DNA of 60,298 bases, taken from positions 1 to 60,298 of the IMG/VR virus record IMGVR_UViG_3300042549_007471; one strand, 5' to 3'. The translations under genes were made by a program, and so were the position numbers. The notes under the pieces were generated by a model that searched no databases, had not been told where the DNA came from, and saw nothing but the letters and a program-made list of their open reading frames with translations. This stretch comes from a virus. Below are positions 1 through 60,298 of this stretch, piece after piece; position 1 is the stretch's first letter, and each line of letters opens with the position of its first letter.

Positions 1-39
1 CTGGATGTGGTATTATAGTCTTATGGTTGAGGAAGTCCG
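1..39 (+). promoter_or_regulatory. partial early promoter cassette (copy 0)
   Basis: The first 20 bases match the promoter-proximal part of the cassette at 7260-7317 (CTGGATGTGGTAT...). A -10-like TATTAT lies at 11-16. The -35-like box would be upstream of the window. A GAGGAA ribosome binding site at 29-34 precedes the ATG at 40. Confidence 0.5.
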
Positions 40-204
40 ATGACTTACGTCCCGATTCAATCAAGTATTCCTTACTTGAAGGTTCCTGAAAACCGATTGA
101 ATCTTGCATTTAATTGGTATCAACGGCAGAAAGATCATCCATTGAACTTTCCGTGCTATTCTTATTGGATTCAGCAATGTACAAATGATGGGAGTGATTA
201 CTGA
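40..204 (+). CDS. small hypothetical protein (54 aa)
   Basis: A short open frame from ATG 40 to TGA 202-204, with GAGGAA 6 bases upstream of the start. The product is rich in aromatic residues (YSYWIQQC near the C-terminus) and has no recognisable domain, signal peptide or membrane segment. It is the first gene of a compact run placed directly behind a promoter cassette, so it is probably expressed early. I do not recognise its family. Confidence 0.6.
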   Translation: MTYVPIQSSIPYLKVPENRLNLAFNWYQRQKDHPLNFPCYSYWIQQCTNDGSDY

Positions 205-208
205 AACT

Positions 209-385
209 ATGATTGACACTGTTTTGACTATTGAAGAAGTTTTGACTGAGAAACAACTGCTTGCTCTGCGAGACATTCTTTATCATTACAAAGAGTTTCA
301 ATTGGAACTGTATGAGTATCCCCCAGAGGATACACTATTCACTCAGACTCAACGAGAACTGTTCGACATCTTTGACATTAAATGA
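209..385 (+). CDS. small acidic hypothetical protein (58 aa)
   Basis: Start chosen at ATG 209, four bases after the upstream stop. The same spacing is seen at 2665, 2916 and 3127. In-frame ATGs at 185 and 188 would overlap the previous gene. The product is an acidic, largely helical-looking protein (ALRDILYHYKEFQLELYEY in the middle). Its stop overlaps the next start as ATGA, which suggests translational coupling. Function unknown. Confidence 0.6.
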   Translation: MIDTVLTIEEVLTEKQLLALRDILYHYKEFQLELYEYPPEDTLFTQTQRELFDIFDIK

Positions 386-588
386 CTTCTATTTCTTTCA
401 CTTCTGGTGAGTTGTTGGATATTATGTCCGCACTTGAAGAGAAAGAAAATGCTCTTCAACTTGCAGAGAATTATCAACTCTCTGCTTATTATATGCACCT
501 TGGGGGTCAATTCCAACGGATTTATGATAAACTGCAGGAGTTTGTTCCTGAGAACCGAGTTGCCAATCTTGTCCTTGCTGTGAATTGA
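382..588 (+). CDS. small hypothetical protein (68 aa)
   Basis: Starts in an ATGA overlap with the previous gene and ends in a TGATG overlap with the next, so it is the middle of a coupled gene run. The sequence looks helical (DIMSALEEKENALQLAENYQ) with a YYMHLGGQF segment. I do not recognise its family. Confidence 0.65.
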   Translation: MTSISFTSGELLDIMSALEEKENALQLAENYQLSAYYMHLGGQFQRIYDKLQEFVPENRVANLVLAVN

Positions 589-857
589 TGACTATGGAAA
601 CACACAGTCTGATTATTCTTTCTACTGCACACCTACATCCATTGGAAGCAGCAAAGATTGATGAATTTTCTTATGTTGGAAACAAAGAATGTGCTCTTGT
701 TTCCACTGTTTCAGAGATGAGGGATTTCTATTATCAGGGTGGATTGGTTTGCTTGTGCGACCTGTTGAAATTGGTGCAAGAAAAATATAATGCAAAATAT
801 GTTCTCTTTGACCCTGATGCAGATACTACTGATGAGTTCAGGTATTATCAATGGTGA
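588..857 (+). CDS. small hypothetical protein (89 aa)
   Basis: ATG 588 shares a base with the upstream TGA (TGATG). A TTG three bases earlier is less likely. The protein has a hydrophobic N-terminal strand (HSLIILSTAHLHPLEAA) and an acidic C-terminus (FDPDADTTDEFRYYQW). It is the last gene of its run and a stem-loop/promoter cassette follows at once. Function unknown. Confidence 0.65.
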   Translation: MTMETHSLIILSTAHLHPLEAAKIDEFSYVGNKECALVSTVSEMRDFYYQGGLVCLCDLLKLVQEKYNAKYVLFDPDADTTDEFRYYQW

Positions 858-916
858 TGTGCCAGTTGTAGCACTGGCACACTAAAAGAGCACAGAGGCA
901 CCAGATGCCTTATAAT
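858..916 (+). promoter_or_regulatory. early promoter cassette (copy 1): stem-loop, GAGCAC box, TATAAT
   Basis: TGTGCCAGT (858-866) pairs perfectly with ACTGGCACA (873-881) around a 6-base loop. GAGCAC is at 888-893, then a 17-base spacer, then TATAAT at 911-916. The leader ACACAAAGGAAC supplies the ribosome binding site for the gene at 942. Five more copies keep the same GAGCAC-to--10 distance. Confidence 0.75.
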
Positions 917-941
917 ACTCTCATACACAAAGGAACTCCAA

Positions 942-1208
942 ATGCTTGATGCCTTTACTGATTATCCTATTGAAAAACTTGATGATATTGAATTTGAAAA
1001 AGCACCCATTCGTAAATGCACCATTCTAACTTGGGACAGAAATAAGTATTGTGATGTCCTTGTATATTTTGTAGATGAGGATGGTGATTTGCGAGGACAC
1101 ATTACTAACTTCAAGCAGTGGTATTTGTATAAGAATGAAGCACGACTTGATGATGGTATTCAATTTACTGATGATGAACTGAAAACTCTTCCTTGGACTT
1201 GCCGATGA
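942..1208 (+). CDS. acidic hypothetical protein (88 aa)
   Basis: First gene behind promoter copy 1, with AAAGGAA upstream of ATG 942. It is very acidic, with an apparent beta-rich core (CTILTWDRNKYCDVLVYFVDE followed by GDLRGHITNFKQWYLY). Its stop overlaps the next start as ATGA. I do not recognise the family. A role in early takeover of the host is only inferred from its position. Confidence 0.7.
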   Translation: MLDAFTDYPIEKLDDIEFEKAPIRKCTILTWDRNKYCDVLVYFVDEDGDLRGHITNFKQWYLYKNEARLDDGIQFTDDELKTLPWTCR

Positions 1209-1387
1209 CTGCTATTGAAATTGATGAAATGATGAACCGAATGGAATCATTTGGTGGTTCATTTGTTGTTGCACTTGCTTATGCAATGCGAAAAGCAGAC
1301 CCATCAAATAAAACTAGACTGATTCTTGCCTTTCCTGAGTATGTGAAAGAGTATGGACCAGAAAGTCAGTTTCCTGCATACGAATGA
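1205..1387 (+). CDS. small hypothetical protein (60 aa)
   Basis: ATG 1205 overlaps the upstream stop (ATGA). An upstream in-frame TTG at 1193 is less likely. The sequence is mixed helical (IDEMMNRMESFGGSFVVALAYAMRK) with a proline-containing acidic tail. Its stop in turn overlaps the start at 1384. Function unknown. Confidence 0.65.
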   Translation: MTAIEIDEMMNRMESFGGSFVVALAYAMRKADPSNKTRLILAFPEYVKEYGPESQFPAYE

Positions 1388-1572
1388 CAATGAAACCTAA
1401 GTTCCGTGCCGTATTAGAAATGGCAATAGAAGAAGGTGTAAGGTTTGGATACAATCGTGCTTTTAAGCATAATTCAGAACCACACATTGATTCTATATCT
1501 GATAGTATAGTTACAGAAATCTTTAATTCACTTGACACTTGGTTTGATGACATCAACGACACTGAAAACTAA
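1384..1572 (+). CDS. small hypothetical protein (62 aa)
   Basis: Begins in an ATGA overlap. The N-terminal half is basic (MTMKPKFRAVLEMAIEEG) and the C-terminal half acidic (SLDTWFDDINDTEN). No domain recognised. It forms one coupled run with its neighbours from 942 to 2163. Confidence 0.65.
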   Translation: MTMKPKFRAVLEMAIEEGVRFGYNRAFKHNSEPHIDSISDSIVTEIFNSLDTWFDDINDTEN

Positions 1573-1573
1573 A

Positions 1574-1981
1574 ATGAATCCTGAAATTAAACAGAAATGG
1601 GTTGATGCTCTGCTTTCTGGCAAATACGAACAAGGCAGTGAGAAACTCCGTGGTGCAAATGGTTATTGTTGCCTTGGTGTTCTGTGTGACCTTTATTCAC
1701 AAGAACAAAATAAAGAATGGGAGTTTAAGGGTTATTCAGAAAACTCTGAGGAAGAATCTCCAGATAGAATGGACTATTGGTATTTTGAGGGTGAAAGTGA
1801 GTTTCTGCCAGACTCTGTAAGAGAATGGGCAGGAATGACATTCAAGAATCCTCAGGTGCGAGTTGATGTCTCACCTGAGGATGATGAAGATGAATGGTTC
1901 TATCACGATGAGATTGCCAATCTGAACGATTCAGGTTATACTTTTGAAGAACTTTCTAAACTAATCAAAGAACAATTTTAA
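1574..1981 (+). CDS. conserved phage protein with CCLGVLCD motif (135 aa)
   Basis: ATG 1574 lies one base after the previous stop. The N-terminus (MNPEIKQKWVDALLSGKYEQ followed by GANGYCCLGVLCDLY) is a pattern I recognise from uncharacterised proteins of many phages. The paired cysteines at about residues 32-33 and the later LPDSVREWAG and IANLNDSGYTFEELSKLI segments also fit that group. The C-terminal half is strongly acidic (SPEDDEDEWF). The function of the family is not known to me. Confidence 0.75.
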   Translation: MNPEIKQKWVDALLSGKYEQGSEKLRGANGYCCLGVLCDLYSQEQNKEWEFKGYSENSEEESPDRMDYWYFEGESEFLPDSVREWAGMTFKNPQVRVDVSPEDDEDEWFYHDEIANLNDSGYTFEELSKLIKEQF

Positions 1982-2163
1982 TGGAAGAACAAGACACTCT
2001 GAATCAAGGACGTATTCCTACTCATAAAAGTGTAAATATTGCATTTTTCTTTAATGATGAGATGGATGATGGTGAAGTGAGAGACTTTATTGAACGTATG
2101 ACCGAAAAGTATCATCATCCTGATGACATTGTGAAAGATTATGAATACTGGTATGATGAGTGA
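1981..2163 (+). CDS. small acidic hypothetical protein (60 aa)
   Basis: Starts at a TAATG overlap with the previous gene. The product is rich in Asp, Glu and His (MDDGEVRDFIERMTEKYHH). It is the last gene of the 942-2163 run, and a promoter cassette follows within 20 bases. No family recognised. Confidence 0.6.
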   Translation: MEEQDTLNQGRIPTHKSVNIAFFFNDEMDDGEVRDFIERMTEKYHHPDDIVKDYEYWYDE

Positions 2164-2177
2164 GTCTAGTGTGAGAC

Positions 2178-2237
2178 TGTGCCACTTGTAGAGGTGGCAC
2201 ACTACATTTCCCAAACCCCCTGTTGAGGTGCTACAAT
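2178..2237 (+). promoter_or_regulatory. early promoter cassette (copy 2), divergent
   Basis: TGTGCCAC (2178-2185) pairs with GTGGCACA (2194-2201). The GAGCAC box is absent here, but AGGTGCTACAAT (about 2226-2237) matches AGGTGCTATATT of copy 3, giving TACAAT at 2232-2237. This -10 box covers the ATG at 2236, which argues that translation of the next gene begins further downstream. Confidence 0.5.
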
Positions 2238-2262
2238 GATTGCATTGAAGGTTGAGAAACCA

Positions 2263-2661
2263 ATGACCGAAACACAAGTTCAACTCAAAGAATCCACTGT
2301 AGAGTTCATTGATGAACTTGTCTCTGAAAATTATGCTCAAGATGACATCTATGATTTCATTGCTGAGTATGGTGAAGATAATCTCACTCAGCATTATGTG
2401 AATTATGTTGAGATTGGTGAATCTTACTCATACAGGGCAGCAGACATCTTCATTGAAGAGTTTGGCATTGACAATATAGAGAAGTTTGAAGATGCTTTCC
2501 GCGGAAGTGGATACGCATCTAAGGCAGACTATGCGGAACAATTCGTAACTGATTGTTATTGCATTGATCTTCCTACTTTCATTGAGATTGACTGGGAAAA
2601 TACCTTTGACAATCTTGATTGTGTTTATGTCAATGGTTTTGTTTTTGATACCCAATTCTGA
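2263..2661 (+). CDS. ArdA-like antirestriction protein (132 aa)
   Basis: The C-terminal half carries the ArdA pattern: FEDAFRGSGYASKADYAEQF, then LPTFIEIDWENTFDNL, and a final VYVNGFVFDTQF. ArdA proteins are acidic DNA mimics that bind and block type I restriction enzymes. The product here is strongly acidic, and at 132-141 residues it is shorter than typical ArdA (about 165). ATG 2263 is preferred because the ATG at 2236 sits inside the -10 box of the adjacent promoter; starting at 2236 would add nine residues. Inferred role: protection of the incoming genome early in infection. The family call rests on motif resemblance only. Confidence 0.65.
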   Translation: MTETQVQLKESTVEFIDELVSENYAQDDIYDFIAEYGEDNLTQHYVNYVEIGESYSYRAADIFIEEFGIDNIEKFEDAFRGSGYASKADYAEQFVTDCYCIDLPTFIEIDWENTFDNLDCVYVNGFVFDTQF

Positions 2662-2664
2662 ACT

Positions 2665-2913
2665 ATGAAACTGCAATCTAAAGACGGTTCAATGGTGGTA
2701 GATTTCTACCCCATCAAAACACCTTTTGGTGATGTGTCTAAAGAATGGTGCTTAAAGATTCTTACCTTTATGGGTAAGACTCAATCTAAGAAGTTTCTTA
2801 ATCGGGTTGAGATGCACCTTGAGATTCAAGAATATCTCAATCACACAATTCCTTATGAAGTTGTGGATTTCAATACGATTCCACAACTTGCCAATCCATT
2901 TGCTACTGTTTGA
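2665..2913 (+). CDS. small hypothetical protein (82 aa)
   Basis: ATG 2665 follows the ArdA-like stop by three bases. It is mixed in charge with alternating strands and helices (MVVDFYPIKTPFGDVSKEW, LNRVEMHLEIQEYLNH). It is co-transcribed with the ArdA-like gene. Family not recognised. Confidence 0.65.
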   Translation: MKLQSKDGSMVVDFYPIKTPFGDVSKEWCLKILTFMGKTQSKKFLNRVEMHLEIQEYLNHTIPYEVVDFNTIPQLANPFATV

Positions 2914-2915
2914 TT

Positions 2916-3125
2916 ATGTTGTATAAAGTTACTGACATTGAGTTTGATTTTGAGGATGAGGATGGTGATGTCCTTCCTTATGATGAACAAGTCGCAGTTG
3001 CTCAATCAGTTCTTGATGATGTCTGGGAGGTTTATGATGAAGATGAACTTGCAAATGTAATTACTGATGACACTGGATGGTGTATCAAGTCATTAAACTA
3101 TCTTGAAATTACTGAATCTCACTGA
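2916..3125 (+). CDS. highly acidic conserved-type cyanophage protein (69 aa)
   Basis: ATG 2916 lies just behind the previous stop; a TTG at 2910 is in frame but less likely. About a third of the residues are Asp or Glu (FDFEDEDGDVLPYDEQ, VYDEDELANVITDDTGW). The ITDDTGWCIKSLNYLEI ending resembles small acidic cyanophage proteins of unknown role. The charge would fit a nucleic-acid mimic, but that is speculation. Confidence 0.65.
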   Translation: MLYKVTDIEFDFEDEDGDVLPYDEQVAVAQSVLDDVWEVYDEDELANVITDDTGWCIKSLNYLEITESH

Positions 3126-3126
3126 A

Positions 3127-3327
3127 ATGCCTGAAATTAACAAAGAAGACCTGATTGATGCTTATGCTCAGCAACTGCTGGATAGCATGGACATGAAGAC
3201 TATGGAACGTTTTGTGTATGATACTCTGGTAGAAAATCTTACAGATTATACTGAGGAAGAGTTGATTACTGAAGTAACAGATTGTTATCCAGAACTTCTG
3301 GATGATTCTTACATCTGTCCCACATAG
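3127..3327 (+). CDS. small acidic hypothetical protein (66 aa)
   Basis: ATG 3127 is one base after the previous stop. The helical sequence (KEDLIDAYAQQLLDSMDMKT) ends in an acidic, cysteine-containing tail (TDCYPELLDDSYICPT). It is the last gene of the ArdA run, before promoter copy 3. No function can be assigned. Confidence 0.65.
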   Translation: MPEINKEDLIDAYAQQLLDSMDMKTMERFVYDTLVENLTDYTEEELITEVTDCYPELLDDSYICPT

Positions 3328-3340
3328 TCCAAGGTTGAGA

Positions 3341-3398
3341 TGTGCCACTTGTTCTTCTGGCACACTAAACGAGCACAGACCTCAAAAGGTGCTATATT
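3341..3398 (+). promoter_or_regulatory. early promoter cassette (copy 3)
   Basis: TGTGCCA (3341-3347) pairs with TGGCACA (3358-3364). GAGCAC is at 3371-3376, then a 16-base spacer, then TATATT at 3393-3398. The transcript leader to the ATG at 3521 is unusually long for this region (about 115 bases) and contains GTGGT...ACCAC complementary segments. Confidence 0.7.
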
Positions 3399-3520
3399 AA
3401 AGGGGTGGTGAGGGAGGCAATAAGACCACCTCAATAACGTCAACTGACATCTTGGCAAGTATGCTGTTATCAAACCTCATCACTTCTCACAAAAGTCCAA
3501 CTTACTTTATTATTCTTAAA

Positions 3521-3733
3521 ATGACTGTTGCTACTCTGCCTGTTGATGTGATGGTTGGTATGCTCCGTAAGGGTGAAACCGGCAATAACATTCTGGATAT
3601 TCTGAATGTTCTTGTCCCTGATCAAACTGAACTCACTCGTGAGCAAGTTTGTGAAGATCTGGGCATTGCTGATTGTCCCGAGAATGATGATGAGATTGAA
3701 GCATATATTGCCAATGCTACGGTTGCTGTCTGA
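3521..3733 (+). CDS. small hypothetical protein (70 aa)
   Basis: ATG 3521 is chosen; the in-frame extension back to 3452 reads as non-coding leader (SNLITSHKSPTYF). The product (TVATLPVDVMVGMLRKGETG, then ILDILNVLV, then an acidic ENDDEIEAYIANA tail) looks like a small helical protein. It stands alone between promoter copy 3 and a hairpin at 3746-3763. Function unknown. Confidence 0.65.
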   Translation: MTVATLPVDVMVGMLRKGETGNNILDILNVLVPDQTELTREQVCEDLGIADCPENDDEIEAYIANATVAV

Positions 3734-3745
3734 GTTTAATTTTGG

Positions 3746-3763
3746 GGGGAGATTCTTCTCCCC
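3746..3763 (+). terminator. possible hairpin terminator
   Basis: GGGGAGA (3746-3752) pairs with TCTCCCC (3757-3763) around a TTCT loop, 13 bases after the stop at 3733. No U-run follows, so it may be an RNA-stabilising hairpin rather than a true intrinsic terminator. Confidence 0.4.
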
Positions 3764-3796
3764 TCTGTGGATTTAATTCATTTATCACTGATTCTA

Positions 3797-3985
3797 ATGT
3801 TTCTTTCCTGTCCTGCTTCTTTTGACCTGATTGATGCTGAGTGGTATGATAATCTAGATGATGCAAAGGAAGATGCTCTTGATTGGAGTGTAGAACTGTC
3901 TGGTGAGAATGTGATTGTTTATCAGGCACTTGAGAGTGAAGATGGTGCTTATGAGTTCAACAAACTCTATGCTATCTCTGCCTGA
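3797..3985 (+). CDS. small acidic hypothetical protein (62 aa)
   Basis: ATG 3797 is preferred over a GTG at 3767, because the extension would cover the region just after the hairpin. The sequence is acidic (LIDAEWYDNLDDAKEDALDW) followed by strand-like ENVIVYQALESEDGAYEFNK. The DDAKEDALDW stretch recalls small domains that appear in many phage early proteins, but I cannot name a family. Confidence 0.6.
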   Translation: MFLSCPASFDLIDAEWYDNLDDAKEDALDWSVELSGENVIVYQALESEDGAYEFNKLYAISA

Positions 3986-4027
3986 GTCCAGTGTTGAGAA
4001 AGACGGTTTCTGAACTGTCCATAAAGT

Positions 4028-4057
4028 CCCCCACTGGGGCACCAGATGCCCTATAAT
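4028..4057 (+). promoter_or_regulatory. early promoter (copy 4), variant
   Basis: GGCACCAGATGCCCTATAAT is nearly identical to the spacer and -10 region of copy 1, with TATAAT at 4052-4057. The GAGCAC box is missing; a short CCCC-ACT-GGGG palindrome (4029-4039) occupies its place. The leader GACACAAGCAAAGGAA is shared with copy 7. Confidence 0.6.
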
Positions 4058-4082
4058 ACAGAGACACAAGCAAAGGAACCTA

Positions 4083-4757
4083 ATGGATCGTCAGCAAGTC
4101 ATCGCAAAGATTCAATCCATCCTGAAACTTCAGAATGGAACTTCTTTTGAGGGTGAGGCAGATGCTGCTGCTAAGATGATTGATAAACTGTGCAAGCAGT
4201 ATGGTGTTACGATCACCGAAGCAACTGAAACTCAAGTTCTTGATGAGTCTTTTGTTTCTTTCAAGAGAATCAATGTTGCACTGACCACTCTTGCCAATGC
4301 GATTGCTAACTTCTATGATGCAAAAGCATATATGAAGAATGGTGATTCCAAGTCTCTGCAAATCATCGGTAGTGAAGCACAACAAATCCAAGTGCGACTC
4401 TATTATGATTACCTGGTTCAGGTGATGGAGAAAGAGGCAGATATTGCACATAAAGCAGAAAAGATTATGTGCGACATCAAAGGAACTGTGATCTCTCGTA
4501 GTTTCAAACTTAATTTCCGTAAGGCATTTGCAGATAAAGTTGCGGAACGTCTGAAAGAAATGAAACTCGCAGAGAACCGAGTTCACGATGATGCCGATGC
4601 AGTGAAGAATAAACTCTCCACGATGCGATTCGGACGTTCCAAGAAGATGAATGGTGCTAGTGGTGCTGGTGCTTATTCTGGTGCAAACGTAGGTGCTGGT
4701 GTTTCTTTGAATCGTCAAGCATCTGGTTCTGTTACCAAGCAACTCTGTGGTGTGTGA
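4083..4757 (+). CDS. DUF2786-type protein (224 aa)
   Basis: The N-terminal 45 residues show the DUF2786 pattern: IAKIQSILKLQN, FEGEADAAAKMIDKL and KQYGVTITEA. The middle is helical with KAEKIMCDIKGTVISRSFKL, and the last 40 residues are low-complexity Gly/Ala/Ser after a basic RFGRSKKMNG segment. Proteins of this family occur in many phages and mobile elements; their function is unknown to me. AAAGGAA of promoter copy 4 is its ribosome binding site. The long antisense frame here is judged a shadow. Confidence 0.8.
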   Translation: MDRQQVIAKIQSILKLQNGTSFEGEADAAAKMIDKLCKQYGVTITEATETQVLDESFVSFKRINVALTTLANAIANFYDAKAYMKNGDSKSLQIIGSEAQQIQVRLYYDYLVQVMEKEADIAHKAEKIMCDIKGTVISRSFKLNFRKAFADKVAERLKEMKLAENRVHDDADAVKNKLSTMRFGRSKKMNGASGAGAYSGANVGAGVSLNRQASGSVTKQLCGV

Positions 4758-4806
4758 GTTAAACACTCCTTCTTTCTTTTTTTCCTTTCTTTATTTCTCC
4801 AACACA

Positions 4807-5136
4807 ATGAAAATGTACCTGACTGTTCCTGAAATGAAAGTGATGTGGATTGTTGGTGCTGCCGAACGTCTTGCGACATTGGGTATGCTTTCTTCCGACA
4901 TTCCAATGAAACTTTCTGCTGATGCAGTCGATTATTTTATTGAGATTGATAATCACCGCAATATTCTGTTTCCAGATGATTTTGAGATTGAACAAATCTT
5001 CAGAATCATTGCAAAAGCAGAGAATGAATGTGAAGTATCTGATGATGACATGAATCAAATCATCAAATTGATTCTTGAATATAAGAACAATCGCACTGAG
5101 ATTGTGAAGTATGCACTGTCGCATCAGACTATCTAA
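4807..5136 (+). CDS. hypothetical protein (109 aa)
   Basis: ATG 4807 is chosen; the in-frame upstream part (from 4747) is a pyrimidine-rich leader that would encode FFFSFLYF. The product is predicted helical (VPEMKVMWIVGAAERLATLG, then an acidic ENECEVSDDDMNQIIKLILE). It shares the transcript of the DUF2786 gene. No family recognised. Confidence 0.65.
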   Translation: MKMYLTVPEMKVMWIVGAAERLATLGMLSSDIPMKLSADAVDYFIEIDNHRNILFPDDFEIEQIFRIIAKAENECEVSDDDMNQIIKLILEYKNNRTEIVKYALSHQTI

Positions 5137-5150
5137 GTCCAATGATACGG

Positions 5151-5209
5151 TGTGCCACTTGTAGTGGTGGCACACTAAAAGAGCACAGACCCCTCTGAGA
5201 TGGTAGACT
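5151..5209 (+). promoter_or_regulatory. early promoter cassette (copy 5)
   Basis: TGTGCCAC (5151-5158) pairs with GTGGCACA (5167-5174). GAGCAC is at 5181-5186, followed by a 17-base spacer and a weaker -10 candidate TAGACT at 5204-5209. The next gene starts about 15 bases downstream of it. Confidence 0.6.
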
Positions 5210-5224
5210 GAACGGAGTTCAGAG

Positions 5225-5812
5225 ATGAGAGAAATGACTGCTTTCACCATCACTAAAAAGGGTCAAGAAATCTCTTTTGAGAGTAAGTTTGATTCTTTGG
5301 ATGATGCAAAAGATTATCTTGCAAATAACATTAAGTATAATGATTTTGTAAGTGATCTTCTGTCGAAGAAGAAAGTTTCTGTAAAGCAGATTGCTTGGAT
5401 GCACTATCTTGCAACTCAGGATGTGATTGATTCTGAAACTCCTGCAGAAGATGGAGATTATCTGAAACTGGTGAATATGATGTATAATGCTGTGCAGAAT
5501 AATGTTCGCAAACTTCAAGTGCGACTGCCTGGTATTACTCTTTCCACGGTGAATAAAGGTGTAAACATTGGTTGTGTTTATGTTTATGAAAACAATCAAT
5601 ACGTTGCTAAGATTACAACTTCTGGTTTTTTGATGGGTAATGTCTCCGATGATGTTAAAAATCTTCTGGAGGATGCCAATGATAATCTTCTGCAACTTGC
5701 GAAGATTTATGGTCACGAATCTGGTTCTTGTTCAATTTGTGGTCGCAAGTTGGATAATCCTCTCTCTGTGCAAATGGGAATTGGACCGATTTGTGCAAAG
5801 CGGTTCGGTTGA
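5225..5812 (+). CDS. DUF6011-type zinc-binding protein (195 aa)
   Basis: The last 30 residues form a DUF6011-like zinc site: CSICGRKLDNPLSVQMGIGP followed by ICAKRFG, giving Cys-x-x-Cys and a later Cys. The upstream part is uncharacterised (DSLDDAKDYLANNIKYNDF, QIAWMHYLATQD, then strand-rich LPGITLSTVNKGVNIG). Start 5225 has GGAG upstream. Because the -10 of copy 5 ends at 5209, the ATG at 5234 is also possible. Function unknown; such domains often sit in phage proteins that handle nucleic acid. Confidence 0.75.
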   Translation: MREMTAFTITKKGQEISFESKFDSLDDAKDYLANNIKYNDFVSDLLSKKKVSVKQIAWMHYLATQDVIDSETPAEDGDYLKLVNMMYNAVQNNVRKLQVRLPGITLSTVNKGVNIGCVYVYENNQYVAKITTSGFLMGNVSDDVKNLLEDANDNLLQLAKIYGHESGSCSICGRKLDNPLSVQMGIGPICAKRFG

Positions 5813-5831
5813 GTTCTTTATTTGAAATAAA

Positions 5832-6041
5832 ATGAATTACGATGATTTTATGCACAATGCGAATCGTGCATACCTGGATCTAGATGTAGAAGACCAACAA
5901 CGGTATGGTCAGTTTCTGATGAATTATCTTCATCAACATCATCCAGACATTGTTGTTCCTGAAGAAGTTGATTGTTTCTACAACAACAACAAAGTTCCTA
6001 ACTTTCTTCAATTCATTCACTCCCTAGATTCCAATGTTTAA
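5832..6041 (+). CDS. small hypothetical protein (69 aa)
   Basis: ATG 5832 follows the DUF6011 gene by 19 bases. The product is rich in Asn, His and Tyr (MHNANRAYLDLDVEDQQRY, NYLHQHHPDIVVPEEVDCF). It overlaps the next gene by 8 bases. I do not recognise it. Confidence 0.65.
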   Translation: MNYDDFMHNANRAYLDLDVEDQQRYGQFLMNYLHQHHPDIVVPEEVDCFYNNNKVPNFLQFIHSLDSNV

Positions 6042-6282
6042 TCAACTTACGTTTGTTCCGCATGATATTCCTAATGCTGTTCAAGGAAAGTATAAGTTTT
6101 CCAATGGTTGGGAGATTAGTGTAGTTTCTGGTCCTGCTGGTTGTGGATTGTATGGTGTTATCAGTGACTTTACTTATGAAGTTGCAATCTTCCGACCGAA
6201 TGGAAATATGACTGAAGATGTAAGTGGTTGGAATACTAAAGAAGAAGTATCTGCGATGATGTGGGTACTGTCTCAACTCTAG
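6034..6282 (+). CDS. small hypothetical protein (82 aa)
   Basis: ATG 6034 overlaps the preceding gene by 8 bases. The sequence appears beta-rich (GKYKFSNGWEISVVSGPAGC, YGVISDFTYEVAIFR), with a helical end (TKEEVSAMMWVLSQL). It is the last gene before promoter copy 6. Function unknown. Confidence 0.65.
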   Translation: MFNQLTFVPHDIPNAVQGKYKFSNGWEISVVSGPAGCGLYGVISDFTYEVAIFRPNGNMTEDVSGWNTKEEVSAMMWVLSQL

Positions 6283-6294
6283 TCTCTTATACCG

Positions 6295-6352
6295 TGTGCC
6301 ACTTGTTCTAGTGGCACACTAAATGAGCACAGACCCCAAAACCTGCTATAAT
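6295..6352 (+). promoter_or_regulatory. early promoter cassette (copy 6)
   Basis: TGTGCCACT (6295-6303) pairs perfectly with AGTGGCACA (6310-6318) over a 6-base loop. GAGCAC is at 6325-6330, spacer 16, TATAAT at 6347-6352. The stretch AGTCTCTTATACCGTGTGCC just before it recurs before copy 8. Confidence 0.75.
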
Positions 6353-6373
6353 AAGAGGACACAAGCAACTCAA

Positions 6374-6799
6374 ATGGACATTATTCCTCCCGGTTATCAA
6401 CTTCACATCACTTCATGGGAAAACGATGCTGATAATTACAATACTAAAATACTCTCTGGTCTGACCAAAGAGGATGTGCGGTTTTATATTCATTTTCTAA
6501 GTCATTTTAAGAGTCATAAACCTTACGGAAATGAGCATATTCAAGATTATCCGGATGCAGAAAAGATTGCAATTACCAACGCATATGAGAAGTGTCGTCC
6601 AACTACTCCACAACTACTTGAAGATGTAGAAGACTCGATTGAGTATTGGAAAACAAATGATTATGCTTGTGATTGGGTAAATGAAACAGTTGGTATTTGG
6701 CATGAAGGTGAACTTTATCGAGTATTTGATAGTTGTGAAGTGTATCTAATTGATACTCCTATTCCGAATGCAACCGAGGAGTTTGTGGACGGTTACTGA
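6374..6799 (+). CDS. hypothetical protein (141 aa)
   Basis: ATG 6374 is chosen because the -10 of copy 6 lies 22 bases upstream; the frame extended to 6323 would include the promoter. The protein is acidic and aromatic (LTKEDVRFYIHFLSHFKSHK, DVEDSIEYWKTNDYACDW, EGELYRVFDSCEVYLIDT). It is a single-gene transcription unit between two promoter copies. No domain recognised. Confidence 0.7.
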   Translation: MDIIPPGYQLHITSWENDADNYNTKILSGLTKEDVRFYIHFLSHFKSHKPYGNEHIQDYPDAEKIAITNAYEKCRPTTPQLLEDVEDSIEYWKTNDYACDWVNETVGIWHEGELYRVFDSCEVYLIDTPIPNATEEFVDGY

Positions 6800-6814
6800 A
6801 CTGGTACACTAAAA

Positions 6815-6842
6815 GAGCACAGACCCCTAAACCTGCTATAAT
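6815..6842 (+). promoter_or_regulatory. early promoter cassette (copy 7), stem-loop lost
   Basis: GAGCAC at 6815-6820, spacer 16, TATAAT at 6837-6842, and the leader GACACAAGCAAAGGAA just before ATG 6865. Only a remnant of the upstream stem-loop (TGGTACACT) remains, and it abuts the previous stop. Confidence 0.75.
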
Positions 6843-6864
6843 AAGAGGACACAAGCAAAGGAAA

Positions 6865-7056
6865 ATGACTTACATTCCTCCTCAAATTGGTGACATTAAA
6901 GTTTTCATTGGAGAAGGTTCAAATGGAACTTTTATTGTTCAGGTTGAAGAGTTCAAAGAAAACACTTTGCGAGGTGATGCTTACTGGGTAACCAAAGTAT
7001 TCAAAAAATACAAGAAACAACAAGACGCAATTAAGTTTGCTTCCCGTTTTCAATAA
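6865..7056 (+). CDS. small basic hypothetical protein (63 aa)
   Basis: Strong start: AAAGGAA then ATG 6865. The product has a beta-rich first half (IGDIKVFIGEGSNGTFIVQV) and a basic, helical C-terminus (VFKKYKKQQDAIKFASRFQ). It differs from most neighbours in being basic. Function unknown. Confidence 0.7.
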   Translation: MTYIPPQIGDIKVFIGEGSNGTFIVQVEEFKENTLRGDAYWVTKVFKKYKKQQDAIKFASRFQ

Positions 7057-7079
7057 TCTCTCTCAACTCTAAAGTAGCA

Positions 7080-7235
7080 ATGGAAGACCAAGTTAAACTG
7101 CTAATGCAAAGAATCAAAGAACTCAAGAGTGAAAGAGACAATACACCGAAACATCAATCTCAGGTGATTGAATCCATTACTGAAGACATCAATTACTATC
7201 AGAATCAAATTAATTTTATGGTAAATGAGATGTAA
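7080..7235 (+). CDS. small coiled-coil protein (51 aa)
   Basis: ATG 7080 to TAA 7233-7235. The sequence is almost entirely helical and has a heptad-like pattern (VKLLMQRIKELKSERD, then ITEDINYYQNQINFMV), as in small coiled-coil scaffolds. The pattern appears in several phages, but no function is known to me. It is co-transcribed with 6865. Confidence 0.6.
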   Translation: MEDQVKLLMQRIKELKSERDNTPKHQSQVIESITEDINYYQNQINFMVNEM

Positions 7236-7259
7236 TCTCACCCTGAGTCTCTTATACCG

Positions 7260-7317
7260 TGTGCCACCTGTAGCACTGGCACAGTAAATGAGCACAGACC
7301 CCTGGATGTGGTATATT
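7260..7317 (+). promoter_or_regulatory. early promoter cassette (copy 8)
   Basis: TGTGCCA (7260-7266) pairs with TGGCACA (7277-7283). GAGCAC is at 7290-7295, spacer 16, TATATT at 7312-7317. CTGGATGTGGTAT is shared with the left edge of the window. Confidence 0.7.
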
Positions 7318-7366
7318 AAAGAGGTGGAGGGGTCTGGTCCCATCCGAGTCCAATTCTTCATTCTTT

Positions 7367-7555
7367 ATGCAAACTCTTCAGATGACTGCTGCTCAACGGA
7401 TGGAAAAGCAATTCTTTATCAATTTCATTCAACTTGTGAATGATGTTCAAGGTAAGCAAAAACTTCCTTCGCAAATCAATTCCAATCGTAAATCTACCTG
7501 GATCAAACAAACACAGAATCCCAAGCAAAAGAAAGATGCTCTTGCTCGCATCTAG
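7367..7555 (+). CDS. small basic hypothetical protein (62 aa)
   Basis: ATG 7367 lies about 50 bases behind promoter copy 8. The product is basic and Gln-rich (AAQRMEKQFFINFIQLVNDV, then QINSNRKSTWIKQTQNPKQK). It may bind nucleic acid, judging only by charge. Family not recognised. Confidence 0.6.
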   Translation: MQTLQMTAAQRMEKQFFINFIQLVNDVQGKQKLPSQINSNRKSTWIKQTQNPKQKKDALARI

Positions 7556-7592
7556 TTCTTTCCTCTTCATCTGATCCACATAAACATCACCA

Positions 7593-7766
7593 ATGTTGAT
7601 TAAAACTGTTTTTGACGTTCAAACAAAACAACCTGGTTATGCTATTTGTGATCCCAAAACTGAACGATGTGGTTTTGTGACTTACTTTATCACTAATGCT
7701 ATTAAAGCAGGACAATGTAAGTCTTTTGATGAAGTGAAAACTCTGATTGCAAGCAGCAGCAATTGA
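7593..7766 (+). CDS. small protein, apparently frameshifted (57 aa as read)
   Basis: The frame starts at ATG 7593 (MLIKTVFDVQTKQPGYAICD...) and stops early at 7764-7766 after ASSSN. In the next frame, from about 7752 to TGA 7807-7809, the sequence reads AAAIDVFTELLNEIENES, which looks like a natural continuation after FDEVKTLIA. An extra A after the first GCA of a short GCA repeat (around 7751) would explain it. The repaired protein would have about 71 residues and overlap the next gene by 11 bases, as is usual here. It could be a real mutation or a sequencing error. Confidence 0.55.
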   Translation: MLIKTVFDVQTKQPGYAICDPKTERCGFVTYFITNAIKAGQCKSFDEVKTLIASSSN

Positions 7767-7798
7767 TGTATTCACTGAACTTCTGAATGAAATTGAAA

Positions 7799-8008
7799 AT
7801 GAGTCCTGAAACAATGATTATTCTTCAAAAAGAAAACCACGGGTGCATTTATACAATTGATCCTGATACTCAAGAACTCTTCTATGCCCCCATTCATACA
7901 AACAACACTGTAAATCTTTCTGAGTTTGCACCTGTTGATCTTACATCAGAAGATAATGTAGATGAAATCCTAAACATTCAAAAAGAACTGATTGCTCTAA
8001 TTAAATGA
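7799..8008 (+). CDS. small acidic hypothetical protein (69 aa)
   Basis: ATG 7799 is preferred because it would overlap the repaired upstream gene; ATG 7787 is four codons earlier. The sequence (GCIYTIDPDTQELFYAPIHT, then EFAPVDLTSEDNVDEILNIQ) is acidic and mixed alpha/beta. Its stop overlaps the next start as ATGA. Function unknown. Confidence 0.65.
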   Translation: MSPETMIILQKENHGCIYTIDPDTQELFYAPIHTNNTVNLSEFAPVDLTSEDNVDEILNIQKELIALIK

Positions 8009-8304
8009 AACAAACAGTTAAAGATCTTATCAATCAACTTGAAAAACTTGATCCGAATGAAACAATCTTCTCAGTCATTTACACTAAGCAGAATGTAAAA
8101 GAAGATCTGGAACATTATGATCACAATACAGGTGAAATTGTTTATCCATATAATGATGATCTAGCAGAACAAGTTCTTATCAATCTAGATTGTTATGATG
8201 TAATCTATGAAACGATTTACAAGAGTGTAAGAGATGAAATGTCTTATCAAGTAGATCAACTCTCAAGAAAAGAAAACATTTTATTTGAATCTGCATCTTA
8301 TTAA
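8005..8304 (+). CDS. acidic hypothetical protein (99 aa)
   Basis: Starts in an ATGA overlap. The N-terminus MKQTVKDLINQLEKLDPNET resembles a motif found in many phage proteins (xxDLIxxLxxLDPxxxV) of unknown function. The rest is acidic (NLDCYDVIYETIYKSVRDEM). Confidence 0.7.
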   Translation: MKQTVKDLINQLEKLDPNETIFSVIYTKQNVKEDLEHYDHNTGEIVYPYNDDLAEQVLINLDCYDVIYETIYKSVRDEMSYQVDQLSRKENILFESASY

Positions 8305-8310
8305 ATCACA

Positions 8311-8466
8311 ATGACTGAAACATTTGTAAGGTTGAATGAAGATCAAATCAATCTTCTTCTTTATTGTATAGAGCAGCAAGAGTATGAGTTTAATGATGAT
8401 GAACAAGTTCTATGCGAAGCAATCATTGATACTTTCACCTCTGCTTTAGTAGAGATAAACACTTAA
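8311..8466 (+). CDS. small acidic hypothetical protein (51 aa)
   Basis: ATG 8311 to TAA 8464-8466, six bases after the previous stop. It is helical and acidic (RLNEDQINLLLYCIEQQEYE, CEAIIDTFTSALVEI). It is the last gene of the early block, before the large non-coding region. No family recognised. Confidence 0.6.
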   Translation: MTETFVRLNEDQINLLLYCIEQQEYEFNDDEQVLCEAIIDTFTSALVEINT

Positions 8467-8551
8467 TCATAAGATGAAATAATCATTTATAACGATAAAA
8501 TGTTTTAATTGATAATTAAATTAAATGTATTAAAAAACATATGTTAGTGTT

Positions 8552-8580
8552 TTGTGTTGATATAATGATAGTGTTATAAT
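8552..8580 (+). promoter_or_regulatory. possible rightward sigma70-type promoter
   Basis: TTGTGT at 8552-8557, a 17-base spacer and TATAAT at 8575-8580. The -35 is a partial match and the region is AT-rich, so chance is possible. There is no gene downstream until 8984. Confidence 0.35.
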
Positions 8581-8651
8581 AGTCTTTATATCCTCTTTAT
8601 ATCATCTTTAGACACTTATAAATGCCTCCAGGTCTTGTTGTCTAGGCCCGC

Positions 8652-8680
8652 ATTATACCATAAGACCCAAAAAAAGTCAA
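8652..8680 (-). promoter_or_regulatory. leftward consensus sigma70-type promoter
   Basis: On the minus strand TTGACT (8680-8675) is followed by a 17-base spacer and TATAAT (8657-8652), close to the ideal host promoter. No minus-strand gene follows; the transcript would run through AT-rich DNA and then antisense to 8466-8311. It may make a small or antisense RNA. Confidence 0.55.
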
Positions 8681-8729
8681 GGGCATTACAGACACTCCTA
8701 GGGGTGGCACAAGACATATAGACAATGAA

Positions 8730-8766
8730 ACTCCTGAGACTCACACATCTTATGAGTCTCAGGAGT
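8730..8766. repeat. 14-bp perfect inverted repeat
   Basis: ACTCCTGAGACTCA (8730-8743) and TGAGTCTCAGGAGT (8753-8766) are exact complements with a 9-base loop, followed by ATTTTATTAG. It could act as a bidirectional terminator or an operator. The half-site TGAGTCTCAGG recurs at about 8830-8840. Confidence 0.7.
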
Positions 8767-8931
8767 ATTTTATTAGTTACTCGTAAGACTCATAGGACGC
8801 AGACACTTTGAGAAGTGGCACAGTGACTCGTGAGTCTCAGGCATTGTGCGGTAGACTTATAGGGTCGGGAGGGAGGGAATATTATAAAACTCCCAGAATC
8901 CCAGTGTTTATAATACTTTTCAGGGACATTA

Positions 8932-8983
8932 TAGTTTTGTCCCGAAACCCCCCATAAATAACCATAGTTTCGGGACAAAACTA
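8932..8983. repeat. 17-bp perfect inverted repeat abutting the ATG at 8984
   Basis: TAGTTTTGTCCCGAAAC (8932-8948) and GTTTCGGGACAAAACTA (8967-8983) are exact complements. The 18-base loop contains CATAAATA (8953-8960), a one-base variant of the T4 late promoter box. The right arm ends at the base before the start codon, so the hairpin would occlude ribosome binding; as DNA it is a large operator-like dyad. Confidence 0.85.
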
Positions 8984-9145
8984 ATGAGACCCCAAAAGTA
9001 TAAGAATTTAGGACCAACTGAAAGAATGAGAGTGCCTTTATGCAAAAAGATTGAGACATTATGTCAAGTATTAGACGAAAAAGTAGAACAAGGTTATGAT
9101 GCCGTTGAGTTATTAGATTCGTTTATTGAGAGTATTAGTAATTAG
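8984..9145 (+). CDS. small protein, possible ribbon-helix-helix regulator (53 aa)
   Basis: ATG 8984 to TAG 9143-9145. The sequence GPTERMRVPLCKKIETLCQV, then VEQGYDAVELLDSFIESI, has the strand-helix-helix layout of CopG-like ribbon-helix-helix proteins, where a TERMRVP-like strand contacts DNA. The resemblance is weak and the protein is short. It lies in the middle of a repeat-rich region, with a 17-bp dyad at its start codon, so self-regulation or binding to the nearby repeats is plausible but inferred. No Shine-Dalgarno sequence is visible. Confidence 0.5.
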   Translation: MRPQKYKNLGPTERMRVPLCKKIETLCQVLDEKVEQGYDAVELLDSFIESISN

Positions 9146-9157
9146 TCAGAACGTGAT

Positions 9158-9198
9158 TGTGGAAAACCTGTGGAAGGTTCGTTATACCCTGTGGAAAA
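9158..9198. promoter_or_regulatory. cluster of cyanobacterial-type DnaA boxes
   Basis: TGTGGAAAA at 9158-9166 and 9190-9198 is the exact complement of TTTTCCACA, the DnaA-box consensus reported for Synechococcus. TGTGGAAGG at 9169-9177 is a near match. All point the same way, with start-to-start spacings of 11 and 21 bases, close to one and two helical turns. An AT-rich stretch follows within 75 bases. Confidence 0.55.
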
Positions 9199-9620
9199 CT
9201 ATTCGTGTTAGAATCTCATTCGTCCTGAGAGTTCGTTATACATAAGAGTTCGTTATAATCATTCGTTGTGCTTATAGTATTATAATATATTCGTCTTATA
9301 GTATAATAATATAATAGCAACGTTATGTTTGAGACCCCCCATAAGGTTTGCTATTTCAATCAGACAGTGCTATACTATTCGTTGTACACAGTTTCTGACA
9401 TAAACTGATGTCGTCCTCTGAGTATCATAAACTCTCGGAGGAGTTCGTTATACAACCCCCCATAAGGTTTGTTATTCTTTTCGTCCTGTGCTATACAATT
9501 CGTTATACACAGTTCGTGATACAAACTGATGCCCTCCGTTCGTTTATACTAACCCCCCATAAGGTTTCGTATTAGAATTAAACAGTAATGAATATAAACT
9601 ATTCGTGATTGTTCGTTTAT
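9177..9620 (+). repeat. iteron-like TTCGT-cored direct repeats
   Basis: RTTCGTTATA or close variants occur at 9177, 9201, 9231, 9248, 9261, 9289, 9377, 9443, 9498, 9512, 9538, 9601 and 9611, with a shorter ATTCGT at 9218. All are on the + strand. Four copies are exactly GTTCGTTATA (9177, 9231, 9248, 9443). This density is not seen elsewhere in the window. Confidence 0.75.
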
Positions 9621-9640
9621 TATAATTAAACAGCACTGTT
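9335..9640 (+). repeat. three degenerate tandem units beginning CCCCCCATAAGGTTT
   Basis: Units start at 9335, 9456 and 9553. Units 1 and 2 also share GTGCTATAC, ATTCGTTRTACACAGTT and ACAAACTGATG/ATAAACTGATG in the same order, so they are clearly duplicated. Unit 3 is more diverged after the first 15 bases. Confidence 0.7.
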
Positions 9641-9758
9641 TGACAGTTATATTTTGTGTTGTTGTATTCTTATACCTAACCGATGCCCCCTATATAAAAT
9701 CAATGGGTCCTTCAAGGCTACACCGAACCGAAAACGAGAGAGTAATTGTCTTTCAAAT

Positions 9759-9791
9759 AAAAAAATTTTTCCAAAAAATTTTTCCAAAAAA
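9759..9791. other. phased A/T tracts
   Basis: Runs of A(6-7) and T(5) separated by CC repeat with a 13-base period. Such tracts can bend DNA or exclude proteins. They lie just upstream of the gene at 9846. Confidence 0.45.
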
Positions 9792-9845
9792 GTTGAGGGC
9801 ACAAGAACAAAAAATGATATATAAGTTTAGAATTTAATCAGAAAA

Positions 9846-10004
9846 ATGACAATGAGACTGGAGATTGATGATTACGAAAAAGATCTAATAATTGATACAA
9901 TTCAACATAGATTAGACACCGATAAAATTTTAGTAATCAATGATAGACTGAGAGAAGAACTTGAAGATCTTCTAAGGAAAGTGGAAGAAGATGAATACGT
10001 ATAA
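9846..10004 (+). CDS. small hypothetical protein (52 aa)
   Basis: ATG 9846 to TAA 10002-10004. The helical, charged sequence (MTMRLEIDDYEKDLIIDTIQ, then REELEDLLRKVEEDEYV) resembles small phage proteins of the LDxxxxxLIxxALxxR type. It overlaps the next gene by 14 bases. Function unknown. Confidence 0.65.
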   Translation: MTMRLEIDDYEKDLIIDTIQHRLDTDKILVINDRLREELEDLLRKVEEDEYV

Positions 10005-10161
10005 TATTTCAGTAAATGGAAATGAAATATTAAGTCAAGTGCCGCAGAATGATTTACAGGAAAATCTGAAACTTATCAGAGGACTTGTATGGACATCTGG
10101 GGGAAATGATGGGGATATTACAGTATCTCTAAATAAGAATGAAAACCATTGCAATGAATGA
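9991..10161 (+). CDS. small hypothetical protein (56 aa)
   Basis: ATG 9991 lies inside the end of the previous gene. The sequence MNTYNISVNGNEILSQVPQN, then LKLIRGLVWTSGGNDGDITV, ends with a polar, cysteine-containing tail. The VWTSGGNDGDITV segment recalls small conserved phage proteins, but I cannot name a family. Confidence 0.6.
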   Translation: MNTYNISVNGNEILSQVPQNDLQENLKLIRGLVWTSGGNDGDITVSLNKNENHCNE

Positions 10162-10212
10162 TTTGTGGTGGTAGAATACTAAAGAACAGATTATTTTTCG
10201 CAATTATTTTTT

Positions 10213-10962
10213 ATGGCTAAAGGATTTACGGTAAAAGCAAAACTTCCGACAGGACCTGTGGAAGGAGAGTTTAATTTAGAAGCAGCAAAAGAAATGATCC
10301 GAGGCAAATCAATTGTCTTTTGTTTGCCTGGACGAGGAGTATCTTATCTGTATCTGAAGAATTTTGTTCAGTTGTGTTTTGATCTTGTACAGAATGGTGC
10401 AAGTATTCAAATTTCACAAGACTACAGTTCAATGGTGAACTTTGCACGATGCAAATGTCTTGGAGCAAATGTTCTCAGAGGACCCAAGCAGATTCCTTGG
10501 GATGGAAAACTACAGTATGATTATCAACTCTGGATTGACAGTGATATTGTCTTTGATACTGAGAAGTTCTATCGTCTTGTAGCAATGGACAAAGAGATTG
10601 CTGCTGGATGGTACTGCACTGAAGATGGTCACACCACATCGGTTGCCCATTGGTTACAGGAAGATGATTTCAGAAGCAATGGTGGTGTAATGAACCACGA
10701 GACACTGGAGACCATTCAGAAACGTCGTAAACCATTTACAGTGGATTACACAGGTTTCGGATGGGTTTTGATTAAGAAAGGTGTATTTGAGAATCTTGAG
10801 TATCCTTGGTTTGCTCCGAAGATGCAGGTCTTTGAATCTGGTGAAGTTCAAGATATGTGTGGAGAGGATGTTTCATTCTGTCTTGATGCAAAAGAGGCAG
10901 GATATGAGATTTGGTGTGACCCTTTGATTCGAGTTGGTCACGAAAAGACACGAATCATCTGA
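10213..10962 (+). CDS. glycosyltransferase-like (GT-A) protein (249 aa)
   Basis: The sequence has a GT-A style layout: an N-terminal VFCLPGRGVSYLYLKNFVQL segment, a DSD motif at about residues 109-111 within QLWIDSDIVF that would bind the metal and sugar nucleotide, and a C-terminal GEDVSFCLDAKEAGYEIWCD with CDPLIRVGHEKT typical of these folds. Similar proteins are common in cyanophages, where they are annotated as glycosyltransferases. Substrate unknown; modification of phage DNA or of a surface glycan are both possible. No clear Shine-Dalgarno precedes ATG 10213. Confidence 0.65.
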   Translation: MAKGFTVKAKLPTGPVEGEFNLEAAKEMIRGKSIVFCLPGRGVSYLYLKNFVQLCFDLVQNGASIQISQDYSSMVNFARCKCLGANVLRGPKQIPWDGKLQYDYQLWIDSDIVFDTEKFYRLVAMDKEIAAGWYCTEDGHTTSVAHWLQEDDFRSNGGVMNHETLETIQKRRKPFTVDYTGFGWVLIKKGVFENLEYPWFAPKMQVFESGEVQDMCGEDVSFCLDAKEAGYEIWCDPLIRVGHEKTRII

Positions 10963-10983
10963 TAAGTGTCTAGAAGGTATTTC

Positions 10984-11013
10984 TTGACCTTCTTTGAAAC
11001 GTTATGATAGAAT
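10984..11013 (+). promoter_or_regulatory. sigma70-type promoter candidate
   Basis: TTGACC at 10984-10989, an 18-base spacer and TAGAAT at 11008-11013. It would drive the genes from 11112 on. It overlaps the upstream flank of the hairpin at 11016-11044. Confidence 0.45.
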
Positions 11014-11015
11014 GT

Positions 11016-11044
11016 CTCTATAAGGTTTGTATCGTCTTATAGAG
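11016..11044 (+). terminator. probable terminator of the glycosyltransferase-like gene
   Basis: CTCTATAAG (11016-11024) pairs with CTTATAGAG (11036-11044), followed by GCATTTTTATT. A hairpin plus a U-rich run fits an intrinsic terminator for transcripts arriving from 10962. ATAAGGTTTG in the loop arm also occurs in the repeats at 9341 and 9462. Confidence 0.55.
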
Positions 11045-11111
11045 GCATTTTTATTGGCTTGAGAGACTTTATAAAAACCCCCTTATAAAAACCGTTAGAT
11101 GGAGAACTAAA

Positions 11112-11249
11112 ATGGCACAAAAGAGTCGGAAGGATATGAAGATTGAGAGTATTCCGAAGAATACTCGACAAGGTGAAGGTAGAAATACTAAATATGCTGC
11201 TACGAGTCGCAATGGGGCACGTAAGAAGTACCGAGGTCAAGGACGGTAA
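11112..11249 (+). CDS. small very basic conserved cyanophage protein (45 aa)
   Basis: GGAG at 11101-11104 precedes ATG 11112 by 7 bases. Nearly a third of the residues are Lys or Arg (MAQKSRKDMKIESIPKNTRQ, then RNGARKKYRGQGR). I recognise this KYRGQGR-ending pattern from cyanophage genomes as a conserved small protein of unknown function. Nucleic-acid binding is likely from its charge. Confidence 0.75.
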   Translation: MAQKSRKDMKIESIPKNTRQGEGRNTKYAATSRNGARKKYRGQGR

Positions 11250-11251
11250 AT

Positions 11252-11890
11252 ATGGCTTATTTAAACCATAGTCTTCCAGATTGGTCCTGTTATATTCGTA
11301 ATGAATTTCTTTTTAATCACAAGAAAGGTCACGGTGAAGTAACTAAATGTGATGTTCATTGTGTTGCTAGTATTGAAAAAAGAGTTCCTTTATTTGAGGC
11401 ATTCCTTGAGAATGGCGTGAATTGGACTCGTAGACCTCTTCACGCATTTTGTTGGAAACCAGATGCAGAAATAGAACCTTTAGAGGATCTTATGTACTGG
11501 GACTGCTTTTCACCGTATGTTGATGTTCAAAAACGTGCCCGTCTTGCTGGATTGCAAGCAGAATTGATTCGTCCTGATGGAAAAAAAGTGATTGGGAGCT
11601 ATATGTTTACCCTTGATTGGTCATGGGAAAATAAAGGAGTCACTGATCTTAATTTTTCAGAGACTCCTGAACATAAATGTGCTCATTTATTCAAGGTGGA
11701 AACTGGAAATTACTATGCATATCCAAACAATCGCATTATTTGGTATGATAATGCCTGGACTTTCAATAGAATTGACAAAAATCCAGGATATGAAATTGAT
11801 TTGACAGTATATTCGGTTGAAAATAAAAGAAAAATCGAAACATCTGATCATTACATGTACGAAATTACAAATTTAAATCAAAATAAATAA
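11252..11890 (+). CDS. conserved cyanophage hypothetical protein (212 aa)
   Basis: ATG 11252 lies two bases after the previous stop. The sequence is aromatic and His/Cys-containing (FLFNHKKGHGEVTKCDVHCV) with a central acidic strip. I associate it with uncharacterised proteins near speD and gp25 in cyanophages but cannot assign a fold. A middle segment (GSYMFTLDWSWENKGVTDLN, then PEHKCAHLFKVETGNYYAYP) suggests a beta-rich domain. No catalytic motif is evident. Confidence 0.7.
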   Translation: MAYLNHSLPDWSCYIRNEFLFNHKKGHGEVTKCDVHCVASIEKRVPLFEAFLENGVNWTRRPLHAFCWKPDAEIEPLEDLMYWDCFSPYVDVQKRARLAGLQAELIRPDGKKVIGSYMFTLDWSWENKGVTDLNFSETPEHKCAHLFKVETGNYYAYPNNRIIWYDNAWTFNRIDKNPGYEIDLTVYSVENKRKIETSDHYMYEITNLNQNK

Positions 11891-11911
11891 ATTTTTACTA
11901 AAGATATTGAG

Positions 11912-12253
11912 TTGAAACAGTTTTCGATGGGCAATCACCTTCTTTTGGAGGTTTATGATATAGAACACAATCTTCTGAATGATGGTATTTCTCTTCAGGG
12001 GGTGATGGAACGTGGAATTGAACGTGCTGGAATGACTATTTTAAATATTTTTCAGCACTGTTTCTATCCTCAAGGAGTTACGATTGTAATTGCTCTTTCG
12101 GAAAGTCATGTTTCGTGTCATACATGGCCGGAAAGAGGTTGTATTGCCATAGATGTATATACTTGTGGTGAAGGAAATCCAAAATTAGTTGCACTAGAAT
12201 TGTTGAAGTATTTTAATTCGGATAATTATAAACTTCGTCAGTTGGATCGTTAA
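11912..12253 (+). CDS. speD: S-adenosylmethionine decarboxylase proenzyme (113 aa)
   Basis: SpeD decarboxylates S-adenosylmethionine to supply aminopropyl groups for spermidine synthesis. The family signature ALSESHVSCHTWPERG is complete. By family knowledge the chain cleaves itself between Glu64 and Ser65, and Ser65 becomes the pyruvoyl group. The catalytic His (H70) and Cys (C85, in VYTCGEG) are present. The length fits the short bacterial type. The start is TTG 11912, giving MKQFSMGNHLL as in other SpeD proteins; ATG 11927 would remove five residues. It is a typical cyanophage auxiliary metabolic gene, perhaps supporting polyamine supply for DNA packaging. Confidence 0.92.
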   Translation: MKQFSMGNHLLLEVYDIEHNLLNDGISLQGVMERGIERAGMTILNIFQHCFYPQGVTIVIALSESHVSCHTWPERGCIAIDVYTCGEGNPKLVALELLKYFNSDNYKLRQLDR

Positions 12254-12314
12254 ATAATAATAGAGATAGCAACCTCTTTAAAAGTTCCGGTTTTACTAAA
12301 AACAGGAGTTGCAA

Positions 12315-12557
12315 ATGTCTTTTTATCAAATTGATAGAAATAAAGATTATATGAGAGAAATGTGGGGAACTACAAGTCTCATTACTGATTACAATCAACA
12401 AAAAAATACAAAAAAAGTACTTCAGGAGATTATGCACGATCATGCACCAAAGCATGATTTTAAAAAACAAACTGAATTACACGAAAAGATCAGAAATGAT
12501 GAAGATTATGATGATTGGAATTATGGTACAGAACCAGTCTATGGGAAAATTGTCTGA
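12315..12557 (+). CDS. conserved cyanophage hypothetical protein (80 aa)
   Basis: AGGAG at 12304-12308 and ATG 12315 make a strong start; an in-frame TTG at 12309 would cover the ribosome binding site spacing. The protein is charged and helical (QQKNTKKVLQEIMHDHAPKH) with an acidic NDEDYDDWNYG stretch. It stands just before the baseplate block. Function unknown. Confidence 0.7.
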   Translation: MSFYQIDRNKDYMREMWGTTSLITDYNQQKNTKKVLQEIMHDHAPKHDFKKQTELHEKIRNDEDYDDWNYGTEPVYGKIV

Positions 12558-12594
12558 AAAGTCTTATAGATATATAAAAGACAATTAATCTTAG

Positions 12595-12996
12595 ATGCCA
12601 ATTAGCATTTCAAGATCTTTTAAAGACATTAGTTTGTCTTTTTCACGTCATCCTGTTACAAATGATATTTTAATTTTAAAAAATGAGGATGCAATTAAAA
12701 GATCTGTTCTCAATTTAGTTCAAACTCAAATTAGTGAGAGGTTCTTCAATAACTTATTGGGAACCTCTGTGAATTCTTCTTTGTTTGAACTTGCAACACA
12801 AGAAATAGAGATTATTTTAAAAAGAGAAATTGAAACTGTATTAAATAATTTTGAACCAAGAATTAGATTAAATAATATAGAGGTAGAAGTAATTGATGAT
12901 TATAATGAATTGACCGTTAAAATTGTATATGACATTGTTGGACTACCATTACCACTACAGAATATAGAGTTTATTTTACAACCAACTAGAATATAA
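12595..12996 (+). CDS. 25: baseplate wedge protein gp25 (133 aa)
   Basis: gp25 is the small lysozyme-fold-like component that starts the sheath at the baseplate in contractile tails. The family core is clear: NNFEPRIRLNNIEVEVIDDY near residues 85-104, containing the EPR motif, and an N-terminal DISLSFSRHPVTNDI segment. The length matches T4 gp25 (132). Its stop overlaps the gp6 start (TAATG), as in other T4-like phages. Confidence 0.92.
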   Translation: MPISISRSFKDISLSFSRHPVTNDILILKNEDAIKRSVLNLVQTQISERFFNNLLGTSVNSSLFELATQEIEIILKREIETVLNNFEPRIRLNNIEVEVIDDYNELTVKIVYDIVGLPLPLQNIEFILQPTRI

Positions 12997-14888
12997 TGTC
13001 CTTCAATAACTTTACAAACTTAGATTTTAATGATTTAAGAACTCAAATTAAGAGTTATTTGAGAGCAAATGCAAATTTTACAGATTTTGATTTTGAAGGA
13101 TCTAATTTTTCTGTTTTAATTGATATTTTAGCATATAATTCTTACATTACTGCATTTAACACCAATATGGTGGTGAATGAATCCTTTATTGATAGTGCAA
13201 CTCTTCGGGAGAATGTTGTTTCTCTTGCACGTAATATCGGATATGTACCAAGATCAAAAAGTGCATCAAAGGGAAAAATAAGTTTTTCCGTAAGCACACC
13301 TAGAGATTCTAGTGGTAATTTAATTTCAAAAACAGTTACTTTAAAGGCAGGAGTAGTTGCCTTAGGTGCTGTGGAGGGGGGAAATTATATTTTTTCAATT
13401 CCAGAAGATAAAACAGTTGTTGTTGGAAATGATGGATTTGCAAATTTCACAGATGTTGAAATTTATGAAGGAACATTTTTAACTAAATCATTTACAATTG
13501 ACGATTCGCAACCAAATCAAAGATTTTTAATTCCAAATGCAAGTGTGGATACATCCACACTTCGTGTGAAAGTTACAAATGTTATAAATGAAAAATATGA
13601 GTTATATAATAATATTTTTAAAGTAGACAAAACTTCAAAATTATTTTTAATACAAGAAGTTAGTGATGAGAAATATGAAATTGTATTTGGTGATAATATT
13701 TTAGGAAAAAGACCAATTAGTGGAAGTACCGTTCTTGTTTCCTATATTGTAACAAATGGAAAGGAAGGTGATGGTTGCTTTAACTTTACATTTTCAGGAA
13801 TTTTAGTTGATAATAATCAAACAGCAATCACAAGTGGAATTTCTTTAATTACCACAACTCAAGTATCAGAAAATGGTGACGATATTGAGTCTATTGATTC
13901 AATTAAATATCTTGGACCAAGAGTCTATGCCTCCCAGTATCGTGCAGTTACTGCAAATGACTATAAAGGATTAATCCCATCTATTTTTCCAAATGTAGAT
14001 ACTGTTACTGCTTATGGTGGAGAAGAACTAGACCCACCAGAATATGGAAAAGTTTACATTTCAATAAAACCAAGAAATGGTAAATTTTTATCTCAAATCT
14101 CAAAAAATGAGATTAAAAAGCAACTAAAGCAATATTCAATTGCAGGAATACAACCAGAGATTATTGATTTGAAATATTTGTATGTTGAATTGGAATCCTC
14201 TGTATATTATGACAAAAGTTCAACTTCAAGTGTTACTGATTTACAATCTAGAGTTATTAATTCATTAAAGAGTTATGCAAAATCAACAGAATTGAACAGT
14301 TTTGGTGGAAGATTTAAGTATAGTAAAGTTTCAACGTTAATTGATAGCACAAGCACTGCAGTCACTTCAAATATCACAAAAGTAAAAATAAGAAGAGATT
14401 TACAACCAGCACTCAATACTCTTGCAAATTATGAACTTTGTTTTGGAAATCAATTTCATATTCAAAAGTTAATTGATGGGAAAGGATATAACATAAAATC
14501 TACAGGATTTACTGTCAAAAATATAGCAGATAAATTATATTTAAGTGATACACCAAGGACAGATGAAGTTGGAACTATCTTTTTCTTTAGACTTGTGAAT
14601 GGAGTTCCATTCATTGTAGTAAATAATGCAGGAGAAGTTAATTACAAAAAAGGAGAAATATTATTAAATCCAGTGATTATAACTTCTTCGGATAATTCTT
14701 CGGGAATACAAATTCAAGCAATTCCGGAATCAAATGATATCATTTCTTTGAAAGATATATACTTAGAGATGGATACTACTACACTTAAAGTAACTATGCT
14801 AGAGGATGTGATAACTTCTGGAGAAAATACCTCTGCAACAGAATATCCAGTCACATCTAGTTACAACAACGGAAATTATATAAGATAA
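12996..14888 (+). CDS. 6: baseplate wedge protein gp6 (630 aa)
   Basis: gp6 dimers form the continuous inner ring of the baseplate that ties the wedges together. Evidence is the length (T4 gp6 is 660 residues), the position directly after gp25, and the conserved N-terminal pattern FEGSNFSVLIDILAYNSYIT followed by NESFIDSATLRENVVSLARN. The gpJ-like central part (GPRVYASQYRAVTANDYKGL) also fits. Translation is coupled to gp25. Confidence 0.9.
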   Translation: MSFNNFTNLDFNDLRTQIKSYLRANANFTDFDFEGSNFSVLIDILAYNSYITAFNTNMVVNESFIDSATLRENVVSLARNIGYVPRSKSASKGKISFSVSTPRDSSGNLISKTVTLKAGVVALGAVEGGNYIFSIPEDKTVVVGNDGFANFTDVEIYEGTFLTKSFTIDDSQPNQRFLIPNASVDTSTLRVKVTNVINEKYELYNNIFKVDKTSKLFLIQEVSDEKYEIVFGDNILGKRPISGSTVLVSYIVTNGKEGDGCFNFTFSGILVDNNQTAITSGISLITTTQVSENGDDIESIDSIKYLGPRVYASQYRAVTANDYKGLIPSIFPNVDTVTAYGGEELDPPEYGKVYISIKPRNGKFLSQISKNEIKKQLKQYSIAGIQPEIIDLKYLYVELESSVYYDKSSTSSVTDLQSRVINSLKSYAKSTELNSFGGRFKYSKVSTLIDSTSTAVTSNITKVKIRRDLQPALNTLANYELCFGNQFHIQKLIDGKGYNIKSTGFTVKNIADKLYLSDTPRTDEVGTIFFFRLVNGVPFIVVNNAGEVNYKKGEILLNPVIITSSDNSSGIQIQAIPESNDIISLKDIYLEMDTTTLKVTMLEDVITSGENTSATEYPVTSSYNNGNYIR

Positions 14889-14889
14889 A

Positions 14890-17800
14890 ATGTCAGAAGT
14901 TAAAAGAGTAAAAATCCAATCTTTTATTGAATCACAAATTCCAGAATTTTTAAATTCTGAATCTCCTCTGTTCAAAGAATTTTTAGAGCAATATTATATT
15001 TCACAGGAACATCAGACTGGTGTTACTGATTTAACAGTTAATTTACAAAATTATAAAAGCATTGATAATTTTAATAACGAAACATTTTACAGCACAGTTG
15101 GAATTTGTACTCTCACTTCTGATGTTGTGTCTTTTGATGATACGATTCTCGTCAATCATACAATTGGATTTCCCCAAAAATATGGTTTATTGAAAATTGA
15201 TAATGAAATTATTACATACACGGGAATTACAACAAATTCTTTTACTGGTTGTATTCGTGGTTTTTGTGGATTAGATAAAGATAATACAAATGATTTATTT
15301 AAATTTTCTTCAACAGATACTTCAGACCATACAAAAAATTCACAGGTAATTAATTTAAATATTTTATTTTTTCAGGAATTATTTAAAAAATTCAAAACAC
15401 AATTTTTACCTGGATTTGAAGATAGACAATTTGCAACTGGAATTAATTTACAAACAATATTATCAAGAGCAAAGGATTTTTATACTACAAAAGGAACTGA
15501 TACTTCATTTAAAATTCTTTTTAGTGTTCTTTTTAATGAGTCAATATCTGTCATTAAACCACAAGACTATTTAATTTCTCCATCATCAAATGATTATTTG
15601 ATAACTAAAAATATTTTAGTTGAACAAATAATTAGAGATTCCACATTTAAAGTTTCGGATTCTACTTTAAGAAAAGAATTAAAAGGAAAAACAATATTTC
15701 AATCAACTTTAGATAATAAAACAGCAAGTGCATCAATTTATAATGTTGAATATAGACCAATAAATTCTGGAGATTTTATATACAATTCGGTTGGATTTGA
15801 CGAAACTGCACAAAAAAATTATATCACCAAGGATTTTTATGAAATTTCTTTAGATCGTACATCATTTATATTAAACTTTGAATCTACTAAGAAAACAAAA
15901 GTTTTAGAAAATACATTCAAAAATTCAACTTCTATTTTAGTTGATTCTACAATTGGATTTAAAAAATCTGGAACTTTATTGATTAAACCAAAAAATCTTT
16001 CAAATCCAATTGTTTTAACATACACCGATAAAACAATTAATGAATTTTTAAACGTAAGTGGTCTAACAATTGATTTAGATTATGGTGCAGAAATAATTGA
16101 AGAAAATTTCTTATACACATATTTGGATGACGGATCAAAAATTGAATTCAGATTGATTAACATTATTAATGATATTGATTATAAAGAAACATCAAATTTA
16201 AGAGTAAATGATAAAATACAACTATCTTCATTTGGTATTGATTTAAATGACCGAATTGAATTCAATCAATGGATTTATAATGTACCAACAACGCATCTCA
16301 TAAAATCAGTAGATACAGGTAAAATATATTTGTATGAAAACATTAATTTATCTATTGGAGACCAAGTAGTATTATCTAATCCAGATTTAGTAGATGTACA
16401 AAATGTTACAGTAAGTATTGAAGAATTTGGTTTTAATGAATTTGGACCTTTTATATCAATAAAAGGTCCAAATACAAGCACATTCAAAAAAACACATTTA
16501 ACAAAAATCATTAATAAAGTTTCTAGTGATCAAAATTATTTTCCAAATGTTTCTATTTTTCCATCTTCAATTCAGAATACCTACATTGATTATAATAGTG
16601 AAAATTTTTATGTTGCTTCTTCTGGACTCCCCAATTATGAAATTTATGCAACCGATAGAAAAACATTTGTTTCTGCAAATGTAAGTACGGGTTCAACTAC
16701 AATTTTAAATTGTTCTAATCACAATTTATTTACTGGTGAAAAAATATATTATATTCAAAAATCTGGAAATGTTGGAATTAGAACTTCTGCATATTTTGTA
16801 ACAAAAGTAAATGACAATCAAGTAAAATTGTCATATAGTAATTCTGATTTATTCTCAAAAACTTATGTCCCAATAAAAAATAATGTTGATGGTGATTATT
16901 TTGTTAAATTTGATTTTCAAAATAAATCATTAGGTAATCAAAAATTATTTAAAAAATTTAATTTAGTTAAAAAATTAAATAAATTTTTTACAGATAATGA
17001 TAAAAGTACTATAGATAAAGCCACTGGGATTTTAATCAATGGTGTTGAAATATTTTCACCGACTCTTTATGATGAAAATATTTACTACGGAAAAATTAAT
17101 TCAGTCATTGTTGAGAGTTCAGGAAAGGATTATGATGTTATTAATTTTTCTGGTTTAGAAGTTGATGATATTTATGGCACTGGTGCATCAGTAGAGGCAA
17201 ATCTATCTGGAAGTCTGGATAAAGTAATATTATTAAATCCTGGAATTGGATATCCAAGAAAACCAAAAATTACTTTAGTTGGAGGAAATGGATCAGGAGC
17301 AGTTTTAGAGTCAAACTTAGTAAAAACTAAAATCGTATCAAAATTTAAACCAAGTTCCGCCATCAGCATTGGATCAAGCACAATACAGTTTTTGACTAAT
17401 CATAATTTTGATGACGGAGAAGAAGTATCTTATATTAATGATTCTAATGGAAATATATCACCATTAATAAACAATTCAAATTATTTCGTAGGTATAGTAA
17501 GTGCAACACAACTGAAATTATATAAAACTAAGGAAAATGCATTAGGAAAAAATAGTCCTATTACTTTCACTGGGATTGGTTCAGGAATACACTCTTTAAA
17601 AACCTTAAATTCAAAAAATACAATCACAAAAATTTATGTAAAAGAAAAAGGAAAAAATTATTCAAATAGATCGGTCAAAATACCAAGTGATTTATCATCA
17701 AATAACCAAAATAATGGAATAAACACATTTGATGATTATATTTTTGCAAAAGAACACAATTTTAAAAATGAAGATGTAGTAATATACTCCACAAGTGGCA

Positions 17801-20800
17801 CTTCAATATCTGGATTATCAACTCAAACAAATTATTATGTTACTGTAATTGATAGCAATAGATTTAAATTATCAGTTTTTGGATCTTCTGAAAATCAAAG
17901 AATTAATTATGATAATAAAAAATATGTTAGGTTTTCTTCTGTAGGGGTAGGAACTCACATTTTCTCATATCCACCAATTCAAATTGAAATTGAACACGTT
18001 TCTGGAATTGCAACTTCACCATCGGCAGAACCGATAGTTCTTGGATCAATTGAAAATGTTTTTATCACAAATGATGGAAAAAATTATGGTTCTCCTGATA
18101 CATTAAATTATCACAGAAAACCTAGAGTTGGAATTTTCAGTATTCTTTCTGAATGTATTCTAAAACCAGTTTTGTTGAATGGTTCTATTGTTGATGTTCA
18201 AATATTAAACTCTGGTAGAGGATACGGGAAAGACATTGATATAAAGATATTTGGCAAAGGAAAATATGCAGAATTATATCCAATTGTAACAAATGGAAAA
18301 ATAACAAGTATTAATATTTTGAATTCTGGTATAGGTTATGATGAAAAGACTACGTTACTTATTCAAAGAAGAGGTTTAGGTGCAAGATTTAGTGCCAATA
18401 TTTTTGAATGGAAAATTAATCAAGTAGAAAAAAACAAAAAAATTATTTCACCCAATGATGGGGGTTTAATTGTACCTAGTAAAAACAACGAAACAACACT
18501 GGAATTTATTCATTTTTATCCACCAAAAAATCTAAGATTTAAAGTTAATAATTTTATTGATAAAGATAATAATGAAATCTTACCAGACAATAATCAAAAT
18601 CCATATAAAATTTTAGGGTGGGCTTACGATGGAAATCCAATTTTTGGACCATATGGAAAAGTTAATGGTGAGTCAAAATTATTACAATCAAGCTATAAAC
18701 TAAAAAATTCTGGTGAAATCGGAATTTCAATTTCAAATCAACTGAGACCCAATTTTGGATCAGGATTTTTTGTACAAGATTATCTTTATGATAGGGGAAC
18801 TGGAGATTTAGATGAATATAATGGAATGTTTATTAATGACAAAAATTTACCAAATATTAACTATGGTTACTTTTCAACGATTTCTAATGATGAAAAAGAA
18901 CCACAGTATCCATATACAGTACCTTTGAATTTTAAAGATTTACCAATAGAAGAAAATTTTAATCCGTTATTTAATCAAGATTTTAATTTTGAATCCTTAG
19001 ATATTGTTAGAAATATTGGACCTTATTATTTGAATTCAAGTAATTCTTCTTATGATTTAATTGATAAAATTGATTCAAAATATAAACAAGAATTTATTGT
19101 TAAAGATATAAGTTCTTCTGGTATAACTTCAATTTCTATTTTTGAACCAGGTGATAATTATAAAGTAGGAGAATTAATTAAATTTGACAGTAAATCTTCT
19201 GGTGGAAATTCAGTTTCTGCTGAGATTTCTAGGATAAAAGGAAAAAACGTATCAAATGTACAGGTTGGAATTTTAACATTTACTGATGTAAATTTCATCA
19301 CAAAGGGTGTTTCAATAAAAGGAATTACAAATCAACCACATAATCTAATTAGTGATGATGAAATCATTATATCCAATTTGTCATCAAGTGAATTTAATCA
19401 TTTGGAAGGAACTAAAAAAATATATGTTTTCCAAAACAGTGCAGGATTAGTAGAAAACCTAGAGAGTCAATCAGTTACTGGAGTGACAACATACGTTAAA
19501 GTTACCGATGTATCTGGATTTGAAGTTGATAATTTTATAGGAATAGGAACAGAAGTTTTAAAAATAATCAACATTTCTTCAACGGAATCAAAATTATACG
19601 TAAATAGATTTGATAATTATTCTGGAATACACAGTGTAGGATTTGCAACTGTAACTTTGTTGCCAAATACATTTACATTTTCAACTCAAAAATATGAAGA
19701 TGATATAGTTGAAAATAAAACTGTTTATTTCAATCCAAGCAATACGATTGGAATTGGAACAACTGGTTCAATTTATTATAACATAGTCGGATTTCAAACT
19801 GCTTTCGGAACTTTAAATGCAACAGGTCTCAGCACAGTTGGTGTAAATACTACTTTATTGGAAATTGGTGATTATGTATTTGGGACTAATATTCAAAATA
19901 ACACAACTATAACATCAATTGGGATTGGTTCAATTACAATAACACCAGACCACACTCTTGGTGGTGGGATATCAACAAATTTATTGACATTTTCAAGGAA
20001 AATATACGATAAAACTGTTCCAAGTCGTTCAATATACATACCAAGTCATAAATTTTATACTGGACAATCTATTACTTATAATGTTGGGTTGGTTGGAAAT
20101 GGCATTGTGGTTTCTGAAACTGGGACAGGAACAACATTTAGATTAGCAAACAACCAAACAGTATATACAGTTAATTTAGGAAAAGATTATGTTGGTCTAT
20201 CTACTTTAGGATTTACTACTAGTACTGGAATTGGAACGACACAAAATTCTTTATATTTTAGAAGTCCTATTGAAAATATTGGTTTGGCTCATTCTTTGAC
20301 AACTCAATATGAAAAAATTAAGGGGAAAGTAAATAATTATTCAGTAGTCGTTTCAACTTCTCAAACACACGGTTTGCAAACAGGTGACAATATTAAATTT
20401 AATTTTGAACAAAGTAACACAAATACTATAAAATTAAGATACGACAAAGTAATTAGAAAAATAACTACAGAACTTATTGATTTTGACCCCTTATCGGGAA
20501 TAAACACACTCACAAATGAAATTAATATTCCTGGAAATAATTTAAAAACAGGAGATAAGATTGTTTATTATACTAATGACCAAACTTCTGTTGGTGGATT
20601 ATCTACAAATGCTGTGTATTATGTTTTAAAACAAAATCCAGATAAAATTAAGTTATCAAGTTATCAATATGATGCTAATGTTGGAATTGCAATTACTTTG
20701 ACTTCTGTTGGTTCAGGATTAACTCACAATTTTGCTCTCGTCAATCCACCAATCAATATTTTAAATGGAAATATAATATCCTTTGATTTAACTGATGGTA

Positions 20801-23280
20801 GTCTTTCAAATATGGATTTGAGACTATATGCAGATTCCAATTTTAGTAAAGAAATAGAAACATTCAAATATCTTAATTATGACACTAATAGAGTCAAAGA
20901 ATTGAATACCAAGTTGTCTTTGCCAACTGAAATCTATTATAATTTAATTTCACTTTCTAAAAATGAAGATGAAAAAAATCAATTGTCTTCAGATAAAGAA
21001 GTAAATGGATTCAATAAAATTAAAATAATCCCAAATAATATTAACACTTACCATTCTATAATAAAAACAGGAAATTCGCAGTTTAAATTTAATTTAAACG
21101 TTATTCCAGAACCACTCACATTTATTTCTGGATTATCAACATCATACTATGATACTGATTCAAAAAATGTTGTTGGTCCAATATCAAATCTTAGAGTTAA
21201 TTTTGGAGGAAGAGGATATAAGAAAATTCCAAAAATTTCTTCAATTACTACAACATCAGGAAAAGGTGCAGCATTAGAAGCAAAATCTTCTACTATTGGA
21301 AAAATAGAAAATTTAGAAAGAGTAAAAGATGGATTTGATTATCCAAGTGATACTACACTAAAACCTTTTTTAAGTGTTCCTGCTGTTGCTCAAATAGGAG
21401 ATATTTCAAGAATAGAATATGTTGGTATTATAACTGGAGGAAATGGATATAATACTGCACCTACTTTAAAAGTTTTGGGGAATAATAAAATTAAATTATC
21501 GGCCAAATTGCAAAGTGGTAGTGTAATTGGTGTTGATATTGTTGAGAATACTAATGATTTGATAACTCCATTGAGAATTGTACCTATAAGAAATTCCAAT
21601 GGTTATGAAATTGATAGTGTTGTTGCCTCCAATGATGGTTCTACTGTAACTTTAGAACTTCTTAATAATTCAGAATTATTTCCACTAATTACAACTGGTT
21701 ATGGAACAACTGATGTTGTATTTCCATTTACTGAAGGTGATGAAATTTTCATAGAAAACTGCAGGCAAGTGGATAGAACTAAAGATAATATAAACTCCAA
21801 AGATTATAGTTATAGATTTTTTACGGTAACTTCAGTGAGTTCTCAAAATTTTACTGTCACTTTTAGTATGACTGGTGTTAAAGATTCATTGAATTTAAAT
21901 CAAAATAATGGAGAATCAAATTATGAAAATGGATTTGGATATGGTTATGTAGTGAATAAAAAAGATATGGCCGTGTTTGAAATGAATTTGGTTGATGATT
22001 TGAGTTATATTTCTGGAGAAAATGTTTTTGGATATGATAATAGAGGAAATTCAGTATTTTCTGCAAAAGTTGCAGAAAATGGTTGGGATAATGAAATTAA
22101 CCAATTGAGAATGGTAGATGCAAAAGGAGAACTAGAAGTTGGAAATAAATTAAAAGGTGAAAAATCACTACTAAATGGAACAGTAAAAGACGTAAATAAA
22201 TTTAATTTAAAAGCAAATCTAGGTGTCTCAAGAGATAAAGTAAATGAAAGCAAAAATCAAAGTGGATTTTTGAATGATTATTTACAAAGACTCTCAGATA
22301 ATTTTTATTATCAAAGATTTTCTTATGCAATTAAGAGTCAGATTTCTTATGATAAGTGGAAAGAACCAATCAAATCTCTAATTCATCCATCAGGATTTAA
22401 AGAATTTTCCGATTTAGATATTGTGAGTATTCCATCTTCAAATGTAAAAGTTGGAATTAGTAGTAATGATTTAAATCTTAGTGTTTTGATGGATAATATC
22501 CAGTCACTTTACACTAAAAATAATTTTACATTAGTTTTAGAAGATGATGATAATTTATTTGAAGATGGATCAATTGAAAGAATTAATGTAGGTGCAGAAG
22601 AAGGAAATATTGCTGGAGTTGGAACTTTTGGTCCTATCTTTGGGGTTCCCCTCAAAGAGTATATTTTAAATAAAACAAATAAAGTTTTATTGATGAATGA
22701 CATCAGTGATCAGTTTGATGGGTCAAATGATTACATTTCAATAGGAACTACCACAGCAACATTTAATGCTCTAAATCAATATTATGTTGGAATTTCCACA
22801 GAAAATTTAAAAATAGGTGATTATATTGGAAATTCTGAATTTTTAATTCCAGAGGCAACATTAGTTGATGAAATTGGAATTAACAGTATCAGAATAAATT
22901 TACCTCATCGTTTGCAAGTGGGAATTGATACGACTGATGTATCAATTAGAAGAAAATTACCTGGAAATAAAGTCGTAGGTAAAACATCATTTGAACTCAC
23001 ATCTGGAATTAGTTCGGAAAAAGTACCATTATATTATCGTGAATTCAATTCTAATTCTTCCCAAATTTTGAATTTAGATAATAATATAATCAATCTAAAG
23101 AGTCATAATTTCCAAACTGGTCAAAGAGTATTTTACAACCAATCAATTATATCTCAAACACCAGTTGGTTCTGCAACAACTGAAGTGGATAATGCGTTTT
23201 CATATAATGTTTCCAATAAATTTGATTCAAATACAATTATGAGATTTGATATGACCATATTCAAGTTTGATTCAAATTAA
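14890..23280 (+). CDS. 7: giant baseplate wedge protein gp7 (2796 aa) with YHYH-like domain
   Basis: Two separated blocks resemble T4 gp7: residues about 193-220 (RAKDFYTTKGTDTSFKILF) match its DFYSTKGIEASYKFLF region, and residues about 2472-2503 (YAIKSQISYDKWKEPIKSL then IHPSGF) match its RWKSDVIRFVHPVGFGF region. T4 gp7 has 1032 residues, so roughly 2200 residues are inserted between the two blocks. The insert contains beta-rich repeats of two kinds, HNFxTGExVxY and GxGYxxxPxV. It also contains a YHYH-family-like domain: AYDGNPIFGPYG at 1245-1256, DLDEYNG at 1306-1312, and YGYF at 1325-1328 where the family has YHYH. It lies between gp6 and gp8 as expected. Assignment is by these motifs and position. 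Confidence 0.8.
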   Translation: MSEVKRVKIQSFIESQIPEFLNSESPLFKEFLEQYYISQEHQTGVTDLTVNLQNYKSIDNFNNETFYSTVGICTLTSDVVSFDDTILVNHTIGFPQKYGLLKIDNEIITYTGITTNSFTGCIRGFCGLDKDNTNDLFKFSSTDTSDHTKNSQVINLNILFFQELFKKFKTQFLPGFEDRQFATGINLQTILSRAKDFYTTKGTDTSFKILFSVLFNESISVIKPQDYLISPSSNDYLITKNILVEQIIRDSTFKVSDSTLRKELKGKTIFQSTLDNKTASASIYNVEYRPINSGDFIYNSVGFDETAQKNYITKDFYEISLDRTSFILNFESTKKTKVLENTFKNSTSILVDSTIGFKKSGTLLIKPKNLSNPIVLTYTDKTINEFLNVSGLTIDLDYGAEIIEENFLYTYLDDGSKIEFRLINIINDIDYKETSNLRVNDKIQLSSFGIDLNDRIEFNQWIYNVPTTHLIKSVDTGKIYLYENINLSIGDQVVLSNPDLVDVQNVTVSIEEFGFNEFGPFISIKGPNTSTFKKTHLTKIINKVSSDQNYFPNVSIFPSSIQNTYIDYNSENFYVASSGLPNYEIYATDRKTFVSANVSTGSTTILNCSNHNLFTGEKIYYIQKSGNVGIRTSAYFVTKVNDNQVKLSYSNSDLFSKTYVPIKNNVDGDYFVKFDFQNKSLGNQKLFKKFNLVKKLNKFFTDNDKSTIDKATGILINGVEIFSPTLYDENIYYGKINSVIVESSGKDYDVINFSGLEVDDIYGTGASVEANLSGSLDKVILLNPGIGYPRKPKITLVGGNGSGAVLESNLVKTKIVSKFKPSSAISIGSSTIQFLTNHNFDDGEEVSYINDSNGNISPLINNSNYFVGIVSATQLKLYKTKENALGKNSPITFTGIGSGIHSLKTLNSKNTITKIYVKEKGKNYSNRSVKIPSDLSSNNQNNGINTFDDYIFAKEHNFKNEDVVIYSTSGTSISGLSTQTNYYVTVIDSNRFKLSVFGSSENQRINYDNKKYVRFSSVGVGTHIFSYPPIQIEIEHVSGIATSPSAEPIVLGSIENVFITNDGKNYGSPDTLNYHRKPRVGIFSILSECILKPVLLNGSIVDVQILNSGRGYGKDIDIKIFGKGKYAELYPIVTNGKITSINILNSGIGYDEKTTLLIQRRGLGARFSANIFEWKINQVEKNKKIISPNDGGLIVPSKNNETTLEFIHFYPPKNLRFKVNNFIDKDNNEILPDNNQNPYKILGWAYDGNPIFGPYGKVNGESKLLQSSYKLKNSGEIGISISNQLRPNFGSGFFVQDYLYDRGTGDLDEYNGMFINDKNLPNINYGYFSTISNDEKEPQYPYTVPLNFKDLPIEENFNPLFNQDFNFESLDIVRNIGPYYLNSSNSSYDLIDKIDSKYKQEFIVKDISSSGITSISIFEPGDNYKVGELIKFDSKSSGGNSVSAEISRIKGKNVSNVQVGILTFTDVNFITKGVSIKGITNQPHNLISDDEIIISNLSSSEFNHLEGTKKIYVFQNSAGLVENLESQSVTGVTTYVKVTDVSGFEVDNFIGIGTEVLKIINISSTESKLYVNRFDNYSGIHSVGFATVTLLPNTFTFSTQKYEDDIVENKTVYFNPSNTIGIGTTGSIYYNIVGFQTAFGTLNATGLSTVGVNTTLLEIGDYVFGTNIQNNTTITSIGIGSITITPDHTLGGGISTNLLTFSRKIYDKTVPSRSIYIPSHKFYTGQSITYNVGLVGNGIVVSETGTGTTFRLANNQTVYTVNLGKDYVGLSTLGFTTSTGIGTTQNSLYFRSPIENIGLAHSLTTQYEKIKGKVNNYSVVVSTSQTHGLQTGDNIKFNFEQSNTNTIKLRYDKVIRKITTELIDFDPLSGINTLTNEINIPGNNLKTGDKIVYYTNDQTSVGGLSTNAVYYVLKQNPDKIKLSSYQYDANVGIAITLTSVGSGLTHNFALVNPPINILNGNIISFDLTDGSLSNMDLRLYADSNFSKEIETFKYLNYDTNRVKELNTKLSLPTEIYYNLISLSKNEDEKNQLSSDKEVNGFNKIKIIPNNINTYHSIIKTGNSQFKFNLNVIPEPLTFISGLSTSYYDTDSKNVVGPISNLRVNFGGRGYKKIPKISSITTTSGKGAALEAKSSTIGKIENLERVKDGFDYPSDTTLKPFLSVPAVAQIGDISRIEYVGIITGGNGYNTAPTLKVLGNNKIKLSAKLQSGSVIGVDIVENTNDLITPLRIVPIRNSNGYEIDSVVASNDGSTVTLELLNNSELFPLITTGYGTTDVVFPFTEGDEIFIENCRQVDRTKDNINSKDYSYRFFTVTSVSSQNFTVTFSMTGVKDSLNLNQNNGESNYENGFGYGYVVNKKDMAVFEMNLVDDLSYISGENVFGYDNRGNSVFSAKVAENGWDNEINQLRMVDAKGELEVGNKLKGEKSLLNGTVKDVNKFNLKANLGVSRDKVNESKNQSGFLNDYLQRLSDNFYYQRFSYAIKSQISYDKWKEPIKSLIHPSGFKEFSDLDIVSIPSSNVKVGISSNDLNLSVLMDNIQSLYTKNNFTLVLEDDDNLFEDGSIERINVGAEEGNIAGVGTFGPIFGVPLKEYILNKTNKVLLMNDISDQFDGSNDYISIGTTTATFNALNQYYVGISTENLKIGDYIGNSEFLIPEATLVDEIGINSIRINLPHRLQVGIDTTDVSIRRKLPGNKVVGKTSFELTSGISSEKVPLYYREFNSNSSQILNLDNNIINLKSHNFQTGQRVFYNQSIISQTPVGSATTEVDNAFSYNVSNKFDSNTIMRFDMTIFKFDSN

Positions 23281-23282
23281 GT

Positions 23283-23290
23283 CATAAATA
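23283..23290 (+). promoter_or_regulatory. late-promoter-like box (CATAAATA)
   Basis: One mismatch from the T4 late box TATAAATA, lying 3 bases after the gp7 stop and 23 bases before the fibre gene start at 23313. Confidence 0.5.
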
Positions 23291-23312
23291 ATCAAAAGAA
23301 TTTCATTACCTA

Positions 23313-25046
23313 ATGGCAAGACTAGGGATATTTACTGGAACTACACCGAATGATGGTACTGGAGATACTTTGTCTCAAGGTGCAGTAAAGGTTAATAGTA
23401 ATTTTCAAGAAATTTATACAGCAATTGGTGATGGGACAAATATCACAAATACAATTTCTTTTGCAACTACTTCAACTAATGTAATTGGGGGAATTGCCTC
23501 AGTAACAAGTTTAAATGTTTCTGATGGTATTTCCACTGTTGGTTTTTTGACCGCAAATAACATCAATGTTGTCGGAATCATAACTGCTTCAAGTTTTATA
23601 GGCAACTTAACAGGTACAGCAACTACGGCTAATAATGTAAGTTCTATTATTAACGTAGATACCACTGGTATTATAACTGCTTCAAGTTTTGTGGGTAACT
23701 TAACTGGAACAGCAACTACAGCAACTACAGCAGTTGGTTTAAGTACAACTTCAAGCATTAATACTACTGGTATTATAACTGCTTCAAGTTTTGTAGGTAA
23801 CTTAACTGGAACAGCAACTACAGCAACTACAGCAGTTGGTTTAGGTACAACTTCAAGCATTAATACTACAGGAATTATAACTGCTTCAAGTTTTGTAGGT
23901 AACTTAACTGGTACAGCATCTACAGCAGTTGGTTTAGGTACAACTTCAAGCATTAATACTACAGGAATTATAACTGCTTCAAGTTTTGTAGGCAATTTGA
24001 CTGGGACAGCAACTACAGCAGTTGGTTTAGGTACAACTTCAAGCATTAATACTACAGGAATTATAACTGCTTCAAGTTTTGTAGGTAACTTAACTGGTAC
24101 AGCATCTACAGCAGTTGGTTTAGGTACAACTTCAAGCATTAATACTACAGGAATTATAACTGCTTCAAGTTTTATAATTACTCAATCATCAACAATAGAT
24201 GGTTCGTTGTTAATTGGAACAAGCACACTTTCACTTTCTGGGTTTTCCAGTACATTTACTGTAGTTGGGTCTAACTCTTTTACTGTGCCAATAGGAGTTT
24301 CTAAAATTTCAGCAATAGTAATTGCTGGAGGAGGAGGTGGTGGAGCAGGTCAAGGTGGGAATGGAGGATCTGGTGGTGGAGGAGGAGGACTGAGATATAT
24401 TAATGACTATCCAGTTACTCCAGGTCAAGTATTAAACATTACTGTAGGAAATGGTGGAAATGGTGGAAATGGTGGAAATGGAAATTCTGGTGGGACTTCC
24501 GAAATTACTGGAATTGTGACTGCTTATGGTGGAAGTGGTGGAACAAATAGTACTGGAGGTTCTGCTTCCGGTGGTTCTGGAAGTACGATTGGTGGAAATA
24601 TAGGAGGAGGTAATGGCGGTAATGGTGGAGGTGGTACATTGACCTCTGGTGGAGGAGGAGGAGGAGCAGGAGGATACATAGGAAATGGAGGAAATGGTTC
24701 ATCAGCAACTGGAGGTAATGGTTCTGGAGGTGCAGGAGCAGGTGGTGGAGGACTTGGTTCTGGTGGTGGTGGAGTGGGATTATTGGGATTATCACAAAAT
24801 GGAACAGGTGCATTAAATTCTGGAGGAACAAGTGGTTCTGGTGGTTCTGATGGAACAACAGGAACAGATGGTAGTAATGGAAGTCCAGGGGGGAATTATG
24901 GTGCAGGTGGTGGAGGAGGAGAAAATGGAAGTTCTACTCTTGGAGGAAATGGAGCTCAAGGTGCAGTAAGAATTTTGTGGTCTCCAAGTTCTAAGTTCTC
25001 AAGACTATTCCCAACAAATCAAGTTGGAAACAATATAAATCAATAA
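23313..25046 (+). CDS. tail-fibre/adhesin protein with tandem repeats and polyglycine domain (577 aa)
   Basis: The first 45 residues (FTGTTPNDGTGDTLSQGAVK, VNSNFQEIY) are a cyanophage fibre attachment module. Residues about 87-285 hold seven copies of a 31-34 residue repeat around GIITASSFVGNLTGTA. Residues about 330-550 are glycine-rich (runs such as GGGGGGAGGQGGNGG), resembling the polyglycine helices of T4-type gp38 adhesins, which bind host receptors. The C-terminus GAVRILWSPSSKFSRLFP is conserved-looking. Probably a virion surface fibre or tip adhesin that decides host range. Confidence 0.75.
   Translation: MARLGIFTGTTPNDGTGDTLSQGAVKVNSNFQEIYTAIGDGTNITNTISFATTSTNVIGGIASVTSLNVSDGISTVGFLTANNINVVGIITASSFIGNLTGTATTANNVSSIINVDTTGIITASSFVGNLTGTATTATTAVGLSTTSSINTTGIITASSFVGNLTGTATTATTAVGLGTTSSINTTGIITASSFVGNLTGTASTAVGLGTTSSINTTGIITASSFVGNLTGTATTAVGLGTTSSINTTGIITASSFVGNLTGTASTAVGLGTTSSINTTGIITASSFIITQSSTIDGSLLIGTSTLSLSGFSSTFTVVGSNSFTVPIGVSKISAIVIAGGGGGGAGQGGNGGSGGGGGGLRYINDYPVTPGQVLNITVGNGGNGGNGGNGNSGGTSEITGIVTAYGGSGGTNSTGGSASGGSGSTIGGNIGGGNGGNGGGGTLTSGGGGGGAGGYIGNGGNGSSATGGNGSGGAGAGGGGLGSGGGGVGLLGLSQNGTGALNSGGTSGSGGSDGTTGTDGSNGSPGGNYGAGGGGGENGSSTLGGNGAQGAVRILWSPSSKFSRLFPTNQVGNNINQ
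23573..24175 (+). repeat. 93/102-bp coding tandem repeats in fibre gene
   Basis: Seven units begin near 23573, 23668, 23769, 23871, 23964, 24057 and 24150, with steps of about 95, 101, 102, 93, 93 and 93 bases. The 9-base difference is the presence or absence of ACAGCAACT (Thr-Ala-Thr). The last units are almost identical at the DNA level, so copy number could change by recombination. Confidence 0.85.
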
Positions 25047-25061
25047 AGGCATTAAAGAAAA

Positions 25062-25736
25062 ATGGCAAACAACACAGGAGTATTTTTTAATATAAATGAC
25101 AATGACGGAATACCTTTAGTTGGTGTTTCCACTGATGGTAGGGTTTTGATTAATCATCTTTATGGAAACTGTTTGATTGGTTCTACATCAGTGACTGGAA
25201 CCTCATCACAACCACTTCAAGTCACTGGTGGTGTTTATGTTTCTGGTTCTGTTGGTATTGGAACTACAAATCCAAAAGCAGCACTTGATGTTGGTATAGG
25301 AAGTGTTTATGTTTCTAATGGTGATATTCATATAAATGGATCATCATTTATATTTAACACAAGAGATGCATTTGGTGGATTTTTTACTAATGGTGGAACT
25401 GATGGACTTGGATTTCTTAATATTTTATCTCCTGGTGGTATTACTGGATTTAATGTAAAACCACCAAGTGGATCTGCAGGTTCATTTGGAGCACCAGATA
25501 CTGCAGATATGTACAACACTCTAAGTACTAGACACGATGGAACACAAGGTATAACAGATTTTAAAGGTCTTGTTGGTATAGGAACCACAGCACCAACATC
25601 AAAACTTCACGTTCAAGGTGATGCTAGAGTTGGAATTGATACTTCATCTGGCGTAATTCTTACTGCTGAAAATGGAACAAAATATAGACTAATAGTAAGC
25701 AATACAGGAGTTTTAAGTACAGTTTCAGTTCCATAA
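25062..25736 (+). CDS. tail-fibre-like protein (224 aa)
   Basis: It contains two copies of the fibre motif VGIGTTxPxxxLxVxG (VGIGTTNPKAALDVG and VGIGTTAPTSKLHVQG), found in phage fibres and trimeric beta-structured shafts. The ending ENGTKYRLIVSNTGVLSTVS is a common cyanophage fibre C-terminus. It follows the adhesin gene by 15 bases and is probably its partner in a fibre. No intramolecular chaperone domain is present. Confidence 0.7.
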   Translation: MANNTGVFFNINDNDGIPLVGVSTDGRVLINHLYGNCLIGSTSVTGTSSQPLQVTGGVYVSGSVGIGTTNPKAALDVGIGSVYVSNGDIHINGSSFIFNTRDAFGGFFTNGGTDGLGFLNILSPGGITGFNVKPPSGSAGSFGAPDTADMYNTLSTRHDGTQGITDFKGLVGIGTTAPTSKLHVQGDARVGIDTSSGVILTAENGTKYRLIVSNTGVLSTVSVP

Positions 25737-25757
25737 ATCATTGACTTTTCAATACCC

Positions 25758-25765
25758 AATAAATA
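25758..25765 (+). promoter_or_regulatory. late-promoter-like box (AATAAATA)
   Basis: One mismatch from TATAAATA in the 59-base gap before the gene at 25796. Weak evidence, because the region is AT-rich. Confidence 0.35.
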
Positions 25766-25795
25766 TAAGAATAAAAGAGTAGTTTTTTTGTAATA

Positions 25796-28700
25796 ATGCG
25801 AACAGTTCCAGGGTCAGGTGCAATATTATTTCCAATTTTTGATGGAGATAAATATTCTGTATCAAAAATTGAAGTGATTGATGGTGGAGCAGGATATGCA
25901 TCAACCGATCCTCCAAAAATTGAAATTGAAAATACCACAACTCCAACAATTGAAGGAGTATTCTATCCAATAATTGATCACCCAAGTAATGGTTCAATTG
26001 TTTCGGTTTTAATTGTAAATCCAGGTGAAGGTTATTTTCCAGTTACAAATACACTTGGTGAAAAAATTGGAATTGGAACCACGTCTTTAGTGGAGCCACA
26101 ATTTGTAACTAAAGAATACGGTGCTGGAATTATAATGGGAGTGAGTGGTGGTATTGGAAGTGCAATATTTGAGAATGGATATAATGTAGCAATCAGTACT
26201 ACAATTACTGGTGTATCAACTCTAATACCAAATGCATTAAGTCGCATTTATGGATTTGGTAATCCAATTCCATCAACAACAAATGGAATTGGAACGGATG
26301 CAAAATTTGAAGTTTGGATTACATATGATGGAACACCAGCAGGAAATCCAATTTCAACTTCAATTATTCTCAAAGATGGTGGAAGAGGATATAGAGTAGC
26401 AGATACAGTTTCAATTGCTGGAACTTATCTTGGAGGAGAAAATCCAACTCACACATTATCATTCAATGTTTCTAAAGTTTCAAGTACAGCAATCGTATCA
26501 GCAGCAAATGCATCATATACTGGTGTTGCTGGTACTACAATAGTTGGTGTTGGTTCTGGGGCAACATTCAATATATCAAGAGATTCTACTGGGAAAATTA
26601 GTTCAGTAACTGTTGCAAATGGTGGGAGAAATTATTCAATAGGAGTTGTTGGTGTTGGAACTACAAGCACATCATCAACTCCTACAGATATAATAAGTAT
26701 TGCCGGAACACATATTGGTGGTTCTACACCAGCAGATAATTTATTTGTTTCACCAACACTTTTGGGAACAGATATACTCCCTGACATTTTGTATATAGAC
26801 AAACTAAATGATGACCAATTTAAAGTTTCTGGACTTTCTACAGCATCAGAACTTGATATAAGTCAATTGGGTGTAGGGACACATTCATTTGCATTTGATA
26901 ATCCAAATGCAAGTTCTTTAATTGCAATTGATAATATTATTCAAACTCCATTATACAGAAAAAATCTTACTTTTTCTTTATCATCTGGAGTTGGATTAGG
27001 AAATACAATATATGTGACTTCAGGTATTTCTTCACTAACTTCTTTAGATGTTTTGAAAATTGATTCTGAATATATGAATGTCAGAGCAGTTGGAATTGAT
27101 TCAACAAATGACATTATTGTAGAAAGAGGTCAATATGGAAGTGAAATAAGAGCACACACTTCATCATCCACGATTAAAGTTTATAGAGGTGACTATAACA
27201 TTGAAAAGGGAAAAATTTATTTTTCAACTCCTCCTTATGGAAAAATAGGACAAGAAGGTTTGAAAGTTAGTTCAAATTTTCAAGGAAGATATTTTAGTAG
27301 AAGATTTGACCCAGGAAACACCACTGACAAAAATTTAGTTATTGATGACATTTCTTTAGATTTTACGGGAAAAGCAGAAAATTTAGGAATAAGAACAGGC
27401 ACTTTAAATTATGATAGTCAAGATAGTATATCAGGAATAGACACTACTAGTTTGGAGATTGGTGATACATTAAATTTAGAGTATTCTACTCCTTTTTTAA
27501 TAAATTTAAATACAGTTATAAATTCAATTGGAATTGGAAGTATTGGAATTTCTCCAAATCATAATGTTTATGTGGGAATAGCAACTACCACATTTAATAT
27601 CAGAAGACTTAATTTTTCTTTGAAAACCGATAATGAAATAATATCTGGAATTTACACAAATACTAATAGTTCTACTGATATAAACAACAATCCAATTATT
27701 TTAATAAACAACATCCCCCAAGTAGCAGAAAAAGATTTTAAAATAGATACACCAGGCAACAATACGATCAAATTCATCAGTGGAGTTCCAAATGCTGGAA
27801 GAATAGTTAGAGTTGCAATTACTACTGGTTTTGGTTATCAACCCCTTGTAGGTGCCTCTGCAACGGTTTCTGTTTCTTCTGCTGGCACAATATCAAGTAT
27901 TTCTTTAACTGGGGCAGGAAGTGGTTATAGAACTGCTCCTGTGATTAGTATTGCTTCAACAGTTGGATCTGGTGCTACGATTACTGCGACAATCGGTACT
28001 GGAGGAACGGTAACTTCTCTGAGCATAGTAAATGCAGGAACTGGTTATACTACAAATATACTTCCACAAATAAACATACCAATTCCACCAAACTATAGTG
28101 ATTTGAGTACAACTTATGCAGGAATTTCAACAGGAAGTGGAGAAGGGGCAAAAGTATCAGTAATTGTTGGAAATGGTTCCAGTGTAACTGGTTTTACTTT
28201 AGAAGATCCAGGAAGTGGTTATAAAGTTGGTGAAATTTTAGTTGTTCCAGGAATTACAACCAATCCAACTGTTGGTGCTGGTTTTAGTGAATTTAGAATT
28301 ACTATTGAAGAAACATTTACTGATAAATTTGGAGGGTTTTATCCTGGCCAATTTATTAAATTTGATGATCCATCAAAATATTTTACAGGAACAAAGAGAA
28401 AATTTGATTTGCTGATAGATAAAGAATCAATTTCATTAAAAACAAGTCCATTATCAGATTTAAAAGTTGAGAATAATTTCTTTGTGTTTATTAACGATAT
28501 TATACAAGTTCCAAATTTATCTTATAAAATAGTTGGTTCCAGAATAATCTTTACAGAAGCACCAAAAAAAGACTCAAAATGTTTAATTTTATTCTATAGA
28601 GGTTCAGATTTAGACGTAGACCAAGTTGACCCACCAAAAACATTAAAAGAAGGAGATATAATTCAAATACAACAAAACAAATTTGAACTGACACAAAGAG

Positions 28701-30808
28701 AACAATTTGAAAGAGTAATTAAAAAGATTATTTCTTCAGATCAGTTTGATACTTTTACTTATGATAGTTTGGGAATAAATACTGATCCAAAAAAATCAAG
28801 ACCATTAAAATGGACAAAACAAACAAAAGATAGAATTATTAATGGGGTCTTATATTCTAAACAACGACCAGATTTAAAATCAAGGGTAACTCCAAAAACT
28901 CAAATAATTAAATCAGTATCAAAAACAGATACAAAAATTTATGTAAATAATGCATTTCCTTTATTTTCTATAGATGAAAATTTAAATTTAAAAGAAGAAC
29001 TAAGAGATGTTGTATTGATATCAAATAAAGATTTTACAATTTCCACTGGTACGGCTGTAGTATCAGCAGCATCAACGATTTCTGGTGTCTCAATTACTAG
29101 TGGTGGTTCTGGATATGAACCTTCAAGTCAACCAGATATTTCTATATCTTCGGCATTTATAGTTAAAAAAGATCCAATTTATAATTGGCAAAAAACTACT
29201 GGAATAAACACTTCTTTTAGTTTTAATTCAGTCATTTATGGAAATAAATTTGTTGCTATTGGAAGCAGTAGTCTATTGGGAATTAGTGAAGATGGCAAAT
29301 TGTGGACCACTTCTAATGTTGGATTTGGCACAACAGTATCATTTAACTCAATATCTTTTGCATCAACTTCAAATACTTATGTTGCTGTAGGGAATACTGG
29401 AAAAATTATCAAATCTGTTGGATTGTCTTCTTGGACTGAATATAATTTGGTACAAAGAATATTTTCAGATTCCAGTAATGTTGATTTAAATGATGAGATT
29501 GAGACAGAAAAAAGTTTGTTTAATGGTGAGTTTAATGATATTTCATACTCATCAACAAAAGATACTTTTGTTGCAGTTGGATCTACGTATATTTTTTCTT
29601 CTGTTGGGACTGCTTCCACTCAATTTATAAAAAATAACTTTAATACAGAAAATAATTTAAACAGTATAAGTAATAATAATTCATTATTTGTTACAGTTGG
29701 AGATAATGGTAGAATTTCTTACTCAATAACTGAAAATGTTTGGAAATCTATTACTAAATTTACTAATGAAAATTTAAATAAGGTTATTTGGGATGGTTCT
29801 AAATTTATAGTTGTTGGAAATAATTCAACTATAGCAACATCTGAGACTGGCATAAATTGGTCTTTGATTCAAAATTTAAATATTTCTACAAATATTAAGA
29901 ACATTAAATATTTTGATGGAATTTACGTTATTTTAGATACTAATGGTGACTTGTACTATTCATTAAATCTTTCTTATTGGGAGAAGAGAACAACAAACCA
30001 AAATAATCCGATTAAAGATATAGTTTATATACCAAATCTAAATTCCAATTCCATAACTATTGTTGTTGGGGTTGCAGGAACAGTAATGTATGCTAATCCA
30101 TCATATAATAGAGCAACTGCAACTTCAACTACAACGAATGACTCTGTTTCATCAGTCACTATAACAAATGGTGGTTTTGGGTACTCTCAAACTACAGCAC
30201 CACCTGTTATTTTTGAAAGCATTAAACCAAATAAAGAAAAAATTATTTCAATAAAAGCAAAAGGTGATTTTGGTAAGATTGTTGGAATCAACACTATAGG
30301 AATTGGACAATCATCACTTGAATTTATTTTAGAATCAGAAAATTATAACAATAGTCTTTTAGGTATTGGTTATTCTTCCCTCAATGTATTTGGAATTAAT
30401 CGTAGTCAGTTAAATGTTGGTGATTATTTTGTAATTTTTGATAGTAATGTAATAACTGGTTATGCTCTTACTGGAATTACAACATCAACTGGAATAATTG
30501 TTGGTTCTTCTGGTGTTTCCACAAACACTATTGATGGATTATATAGAGTAGAAAACGTAATTTCTAATACCAATACTGGTATTGTGACTGTTAGGTGTGA
30601 TTTTATTGTAGTTCCTGGTGGAGTGGATAAAGCAATCAGTACAGGAATTAATACTACTGGATTCTATGGAAGATATACTTGGGGTCAAATATATGATTAT
30701 CAAAATAGAGCAAGAGAAAATCCAAAACAATTTGATGCAAATACCAGAAACGGATTGATTGGATTATCAACTGCACCAGAAGTTTATAGAACTCGTGGTT
30801 TAATTTAG
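25796..30808 (+). CDS. large baseplate-associated protein with beta-propeller-like repeats (1670 aa)
   Basis: Residues 1-420 and 670-860 are full of GxGYxxxPxV-type beta repeats (EVIDGGAGYASTDPPKIEIE). Around residues 500-545 is a block (GRYFSRRFDPGNTTDKNLVI, then DDISLDFTG) shared in style with gp7. Residues about 1122-1430 contain five or six FVAVGxxGxIxxSxxxxxW units, typical of beta-propellers with Asp-box-like turns. Its position between gp7 and gp8 and the shared modules suggest a virion baseplate or fibre-anchor protein. T4 gp7 also contains a propeller, so the two proteins here may share the role of T4 gp7. ATG 25796 has no clear ribosome binding site. Confidence 0.65.
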   Translation: MRTVPGSGAILFPIFDGDKYSVSKIEVIDGGAGYASTDPPKIEIENTTTPTIEGVFYPIIDHPSNGSIVSVLIVNPGEGYFPVTNTLGEKIGIGTTSLVEPQFVTKEYGAGIIMGVSGGIGSAIFENGYNVAISTTITGVSTLIPNALSRIYGFGNPIPSTTNGIGTDAKFEVWITYDGTPAGNPISTSIILKDGGRGYRVADTVSIAGTYLGGENPTHTLSFNVSKVSSTAIVSAANASYTGVAGTTIVGVGSGATFNISRDSTGKISSVTVANGGRNYSIGVVGVGTTSTSSTPTDIISIAGTHIGGSTPADNLFVSPTLLGTDILPDILYIDKLNDDQFKVSGLSTASELDISQLGVGTHSFAFDNPNASSLIAIDNIIQTPLYRKNLTFSLSSGVGLGNTIYVTSGISSLTSLDVLKIDSEYMNVRAVGIDSTNDIIVERGQYGSEIRAHTSSSTIKVYRGDYNIEKGKIYFSTPPYGKIGQEGLKVSSNFQGRYFSRRFDPGNTTDKNLVIDDISLDFTGKAENLGIRTGTLNYDSQDSISGIDTTSLEIGDTLNLEYSTPFLINLNTVINSIGIGSIGISPNHNVYVGIATTTFNIRRLNFSLKTDNEIISGIYTNTNSSTDINNNPIILINNIPQVAEKDFKIDTPGNNTIKFISGVPNAGRIVRVAITTGFGYQPLVGASATVSVSSAGTISSISLTGAGSGYRTAPVISIASTVGSGATITATIGTGGTVTSLSIVNAGTGYTTNILPQINIPIPPNYSDLSTTYAGISTGSGEGAKVSVIVGNGSSVTGFTLEDPGSGYKVGEILVVPGITTNPTVGAGFSEFRITIEETFTDKFGGFYPGQFIKFDDPSKYFTGTKRKFDLLIDKESISLKTSPLSDLKVENNFFVFINDIIQVPNLSYKIVGSRIIFTEAPKKDSKCLILFYRGSDLDVDQVDPPKTLKEGDIIQIQQNKFELTQREQFERVIKKIISSDQFDTFTYDSLGINTDPKKSRPLKWTKQTKDRIINGVLYSKQRPDLKSRVTPKTQIIKSVSKTDTKIYVNNAFPLFSIDENLNLKEELRDVVLISNKDFTISTGTAVVSAASTISGVSITSGGSGYEPSSQPDISISSAFIVKKDPIYNWQKTTGINTSFSFNSVIYGNKFVAIGSSSLLGISEDGKLWTTSNVGFGTTVSFNSISFASTSNTYVAVGNTGKIIKSVGLSSWTEYNLVQRIFSDSSNVDLNDEIETEKSLFNGEFNDISYSSTKDTFVAVGSTYIFSSVGTASTQFIKNNFNTENNLNSISNNNSLFVTVGDNGRISYSITENVWKSITKFTNENLNKVIWDGSKFIVVGNNSTIATSETGINWSLIQNLNISTNIKNIKYFDGIYVILDTNGDLYYSLNLSYWEKRTTNQNNPIKDIVYIPNLNSNSITIVVGVAGTVMYANPSYNRATATSTTTNDSVSSVTITNGGFGYSQTTAPPVIFESIKPNKEKIISIKAKGDFGKIVGINTIGIGQSSLEFILESENYNNSLLGIGYSSLNVFGINRSQLNVGDYFVIFDSNVITGYALTGITTSTGIIVGSSGVSTNTIDGLYRVENVISNTNTGIVTVRCDFIVVPGGVDKAISTGINTTGFYGRYTWGQIYDYQNRARENPKQFDANTRNGLIGLSTAPEVYRTRGLI

Positions 30809-30809
30809 A

Positions 30810-30817
30810 GATAAATA
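30810..30817 (+). promoter_or_regulatory. late-promoter-like box (GATAAATA)
   Basis: One mismatch from TATAAATA, 22 bases before the gp8 start at 30839, which is a usual distance for T4-type late promoters. Confidence 0.5.
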
Positions 30818-30838
30818 AAAAAAAGTATTTTTCATAAA

Positions 30839-32410
30839 ATGCCTGCGATTATATCTGACCAATTTAGAGTTATGAATGCTGAGACTTTTACTAAAAGTCT
30901 TATTGCAGTTGGAAACACCAGCAATACATATTATACCTTCATTGGACAACCAAATGCTCTAAATCCACAAGCAAATGGAATTGCCGAGTGGGGAGCAAAT
31001 CCCCCACCACCACTTGATGGTTTTGAAGAAGAAAATAAAATAAAAGAAACCATCATATCAATGAAAAAGGTGACTCAGAGTGATGTGAGAAGAATGATTA
31101 GAAAGGTTGTCTGGGAATCTGGTTCAAGCTATGAGATGTATAGGCACGATTATTCAATCTATAATTTATCACCAATTACAAACTCTTCTTCATTGTATGA
31201 TGCTAATTATTATGTAATTAATGAAGATTTGAGGGTTTATATTTGTTTACAAAATGGAGCAAATCCAGAAAATTCTAGAGGTAGGCCATCTGTAGATCAA
31301 CCAACTTTTGTTGATTTGGAACCAAGACCAGCAGGAACTAGTGGAGATGGATATATTTGGAAATATCTTTATACAATTAAACCATCAGAAATTGTAAAAT
31401 TTGATTCTATTGAGTTTATTCCAGTTCCAGAAGATTGGGGAACAGTCGGAGAGAGTATATCAACAAAAAATAATGCAATTGATGGAAAAATAGAAATCAT
31501 TAATATCAAAAATAGAGGTTCTGGGTATAGTCCAATTTCTCAAACTTTTACAAATATTCCTATTCTTGGAGATGGGACTGGAGGAAAGGCAACAATTACG
31601 GTAGATTCTTTTGGGAAAGTTTCTGATATTTTTGTGAGTGATGGTGGAACTGGATACACAAAAGGTATAATCAAATTTGAACCAGGAGCACCTTCAATAA
31701 CACAAAATTTAAGTAATACTGGAACAAATGCTACATTTGAAGTTATTGTTCCACCAAAAGGTGGTCACGGATATGATATTTATAGAGAGTTGGGTGCATA
31801 TAGGGCATTAGTTTATTCAAGATTTTCTACAGATTCTACAAATCCAGATACAATTATAGGAAATGATTTTGCTAGAATTGGAATTATAAAAAATCCAACT
31901 AAAAGTGGAAGTGCTGTAGAAAAATTAGAAACTGCCGAAGTAAGTGCGATGAAAGCATTGAAATTGACTGGTTCAGCAACTAGTACAACAACTTATGCAG
32001 TAGATTCAGTAATTACTCAACAAGTAAGTACTGGAGTTACTGCAATAGGTTTTGTTGCTGCTTGGGATAATGTCACAGGAGTTTTGAAATACTATCAACC
32101 TGTAGGACTAGCAACTGAGGGTGTTGGATATAACATAAATCAATTCACATCTTCTCCTGGTTCTGGTGGAAGTTTAACAATTGTTGGATCTTCAATGAAT
32201 GGTTCTTCATTAACAATTGATAGTGGATTTACTGGATTAAGTACAGTAATAAATAATACTACATACCAATTGGGAAGTTATTTTACGTCTGGCATTTCAT
32301 CGTCTGAATATAATAATAAATCCGGTGAAATTATATACATTGACAATAGATTCCCTGTACCAAGATCAAAAAGCCAAAAAGAAGATATTAAAATCGTCCT
32401 GGAGTTTTAA
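30839..32410 (+). CDS. 8: baseplate wedge protein gp8 (523 aa)
   Basis: gp8 is a dimeric wedge component of the T4-type baseplate. Conserved features: SDQFRVMNAETFTKS at the start, YVINEDLRVYICLQN, SGDGYIWKYLYTIKPSEIVK at about residues 163-182 (T4 has GDGYVWEYLFEIPP), and the end SGEIIYIDNRFPVPRSK, which aligns with T4 SGEMIYMENRPPI. It is longer than T4 gp8 (334 residues); the extra part includes GSGYSPISQ-type repeats at about residues 225-285. Confidence 0.88.
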   Translation: MPAIISDQFRVMNAETFTKSLIAVGNTSNTYYTFIGQPNALNPQANGIAEWGANPPPPLDGFEEENKIKETIISMKKVTQSDVRRMIRKVVWESGSSYEMYRHDYSIYNLSPITNSSSLYDANYYVINEDLRVYICLQNGANPENSRGRPSVDQPTFVDLEPRPAGTSGDGYIWKYLYTIKPSEIVKFDSIEFIPVPEDWGTVGESISTKNNAIDGKIEIINIKNRGSGYSPISQTFTNIPILGDGTGGKATITVDSFGKVSDIFVSDGGTGYTKGIIKFEPGAPSITQNLSNTGTNATFEVIVPPKGGHGYDIYRELGAYRALVYSRFSTDSTNPDTIIGNDFARIGIIKNPTKSGSAVEKLETAEVSAMKALKLTGSATSTTTYAVDSVITQQVSTGVTAIGFVAAWDNVTGVLKYYQPVGLATEGVGYNINQFTSSPGSGGSLTIVGSSMNGSSLTIDSGFTGLSTVINNTTYQLGSYFTSGISSSEYNNKSGEIIYIDNRFPVPRSKSQKEDIKIVLEF

Positions 32411-32415
32411 GTAAA

Positions 32416-35400
32416 ATGCCACAAAATACAAATTTAAATGTATCCCCATATTTTGATGATTTTTCTGATCAGAAAGGATATCAGAAAGTATTATTTAAAC
32501 CAGGAACTCCAATACAATCAAGAGAATTAACAACACTCCAAAGTATTTTACAAAATCAAATTGAAAAGTTTGGAAAACACTTCTTTAAAGAAGGCTCAAT
32601 GGTAATACCTGGACAAATTGGTTACGATGATCAGTATTATTCTGTTCAAATTGATGAGTCTCATTTAGGTATTCCTGTTTCTTCGTATATAGAAAAATTT
32701 GTAGGAAAAAGTATCCAAGGAGAAACTAGTGGTGTTACAGCAGTAGTAGAAAACTATATTACCAATGAACAATCCGAACGAGGAAATTATACACTTTATA
32801 TAAAGTACAAAAATTCAAGTAGTAGTAATTTTACTACAAGATCTTTTATTGATGGTGAAAATTTAATTTCTCTAGAAGATGTAGATTATACATTATCTAC
32901 AATTCAAAGAAACACATCATTTGCAACTGCAATTATATCAAATTCTACTTCTATTGGATCTGCGGCAAAAATAGAGGAAGGGGTTTATTTCATTAGAGGA
33001 TTTTTTTTAACGGTATCCAAACAAACAACAATACTGGATCAATATGAAAATAGTCCTTCATACCGTGTAGGTCTTTTCATTGATGAAGAAATTGCAGTGG
33101 CCTCAAATAATTATAGTGATTTATTTGATAATGCTCAAGGATTTTCTAATTATTCGGCACCTGGTGCAGATAGATTGAAAATATCATTATCTTTAATCAA
33201 AAAACCACTTGATGATTTTAATGATGAAAATTTTGTTGAATTGATGAGATTGGATTCTGGTGTATTGGTTAAATTTGTAAACAATTCTGATTATAATTTA
33301 TTAAAAAATGAATTTGCCAGAAGAACATATGATGAATCTGGAGATTATTATATCAAACCATTTAATGTTTTTCTGAAAGATTCATTGAATGATAAAGTAG
33401 GAAATAGTGGAATATATTCGGAAAAACAAAAAACATCTCAGGGAAATGTTCCATCTGATGATTTAGCTTGTTTGTCTATAAGTCCAGGAAAAGCATATGT
33501 TAGGGGTTATGAAATAGAAACAATAAGTAATATTAGTGTTGATGTAGAAAAACCAAGAACAACTGAAAAAGTTTTTAATTCATCAATTCCATTTAATGTT
33601 GGCAGAAAAATTATAGTTAATAATGTTTTTGGAACAATTCCAGTGGGATTTGGAACAACATCTCAGGTTTCTCTTTATGGTGATAGAACATCAACAGTCG
33701 GAGTATCTTCTGGAACTAAAATTGGAATAGCAAGAGTTTATGATTTTAAACTCAAAAATGCTGAATATTCTAATGCTTCTACTCAATTTGAACTTTTTCT
33801 TTATGACGTTCAAACATACACAAAATTGACTTTAAATTCCACAATAACTTCTTTAAGTACTCCAGCATTTATAGAAGGAAAGAGTAGTGGTGCTTCTGGA
33901 TATTTAGTAAGTGCTGTTTCAAATTCTTCAGAATTGGTTTTATATCAGGTATCTGGTTCTTTCATTTCAAATGAACAACTCAAATCCAATGGAGAGGATT
34001 TAAATAGAAATGTATCTAGTTTAATTGATTATAATCTATCAGATGTACATCAAATTACTGCCAATGAATCGGCAGGAATAGGAACATTCACTGCAGATCC
34101 ACTTCTTTCAGTTCAAACTCTTTTAGCACCATCTGGAACACAATTTTCCATCAGTTCTAGTGGCACTGTAACTTCCGGACAAGAAAACTTTTATGTGGGA
34201 ATAAAGGTAGGTGATGTTGTTTCTTACACAAAACAAGGGGATATTGTCCCAACTTATAATAAAGTTTCCGCAATAAGTACCTCTGGAAAAAATATAACAA
34301 TTATACCAACAACATCAGTCTCTGGCATTTGTAGTGGCACTTCACCTGCAAGTAATATTGCAGTTAATGACTTTAAAAAAGTTTCATTAGAGGTTTTAAA
34401 TAATCAAAATGCATTTTTGTACTCTAAATTAAATAATTCAAATATTTCAACGGTAGATTTAACAGGGTCTGAAATTATTATAAGAAAATCATATCAAATT
34501 CCATCAAGTTCATTTTCTTCGGGATCATATTCACAAATTTTAGAAACTGATCCAAATTTAACTTTATTGCCATTTGATGAAGAAGATTACAATTTAAGTT
34601 TTTCCAATGGAACTATTCCACCATTAAATAACCAAAAACTAACCGTAAGTGGGAGAACTGTATCAATTCAAGGTATTACACCAAATTCCAATTCTTCTAC
34701 TTTGACGGTGACATTTAAAAAAATTAATGTTTCCTCCAGAAAAAAAATATACAATAGATGCTCTTCACTAATTATAAATAAAACTTCATCTGGAATAAAC
34801 ACTTCTACTAATGGTTTAACGAAAAGTGATATATATGGATTAAGAGTTGAAGATAAAGAAATATCATTAAATGTTCCAGATGTAGAAAGTATTATTGGGA
34901 TATTTGAGTCATCCACATCGTCAGATCCAATTTTACCAAACATAACATTAACAAACTTAAATTCAAATATTTTAAATTTAATTAAAGGAGAAAGAATTGT
35001 CGGTAATGATAGCAATGCTGTAGCAGTGGTTGTTTCAAGCAATTCAACCAATGTAGTTGAGTTTGTCTACTTAAACGAAAATTCTTTTTACATTGGTGAA
35101 AACGTCATATTTGAAGAATCAAAGATATCTGGAAAAGTAGATTCCATTTTGACCGGTGATAAAAATATAAAAAATAATTATATCTTGGATGAAGGTCAAA
35201 AAGTGGAATACTTAGATTTTTCCAAAATAGTTAGAAAAAGTGAATTTTCTTCGCCAACAAAAAAACTTAAAATAATTTTTAACAACTATACAATAAATTC
35301 AACAGATGCTGGAGATTTGGTTAGTGTAGATTCATACGATAAAGAAAGATATGGAAAAGATATTTCTTTTGTTGGTTCAAATAGTTTAAGTGATGTTATT

Positions 35401-38400
35401 GATTTGAGACCAAGAGTTGCTCCATATTCAGGTACATATTCACCGTTTGAATATGAATCAAGAAAATTTGAATCAATAAATTCTTCAAAAAATATATTCT
35501 CAAATAATAAAGATATTAATTTATCTTATGAGTATTATTTGCCAAGAATTGATAAATTATATTTAAATAAAGATGGTATATTTTTTATCAGCAAGGGAAT
35601 TCCATCCATAGAGTCTAAAGAACCAAATTCTTTGGATTCATCTTTGGAAGTTGCAACGATTAGATTACCGGCATATTTGTATAGTACTACAGATGCAACT
35701 ATCATATTATCTTCTCATAAAAGATATACTATGAGAGATGTTTCTAGATTAGAAGATAGAATAAAAAATATAGAATATTATACTTCATTATCTCTACTTG
35801 AATCTGATACTCAGAATCTTTCAATTCGTGATCCTCAAACAAAATTAGATAGATTTAAATGTGGTTTCTTTGTTGATAATTTTAGATCATATAATGGTGG
35901 TCAAATAAGAAGTAGAGATTACAAAGCAAGTATTGATACTGCAAATGGAATTTTAAGACCATCGCACTATACAACGTCAATTGATTTACTCATAGGATCC
36001 GAATCTGTTGTTGGATTGGGAACAATATCAAATCCAAACACAGACCTTCGTTTTGCAAATGATTTCGGATCACCAAATATAAAAAAAGTTGGCAGTCAGT
36101 TACTACTCAATTACTCTGAAGTGGAGTATGTAAAAAATATATTTGCTACAAGATCGGAAAATGTAAATCCTTTTCATGTTATAAATTGGATTGGATCTAT
36201 TGAATTAAACCCATCTTCTGATAGTTGGATAGAAACAAGAAAAACAAAAAAAACAGTTGATATTGAGGGAAGTTATCAGCAATCAATGGAACAACTTGGA
36301 GTTGATAGTAACACTGGATTCTCTCCAATAGATTGGAATTCTTGGGAAACAAATTGGACTGGAGAAACTATATCCAATGGTCCAGAAATAGGGAGAATTA
36401 GTCAAGGAACAACTAATTTAGGAAACACTACTTTTGATCCAAGCGGATCTGGAAGGAGACAAGTTACTGATACAACTACATTTAGAGATGACTTTTTGAC
36501 ATTTAATAACCAAACAATAACTAAAACTGGAACAAGTACAAGAGAAGGTATTCAATATAAAGTATCAGAAAAATTTGATTCAACTAATTTGGGAGATAGA
36601 GTAGTTTCCAGAGAAATCATTAAAAAAATGAGATCCAGAAACATTGAAATTATTGCAAGAAGATTAAAGCCTTCTTCTAGATTTTATTGCTTTTTTGATA
36701 ACGTAGATTTGACTTCTTATGTAATCCCAAAACTTTTAGAAGTTTCTATGAGTAGTGGTACTTTTTCTCCAGGAGAAACAGTAATTGGCACTTTGGGCAC
36801 AAAAAGCATAAGGTTTAGACTCTCTCAACAAAACCACAAATATGGACCATACGATTCTGCAACAGAAGTGTATGTAGAGAACCCATATCAACCAGAAAAT
36901 ACATTATCTAGTTCTTATTCATCAACAACAACCATTTTAAATGTTGATACTGCTAGTTTATCAATAAATTCTGAATCTAATTTTTATGGGTCATTAATTC
37001 AGGGAATGCAAATTGTTGGCCAAACTAGTAATGCAATTGCAACTGTCTCTGAGATTAGATTGGTAAGTGATTTTTCTGGAGTCTTTATTGGATCTGTATT
37101 GATCCCCGATTCTACTATCCCATCAACACCTTCGTTTGAAACTGGAACAAAGACTCTTGTTTTGACAACTAGTTCTACAAATTCTACAGTTGTGACCTCA
37201 AATGAAAGTACTGCAGAAACTAATTTTTATTCAGAAGGCACTTTAGATAATGTTGAAAATTCAACTCTTCGTATAAGAAATGCAAATATAGAAAGATTAC
37301 CACAATCAGAAACAATATTAGCATCAGAAACTGAAACTAGATTAGTATCAAGTAACACTTCAGAAAACAGAACAACAACAAGTCAAAGATGGGTTGATCC
37401 ATTAGCACAATCATTTGAAGTTGCAGATAGAAATGGAGTATTCATAACAAAATGTGATATTTTCTTCAAAACAAAAGACACTAAAGGAGTTCCGGTAACT
37501 CTTCAAATTAGATCTATGAGGGATGGGACTCCAACTCAAGAAATTCTTCCTTTTGGTGAAATCGTATTGAATACAAGTGATGTAAACATTTCTGAAGATG
37601 GAACTGTCCCCACTACATTCACATTCCCATCTCCAATTTACCTTGAATCAGTAGGTAGTGGATATGCAATTGTATTAGTTTCATCTTCAAATGAATATAA
37701 TGTTTGGATTTCTAGAATGGGTGAAACTGATATTTCTACAATTGACAAACCAGATTCTGAGAAAATAATTGTTTCCCAACAACCAACTCTTGGGTCTTTA
37801 TTTAAATCACAAAATGGTTCTACTTGGGAACCAAGTCAATTAGAAGATTTGAAATTTACTTTATATAGAGCAGATTTTGTAACTTCACCAGCATCAATTA
37901 GATTTTACAATCCAGAGTTGGCAGTTGGAAACAATCAAATAATTTCACTAAGACCAAATCCAATCAATACAAATTCAAATTCTGCATTGATTGGAATCGG
38001 AACGAGTTTATCTCCAGTTCAACAAAGTTCTTTGGTTATCGGAAATACAATAAGTCAAACAACCAATACTAATTTTACTGGAAAGTTAAAATCACTTGTT
38101 GGTGCAGTCGGGATTAATTCTGAATTGACTTTAACAAATACAGGAATGGGTTTTACTAGTGGACCCAAATTATATTCTAATATAAATTTAAAAACACTTA
38201 CTGGATTTGGAAATAATGCCAAGGTAAATCTTTTTGTATCTGGCGGAGTTGCAGTTGCAGCAACAGTAACTGATGGTGGTTCTGGATATAAAATTGGAGA
38301 TACACTGACTGTAAATTCTTCTGATACAGACGGATTCGGAAAAAATTTAATTCTGACGATTCCAAATAGTTCTGGAATTATTTCTTCCTTTAATTCAATT

Positions 38401-39891
38401 ATTGTTGATAACATTCAAGGAAAAGTAAATACTTCTGGTTCGTATTCATTAACAAATAATGGATCAGAAATAACTAATGCAACAGCAACTAGTTCTATAG
38501 AATTGACAAATGGTTTATATTTTAAAGTAAATCATAATAATCACGGAATGTATGCAGCAAATAATCAAGTAATTTTAAGTGGAATTGAATCCGATTATTC
38601 ACCAGAAACTTTAGTTAGTGATTATTCTGCCACATCTACTGATAATATTGTAGTTTCTTCTGGTTCTATTTTTTCTACTTTTGAAAATGTTGGTGTTGCA
38701 TCAACAAATCCAGGATATATTTTAATTGATCAAGAAATTATTAAATATACTGGAGTTTCTGGAAATTCATTAACTGGAATAACAGGAAACAGAGGAATAG
38801 ATGGAACAATACCAACTTTACATAAAGCAAAATCTTTAGTATTTAAATATGAAATGAATGGCATTTCATTGAGAAGAATTAATAAAACACATACATTCAC
38901 TGATGTTGATGTGAGTAATTATCCAATTGAAATGGATTCTTATTATTTAAAAATTGATACATCGTCAAAAACTGGAACAGACAGAACTACTGGAAGTGCT
39001 GTTGGTCCAGAACTATTCTTCAACCAATCAAAATCTTGTGGTTCTTATCTAACAAATACTCCACAACTGAATTCAATAAATGGACAAAAGGCAACGCAAA
39101 ATTTAGTATTTAATAGTATTAGGCCAAACATAGTCACAATGTTACCAGACACAACTTCAATTTCTGCAAAATTGAGAACAACATCTGCGACTAGTGTAAA
39201 TGGAAATGAATTATCATTTATTGATTCTGGTTTTACTGATATTTCTTTAAACTCAAATAATGAATTTAATTCTTTAAAAATGATTTGCTCTAAGGTCAAT
39301 GAAGAGTTTTATTTGAGTTCTTTACCTGGAAATAAATCGTTGACTATAGAAATGTCCTTACAGACCAAGGATTCTAAAGTTTCTCCTGTGATTGATTTTG
39401 ATCGTGTAAGTTTAATTACTACTATGAATAGGATTGATACTCCAATTAAAAATTATTTAACTGACCCAAGAGTTAATCAATTAACTGGTGATCCAAATTC
39501 AGCAATTTACTTATCAAAAATAGTAAAGTTAGAGAAATCATCAGACAACTTAAAAGTTTTATTTGATGCATACAGACATCAATCTAATGATATTAGAGTT
39601 CTTTATCGTTTATTCAGAAATGATACTCCAGACGAACAACAAATATTTGAGTTTTTCCCAGGATATGATAATTTAGATCAAAATGGTAATATCGTAGATT
39701 CATCTAAAAATAATGGAAGACCAGATAGATTTGTGCAATCATCTAATACCATAAATGATTATGGAAATTATGAATTCACCGCAAAAAATTTGCCTTTATT
39801 TAATGGATTTCAAATTAAAATTATTATGACAGGAACAAATCAAGCACAAGTTCCTTATATTAAAGACCTTCGTATTATTGCAACAATATGA
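32416..39891 (+). CDS. giant DUF4815-type virion protein, gp9/gp10 position (2491 aa)
   Basis: The N-terminus (VSPYFDDFSDQKGYQKVLFK, PIQSRELTTLQSILQNQIEK, then FFKEGSMVIPG) is the DUF4815 signature found in large tail proteins of cyanophages. A second landmark at about residue 1659 is RWVDPLAQSF followed by ITKCDIFFKTKD, found in phage baseplate/fibre proteins. The remainder is beta-rich and includes GGSGYKIGDTLTV-type repeats. It lies directly after gp8, where T4 carries gp9-gp12, so it probably forms part of the baseplate periphery or fibre attachment. The exact T4 equivalent is uncertain. Confidence 0.75.
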   Translation: MPQNTNLNVSPYFDDFSDQKGYQKVLFKPGTPIQSRELTTLQSILQNQIEKFGKHFFKEGSMVIPGQIGYDDQYYSVQIDESHLGIPVSSYIEKFVGKSIQGETSGVTAVVENYITNEQSERGNYTLYIKYKNSSSSNFTTRSFIDGENLISLEDVDYTLSTIQRNTSFATAIISNSTSIGSAAKIEEGVYFIRGFFLTVSKQTTILDQYENSPSYRVGLFIDEEIAVASNNYSDLFDNAQGFSNYSAPGADRLKISLSLIKKPLDDFNDENFVELMRLDSGVLVKFVNNSDYNLLKNEFARRTYDESGDYYIKPFNVFLKDSLNDKVGNSGIYSEKQKTSQGNVPSDDLACLSISPGKAYVRGYEIETISNISVDVEKPRTTEKVFNSSIPFNVGRKIIVNNVFGTIPVGFGTTSQVSLYGDRTSTVGVSSGTKIGIARVYDFKLKNAEYSNASTQFELFLYDVQTYTKLTLNSTITSLSTPAFIEGKSSGASGYLVSAVSNSSELVLYQVSGSFISNEQLKSNGEDLNRNVSSLIDYNLSDVHQITANESAGIGTFTADPLLSVQTLLAPSGTQFSISSSGTVTSGQENFYVGIKVGDVVSYTKQGDIVPTYNKVSAISTSGKNITIIPTTSVSGICSGTSPASNIAVNDFKKVSLEVLNNQNAFLYSKLNNSNISTVDLTGSEIIIRKSYQIPSSSFSSGSYSQILETDPNLTLLPFDEEDYNLSFSNGTIPPLNNQKLTVSGRTVSIQGITPNSNSSTLTVTFKKINVSSRKKIYNRCSSLIINKTSSGINTSTNGLTKSDIYGLRVEDKEISLNVPDVESIIGIFESSTSSDPILPNITLTNLNSNILNLIKGERIVGNDSNAVAVVVSSNSTNVVEFVYLNENSFYIGENVIFEESKISGKVDSILTGDKNIKNNYILDEGQKVEYLDFSKIVRKSEFSSPTKKLKIIFNNYTINSTDAGDLVSVDSYDKERYGKDISFVGSNSLSDVIDLRPRVAPYSGTYSPFEYESRKFESINSSKNIFSNNKDINLSYEYYLPRIDKLYLNKDGIFFISKGIPSIESKEPNSLDSSLEVATIRLPAYLYSTTDATIILSSHKRYTMRDVSRLEDRIKNIEYYTSLSLLESDTQNLSIRDPQTKLDRFKCGFFVDNFRSYNGGQIRSRDYKASIDTANGILRPSHYTTSIDLLIGSESVVGLGTISNPNTDLRFANDFGSPNIKKVGSQLLLNYSEVEYVKNIFATRSENVNPFHVINWIGSIELNPSSDSWIETRKTKKTVDIEGSYQQSMEQLGVDSNTGFSPIDWNSWETNWTGETISNGPEIGRISQGTTNLGNTTFDPSGSGRRQVTDTTTFRDDFLTFNNQTITKTGTSTREGIQYKVSEKFDSTNLGDRVVSREIIKKMRSRNIEIIARRLKPSSRFYCFFDNVDLTSYVIPKLLEVSMSSGTFSPGETVIGTLGTKSIRFRLSQQNHKYGPYDSATEVYVENPYQPENTLSSSYSSTTTILNVDTASLSINSESNFYGSLIQGMQIVGQTSNAIATVSEIRLVSDFSGVFIGSVLIPDSTIPSTPSFETGTKTLVLTTSSTNSTVVTSNESTAETNFYSEGTLDNVENSTLRIRNANIERLPQSETILASETETRLVSSNTSENRTTTSQRWVDPLAQSFEVADRNGVFITKCDIFFKTKDTKGVPVTLQIRSMRDGTPTQEILPFGEIVLNTSDVNISEDGTVPTTFTFPSPIYLESVGSGYAIVLVSSSNEYNVWISRMGETDISTIDKPDSEKIIVSQQPTLGSLFKSQNGSTWEPSQLEDLKFTLYRADFVTSPASIRFYNPELAVGNNQIISLRPNPINTNSNSALIGIGTSLSPVQQSSLVIGNTISQTTNTNFTGKLKSLVGAVGINSELTLTNTGMGFTSGPKLYSNINLKTLTGFGNNAKVNLFVSGGVAVAATVTDGGSGYKIGDTLTVNSSDTDGFGKNLILTIPNSSGIISSFNSIIVDNIQGKVNTSGSYSLTNNGSEITNATATSSIELTNGLYFKVNHNNHGMYAANNQVILSGIESDYSPETLVSDYSATSTDNIVVSSGSIFSTFENVGVASTNPGYILIDQEIIKYTGVSGNSLTGITGNRGIDGTIPTLHKAKSLVFKYEMNGISLRRINKTHTFTDVDVSNYPIEMDSYYLKIDTSSKTGTDRTTGSAVGPELFFNQSKSCGSYLTNTPQLNSINGQKATQNLVFNSIRPNIVTMLPDTTSISAKLRTTSATSVNGNELSFIDSGFTDISLNSNNEFNSLKMICSKVNEEFYLSSLPGNKSLTIEMSLQTKDSKVSPVIDFDRVSLITTMNRIDTPIKNYLTDPRVNQLTGDPNSAIYLSKIVKLEKSSDNLKVLFDAYRHQSNDIRVLYRLFRNDTPDEQQIFEFFPGYDNLDQNGNIVDSSKNNGRPDRFVQSSNTINDYGNYEFTAKNLPLFNGFQIKIIMTGTNQAQVPYIKDLRIIATI

Positions 39892-40088
39892 TACCAGTAG
39901 AAGGACATAAAGGACTCTATAGAGATGAGACCACTAATGCAATTGTAAATTGTAATGACTATCAGTATCAAGAATATATAAAATTGAAAAATGAATCTTT
40001 GAGTGAAAAAGAAGAAATTGAAAATTTAAAAAATGAATTGTCAGAAGTTAAGAAATTGCTGAAAGATTTAATAAACAATCATTCATAA
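39888..40088 (+). CDS. small coiled-coil protein (66 aa)
   Basis: Starts in an ATGA overlap with the giant gene. The first half (VEGHKGLYRDETTNAIVNCN) is a compact conserved-looking segment, and the second half (SEKEEIENLKNELSEVKKLL) is a strong coiled coil. Small proteins of this layout sit in the tail modules of cyanophages and marine phages; assembly or chaperone roles are possible. Function unknown. Confidence 0.7.
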   Translation: MIPVEGHKGLYRDETTNAIVNCNDYQYQEYIKLKNESLSEKEEIENLKNELSEVKKLLKDLINNHS

Positions 40089-40091
40089 ATA
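40084..40091 (+). promoter_or_regulatory. late-promoter-like box (CATAAATA)
   Basis: Overlaps the stop of the coiled-coil gene and lies 27 bases before ATG 40118. One mismatch from TATAAATA. Confidence 0.5.
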
Positions 40092-40117
40092 CTATAAAAT
40101 AAAAGTTTTTTAATATA

Positions 40118-40471
40118 ATGTCTATATACGTAGTCAATATAGTAATTCCTTCTGGTTCTGATTTTAGTGAATCATTTTTTCTTGAAAGTGATGAATCAGA
40201 TTCTGCTTTTAATTTGACTAACTATAGTGTGTATTCAATGATCAAAAAAAGTCCATTATCTCTGACAACAGCAGCAAATTTCAATGCTTCTATTGTCTCC
40301 CCTCCAACTCAAGGTCAAATAATCATTTCTTTGGGATCTAGTATTACTGCATCGTTAAAACCAGGAAGATATTCTTATGATGTTTTAATAAAAAATAATT
40401 CATCAGGATTAAAAACTAGAGTTATTGAAGGAAGTGCTTTAGTTACAGCAGGAATTACAACAACGGTGTAA
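40118..40471 (+). CDS. small virion-module hypothetical protein (117 aa)
   Basis: The sequence is beta-rich (IPSGSDFSESFFLESDESDS, then GRYSYDVLIKNNSSGLKTRV, EGSALVTAGITTTV). This pattern recalls BppU-like or immunoglobulin-like small structural proteins in tail modules. It precedes gp13 by 3 bases. No confident family. Confidence 0.65.
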   Translation: MSIYVVNIVIPSGSDFSESFFLESDESDSAFNLTNYSVYSMIKKSPLSLTTAANFNASIVSPPTQGQIIISLGSSITASLKPGRYSYDVLIKNNSSGLKTRVIEGSALVTAGITTTV

Positions 40472-40474
40472 AAA

Positions 40475-41290
40475 ATGGCTCAACCATCAACAAGGCAGGG
40501 ATTAATTGATTATTGTTTGAGAAAACTGGGATATCCAGTTTTGGAAATAAACGTTGATGAAGATCAAATTGATGATTTGGTTGACGATGCAATTCAATAT
40601 TTTAATGAAAGGCATTTTGATGGAATAGAAAGAGTATATTTAAAACACAAATTAACTCCCGAAGAAAAAACCACAATAAGAACAGGAGTTTCTACAACCA
40701 CTGCAACTAGTGGTGTTGGAATTACAGCAATTTCTTTTCAGGAATCAAATAATTTTATAAAATTACCAGATACTGTAATTGGAGTATTTAATGTCTTTAA
40801 ATCAGATGCAAATACAATATCCAGTGGGTTGTTTAATATAAAATATCAGTTATTTTTGAATGATTTATATTATTATGGAGCATTGGACCTGTTAAATTAT
40901 GCAATGGTAAAAACTCATCTTGAAGATATTAGTAGAATTATCACTCCAGATGTTCAATTGAGATTCAATAAAAAACAACACAGATTATATTTGGATATTG
41001 ATTGGGCTATGGTTAATGAAAATAGTTATATTATTATTGATTGCTTTAGAATTGTTGATCCATCAGATTTTCCAAAAGTTTACAATGACTGGTGGATAAA
41101 AAAATATTTAACTGCACTCATTAAAAGGCAGTGGGGTCAAAATCTCATTAAATTTAATGGTGTCCAACTTCCAGGCGGAATTACTTTAAATGGAAGACAA
41201 ATTTATGATGATGCAATTTTGGAAATAGAAAAACTTGAAGAAAAACTTCATAATGAATATGAATTACCACCAATGGATATGATCGGATAA
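40475..41290 (+). CDS. 13: neck protein gp13 (271 aa)
   Basis: gp13 and gp14 close the head-tail neck in T4. Evidence is the position before gp14-gp15, the length (T4 gp13 has 309 residues) and cyanophage gp13 features: TRQGLIDYCLRKLGYPVLEI at the start, DDLVDDAIQYFNERHFDGIE, and NDWWIKKYLTALIKRQWGQN with VQLPGGITLNGRQIYDDA near the end. Its stop overlaps the gp14 start (TAATG). Confidence 0.88.
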   Translation: MAQPSTRQGLIDYCLRKLGYPVLEINVDEDQIDDLVDDAIQYFNERHFDGIERVYLKHKLTPEEKTTIRTGVSTTTATSGVGITAISFQESNNFIKLPDTVIGVFNVFKSDANTISSGLFNIKYQLFLNDLYYYGALDLLNYAMVKTHLEDISRIITPDVQLRFNKKQHRLYLDIDWAMVNENSYIIIDCFRIVDPSDFPKVYNDWWIKKYLTALIKRQWGQNLIKFNGVQLPGGITLNGRQIYDDAILEIEKLEEKLHNEYELPPMDMIG

Positions 41291-42666
41291 TGTCACCATT
41301 AAATCCTTATTTCTTACACGGTTCATCAAGTGAACAAAGACTTGTCCAAGACTTAATCAATGAGCAATTGAGAATGTATGGTCAAGATGTTGTTTATATG
41401 CCAAGAAAATTAATTAATGAAAAATCTATCATTAAAGAGGCAATTGTTTCTAAGTTTGATGATAGTTTTAGAATAGAAGCATATGTAATGAATTTTGAAG
41501 GTTTTGGGGGACAAGGTGATATTTTAAGTAAATTTGGAGTAAGAACAACGGATGAATTAAATTTAATCATATCAAAAGAAAGATATGAAGATTTTATTTC
41601 CCCATTTTTGGTTTCAGATCAAAAAGTAAAAGTTGCTACAAGACCACAAGAAGGAGACCTTATTTATTTTCCTCTTGATAATTCTTTGTTTGAAATTAAA
41701 TATGTAGAAGGAAAACAACCATTTTATCAATTGAATAATTTATATGTTTATCAATTGAAGTGTGAGATATTTGAATATGAAGATGAAAACATTTCAACAA
41801 CAATTGAAGAAATTGATAAATCTGTTCAAGAGTTTGGGTATATTCAAACAATTACAATGGTAAGTTCCGGTGCAACTGCTGCATCTGCAAGTATTTCAAA
41901 TTTACCATCACCAAGTTCTCTTCAATATATTGATCTAATTAATGATGGAACTGGGTATTTGACAACTCCAACAATTCGTATTGAAAAAGCACCTGTTGGT
42001 GGAACAGACGCATCAGCAGTTGCAATTATGACATATAGACCACCAAGAAATGGTAGCTCTATAGATAAAATTTTACTCATAAATCCTGGAGCAGGATATA
42101 CAGTACCACCAAAAGTTGAAATATTAAGTGATACTGGAACTGGTGGAATCGCAACAGCAGTCATTTCTAATGGTTCTCTTGGACAAATATCAATATTAAC
42201 TAATGGATCTGGATATTCTTCTGCACCAACTGTTTCAATATCTTCTGCACCTTCTGGTGGCACAAATGCAACTGCATTGGCATTTATAAATTCTTCCGGA
42301 ATAGTTACAGCAATTAGGTATACAAATACCGGTGCTGGATACACTTCACTCCCATCTATTACATTGTCCTCTCCTGTTGGAACTTCCACTGGAAACTTTA
42401 TATTTAATGAGTCAATCAGAGGAGTTTCTACAGGGACAACAGCATATGTTAAAGATTGGGATGCAGACACCAAAGTCCTTAAAGTTTCAATTGCAAATGG
42501 AAACTTTGCTCTTGGTGAATTAATAGTTGGTTCTAATGCAACTCATAAAGTATTTTCAATTCAATCTGATGATTTGTATGACCCATATGCTCAAAATACT
42601 GAAATAGAAAATGAATCAGATTCAATGTTAGACTTCTCTCAAAGAAATCCATTTGGTGATTACTAG
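41290..42666 (+). CDS. 14: neck protein gp14 with inserted beta-repeat domain (458 aa)
   Basis: The first 190 residues are gp14-like (LNPYFLHGSSSEQRLVQDLI, QDVVYMPRKL, GFGGQGDILSKFGV, then QLNNLYVYQLKCEIFEYEDE). T4 gp14 has only 256 residues. The extra part, residues about 205-370, contains four or five GxGYxxxPxV repeats (LINPGAGYTVPPKVEI, TNGSGYSSAPTVSI). The C-terminus returns to a conserved-looking acidic end (LDFSQRNPFGDY). The repeats are of the same type as in gp7, gp8 and the 1670-residue protein. Confidence 0.85.
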   Translation: MSPLNPYFLHGSSSEQRLVQDLINEQLRMYGQDVVYMPRKLINEKSIIKEAIVSKFDDSFRIEAYVMNFEGFGGQGDILSKFGVRTTDELNLIISKERYEDFISPFLVSDQKVKVATRPQEGDLIYFPLDNSLFEIKYVEGKQPFYQLNNLYVYQLKCEIFEYEDENISTTIEEIDKSVQEFGYIQTITMVSSGATAASASISNLPSPSSLQYIDLINDGTGYLTTPTIRIEKAPVGGTDASAVAIMTYRPPRNGSSIDKILLINPGAGYTVPPKVEILSDTGTGGIATAVISNGSLGQISILTNGSGYSSAPTVSISSAPSGGTNATALAFINSSGIVTAIRYTNTGAGYTSLPSITLSSPVGTSTGNFIFNESIRGVSTGTTAYVKDWDADTKVLKVSIANGNFALGELIVGSNATHKVFSIQSDDLYDPYAQNTEIENESDSMLDFSQRNPFGDY

Positions 42667-42675
42667 TTATTAATT

Positions 42676-42683
42676 ACTAAATA
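42676..42683 (+). promoter_or_regulatory. weak late-promoter-like box (ACTAAATA)
   Basis: Two mismatches from TATAAATA, 19 bases before the gp15 start; it could be chance in AT-rich DNA. Confidence 0.25.
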
Positions 42684-42701
42684 ATTATAAAGTGTTTGAT
42701 T

Positions 42702-43760
42702 ATGTTAGGAAATTATAGTTATCACGAAATTATAAGAAAGACGGTTATATCTTTTGGTACGCTTTTTAATAATATTTTAATCAAACACGAAGAGCAAGAT
42801 GGAACTGATTATAGTTTAATCAAAGTTCCCATTGCGTATGGACCAATACAGAAGTTTTTAGCAAGATTAGAACAGAAGCCAGACTTGAGAAAAAGAGTTG
42901 CATTGACTCTTCCTCGTATGTCTTTTGAATTAACTAGTATCAATTATGATGCAAGCAGAAAGGTATCTACGGTACAAACATTCAAAACATTAAATTCCGA
43001 GAATCAAAATAAAGCAATAAAAGTTTATATGCCAGTCCCATACAATTTGGGAATAAAATTAAGCATAATGGCAAAATATAATGATGATATGCTCCAAATT
43101 TTGGAGCAAATTTTGCCATTTTTCCAACCATCATTTAGTTTAACTATTGATTTAGTATCATCCATTGGAGAAAAAAAAGATGTTCCAATGATATTGGAAA
43201 ATATTCAAATGGAAGATAATTACGAAAGTGACTTTACCACAAGAAGAGTTTTAGTTTATACTCTAAATTTTGTTGCCAAAACTTATATTTTTGGACCAAT
43301 TGCAGATAGTACAGAAGGTTTAATTAAAAAAGTGCAAGTTGATTACTATACGGATACAAATATAAAAAATTCATCAAGACAGTTGAGATACACAGCAACA
43401 CCAAGAGCAATTAAAGATTACAATAATGATAATACAAATACACTAACAGAAGATATTAATGAGTATGTTACAAAAATTTCTGTTTCTGATGCTTCACTAC
43501 TGAGCGAAAATACTTACATTATGATAGAAAAAGAAGAATTACTCATTAAATCTATTGAAGGAAATGACTTAACAGTATTAAGGGGACAAGACGGAACAAC
43601 GGCAGTTCCGCATTTAATTAATTCTTCAATTGATGTAATAAATGCGGTTGATGATAGTTTAGTTGAACCAGAAGATGATTTTGGATTTAATGAAAGTTAT
43701 TTTGATTTTGGTGATGGAAAAATTTATAGTCCAACAAAAGGAATAGATGTATCATTATGA
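42702..43760 (+). CDS. 15: tail sheath stabiliser/terminator gp15 (352 aa)
   Basis: gp15 caps the sheath and tube at the head-proximal end. T4-like landmarks: the start MLGNYSYHEIIRKTVISFGT, LPRMSFELTSINYDASRK (T4 LPRINLHLVDFSYNA), YNDDMLQILEQILPFFQPSF (T4 YEDDMFQIVEQILPYFQPHF) and RRVLVYTLNFVAKTYIFGPI. ATG 42702 is used; a TTG at 42696 is in frame. A C-terminal extension of about 100 residues, beyond T4 gp15 (272), includes ILIKSIEGNDLTVLRGQDGT-style sequence common in cyanophage tail proteins. Confidence 0.9.
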   Translation: MLGNYSYHEIIRKTVISFGTLFNNILIKHEEQDGTDYSLIKVPIAYGPIQKFLARLEQKPDLRKRVALTLPRMSFELTSINYDASRKVSTVQTFKTLNSENQNKAIKVYMPVPYNLGIKLSIMAKYNDDMLQILEQILPFFQPSFSLTIDLVSSIGEKKDVPMILENIQMEDNYESDFTTRRVLVYTLNFVAKTYIFGPIADSTEGLIKKVQVDYYTDTNIKNSSRQLRYTATPRAIKDYNNDNTNTLTEDINEYVTKISVSDASLLSENTYIMIEKEELLIKSIEGNDLTVLRGQDGTTAVPHLINSSIDVINAVDDSLVEPEDDFGFNESYFDFGDGKIYSPTKGIDVSL

Positions 43761-44179
43761 CAAGTAAATTTGAAAATATAGACGAAGCATTAGAAATAGA
43801 AGCAACTTCTGTATCAAAAGAAATTGTAAAAAAATCAAAAGAAGCAATAGCAAGACCAATCTCTGGAGAAGAAAGTGATAAGGATTATGAATACACACGA
43901 GGAAATTTGTATTCATTGATTGAAAAGGGTCAAGAAGCAATTGATAGTATTATGGATTTAGCACAACAAAGTGATAGTCCAAGAGCATATGAAGTTGCAG
44001 GTCAATTAATTAAAAATGTTGGTGATGTGACTGATAAGTTAATTGATTTGCAGCATAAAATGAAAAAACTTAAAGAAGAAGATACTAGAGGTCCTTCTAC
44101 CGTTAATAACTCTGTTTTTATTGGTTCCACTGCGGATCTCCAAAAATTACTCAAACAAGGATTTGCCGACAATAAATAG
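43757..44179 (+). CDS. 16: small terminase subunit gp16 (140 aa)
   Basis: gp16 recognises the DNA concatemer and regulates gp17. Evidence is the position after gp15, the size near T4 gp16 (164) and a helical central coiled-coil region (NLYSLIEKGQEAIDSIMDLA, then VGDVTDKLIDLQHKMKKLKE). The C-terminus NNSVFIGSTADLQKLLKQGF is typical of this group. It starts in an ATGA overlap with gp15. Confidence 0.85.
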   Translation: MTSKFENIDEALEIEATSVSKEIVKKSKEAIARPISGEESDKDYEYTRGNLYSLIEKGQEAIDSIMDLAQQSDSPRAYEVAGQLIKNVGDVTDKLIDLQHKMKKLKEEDTRGPSTVNNSVFIGSTADLQKLLKQGFADNK

Positions 44180-44189
44180 TTCAAAAACT

Positions 44190-45368
44190 ATGAAAACTTT
44201 TTCACAATTTCTTTTAGAAGCAACTGACCCAAAGGGACCCATTAAGAAATATATGCCCTTAGAAGAGATTGCGAAAAAGCATAAAATCTCAATGAAAACT
44301 TTAAGTTCCCAATTAGAGATGGGTATTAAAGTAGAAAGTGAACATACTGGAAGCAAAAGAATGGCAAAAATGATTGCCCTTCAACACTTAGAAGAACTGC
44401 CCGATTATTATACAAGATTGAAGAAAGCAGAAAAAATTAAAGAAGAAACTGCATCTGGAGATGAAACTCTTGGGGATTGGTTTAGGAAATCCGACGCAAT
44501 AGACCCCAAAACTGGAAGAAAAGTTCCGGGGTGGCGTCAGATTGGTGGACCATTTGCTGGTGCTCCTTGTGCTCGTCAACCTGGACAAACTTCTACTCCA
44601 AAATGCGGAAGTTCCAAGATGGCAGCAAACTTATCAGATGAAGAAGAGGATAAAGCATTTAGAAGAAAAAATAAAAAAGATCCAAATCAACCACAAAAAT
44701 CTGGTTCTGCAAAACCAACTAATGTTGCAACAGAAGAAACTATTATTGAGAAAAAAGATGCTTGCTACCATAAAGTAAAATCTAGATATAGGGTTTGGCC
44801 TTCTGCTTATGCTTCTGGTGCTTTGGTTAAGTGCCGTAAGGTTGGTGCAGATAGTTGGGGAACAAAAACAGAAAGTACTGATGCTCTTGCATATGATTGG
44901 GATGGACCAATATATCAAGGGGAAAAGAGATATTGTCCCAACTGCCAAAAGATGGAATATATGAAAGAGTGCAAATATGGTCCAAAGTATTGGTTGTTAT
45001 ATTCTTCTGCAGTTGAACCGACATTTCCCACGATTCAAATTTATAATAAAAAATATGACCCAAATAGACCCCATCCAGCAAATGAGGAAGTAAAATATAA
45101 TTACTCTGACAATAAAATAAAAAATATCCGAGAAATATATACTAGAATACAATCAAGAGGTTCAACTTATACTATAATTTTTAATTGGAGAGGAAGATCT
45201 CTTTCATCTCAAATGTTTTTCCCCCAATTCACTAGACCATCAAAACCACAGGTGACTTATGAACTGAGAAAAATATACCCAGGTGCTATTGTTTTAACTT
45301 TCAACCCTGCACCAAAAGACCCGACAAAACCTTTATTATTTACAGGAGAATTAGATGGATCCAGATAA
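44190..45368 (+). CDS. probable capsid-targeted zinc-ribbon protein (392 aa)
   Basis: The N-terminus MKTFSQFLLEA closely matches the T4 capsid-targeting peptide MKTYQEFIAEA of internal head proteins, including a gp21-type cleavage site (L-L-E before Ala). This also supports ATG 44190 over longer in-frame starts. Following modules: residues about 22-75 (PLEEIAKKHKISMKTLSSQL, then GIKVESEHTGSKRMAKMIAL), DUF5661-like; residues about 90-165 (GWRQIGGPFAGAPCARQPGQ), DUF5872-like; KVKSRYRVWPSAYASGALVK CRKVG; a zinc ribbon YCPNCQKMEYMKEC; and a C-terminal domain with YTIIFNWRGRSLSSQMFFPQ. It sits between the two terminase genes, which are adjacent in T4. It may be packaged and injected with the DNA. 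Confidence 0.65.
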   Translation: MKTFSQFLLEATDPKGPIKKYMPLEEIAKKHKISMKTLSSQLEMGIKVESEHTGSKRMAKMIALQHLEELPDYYTRLKKAEKIKEETASGDETLGDWFRKSDAIDPKTGRKVPGWRQIGGPFAGAPCARQPGQTSTPKCGSSKMAANLSDEEEDKAFRRKNKKDPNQPQKSGSAKPTNVATEETIIEKKDACYHKVKSRYRVWPSAYASGALVKCRKVGADSWGTKTESTDALAYDWDGPIYQGEKRYCPNCQKMEYMKECKYGPKYWLLYSSAVEPTFPTIQIYNKKYDPNRPHPANEEVKYNYSDNKIKNIREIYTRIQSRGSTYTIIFNWRGRSLSSQMFFPQFTRPSKPQVTYELRKIYPGAIVLTFNPAPKDPTKPLLFTGELDGSR

Positions 45369-45543
45369 AATTATTCTTGATTGTTTATCTAAAAATTTTG
45401 AATATGAAAGGATTTCAAGAGAATTAGATACTTGCGAAAATATAGAACAAGTAAAAGATATAGCAAAATCATTTGTTAAATTATATTTGAAGCAACAAGA
45501 AGTTATGACACAAATTGGTATAATTGATGGAAAAACATTATAA
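45355..45543 (+). CDS. small acidic hypothetical protein (62 aa)
   Basis: ATG 45355 overlaps the previous gene by 14 bases and the gp17 start by 17. The helical sequence (DKIILDCLSKNFEYERISRE, then VKDIAKSFVKLYLKQQEVMT) resembles small cyanophage proteins found next to gp17. Role unknown; tight overlap with the terminase suggests co-regulation. Confidence 0.7.
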   Translation: MDPDKIILDCLSKNFEYERISRELDTCENIEQVKDIAKSFVKLYLKQQEVMTQIGIIDGKTL

Positions 45544-47173
45544 GGGAAATCCCAATCTAAAAGCAGAAAATGTTCAAATTGAATTTACGACAGAACAAAT
45601 TCAAGAATACTTAAAATGCAAAAGTGACCCAATTCATTTTGCAAAAAATTATGTAAGAATTGTCTCTCTTGATCACGGATTAGTTCCGTTTGATATGTAT
45701 GATTTTCAAGAAGAATTGATTACAAACTTTCATGAGAATAGATTTAATATTGCAAAATTACCAAGGCAAACAGGTAAATCTACGACTGTTGTTTCATATT
45801 TGTTGCATTATGCTCTCTTCAATGACAACATAAGAATCGCAATTCTAGCAAACAAAGCAGAAACTGCAAGAGAACTTTTAGGTAGATTGCAATTATCTTA
45901 TGAAAATTTACCAAAGTGGTTGCAGCAGGGTGTTGGTTCTTGGAATAAAGGTTCGTTGGAACTTGAAAATGGTTCCAAAATTGTAGCAGCATCTACCTCA
46001 TCTTCTGCTGTCCGAGGAAACTCTTTTAATATTATTTTCTTGGACGAATTTGCATTCATTCCAAATCATATTGCAGAGCAGTTCTTCTCTTCTGTGTATC
46101 CTACTATTTCTTCGGGACAGAGTACAAAGGTTATTATCATCTCAACTCCAAATGGGATGAATATGTTTTATAAACTTTGGCACGATGCAGAAAGAGGAAA
46201 GAATGGTTATGTTCCACTAGAAGTCCATTGGTCTGCGGTGCCTGGAAGAGATGCAGAGTGGAAACGGCAAACAATTGCGAATACTTCCGAAAGACAATTC
46301 ACACAAGAGTTTGAGTGCGAATTTTTGGGGTCTGTTGATACTTTGATTACTCCATCAAAACTTAGAATGATGGTTTATGATGATCCATTAACCAGAAATA
46401 AAGGATTGGATGTTTATGAAGAACCACAAGAAAAAAATACTTATTTAATGACTGTAGATGTTTCTCGTGGAATGAGTAATGACTATTCTGCATTTATTGT
46501 ATTTGATATTAGTCAATTCCCATATAAGGTAGTCGCAAAATATAGAAATAATGAAATTAAACCTATGCTTTTTCCAAATATCATTCACGAAGTCGCAAAA
46601 GCTTATAATAAAGCATTTGTCCTCACTGAAGTAAATGATATCGGGGAACAGGTATCAAGTATTTTGCATTTTGATTTAGAATATGACAATATTTTGATGT
46701 GCTCTATGAGAGGTCGTGCAGGTCAATTGGTTGGTCAAGGATTTTCCGGAAAGAAAACTCAATTGGGAATTAAAATGTCCAAAACCGTCAAAAAAGTTGG
46801 ATGTTCAAACTTAAAAACAATCATTGAAGATGATAAATTATTAATAAAAGATTATGATATTATTAGTGAATTGACAACTTTTATTCAAAAAAGTCAATCT
46901 TTTGAGGCAGAAGAAGGTTGCAATGATGACCTTGCGATGTGTCTTGTAATTTTTGCTTGGTTGGTCGTTCAGGACTATTTTAAAGAGATGACTGACAACG
47001 ATGTTCGTAAAAGAATTTACGAAGATCAAAGGGATCAAATAGAACAAGATATGGCACCATTTGGATTTTTATCAGATGGATTAAGTGAAGAAACTTCTTT
47101 TGTTGATGAAGATGGAGATAGATGGCATTTGGACGAATATGGAGATAGATCATATATGTGGGAATACAGATAA
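45527..47173 (+). CDS. 17: large terminase subunit gp17 (548 aa)
   Basis: gp17 is the ATP-driven packaging motor and headful nuclease. Walker A PRQTGKST lies at residues 79-86 and Walker B IIFLDEF with D173-E174. The coupling segment IIISTPNGMNMFYKLWHDAE follows. The RNase H-like nuclease site is visible as D311 (MTVDVSRGMSNDYSAF), E368 (VLTEVNDIGEQ) and D467/D468 (GCNDDLAMCL), equivalent to D401, E458 and D542 of T4. ATG 45527 is chosen over the adjacent TTG 45524. Slightly shorter than T4 gp17 (610). Confidence 0.95.
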   Translation: MEKHYKGNPNLKAENVQIEFTTEQIQEYLKCKSDPIHFAKNYVRIVSLDHGLVPFDMYDFQEELITNFHENRFNIAKLPRQTGKSTTVVSYLLHYALFNDNIRIAILANKAETARELLGRLQLSYENLPKWLQQGVGSWNKGSLELENGSKIVAASTSSSAVRGNSFNIIFLDEFAFIPNHIAEQFFSSVYPTISSGQSTKVIIISTPNGMNMFYKLWHDAERGKNGYVPLEVHWSAVPGRDAEWKRQTIANTSERQFTQEFECEFLGSVDTLITPSKLRMMVYDDPLTRNKGLDVYEEPQEKNTYLMTVDVSRGMSNDYSAFIVFDISQFPYKVVAKYRNNEIKPMLFPNIIHEVAKAYNKAFVLTEVNDIGEQVSSILHFDLEYDNILMCSMRGRAGQLVGQGFSGKKTQLGIKMSKTVKKVGCSNLKTIIEDDKLLIKDYDIISELTTFIQKSQSFEAEEGCNDDLAMCLVIFAWLVVQDYFKEMTDNDVRKRIYEDQRDQIEQDMAPFGFLSDGLSEETSFVDEDGDRWHLDEYGDRSYMWEYR

Positions 47174-47404
47174 ATGAATATAAGTGACCAATTTGAATTA
47201 GAGCACTTATTTTTAACAGAGAGAAAATGCAGAGTATGTAAAGAAATAAAAGATTTAATTGATGGTTTTTATTTAACTCGCAAAGGAAGGGGGGACATAC
47301 CGTCAGCATATTCATATGAATGTAAAAATTGTACAGTAAAAAGAATTATACAAAGTAGGAAAAAAATTAGAAATATACCAAATTGGGAATATCCAGATTG
47401 GTAA
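47174..47404 (+). CDS. small zinc-ribbon protein (76 aa)
   Basis: ATG 47174 directly follows the gp17 stop. Two cysteine pairs (CRVC at about 19-22 and CKNC at about 49-52) bracket a FYLTRKGRG stretch. This matches the zinc-binding part of HNH or endonuclease VII-like proteins (pattern CxxC, FY, CKxC), but the catalytic His-Asn-His is missing. It may be a stand-alone DNA-binding module or a remnant of a homing endonuclease. Confidence 0.65.
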   Translation: MNISDQFELEHLFLTERKCRVCKEIKDLIDGFYLTRKGRGDIPSAYSYECKNCTVKRIIQSRKKIRNIPNWEYPDW

Positions 47405-47442
47405 TGTTCACGGGTGGTTTCCCCATTGTAACGTATCTAATT

Positions 47443-47450
47443 TATAAATA
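47443..47450 (+). promoter_or_regulatory. T4-type late promoter (TATAAATA)
   Basis: Exact TATAAATA in the non-coding leader of gp18, 39 bases before ATG 47489. In T4 this box is read by the gp55 sigma factor. Confidence 0.75.
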
Positions 47451-47462
47451 CTTCTAGGCAAA

Positions 47463-47498
47463 ATGAACTTCTTAACGAGGGGAAACAAATGGCGTTAA
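47463..47498 (+). other. possible 11-codon upstream frame overlapping the gp18 start
   Basis: ATG 47463 opens a frame (MNFLTRGNKWR) that stops at 47496-47498, inside the gp18 start region. The GAGGGG ribosome binding site of gp18 lies inside it. It could couple or tune gp18 translation, or be chance. Confidence 0.35.
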
Positions 47499-49885
47499 AT
47501 TTAGTATCACCTGGCGTCAAAATTAGAGAAGTTGACTTAACTGTTGGTGGAATTACAGCTGGGTCAAATCAGGTGGGTGCTATTGCCGGACCTTTCCAAA
47601 AAGGTCCTGTCAATCAACCTATTTTAATTGAAACTGAAAATGATTTACTTAATGTTTTTGGAAAACCGATTTCTTCAGATTCTCAATATGAATATTGGTT
47701 GAGTGCATCATCTTTTCTTTCTTATGGTGGAATTCTAAGAGTTGTAAGATGTGATGGTGACAATTTAAAAACAGCAAATGCTGGGGTTTCATCAACATCA
47801 GCAAATTTAAAAATTGAATCATTAGAAGATTATGATACTGAGCATACTTCGGACACTGATTGGTATTGGGCATCAAGAAATCCAGGTTCTTGGGCAAACA
47901 AATTAAAAGTTTGTATTGTTGATAGTCTTGCAGACCAAAGGATTTCAATTGCTACTACTGGTCTTGCTGTTGGTTATGGAGTTAGTACATCATACACAAG
48001 AGGATTTGCTGGTATAGGAACTACCTCATCGGAAACTGGAGTTTTAAAAGGAATTATCACACAAGTTAATGTTGGTTCAATAGACGTAAAAATTCTCAGC
48101 AAAAATGTTGGTGGAGTTGATAGTGAAGTTTCTTATCAACAAGGTGGTACATACGAATTTAAGTCTTCAGATTCCATAGGAATTAATAGTGGAGGAACTC
48201 TCGTTAGAGTCAATTCATCAACAGTTACTAATATTTCTGCTGTAGTTGCAACTGCTTCATCCATTGTTCTTCCTGGTCCTAGTGTTACTGGTTCAACACC
48301 ATTTGCAAGTGCTGGTTATTCAGTTGGACAAGTTGTAAGAACAGTTGCAGATAATGGAGTGCAAGTTCCACTTACTGCAATTGTTGGTTTTGGAACCACT
48401 AATGTTAATGGTTTGCAACAAGATACTTTACTTTTAGCAAGTAATTCTCCAGCTTCCAGTGGAACAACAACAATTGGTGTATTTAATGCAACCACAACTA
48501 TATCTGCCCCTTCAGATTGGTATGATCAACAAACTCTTGGATTGACAAATTCAACTGTTTATTGGAAAAATATTGCACCAAGACCAGGAACATCTCAATA
48601 TGCAGCAGAACGAAGTGCAAAAAATGACGAAATCAATATTGTTGTTGTAGATGATACTGGAGCAGTCACTAGTTCAGTTGGAAATATTTTAGAAAAATAC
48701 CAAAGAGTTTCTAAAGCATCTGATGGTAAAATTTCTCCAAATCAAGCAATTTATTATAAAGATATCATTAGAGAACAATCTCAATATATTTTTGCAGGCA
48801 TTGCATCAACTGGTGTTAAAACTAAATTCTCTACTTTATCTGGATATTCTGCAGCAACTGACACTACTTGGGGATTAGAGGCACAAGGAAATACATTCAA
48901 TTGTGTTGGAGCAAAAACTTACGAATTATCTGGTGGAGCAGATTATTCCGGTGTAACTAATAATGTTGGTGGTTATTCTGCAAGTTTATCAAATGTAATT
49001 ACTGCTTATAGAAAATTTACAAATCCAGCAGAATACTCTATTGATTATTTAATTAGTGGTCCTTCAGGTGGAACAACAATTTATGATTCACAAGCAAAGG
49101 CAAATGAGTTAATTGCAATTGCAGATTTACGTAAAGATTGTATTGCAGTTATTTCTCCACATAGAAGTGGAGTGGTTAATATTTCAAACTCAGAAACTCA
49201 AACTAATAATATAATTGAATTTTTTGGTCCATTGTCATCATCTTCTTATGCTGTATTTGATAGTGGTTACAAATACACTTATGATAGATTCAACGGCACA
49301 TTTAGATACATCCCTTGTAATGCTGATATTGCTGGATTGATGGCAAGAACTTCTAATAATTCTTTCCCTTGGTATTCACCTGCAGGATCAAGCAGAGGAA
49401 CAATTAATAATGCAACTAAACTTGCATATAATCCATCACAAGAACAAAGAGATAGACTATACACAACAAGAATCAATCCAATTATATTCTCCCAAGGTGC
49501 TGGAATTATTCTTTTTGGAGATAAAACTGCTTTATCTTATGCTTCTGCGTTTGATAGAATTAACGTTCGTCGTCTATTCTTAACCATTGAAAGGGCAATT
49601 GAAAGAGCAGCAAGAGCACAACTCTTTGAATTCAATGATTTGATTACTAGATCAAACTTTGTTAATATTGTTGAACCATATCTTCGTGACGTAAAAGCAA
49701 AAAGAGGTGTTTCTGATTATGTTGTAATTTGCGATGAAACTAACAATACTCCAGACATTATTGACTCCAATCAGTTTAAAGCTGACATTTATGTCAAACC
49801 AGCAAGAAGTATTAACTTCATTGGACTGACTTTTGTTGCTACTCGCACTGGAGTTAGTTTTGAAGAAGTTATCGGTACTGTTTAA
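47489..49885 (+). CDS. 18: tail sheath protein gp18 (798 aa)
   Basis: gp18 forms the contractile sheath. Landmarks: SPGVKIREVDLTVGGITAGS at the start, IAGPFQKGPVNQPILIETEN, SSFLSYGGILRVVRC, and the conserved C-terminal domain RINVRRLFLTIERAIERAAR with YVKPARSINFIGLTFVATRT at the end. Longer than T4 gp18 (659) because of surface insertions. A GAGGGG ribosome binding site and an exact late promoter precede it, fitting heavy late expression. Confidence 0.95.
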   Translation: MALNLVSPGVKIREVDLTVGGITAGSNQVGAIAGPFQKGPVNQPILIETENDLLNVFGKPISSDSQYEYWLSASSFLSYGGILRVVRCDGDNLKTANAGVSSTSANLKIESLEDYDTEHTSDTDWYWASRNPGSWANKLKVCIVDSLADQRISIATTGLAVGYGVSTSYTRGFAGIGTTSSETGVLKGIITQVNVGSIDVKILSKNVGGVDSEVSYQQGGTYEFKSSDSIGINSGGTLVRVNSSTVTNISAVVATASSIVLPGPSVTGSTPFASAGYSVGQVVRTVADNGVQVPLTAIVGFGTTNVNGLQQDTLLLASNSPASSGTTTIGVFNATTTISAPSDWYDQQTLGLTNSTVYWKNIAPRPGTSQYAAERSAKNDEINIVVVDDTGAVTSSVGNILEKYQRVSKASDGKISPNQAIYYKDIIREQSQYIFAGIASTGVKTKFSTLSGYSAATDTTWGLEAQGNTFNCVGAKTYELSGGADYSGVTNNVGGYSASLSNVITAYRKFTNPAEYSIDYLISGPSGGTTIYDSQAKANELIAIADLRKDCIAVISPHRSGVVNISNSETQTNNIIEFFGPLSSSSYAVFDSGYKYTYDRFNGTFRYIPCNADIAGLMARTSNNSFPWYSPAGSSRGTINNATKLAYNPSQEQRDRLYTTRINPIIFSQGAGIILFGDKTALSYASAFDRINVRRLFLTIERAIERAARAQLFEFNDLITRSNFVNIVEPYLRDVKAKRGVSDYVVICDETNNTPDIIDSNQFKADIYVKPARSINFIGLTFVATRTGVSFEEVIGTV

Positions 49886-49904
49886 TTAAAAGAGGTAAAA
49901 ATCA

Positions 49905-50579
49905 ATGGCAAAAGAAACAATTTTCCCATCAGTAAGAACTTTAAATGATTTTAAGAGCAGACTAACTGGAGGTGGAGCAAGACCTAATCTTTTTGAATGT
50001 GTAATTAATTTTCCAAGTGCTGCCCTTCCTAGTAATATTGACGCAAATGCATTACAAGAAAAAACTAGATTTCTTGTAAAGGCAGCAAATTTACCTGCTT
50101 CAACTTTGAGTGTAATTGATATTCCATTCAGAGGAAGAAATTTAAAAATTGCTGGTGACAGAACATTTGATCCTTGGACTATTACAGTAATAAATGACAC
50201 TGATTTTGTAATCAGAAATGCATTTGAAAGATGGATGAATTTTATCAACAAACACGAAGATAATTCTGGACAAATTAGTCCAGTTGAATATCAAACAAAT
50301 ATGAAAGTACATCAACTTGGAAGAGCAATAGTTGGAAAAGATATGAGTAGTAATACGAAAATTCCGCATTTAAAGTCATATGAATTTTATGGGACATTTC
50401 CAACTTCAATTAGTGCAATTGATTTGTCTTATGATTCAACAGATGTAATTCAAGAGTTTACTGTAGATTTACAGGTTCAGTGGTGGGATGCCCTTGACGG
50501 AGAAACTCAAGATAGTATTCTTGGATCTGGAAATCAAGAAGAATTTAACTCCACTTCAGTAAGCACTGGAATTTTCTGA
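49905..50579 (+). CDS. 19: tail tube protein gp19 (224 aa)
   Basis: gp19 stacks into the inner tail tube. Diagnostic sequence: ARPNLFECVINFP, KTRFLVKAANLPASTLSVID, IPFRGRNLKIAGDRTFDPWT and the end FTVDLQVQWWDALDGETQDS. T4 gp19 has 163 residues; cyanophage versions are longer. AAAGAGGT upstream of ATG 49905 is a strong ribosome binding site, shared with gp23. Confidence 0.93.
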   Translation: MAKETIFPSVRTLNDFKSRLTGGGARPNLFECVINFPSAALPSNIDANALQEKTRFLVKAANLPASTLSVIDIPFRGRNLKIAGDRTFDPWTITVINDTDFVIRNAFERWMNFINKHEDNSGQISPVEYQTNMKVHQLGRAIVGKDMSSNTKIPHLKSYEFYGTFPTSISAIDLSYDSTDVIQEFTVDLQVQWWDALDGETQDSILGSGNQEEFNSTSVSTGIF

Positions 50580-50583
50580 ACTA

Positions 50584-50591
50584 TCTAAATA
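50584..50591 (+). promoter_or_regulatory. late-promoter-like box (TCTAAATA)
   Basis: One mismatch from TATAAATA, 25 bases before the gp20 start at 50616. Confidence 0.5.
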
Positions 50592-50615
50592 ATAGATATA
50601 GACTCAATTATTACT

Positions 50616-52286
50616 ATGGCTAAATTATTTGGATTTAAAATAAAGGATACGGGAGACAATAATTCTAAAGGGATTATGTCTCCCATTCCTCGTAATGAGG
50701 AAGATAAATCCGATTTTTATATTTCTAGTGGTTTTTATGGACAATATGTAGATATTGAAGGTGTTTATAAGACTGAAGCAGATTTGATTAGAAGATATCG
50801 TGAGATGTCTTTGCATCCAGAATGTGATAGTGCAATTGAAGATATTGTGAATGAAGCAATAGTTTCCGACCTTAATGATTCTCCTGTAGAAATAGAACTT
50901 TCAAATCTTCCAGCATCTGATAAATTAAAAGATATTATCAGAGAAGAATTTAAGTATATTAAAGAGATTATGGACTTTGATAAAAAGTGCCACGAAATCT
51001 TTAGAAATTGGTATGTTGATGGAAGAATTTATTATCATAAAGTGATTGATTTAAAAAAACCAAATGAAGGCATAAAAGAAATTAGATATGTTGATGCCCT
51101 TAAAATTAAATATGTAAGGAAATTAAAAAAAGGGAATAATGATGCTTTTGGTGTTGATTATAGGCAATTTGTAAATGGAAAAAATAAAATTGATTTTTCA
51201 ACACAAGATCTTGAAGAGTACTATATTTACGATCCAAATGTTGGGTCTTCTCAAAATGCAACATATAAGTCATCAGATGTTAATAGTGTAAAAATCGCAA
51301 AAGATGCTATTACTTACATAACTTCTGGTTTGGTTGATCGTAACAAGCAGACTGTATTATCATTTTTACATAAAGCAATCAAATCACTCAATCAATTAAG
51401 AATGATTGAAGATAGTCTTGTAATTTATAGACTATCTCGTGCTCCAGAAAGAAGAATTTTTTATATTGATGTTGGCAATCTACCAAAAATCAAGGCAGAG
51501 CAATATCTTCGTGATGTGATGAATCGTTATCGTAACAAGTTAGTATACAATGCAGATACTGGTGAAATTAAAGATGACCGAAAATATATGGCAATGCTTG
51601 AAGATTTTTGGCTTCCAAGAAGAGAAGGTGGCAGAGGAACTGAAATCACAACTCTTCCTGGTGGTCAGAATCTTGGAGAACTTGCTGATATTGAATATTT
51701 CCAGAAAAAACTTTATGATTCTTTAGGTGTTCCCCCAACTCGTCTTGATGCCGGTGGAGGATTTAATCTTGGACGTTCATCAGAAATTCTTAGAGATGAA
51801 TTAAAATTCACAAGATTTGTCGGAAGACTGAGAAAAAGATTTTCTCAAATCTTTATTGATATGTTGAAAACTCAGTTAATTCTTAAGAATATTGTAACAC
51901 CAGAAGATTGGAAAACCTTAAGTGACCACATTCAATTTGACTATGTTTATGATAATCATTTTTCAGATTTGAAGAAAAATGAATTAATGAACGATAAGTT
52001 GGGTGTTGTTGCAGCAATGGAACCATATGTTGGTCGTTATTTTTCATCACAATATGTAAGGTCAAAGATACTTGGTCAAACTGATAGTGAAATTTTAGAA
52101 ATTGACAAGCAAATTAAAAAAGAAATTAAAGATGGAATTATTCCTGACCCATCTTTAGCAATGAATCCTATGATGGGTATGCCTAATGGACAACCATCTT
52201 CAAATAATTTTGGAAATATACCACAAGAAGGTGGACTCACTGATGCCCAAACAGGAGTTGAATTGGGTAGTCAGGGAGAGATATAA
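50616..52286 (+). CDS. 20: portal vertex protein gp20 (556 aa)
   Basis: gp20 is the dodecameric DNA portal at one head vertex. Landmarks: YREMSLHPECDSAIEDIVNE at about residues 63-82, EIFRNWYVDGRIYYHKVIDL, YRLSRAPERRIFYIDVGNLP and PTRLDAGGGFNLGRSSEILR, all typical of T4-type portals used as cyanomyovirus marker sequences. Length is close to T4 gp20 (524). The stop overlaps the next late promoter. Confidence 0.96.
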   Translation: MAKLFGFKIKDTGDNNSKGIMSPIPRNEEDKSDFYISSGFYGQYVDIEGVYKTEADLIRRYREMSLHPECDSAIEDIVNEAIVSDLNDSPVEIELSNLPASDKLKDIIREEFKYIKEIMDFDKKCHEIFRNWYVDGRIYYHKVIDLKKPNEGIKEIRYVDALKIKYVRKLKKGNNDAFGVDYRQFVNGKNKIDFSTQDLEEYYIYDPNVGSSQNATYKSSDVNSVKIAKDAITYITSGLVDRNKQTVLSFLHKAIKSLNQLRMIEDSLVIYRLSRAPERRIFYIDVGNLPKIKAEQYLRDVMNRYRNKLVYNADTGEIKDDRKYMAMLEDFWLPRREGGRGTEITTLPGGQNLGELADIEYFQKKLYDSLGVPPTRLDAGGGFNLGRSSEILRDELKFTRFVGRLRKRFSQIFIDMLKTQLILKNIVTPEDWKTLSDHIQFDYVYDNHFSDLKKNELMNDKLGVVAAMEPYVGRYFSSQYVRSKILGQTDSEILEIDKQIKKEIKDGIIPDPSLAMNPMMGMPNGQPSSNNFGNIPQEGGLTDAQTGVELGSQGEI

Positions 52287-52289
52287 ATA
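52282..52289 (+). promoter_or_regulatory. T4-type late promoter (TATAAATA)
   Basis: An exact late box that contains the gp20 stop codon and lies 24 bases before ATG 52313 of the gp67 gene. Confidence 0.7.
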
Positions 52290-52312
52290 AAAATAGTTAA
52301 TTTTGCATAGTT

Positions 52313-52471
52313 ATGGAAGAATTAGTAGATATGATTGCTGGTGAATCATCACCATCAGATGTTTCTGATAAGATTAAAGAAATTCTTTTCTCAAAAGCTT
52401 CAGAAAAAATCAATTCGGTAAGACCAGAAGTCACCGCAACAATGTTTAATTTAGAAGATGAGGAGCAATAA
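52313..52471 (+). CDS. 67: prohead core protein gp67-like (52 aa)
   Basis: ATG 52313 to TAA 52469-52471. It lies between gp20 and the gp21 region, as T4 gene 67 does. The sequence MEELVDMIAGESSPSDVSDK, then KIKEILFSKASEKINSV, and the acidic end NLEDEEQ parallel T4 gp67 (MEGLIEAI..., a helical middle and a long acidic tail), though the tail is much shorter here. It would be part of the scaffolding core, degraded by gp21. Similarity is modest. Confidence 0.6.
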   Translation: MEELVDMIAGESSPSDVSDKIKEILFSKASEKINSVRPEVTATMFNLEDEEQ

Positions 52472-52474
52472 TAA

Positions 52475-53470
52475 GTGAATTTTGAAGATAATTCAAAAGA
52501 TTTATCTGATTTTTTTAATACTATTAGTTCGGGAAAACAAAAAAGAAAAAAAGAATTGCAAGAGACTGTAGGAGACTCTGTAAATGATTTTTTTCAAACC
52601 ATTAGTATTGGCAAAAAAATAGAAAAAGAAAAAAAGGAGTCTTTAGTTGGGGACTCCTTTGAAACTCTTTTTTTGTCAAAACTTGAAGAAAGTAAAAAAG
52701 AAATAAAAAAGAAAAAAATACAAGAACAAAAGACTGTAAAGGCATTTGAGGATTGGTTATATTCTGAGACACCAAAACAACAAGAACAAGTAATTGAAGA
52801 TGTAATTGAAGAATCTTTGGATGAAGTTCTTGAAGTTTTGGAAGAATATAAAGAAGAACTTGAAAAACCCAAAGAAGACCTGATTGAAAAATCATTAGGT
52901 CTTCTTGCTGAACCAAGTGATGTTAAAGTTCAACAAGACCCATTAACTCCATTAGACCAAAAGTTCGCAACACTTGACGATTTACAGAAACATTACAAAC
53001 TGTTTCTTTCTCGTATTCAACAACAACTATCAACAGTTGGTGGAGGTGGCGAAACCAGATTAAGATACTTGGATGATATTGTAGGCATCGCAACTAATTC
53101 TGGTGCTTATAATAATAAATTTTTACAATGGAATTCCACAACAAATCAAGCAGAGTTTGTTGATCCAAATGATGTTGGTGGCACAACAATTGTAAATATC
53201 TCTGGTATTACCACTTACTATCAGGCATCGAATGTAGATGATTATATTGGAGTAAGTGCAAATGTTCCAGTAACAATTGTATTACCACAAATTCCTTCTT
53301 ATGGTAAGAAGTTAATTGTAAAAGACGAGGGTAATAAGATTGCTACATACAATATAACAGTCCAGGCAGGTGCTGGAACAAGTGTAGAGAATGATAGTTC
53401 GGTTATTATGACTATCAATCATCAAAGTTTTACTTATTTTTACAATGGTTCTAATTGGTTCTTAATCTAA
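52475..53470 (+). CDS. virion-module protein with N-terminal repeats (331 aa)
   Basis: GTG 52475 is used, with GAGGAG about 10 bases upstream. Residues 1-70 hold repeated SxDFFxTISxGKxxxK motifs (DLSDFFNTISSGK, VNDFFQTISIGK). Residues 70-150 are charged coiled coil (EESLDEVLEVLEEYKEELEK). The last 100 residues are a beta-rich fibre-like domain (VPVTIVLPQIPSYGKKLIVK, ending FTYFYNGSNWFLI). Proteins of this layout sit between gp20 and gp21 in cyanophages. It may be a core/decoration protein or a head fibre; not certain. Confidence 0.65.
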   Translation: MNFEDNSKDLSDFFNTISSGKQKRKKELQETVGDSVNDFFQTISIGKKIEKEKKESLVGDSFETLFLSKLEESKKEIKKKKIQEQKTVKAFEDWLYSETPKQQEQVIEDVIEESLDEVLEVLEEYKEELEKPKEDLIEKSLGLLAEPSDVKVQQDPLTPLDQKFATLDDLQKHYKLFLSRIQQQLSTVGGGGETRLRYLDDIVGIATNSGAYNNKFLQWNSTTNQAEFVDPNDVGGTTIVNISGITTYYQASNVDDYIGVSANVPVTIVLPQIPSYGKKLIVKDEGNKIATYNITVQAGAGTSVENDSSVIMTINHQSFTYFYNGSNWFLI

Positions 53471-53471
53471 T

Positions 53472-55226
53472 ATGTCTTATAATCCTCTTCCCCAACCAGC
53501 ACAATCCGTAGTTCTTACAGGTGCTGGAACATCATTAGTTACTTATGCTAACCCATTTCCAGTTTCATTAGGTTCTTCTAATATTACAATCACTGGTGAT
53601 GTAAATGTAGGAACAACTGTATCAGTCACAAGCACTCCCGAAAATCCTGTCCATACTCATATTACAGAAGTTGGTTCAAGTGGTATTTTACAGGATATGG
53701 GTGTTCCTTATATGCCTGTTGGTGTTGGAACAGTAAATCTAAATCTTTCATATCTTCCAGTTGGTATTTCTTCATTACTGAATACTGTATCAATAGGAAA
53801 TACAGTTTCTATTTCTAATACTTCATTCTACATAACCAATCCAGTCACAACAGTCGCAGTATCAGGTATTGGTTCTACTGTTACAGTTCAAGGAACAGTA
53901 GGTATTGGAACCACAGGGCAAGTATCACTCAACCTCAATAGTGCTCCTGTAAGTTCTACTAATCCCCTACCAGTTACGGGAACAGTATCAATTTCTACAA
54001 CATCATCAGCATCTGTTACATTTCCACCAATAGCAACTGATGCATTTGGAAGATTAAGAACTTCAACTCCACTTACACTTTTTGATAGTTCCCACAGATA
54101 CAAGGACAATAATCTTTGGAGTGGTTTAGTTGTAGGAACTGGTTCAACAGTTGGATTTGTAACAGCACAAGGTTTAGTCAATATTAGTATAGGAACTACT
54201 GCTGGATGTTCTGTGATTAGGGAAACCACAAAAGTATTCTCTTATCAACCAGGAAAATCATTACAAGTGATGAATACTTTTGTAATGAACCCAGCAAAAG
54301 CAAATCTTCGTCAAAGAGTAGGATACTTTGGTGCAGATAATGGAATGTATCTGGAACTTGATGGAAGCACTTTATATTTTGCGGAAAGAAGTTTATCTAC
54401 TGGAACAACAACAAGAGTTGCACAGTCGGATTGGAATGTTGATACGATGCTTGGTGCAGGGCATCTCAATCCATCTGGTGTTACATTAGATATTTCCAAA
54501 GCACAAATTTTGTGGATGGATATTGAATGGTTGGGAGTTGGAACAGTTAGGTTGGGTTTTGTAGTTGATGGGAAGTTTATTCACTGTCATTCATTCCATC
54601 ACGCAAACTTAATCACTTCAACTTATATTACAACGGCATCATTACCTTTGAGATATGAGATTGCAAATACTGGAATTACAACAAGTTCAAGCACACTGAA
54701 ACAAGTTTGTTCTAGTGTAATTTCAGAGGGTGGTTATGAACTTCGTGGATTGCAACAGGCAGTAGGAACACCAGTCCAAACACCAGTTGATTTAACAACA
54801 GCAGGAACTTATTATACAGTTGTATCAATTCGTCTTAAAGCAACACCAAATAGATTAGATGCAATTATAATTATGACTGCACTTTCTATTCTAGGCATTA
54901 CAAATAATGCAACTTATAACTGGCAAGTAAGAGCATCTGGAACATCTAGTGGTGCAACTTGGACTGATGCTGGTGTTGATAGTGCTGTTGAATATAAGAT
55001 TGGTGGGGGAACTTATACTGGCGGAAGAATACTAGCATCTGGATATACGTATGGTTCCAATCAAGGTTCATCATCAGTAGATATTCTTAAAGAGGCATTA
55101 TTTAAGTTTCAGTTGGAAAGGGATGCATTAACAGGAACACCTTATGAACTTTCTATTGTATGTGCTTCTGATGCTAATGGTGCAGATATTCACGGGTCTA
55201 TGGACTGGGAAGAAATTAGTAGGTAA
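53472..55226 (+). CDS. virion structural protein, head-fibre-like (584 aa)
   Basis: It starts one base after the previous stop. The N-terminal half is low-complexity beta repeat (VSISNTSFYITNPVTTVAVS). The core has DAFGRLRTSTPLTLFDSSHR and NNLWSGLVVGTGSTVGFV, a pattern I know from structural proteins of several large phages. The C-terminal domain ends HGSMDWEEISR. Position inside the head-gene block suggests an exposed capsid decoration or fibre. No enzymatic motif. Confidence 0.65.
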   Translation: MSYNPLPQPAQSVVLTGAGTSLVTYANPFPVSLGSSNITITGDVNVGTTVSVTSTPENPVHTHITEVGSSGILQDMGVPYMPVGVGTVNLNLSYLPVGISSLLNTVSIGNTVSISNTSFYITNPVTTVAVSGIGSTVTVQGTVGIGTTGQVSLNLNSAPVSSTNPLPVTGTVSISTTSSASVTFPPIATDAFGRLRTSTPLTLFDSSHRYKDNNLWSGLVVGTGSTVGFVTAQGLVNISIGTTAGCSVIRETTKVFSYQPGKSLQVMNTFVMNPAKANLRQRVGYFGADNGMYLELDGSTLYFAERSLSTGTTTRVAQSDWNVDTMLGAGHLNPSGVTLDISKAQILWMDIEWLGVGTVRLGFVVDGKFIHCHSFHHANLITSTYITTASLPLRYEIANTGITTSSSTLKQVCSSVISEGGYELRGLQQAVGTPVQTPVDLTTAGTYYTVVSIRLKATPNRLDAIIIMTALSILGITNNATYNWQVRASGTSSGATWTDAGVDSAVEYKIGGGTYTGGRILASGYTYGSNQGSSSVDILKEALFKFQLERDALTGTPYELSIVCASDANGADIHGSMDWEEISR

Positions 55227-55237
55227 TACTAGATATT

Positions 55238-55245
55238 GATAAATA
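55238..55245 (+). promoter_or_regulatory. late-promoter-like box (GATAAATA)
   Basis: One mismatch from TATAAATA, 24 bases before ATG 55269 in a 42-base gap. Confidence 0.5.
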
Positions 55246-55268
55246 ACTAATATAGTCCAATTATTACA

Positions 55269-55823
55269 ATGTCCGTATATAAGATTGTACAAAAAATTAC
55301 GCCATTGACGATGACTGGTGCAGCAGTGACCAGTAATCCAATTGCTTTGAGGTCTGGTTTTTTGAGAATTGTTCCAGAACAAGATGCTTACGTTGAGGTT
55401 GCTCCAACCCCAACAATTAGTACTTCTACGAATGCTAGTATTTTTGTGAAGGCTGGAACTGAACTTGTTTTAAAAGATACCGCAGTCACTCAAACTATTG
55501 TTGGTGTAACTACTGGAACTACCACTGTTGTGACTTTACCAGAAGGTACTTTCTCTGATTTTTCTGCTGGTGATATTGTTGAACTTACTGGTATTGTTCC
55601 CGCAGGAATTAACACAACAGCAGCAACTGTTGCATCAGTTGATGCAACGAATGATGCTGGAACAGGTGGATTTAATAGAGTAATTACTCTTACTTGGAAT
55701 ACTTCAAGTCAAGGTGCTCCAATTACTACTTCCACTGGTGTTTTGAGAAGAGTAACAAAAGTTGCTGCTTATGGTGCAAGTGGAAAACTTCACATCACAG
55801 AAATTCAAATCGCAGGTGGTTAA
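55269..55823 (+). CDS. small virion protein, possible capsid decoration (184 aa)
   Basis: A beta-rich sequence (KITPLTMTGAAVTSNPIALR, GFLRIVPEQDAYVEVAPTPT, FVKAGTELVLKDTAVTQTIV) typical of small phage decoration or stopper-like proteins. Many cyanophage neighbours of gp21 have the pattern AVTSxPxxLRSGxxRxxxxxD. It is four bases from gp21. Role inferred only from location and composition. Confidence 0.65.
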   Translation: MSVYKIVQKITPLTMTGAAVTSNPIALRSGFLRIVPEQDAYVEVAPTPTISTSTNASIFVKAGTELVLKDTAVTQTIVGVTTGTTTVVTLPEGTFSDFSAGDIVELTGIVPAGINTTAATVASVDATNDAGTGGFNRVITLTWNTSSQGAPITTSTGVLRRVTKVAAYGASGKLHITEIQIAGG

Positions 55824-55827
55824 TCCA

Positions 55828-56478
55828 ATGAAACTTATCACAGAAGAAATAGAAAAGGTAAAAGTAATTACCGAAGAAAAAAATGGAGTTAAATCCCTTT
55901 TTATTGAAGGTGTTTTTCTTCAGGCAAATAGACCAAATAGAAATAAAAGATTATATGAAATGAGAACTCTTGAAAGAGAAGTCAAAAGATATAATGAAAA
56001 TTTTATTGCTAAAGGTCGTGCTCTTGGTGAATTGGGACATCCAGATGGACCAACTTTAAATCTTGATAGAGTATCCCATAAAATTACTATGCTTGAAAGA
56101 AAAGATGATAATTTTATAGGAAAAGCAAAAATTCTTGATACCCCAATGGGAAAAATTGCTTCTTCACTTTTAGGTGAAGGTGTGATGCTTGGTGTTTCTT
56201 CTCGTGGTGTTGGTTCATTGATTCCAACTAATGAAGGTTATTCTTTAGTTGGTGAAGATTTTATGCTTGCAACTGCTGCTGATATTGTTGCAGACCCTTC
56301 TGCTCCTGATGCTTTTGTGAATGGAATTATGGAAGGGAGAGAATGGATATATGATTCCAATAAAAAAACTTGGATTGCGGAATCAATTAAAAATATTATT
56401 GAAAAGGATGTAAAACAAAGAAAATTAACTGAACAGAGAAAATTACAGCATTTTGAAAAGTTTTTGGATATGCTTTGA
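55828..56478 (+). CDS. 21: prohead core protease gp21 (216 aa)
   Basis: gp21 is the serine protease that matures the prohead by cutting gp23, the core proteins and targeting peptides. The catalytic His is H71 in GELGHPDGP and the nucleophile lies in LGVSSRGVGS (S124 or S125). The start NRPNRNKRLY is also typical. The length matches T4 gp21 (212). ATG 55828 is used; an in-frame upstream extension would lie within the previous gene. Confidence 0.95.
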   Translation: MKLITEEIEKVKVITEEKNGVKSLFIEGVFLQANRPNRNKRLYEMRTLEREVKRYNENFIAKGRALGELGHPDGPTLNLDRVSHKITMLERKDDNFIGKAKILDTPMGKIASSLLGEGVMLGVSSRGVGSLIPTNEGYSLVGEDFMLATAADIVADPSAPDAFVNGIMEGREWIYDSNKKTWIAESIKNIIEKDVKQRKLTEQRKLQHFEKFLDML

Positions 56479-56501
56479 TTTTATACATTAAAATTATAAA
56501 T

Positions 56502-56509
56502 TATAAATA
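56502..56509 (+). promoter_or_regulatory. T4-type late promoter (TATAAATA)
   Basis: Exact late box, 24 bases after the gp21 stop and 40 bases before the gp22 start. Confidence 0.75.
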
Positions 56510-56548
56510 AATATAGATTTAAGAAACTAGTTAAATCGGAGAGTTCAA

Positions 56549-57775
56549 ATGTCCCGTGGTAGAAACTTACAAGAAATGGAATCAGACACAAAACAATCTA
56601 AAACTGCTGTAAATGCCGGTGCAAAGGCAGCAGAACCAATGCAAAAGTTAACCACAGGAATTCCTGATGGTCAAACAGGCAGTTGGGAAGACCTTGGTGG
56701 TCCTACTCCAGAAAATTATCGTTCAGATGATGACTCTGCAAAATTAAAAGACCCTTCAACAACTCTTAAGCAAGTTAAGGATGTTGTAAATAAGGGTGCA
56801 AAAGCAGCAGAAGGAATGAAAAAAATGGCTTCTCCTGTAAAGGAGTCTTCAGAAGAAGATGAAGATGAAGAACTCGTAGAAGGAGAATATGAGGAAGGTG
56901 AAGAGGAAGTAGTAGCAGAAGCTAAGCATAAGTCCGAAGAAGACGAAGAAGAGGGTGAAGAAGAAGAGGGTGAAGAAGAAGGTGAAGAGGAAGATGAAGA
57001 AGACGAGGACGGAAAGAAAAAGAAAATGAAAGAGGCATTTGCCCAAATTGAAGAAGAAATTGAGGAAGATGTTTCTGCTCTTCTTTCTGGAGAAGAACTT
57101 TCCGAAGATTTTAAAGTAAAAGCAAAAACTGTTTTTGAAGCAGCATTAAATGCTAGAACAAAACAGATTGAAGAAGCAGTTGTTTTACATTACGAACAGC
57201 AACTTATTGAAGAAATTGATGCAATTAAGGAAGAACTCACTGAAAGACTTGATTCTTATCTTGAGTATGTTGCTGATGAATGGGTTCAGGAAAATGCTCT
57301 TGCAATTGAGCAAGGCATTAAGTCTGAAATGACTGAGAGTTTCCTCTCAGGTATGAAGCAACTTTTTGAAGAACATTATGTAACAATCCCTGAAGAGAAA
57401 TATGATGTCATTGAAAGTATGGTAGATAAACTTGATGAAATGGAGACAAAACTCAACGAGCAAATTGAAAGAAATGTTGCTCTAAATAAGAGATTAGCCG
57501 AATCAGTTACCGATGTAATCTTTGCCGAAGTTACTGAGGGTCTTGCTCTTTCACAGAAAGACAAACTTGCTTCTCTTGCCGAAAATGTTGAGTTTGATAG
57601 TGAATCAGACTATCGTGAGAAGCTGGTAACTCTAAGGGAATCATATTTCCCAAGACATACTGGTGCTCAACTAGACAACTCAGATTATATCACAGAAGGT
57701 ATGGAGTATCATCAAGAAGTTTCAGGGTCAATGGCCCATTATCTTGATGCACTTGGAAGAGTTTCTAAAAAGTGA
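56549..57775 (+). CDS. 22: prohead core scaffold protein gp22 (408 aa)
   Basis: gp22 is the main internal scaffold around which gp23 assembles. The central part is an extreme acidic run (residues about 105-155, mostly Glu and Asp). The C-terminal half is the helical T4-like scaffold domain (EDFKVKAKTVFEAALNARTK, WVQENALAIEQGIKSEMTES, VTDVIFAEVTEGLALSQKDK). Longer than T4 gp22 (269) owing to an N-terminal region with two AGAKAAEPMQKL / KGAKAAEGMKKM repeats. A GGAG ribosome binding site and an exact late promoter precede it. Confidence 0.93.
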   Translation: MSRGRNLQEMESDTKQSKTAVNAGAKAAEPMQKLTTGIPDGQTGSWEDLGGPTPENYRSDDDSAKLKDPSTTLKQVKDVVNKGAKAAEGMKKMASPVKESSEEDEDEELVEGEYEEGEEEVVAEAKHKSEEDEEEGEEEEGEEEGEEEDEEDEDGKKKKMKEAFAQIEEEIEEDVSALLSGEELSEDFKVKAKTVFEAALNARTKQIEEAVVLHYEQQLIEEIDAIKEELTERLDSYLEYVADEWVQENALAIEQGIKSEMTESFLSGMKQLFEEHYVTIPEEKYDVIESMVDKLDEMETKLNEQIERNVALNKRLAESVTDVIFAEVTEGLALSQKDKLASLAENVEFDSESDYREKLVTLRESYFPRHTGAQLDNSDYITEGMEYHQEVSGSMAHYLDALGRVSKK

Positions 57776-57825
57776 TTTTTATATCATAAACAATCAAACT
57801 AAAACTTTTTAAAGAGGTAAAAAAA

Positions 57826-59268
57826 ATGCAAATGTTCAATGCGGAGCATCTGCAGGAGAAGTGGTCACCACTCCTTGACTATCAAGGTCTGGACCCAATC
57901 AAAGACTCACATCGCAGAATGGTAACTGCGGTTCTCCTGGAGAATCAAGAAAAATTCCTTCGTGAAGAAAGATCATTTCTTTACGAAACCGGAGCACCAA
58001 CTAGCACAACTGGTTCAACCAGTAACACTGCTGGTTTCTCTGGTGGTGCTGTTGCAGGTGGTCCAGTAGCAGGTTTTGATCCTGTTCTGATCTCCCTGAT
58101 CCGTCGTTCAATGCCTAACCTGGTCGCATATGACCTCGCAGGTGTTCAACCAATGAATGGTCCTACAGGACTTATCTTCGCAATGCGTTCACGTTACACC
58201 AACCAATCAGGTGCCGAGGCATTCTTTGATGAAGTTGATACTCAGTTCTCTGGTAGAAAGGGTAATCAATCTCAGTATGCTGTTAATCCTACTGTTGAAG
58301 CAAACGTAGGTTTTGGTACTACTGCTGCACAATCTGGTAGCAATCCTGGTCTTCTTAGTGCTGGTGGTTCTCAGCAAGATTACAACGTTGGTGGTGGTAT
58401 GTCCACTGCTGATGCAGAGATTCTTGGTTCCGACTCCGGTGCTTCATTCAATGAGATGGCATTCTCAATTGAGAAAGTCACCGTTACTGCAAAATCCAGA
58501 GCACTGAAAGCCGAGTATTCACTTGAGCTTGCACAAGACCTGAAGGCAATTCACGGTCTGAATGCTGAGGCTGAATTAGCAAACATTCTCTCAACAGAGA
58601 TTCTTGCTGAAATCAACCGTGAAGTTATTCGTACCATCTATAAGACTGCTGAATCTGGTGCTCAGTTCAACGTTGCTAATGCTGGTACTTTTGACCTTGA
58701 CATTGACTCCAATGGTCGTTGGTCAGTTGAAAAGTTCAAGGGTCTGATTTTCCAAATCGAAAGAGACGCAAACGCAATTGCACAGCGTACTCGTAGAGGA
58801 AAGGGTAACATTATTATGTGCTCTTCTGACGTTGCTTCTGCACTCTCAATGGCAGGTCTTCTTGATTATACACCTGCACTCAATGCTAACCTGAACGTTG
58901 ATGATACTGGCAATACTTTTGCTGGTGTTCTGAACGGTAAGTACAGAGTTTACATTGACCCATATTCAGGTGGTGCTGGTAACCCAGCAACTGGAGCAAC
59001 TGGTGGTCAGTATTACGTTGTTGGTTATAAGGGTTCTTCACCTTATGACGCAGGACTCTTCTACTGCCCATACGTTCCTCTTCAAATGGTTCGTGCAGTT
59101 GGTGAGAACACCTTCCAGCCAAAAATCGGATTCAAGACTCGTTATGGTCTTGTTGCTAATCCATTTGCTGAAGGTAAGTCTGCATCAGCTCCTGAGACCA
59201 ATCTTGGTCGTATTCAGACCAACTCAAACCGTTACTACAGAAGAGTTCAAGTTAAGAACCTTATGTGA
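57826..59268 (+). CDS. 23: major capsid protein gp23 (480 aa)
   Basis: gp23 forms the hexamers of the head. Landmarks: SLIRRSMPNLVAYDLAGVQP, MNGPTGLIFAMRSRYTNQSG (classic T4-type marker), KSRALKAEYSLELAQDLKAI and the end NPFAEGKSASA...NRYYRRVQVKNLM. LYE at residues 52-54, just before TGAPTS, is a likely gp21 cleavage site (rule L/I-x-E). The gene is visibly richer in C- and G-ending codons than its neighbours, as expected for the most abundant product. AAAGAGGT lies upstream of ATG 57826. Confidence 0.97.
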   Translation: MQMFNAEHLQEKWSPLLDYQGLDPIKDSHRRMVTAVLLENQEKFLREERSFLYETGAPTSTTGSTSNTAGFSGGAVAGGPVAGFDPVLISLIRRSMPNLVAYDLAGVQPMNGPTGLIFAMRSRYTNQSGAEAFFDEVDTQFSGRKGNQSQYAVNPTVEANVGFGTTAAQSGSNPGLLSAGGSQQDYNVGGGMSTADAEILGSDSGASFNEMAFSIEKVTVTAKSRALKAEYSLELAQDLKAIHGLNAEAELANILSTEILAEINREVIRTIYKTAESGAQFNVANAGTFDLDIDSNGRWSVEKFKGLIFQIERDANAIAQRTRRGKGNIIMCSSDVASALSMAGLLDYTPALNANLNVDDTGNTFAGVLNGKYRVYIDPYSGGAGNPATGATGGQYYVVGYKGSSPYDAGLFYCPYVPLQMVRAVGENTFQPKIGFKTRYGLVANPFAEGKSASAPETNLGRIQTNSNRYYRRVQVKNLM

Positions 59269-59287
59269 TTTCGGTTCACAAATACTG

Positions 59288-59313
59288 GAGGGTCCAAAAG
59301 ACCCTCTTTTTTT
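59288..59313 (+). terminator. intrinsic terminator after gp23
   Basis: GAGGGTC (59288-59294) pairs with GACCCTC (59300-59306) around CAAAA, followed at once by seven T (59307-59313). It is the clearest Rho-independent terminator in the window. Confidence 0.9.
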
Positions 59314-59318
59314 ATGTC

Positions 59319-59326
59319 TATAAATA
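59319..59326 (+). promoter_or_regulatory. T4-type late promoter (TATAAATA)
   Basis: Exact late box five bases after the terminator U-run and 10 bases before ATG 59336, so transcription restarts at once for the gp3-like gene. The gap to the start codon is the shortest of all such boxes here; the transcript would have almost no leader. Confidence 0.7.
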
Positions 59327-59335
59327 AAAATAAAA

Positions 59336-59878
59336 ATGAGTCCGAGTCCTTGGTCAAAACAAATTAGTAATAGAAATTACTTGTCCCCTGTAGGATTTAA
59401 ATTTATTTTATCTGAATATCCTAAGGTTGATTTTTTTTCTAATTCATCACAAATACCAGGTATAAATTTAGGAGTTGCAGTTCAATCAAACTATCTGAAA
59501 GATATTCCAATTCCTGGTGATAAACTTTCTTATGATGATTTTTCTTTTGAGTTTTTTGTAGATGAAAATTTACAAAATTATTTACAAGTTCACAATTGGA
59601 TGAGAGGTCTTGGATATCCTCAAAGTGTATCCGAATATCAAGAGTTATTAAATTCAGACGAATTAAATCCAGGTATCCAAGATGCAAACTTTGGACAATC
59701 GGATGGCAGTTTAATACTCTATAATAGTAACTACAATCCTATAGCACAAGTAAATTTCAGAGGATTGTTTCCAGTTTCTTTATCTACTTTAGATTTCAAT
59801 GCTAAAGTACAAGATATTAATTTTGTGACTGCAAATGTCACATTCAAATATACATTATATGACATAGTTGTTTATTAA
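59336..59878 (+). CDS. 3: tail tube terminator gp3-like protein (180 aa)
   Basis: T4 gp3 caps the head-proximal end of the tail tube and has a tube-like fold. This protein lies between gp23 and uvsY, the cyanophage location of gene 3, and has the right length (T4 176). The sequence GFKFILSEYPKVDFFSNSSQ, then IPIPGDKLSYDDFSFEFFVD with LQVHNWMRGLGYPQS, looks like tail-tube/terminator proteins. A diverged tube paralogue is the alternative. No separate ribosome binding site is obvious before ATG 59336. Confidence 0.65.
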   Translation: MSPSPWSKQISNRNYLSPVGFKFILSEYPKVDFFSNSSQIPGINLGVAVQSNYLKDIPIPGDKLSYDDFSFEFFVDENLQNYLQVHNWMRGLGYPQSVSEYQELLNSDELNPGIQDANFGQSDGSLILYNSNYNPIAQVNFRGLFPVSLSTLDFNAKVQDINFVTANVTFKYTLYDIVVY

Positions 59879-59882
59879 TCTT

Positions 59883-60298
59883 ATGAACCTTGATGAAATT
59901 CAAATATTATGGGAAGAAGATTCAAAGATAGACCCAGACAATCTACATCAAGAATCACTTAAAATTCCATCTTTACATTCAAAATATTATAAAATATACA
60001 ATAACATTATTCTTCTTAAAAAAATGGAGGAGAATAAATATAAAATTTTAAAAAAAGAAAAATGGTTATATTATTCAGGAAAAGCAGAACCAGAAGTATA
60101 TAAAACCAATCCATTTGACCATAAGGTTTTAAAACCAGACCTAGATAAGTATATGGATGCCGATTCTGATTTAATTAAAGTAATATCAAAAATTGAATAC
60201 TATCAGATAATGATAAGTTATTTGGATGGAATTTTAAAAACAATATTAAATAGAACTTATCAGATTAAAAATGCCATTGAATATATGAGATTTACTGC
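59883..60298 (+). CDS. uvsY: recombination mediator UvsY (partial, 3' end cut by window)
   Basis: UvsY loads the UvsX recombinase on single-stranded DNA in T4 recombination-dependent replication. The frame from ATG 59883 to the window end (138 codons) aligns well with T4 UvsY: WLYYSGKAEP (T4 RLDYYSGRGD), DADSDLIKVISKIEYYQIMI (T4 SADKDVLKVDTSLQYWGILL), LDGILKTILNRTYQIKNAIE and the last YMRFTA (T4 DMRAFEAGK). Only a few residues are missing. This marks the boundary between virion genes and replication/recombination genes. Confidence 0.9.
   Translation, partial: MNLDEIQILWEEDSKIDPDNLHQESLKIPSLHSKYYKIYNNIILLKKMEENKYKILKKEKWLYYSGKAEPEVYKTNPFDHKVLKPDLDKYMDADSDLIKVISKIEYYQIMISYLDGILKTILNRTYQIKNAIEYMRFT

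Follow-up and report, generated by a model that had tools for sequence, protein, structure and literature searches.

The question raised by this locus is whether a small group of DnaA boxes in a virus genome belongs to a replication origin that is loaded by the initiator protein of the host. The best matches of the window (the whole stretch of DNA analysed, 60,298 bp) were T4-type cyanophages of the family Kyanoviridae. For these phages, which are abundant in the sea and in lakes, no mode of replication start seems to have been described; in T4, replication begins from phage promoters and by recombination. The boxes lie within a mostly noncoding stretch of 1.9 kb (8305-10212), between small ORFs and a gene block that opens with phrog_1574 (10213-10962), followed by the baseplate wedge genes gp25 (12595-12996) and gp6 (12996-14888), these three on the plus strand, and by an ORF of very large size where gp7 would be expected. 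The phrog_1574 protein was the anchor for finding relatives, in which a box cluster is frequently present 1.0-1.6 kb upstream of this gene; gp25 and gp6 were the synteny markers, gp6 being shared with T4 oriE. A ferredoxin-annotated PHROG protein and an S-adenosylmethionine decarboxylase, both auxiliary metabolic genes, were present between the noncoding stretch and gp25 (11252-12253). An RNA gene was rejected, as Rfam and tRNA matches were absent in the window.

The window contains two exact copies of TGTGGAAAA, at 9158-9166 (box 1) and 9190-9198 (box 2), which read TTTTCCACA on the minus strand, the cyanobacterial DnaA-box consensus (PMC4674748). Between them lies TGTGGAAGG at 9169-9177 (CCTTCCACA on the minus strand), assigned by its sequence as a degenerate box with two mismatches from the consensus; its counterpart in loci L093 and L103 is CTTTCCACA, with one mismatch. 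These three positions had been named in an earlier note made from the sequence, and all were found as described. The spacings of 11 and 21 bases given there are correct as start-to-start distances, box 2 starting 32 bp after box 1 and 21 bp after the degenerate box. Box 1 is kept in L102, L093 and L103, and box 2 has an aligned box in L090, L099 and L011. A count across the whole window found only these two exact copies, against a mean of 2.09 in dinucleotide shuffles; the bare count is equal to chance and not surprising. The evidence is instead the 32-bp closeness of the exact boxes, together with clustering and conservation in relatives. The window alone would not have carried an origin claim, the full array and 56-bp core of the relatives being absent from it.

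Relatives were collected by a scan with the anchor protein, which gave 80 IMG/VR loci, and by a scan with the repeat word, which gave 20 more. The homologous noncoding stretch of related cyanophage contigs holds between 3 and 12 exact TTTTCCACA boxes: eight within 215 bp in L006, seven each in L008, L010 and L099, six in L090, five each in L029 and L101, and three in L011. A further scan, using a portion of the core, retrieved 33 stretches, every one with 4-12 exact boxes in 90-305 bp. The clusters of 36 loci contain 249 exact boxes; the remaining 295 kb of these loci has none, compared with 6.4-7.9 predicted by Markov models. Homologous clusters are, however, non-independent observations. Among the 80 loci retrieved by protein, and thus picked blind to boxes, 49 of the 51 exact boxes were clustered; about ten of these loci bear a cluster and the majority are without one. 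Scattered copies were few in whole records: a 171-kb contig has 3 boxes besides its cluster of 8, and G013 has 1 besides its cluster of 12. Clusters thus recur at the homologous place in related phages, and the box is dense there and almost missing from the surrounding sequence compared, the opposite of the even occurrence that the earlier note had named as fatal to its proposal. Chance clustering is ruled out by the relatives, despite the chance-level count in the window. A nucleotide search of the region against the phage collection gave no matches. Head-to-tail clusters of at least three TTTTCCACA boxes were also identified in viral contigs without clear T4-type cyanophage genes (34 of the 75 loci L139-L213), and therefore other phage groups may carry such arrays.

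Exact boxes were also counted in 21 named phages. Boxes no more than 60 bp apart were present in seven (S-PM2, Syn9, Syn1, S-SM2, P-TIM68, DSL-LC02 and DSL-LC03), and an exact cluster was absent in the other 14, including P-SSM2, P-SSM4, S-RSM4 and S-SSM7. Random placement of equal numbers of boxes, performed on the 16 tabulated genomes, gave 0.11 genomes with such a pair. In all seven isolates, the best cluster of the whole genome was the one upstream of gp6, at a distance of 2.5-8.1 kb; the corresponding distance is 3.8 kb for the boxes in the window and 1.7 kb for T4 oriE. In genome coordinates, the cluster is at 52.6 kb in Syn9, 19.2 kb in S-PM2, 58.7 kb in Syn1 and 58.2 kb in P-TIM68. The distance from cluster to gp25 and gp6 differs by kilobases among the isolates. 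Annotated ORFs of very small size overlap the clusters in Syn9, Syn1 and S-SM2. In the S-PM2 record, two tRNAs are placed over the box cluster (19177-19333; L106 2178-2334), but ARAGORN identified no tRNAs in this 19-kb stretch of S-PM2; the deposited tRNA coordinates look misplaced. A switch of strand composition was not found at the clusters, as detrended GC skew had no consistent extreme there in the eight genomes analysed. T4-type phages with several origins need not show such a switch.

The arrays share a recognisable geometry. Neighbouring boxes on the same strand are mostly 11, 21-22, 31, 43 or 54 bp apart, and 59 of 93 same-strand spacings (26 distinct layouts) lie within 1.1 bp of whole helical turns, compared with 20% of possible spacings, a count that is descriptive since the layouts share ancestry. 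A divergent pair of boxes exactly 56 bp apart was observed in 34 cases, flanking a conserved TTTG(C/T)AAGGGTTTATAAG element. Most of these loci were fetched by a pattern from one half of the core, which introduces a partial ascertainment bias into the conservation of the core, but not into the number and position of the remaining boxes. The five boxes of L020 (3524-3960) all read TTCTCCACA in place of TTTTCCACA, with the layout unchanged, and this joint change suggests a common constraint by one protein that reads them. An ORF resembling a GIY-YIG endonuclease begins right beside these TTCTCCACA boxes.

The host side was approached through relatives of a phage psbA, and up to 500 bp upstream of dnaN was scanned in 35 picocyanobacterial genomes. 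A search limited to exact boxes found none near dnaN; with one mismatch allowed, a clear conserved array was seen in the 35 genomes, with 117 boxes compared with a mean of 4 and a maximum of 11 in shuffles. The host boxes are often TTTTCC(A/C)CA and tend to have a G at the adjoining position on either side. The phage boxes have the same preference, with a flanking G in 73% and 77%; they are nearly all exact, whereas the picocyanobacterial oriC boxes are mostly one mismatch off. DnaA was encoded in all six hosts tested, and a phage-encoded DnaA was rejected on the absence of PF08299 (DnaA) from all 11 phage records searched. A picocyanobacterial host, as presumed for this phage, would thus encode DnaA and have this box at its own oriC. 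Together, the related phages and the host oriC regions lend strong support to the earlier claim that the boxes are of the cyanobacterial DnaA type, and to their placement being non-accidental. L254 (NYUL01000008.1), which is filed as a gammaproteobacterial MAG, has a psbA 97% identical to cyanophage psbA and is probably a misbinned cyanophage contig.

The DNA beside the boxes was then considered for elements of an origin. The AT-rich stretch that had been pointed out at about 9271-9320 is real: it is the weakest 50-bp duplex within 9151-9700, lies at the 99.9th percentile of weakness across the window, and is 73 bp from the last box, as would suit the unwinding element of a DnaA-dependent origin. 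It forms part of an AT-rich imperfect inverted repeat with 26-nt arms (9264-9322), a candidate DNA unwinding element by its duplex weakness, which is shortened in L093 and L103 and hence not strictly conserved. The iteron-like repeats were likewise borne out. TTCGT(T)ATA repeats occupy 9178-9616 on the plus strand with irregular spacing, TTCGT being present in 16 copies within 9150-9640, all of them on the plus strand, and TTCGTTATA is present five times in that interval and nowhere else in the window. Repeats of this kind were found in relatives with many boxes and also in the box-free L095. A C-rich unit of 97-121 bp starting with ACCCCCCATAAGGTTT is present in three plus-strand copies, at 9334, 9455 and 9552 (9334-9586), the first two of which hold a promoter-like element, TGCTATAC(T/A)A; the unit is kept in relatives with and without boxes. 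A perfect 14-bp inverted repeat at 8730-8766, terminator-like on the minus strand, lies in the same noncoding stretch.

Upstream of the boxes, the window differs from close relatives that carry the full array. A perfect 17-bp inverted repeat around CCCCCCATAAATAACC (8932-8983) stands directly upstream of a 53-codon ORF (8984-9145, plus strand; MRPQKYKNLG...), at the place where close relatives have the full box array. The ORF had no matches in the PHROG and Pfam families searched and is conserved in L095 and L011. The window and L090 are 96% identical from 9175 on and cannot be aligned over 8898-9175, where L090 has its six exact boxes and the window has the inverted repeat and ORF, followed by its three boxes. 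L095 and L088, which are otherwise similar to the window here, have the ORF and no boxes, and in L011 the ORF is combined with three exact boxes at 21-bp spacing. Because close relatives carry either the array or the inverted repeat and ORF, the array appears to be a swappable module and the form in the window a reduced one.

This exchange also allows the boxes of the window to be read as a non-functional remnant, the working array having been removed by the swap of the ORF module and the lineage initiating elsewhere or by another protein. The six boxes of L090 at the place of the ORF module, and the ORF without boxes in L095 and L088, are what this reading would predict. We nevertheless consider it distinctly unlikely, as both exact boxes persist in L102, L093 and L103, three loci that diverge from the window in other parts of the region, and L011 combines the ORF with boxes at 21-bp spacing. 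The main rival, itself unlikely, is that the array is a sink and not an origin, titrating host DnaA so that initiation on the host chromosome would stop as phage copies accumulate. Perfect-consensus phage boxes should compete well with host oriC boxes that mostly carry one mismatch, and a genome may hold up to 12 of them; however, so small a number of boxes per genome would remove little DnaA at the start of infection, and neither a fixed 56-bp geometry, nor helical phasing, nor a stable location upstream of gp6 beside an unstable duplex would be required of a sink. E. coli datA is such a titration site, a cluster of strong DnaA boxes outside oriC. The phage arrays resemble it in being strong clusters outside oriC, and differ in being phage-borne, beside an unstable duplex and repeats, and at a constant place in the phage genome.

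Two other readings concern the protein and its function. It is very unlikely that DnaA acts here as a transcription switch, regulating promoters of the noncoding stretch at the border between the small ORFs and the gp25-gp6 block. The stretch is directly upstream of that block and contains promoter-like sites, including TGCTATACT repeats, but these are barely above shuffles (17 compared with 14.7); moreover, 7-12 boxes in two orientations exceed the needs of a simple operator, and the distance to gp25 and gp6 is not kept among isolates. That the words are sites of an unknown phage protein, with a coincidental likeness to DnaA boxes, is compatible with a DnaA assignment made on sequence grounds, yet the match to host oriC covers all nine positions and both flanks and similar clusters are present in distantly related cyanophages, which makes this reading hardly credible.

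The segment is best explained as belonging, in reduced form, to a family of T4-type cyanophage arrays that would bind host DnaA, and somewhat more probably than otherwise as an early phage replication origin. A host-type cluster of boxes is clear in the relatives and present in the window in reduced form (two exact and one degenerate). The origin reading of the earlier note is thus retained as the best interpretation, with the array, its fixed geometry, the unstable duplex and the synteny with oriE in its favour, and with several points against it: the small number of boxes left in the window, their absence from the otherwise similar L095 and L088, the 14 isolates with no exact cluster, the shortened unwinding candidate of L093 and L103, the overlap with short ORFs in three isolates, and GC skew, which leaves no mark. 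After injection, host DnaA would bind the head-to-tail boxes on one helical face and help to open the AT-rich duplex at about 9264-9322. The exposed strand would next be occupied by the phage proteins gp59 (loader), gp41 (helicase) and gp61 (primase), with a later change to recombination-dependent replication. DnaA binding, melting, helicase loading and origin firing are steps that we infer from the boxes, their clustering, the host match, the weak duplex and the position. The idea that cyanophages are without the gp59 loader, making loading by DnaA necessary, was found to be wrong: the annotations of P-SSM4 and S-SM2 include gp59, and the protein was found in 22 of 26 T4-like genomes.

Compared with known systems, the array resembles a chromosomal oriC in its proposed mode of action and T4 oriE in its location, but it is not equated with either. 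It has in common with cyanobacterial oriC (Synechococcus elongatus PCC 7942, Anabaena PCC 7120 and Cyanothece 51142; dnaN-linked) the 9-mer, its presence in several copies in a short noncoding stretch, and AT-rich DNA nearby. In contrast to these, it is on a lytic phage and away from dnaN, its box layout is different, and its boxes are nearly all exact. T4 oriE (Straboviridae) is likewise in a T4-type phage, upstream of baseplate gene 6 and with repeats nearby; however, its 12-nt iterons are evenly spaced, whereas the TTCGTTATA-type repeats of the window are irregular, and it has the small proteins RepEA and RepEB. The 53-codon ORF gave no blastp match to RepEA or RepEB, although proteins this short can diverge beyond detection. 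A DnaA-box cluster was looked for at T4 oriE and not found, and a review of T4 makes no mention of DnaA (PMC3016281). The phage segment can also be compared with iteron plasmids and phage P1 oriR, with which it shares host DnaA boxes and a second repeat family. In those replicons, DnaA boxes stand beside the iterons of a replicon-encoded initiator; the phage differs from them in that its repeats are irregularly spaced, no RepA-like initiator was identified, and its replisome is its own and of the T4 type.

The literature searched, the coverage of which was incomplete, contained no description of DnaA-box arrays for T4-type phages, and priority is not established. A wider proposal, which we regard as an even call, is that a lineage of T4-type phages has replaced or supplemented T4-style initiation with an oriC-like array that recruits host DnaA, located at the position of oriE and exchanged against a small-ORF module between close relatives. 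If this is true, early phage replication would be linked through a DnaA-loaded origin to the initiator of the host and thereby to its growth state. As seven cultured phages bear the array, the idea is directly testable on laboratory phage-host pairs.
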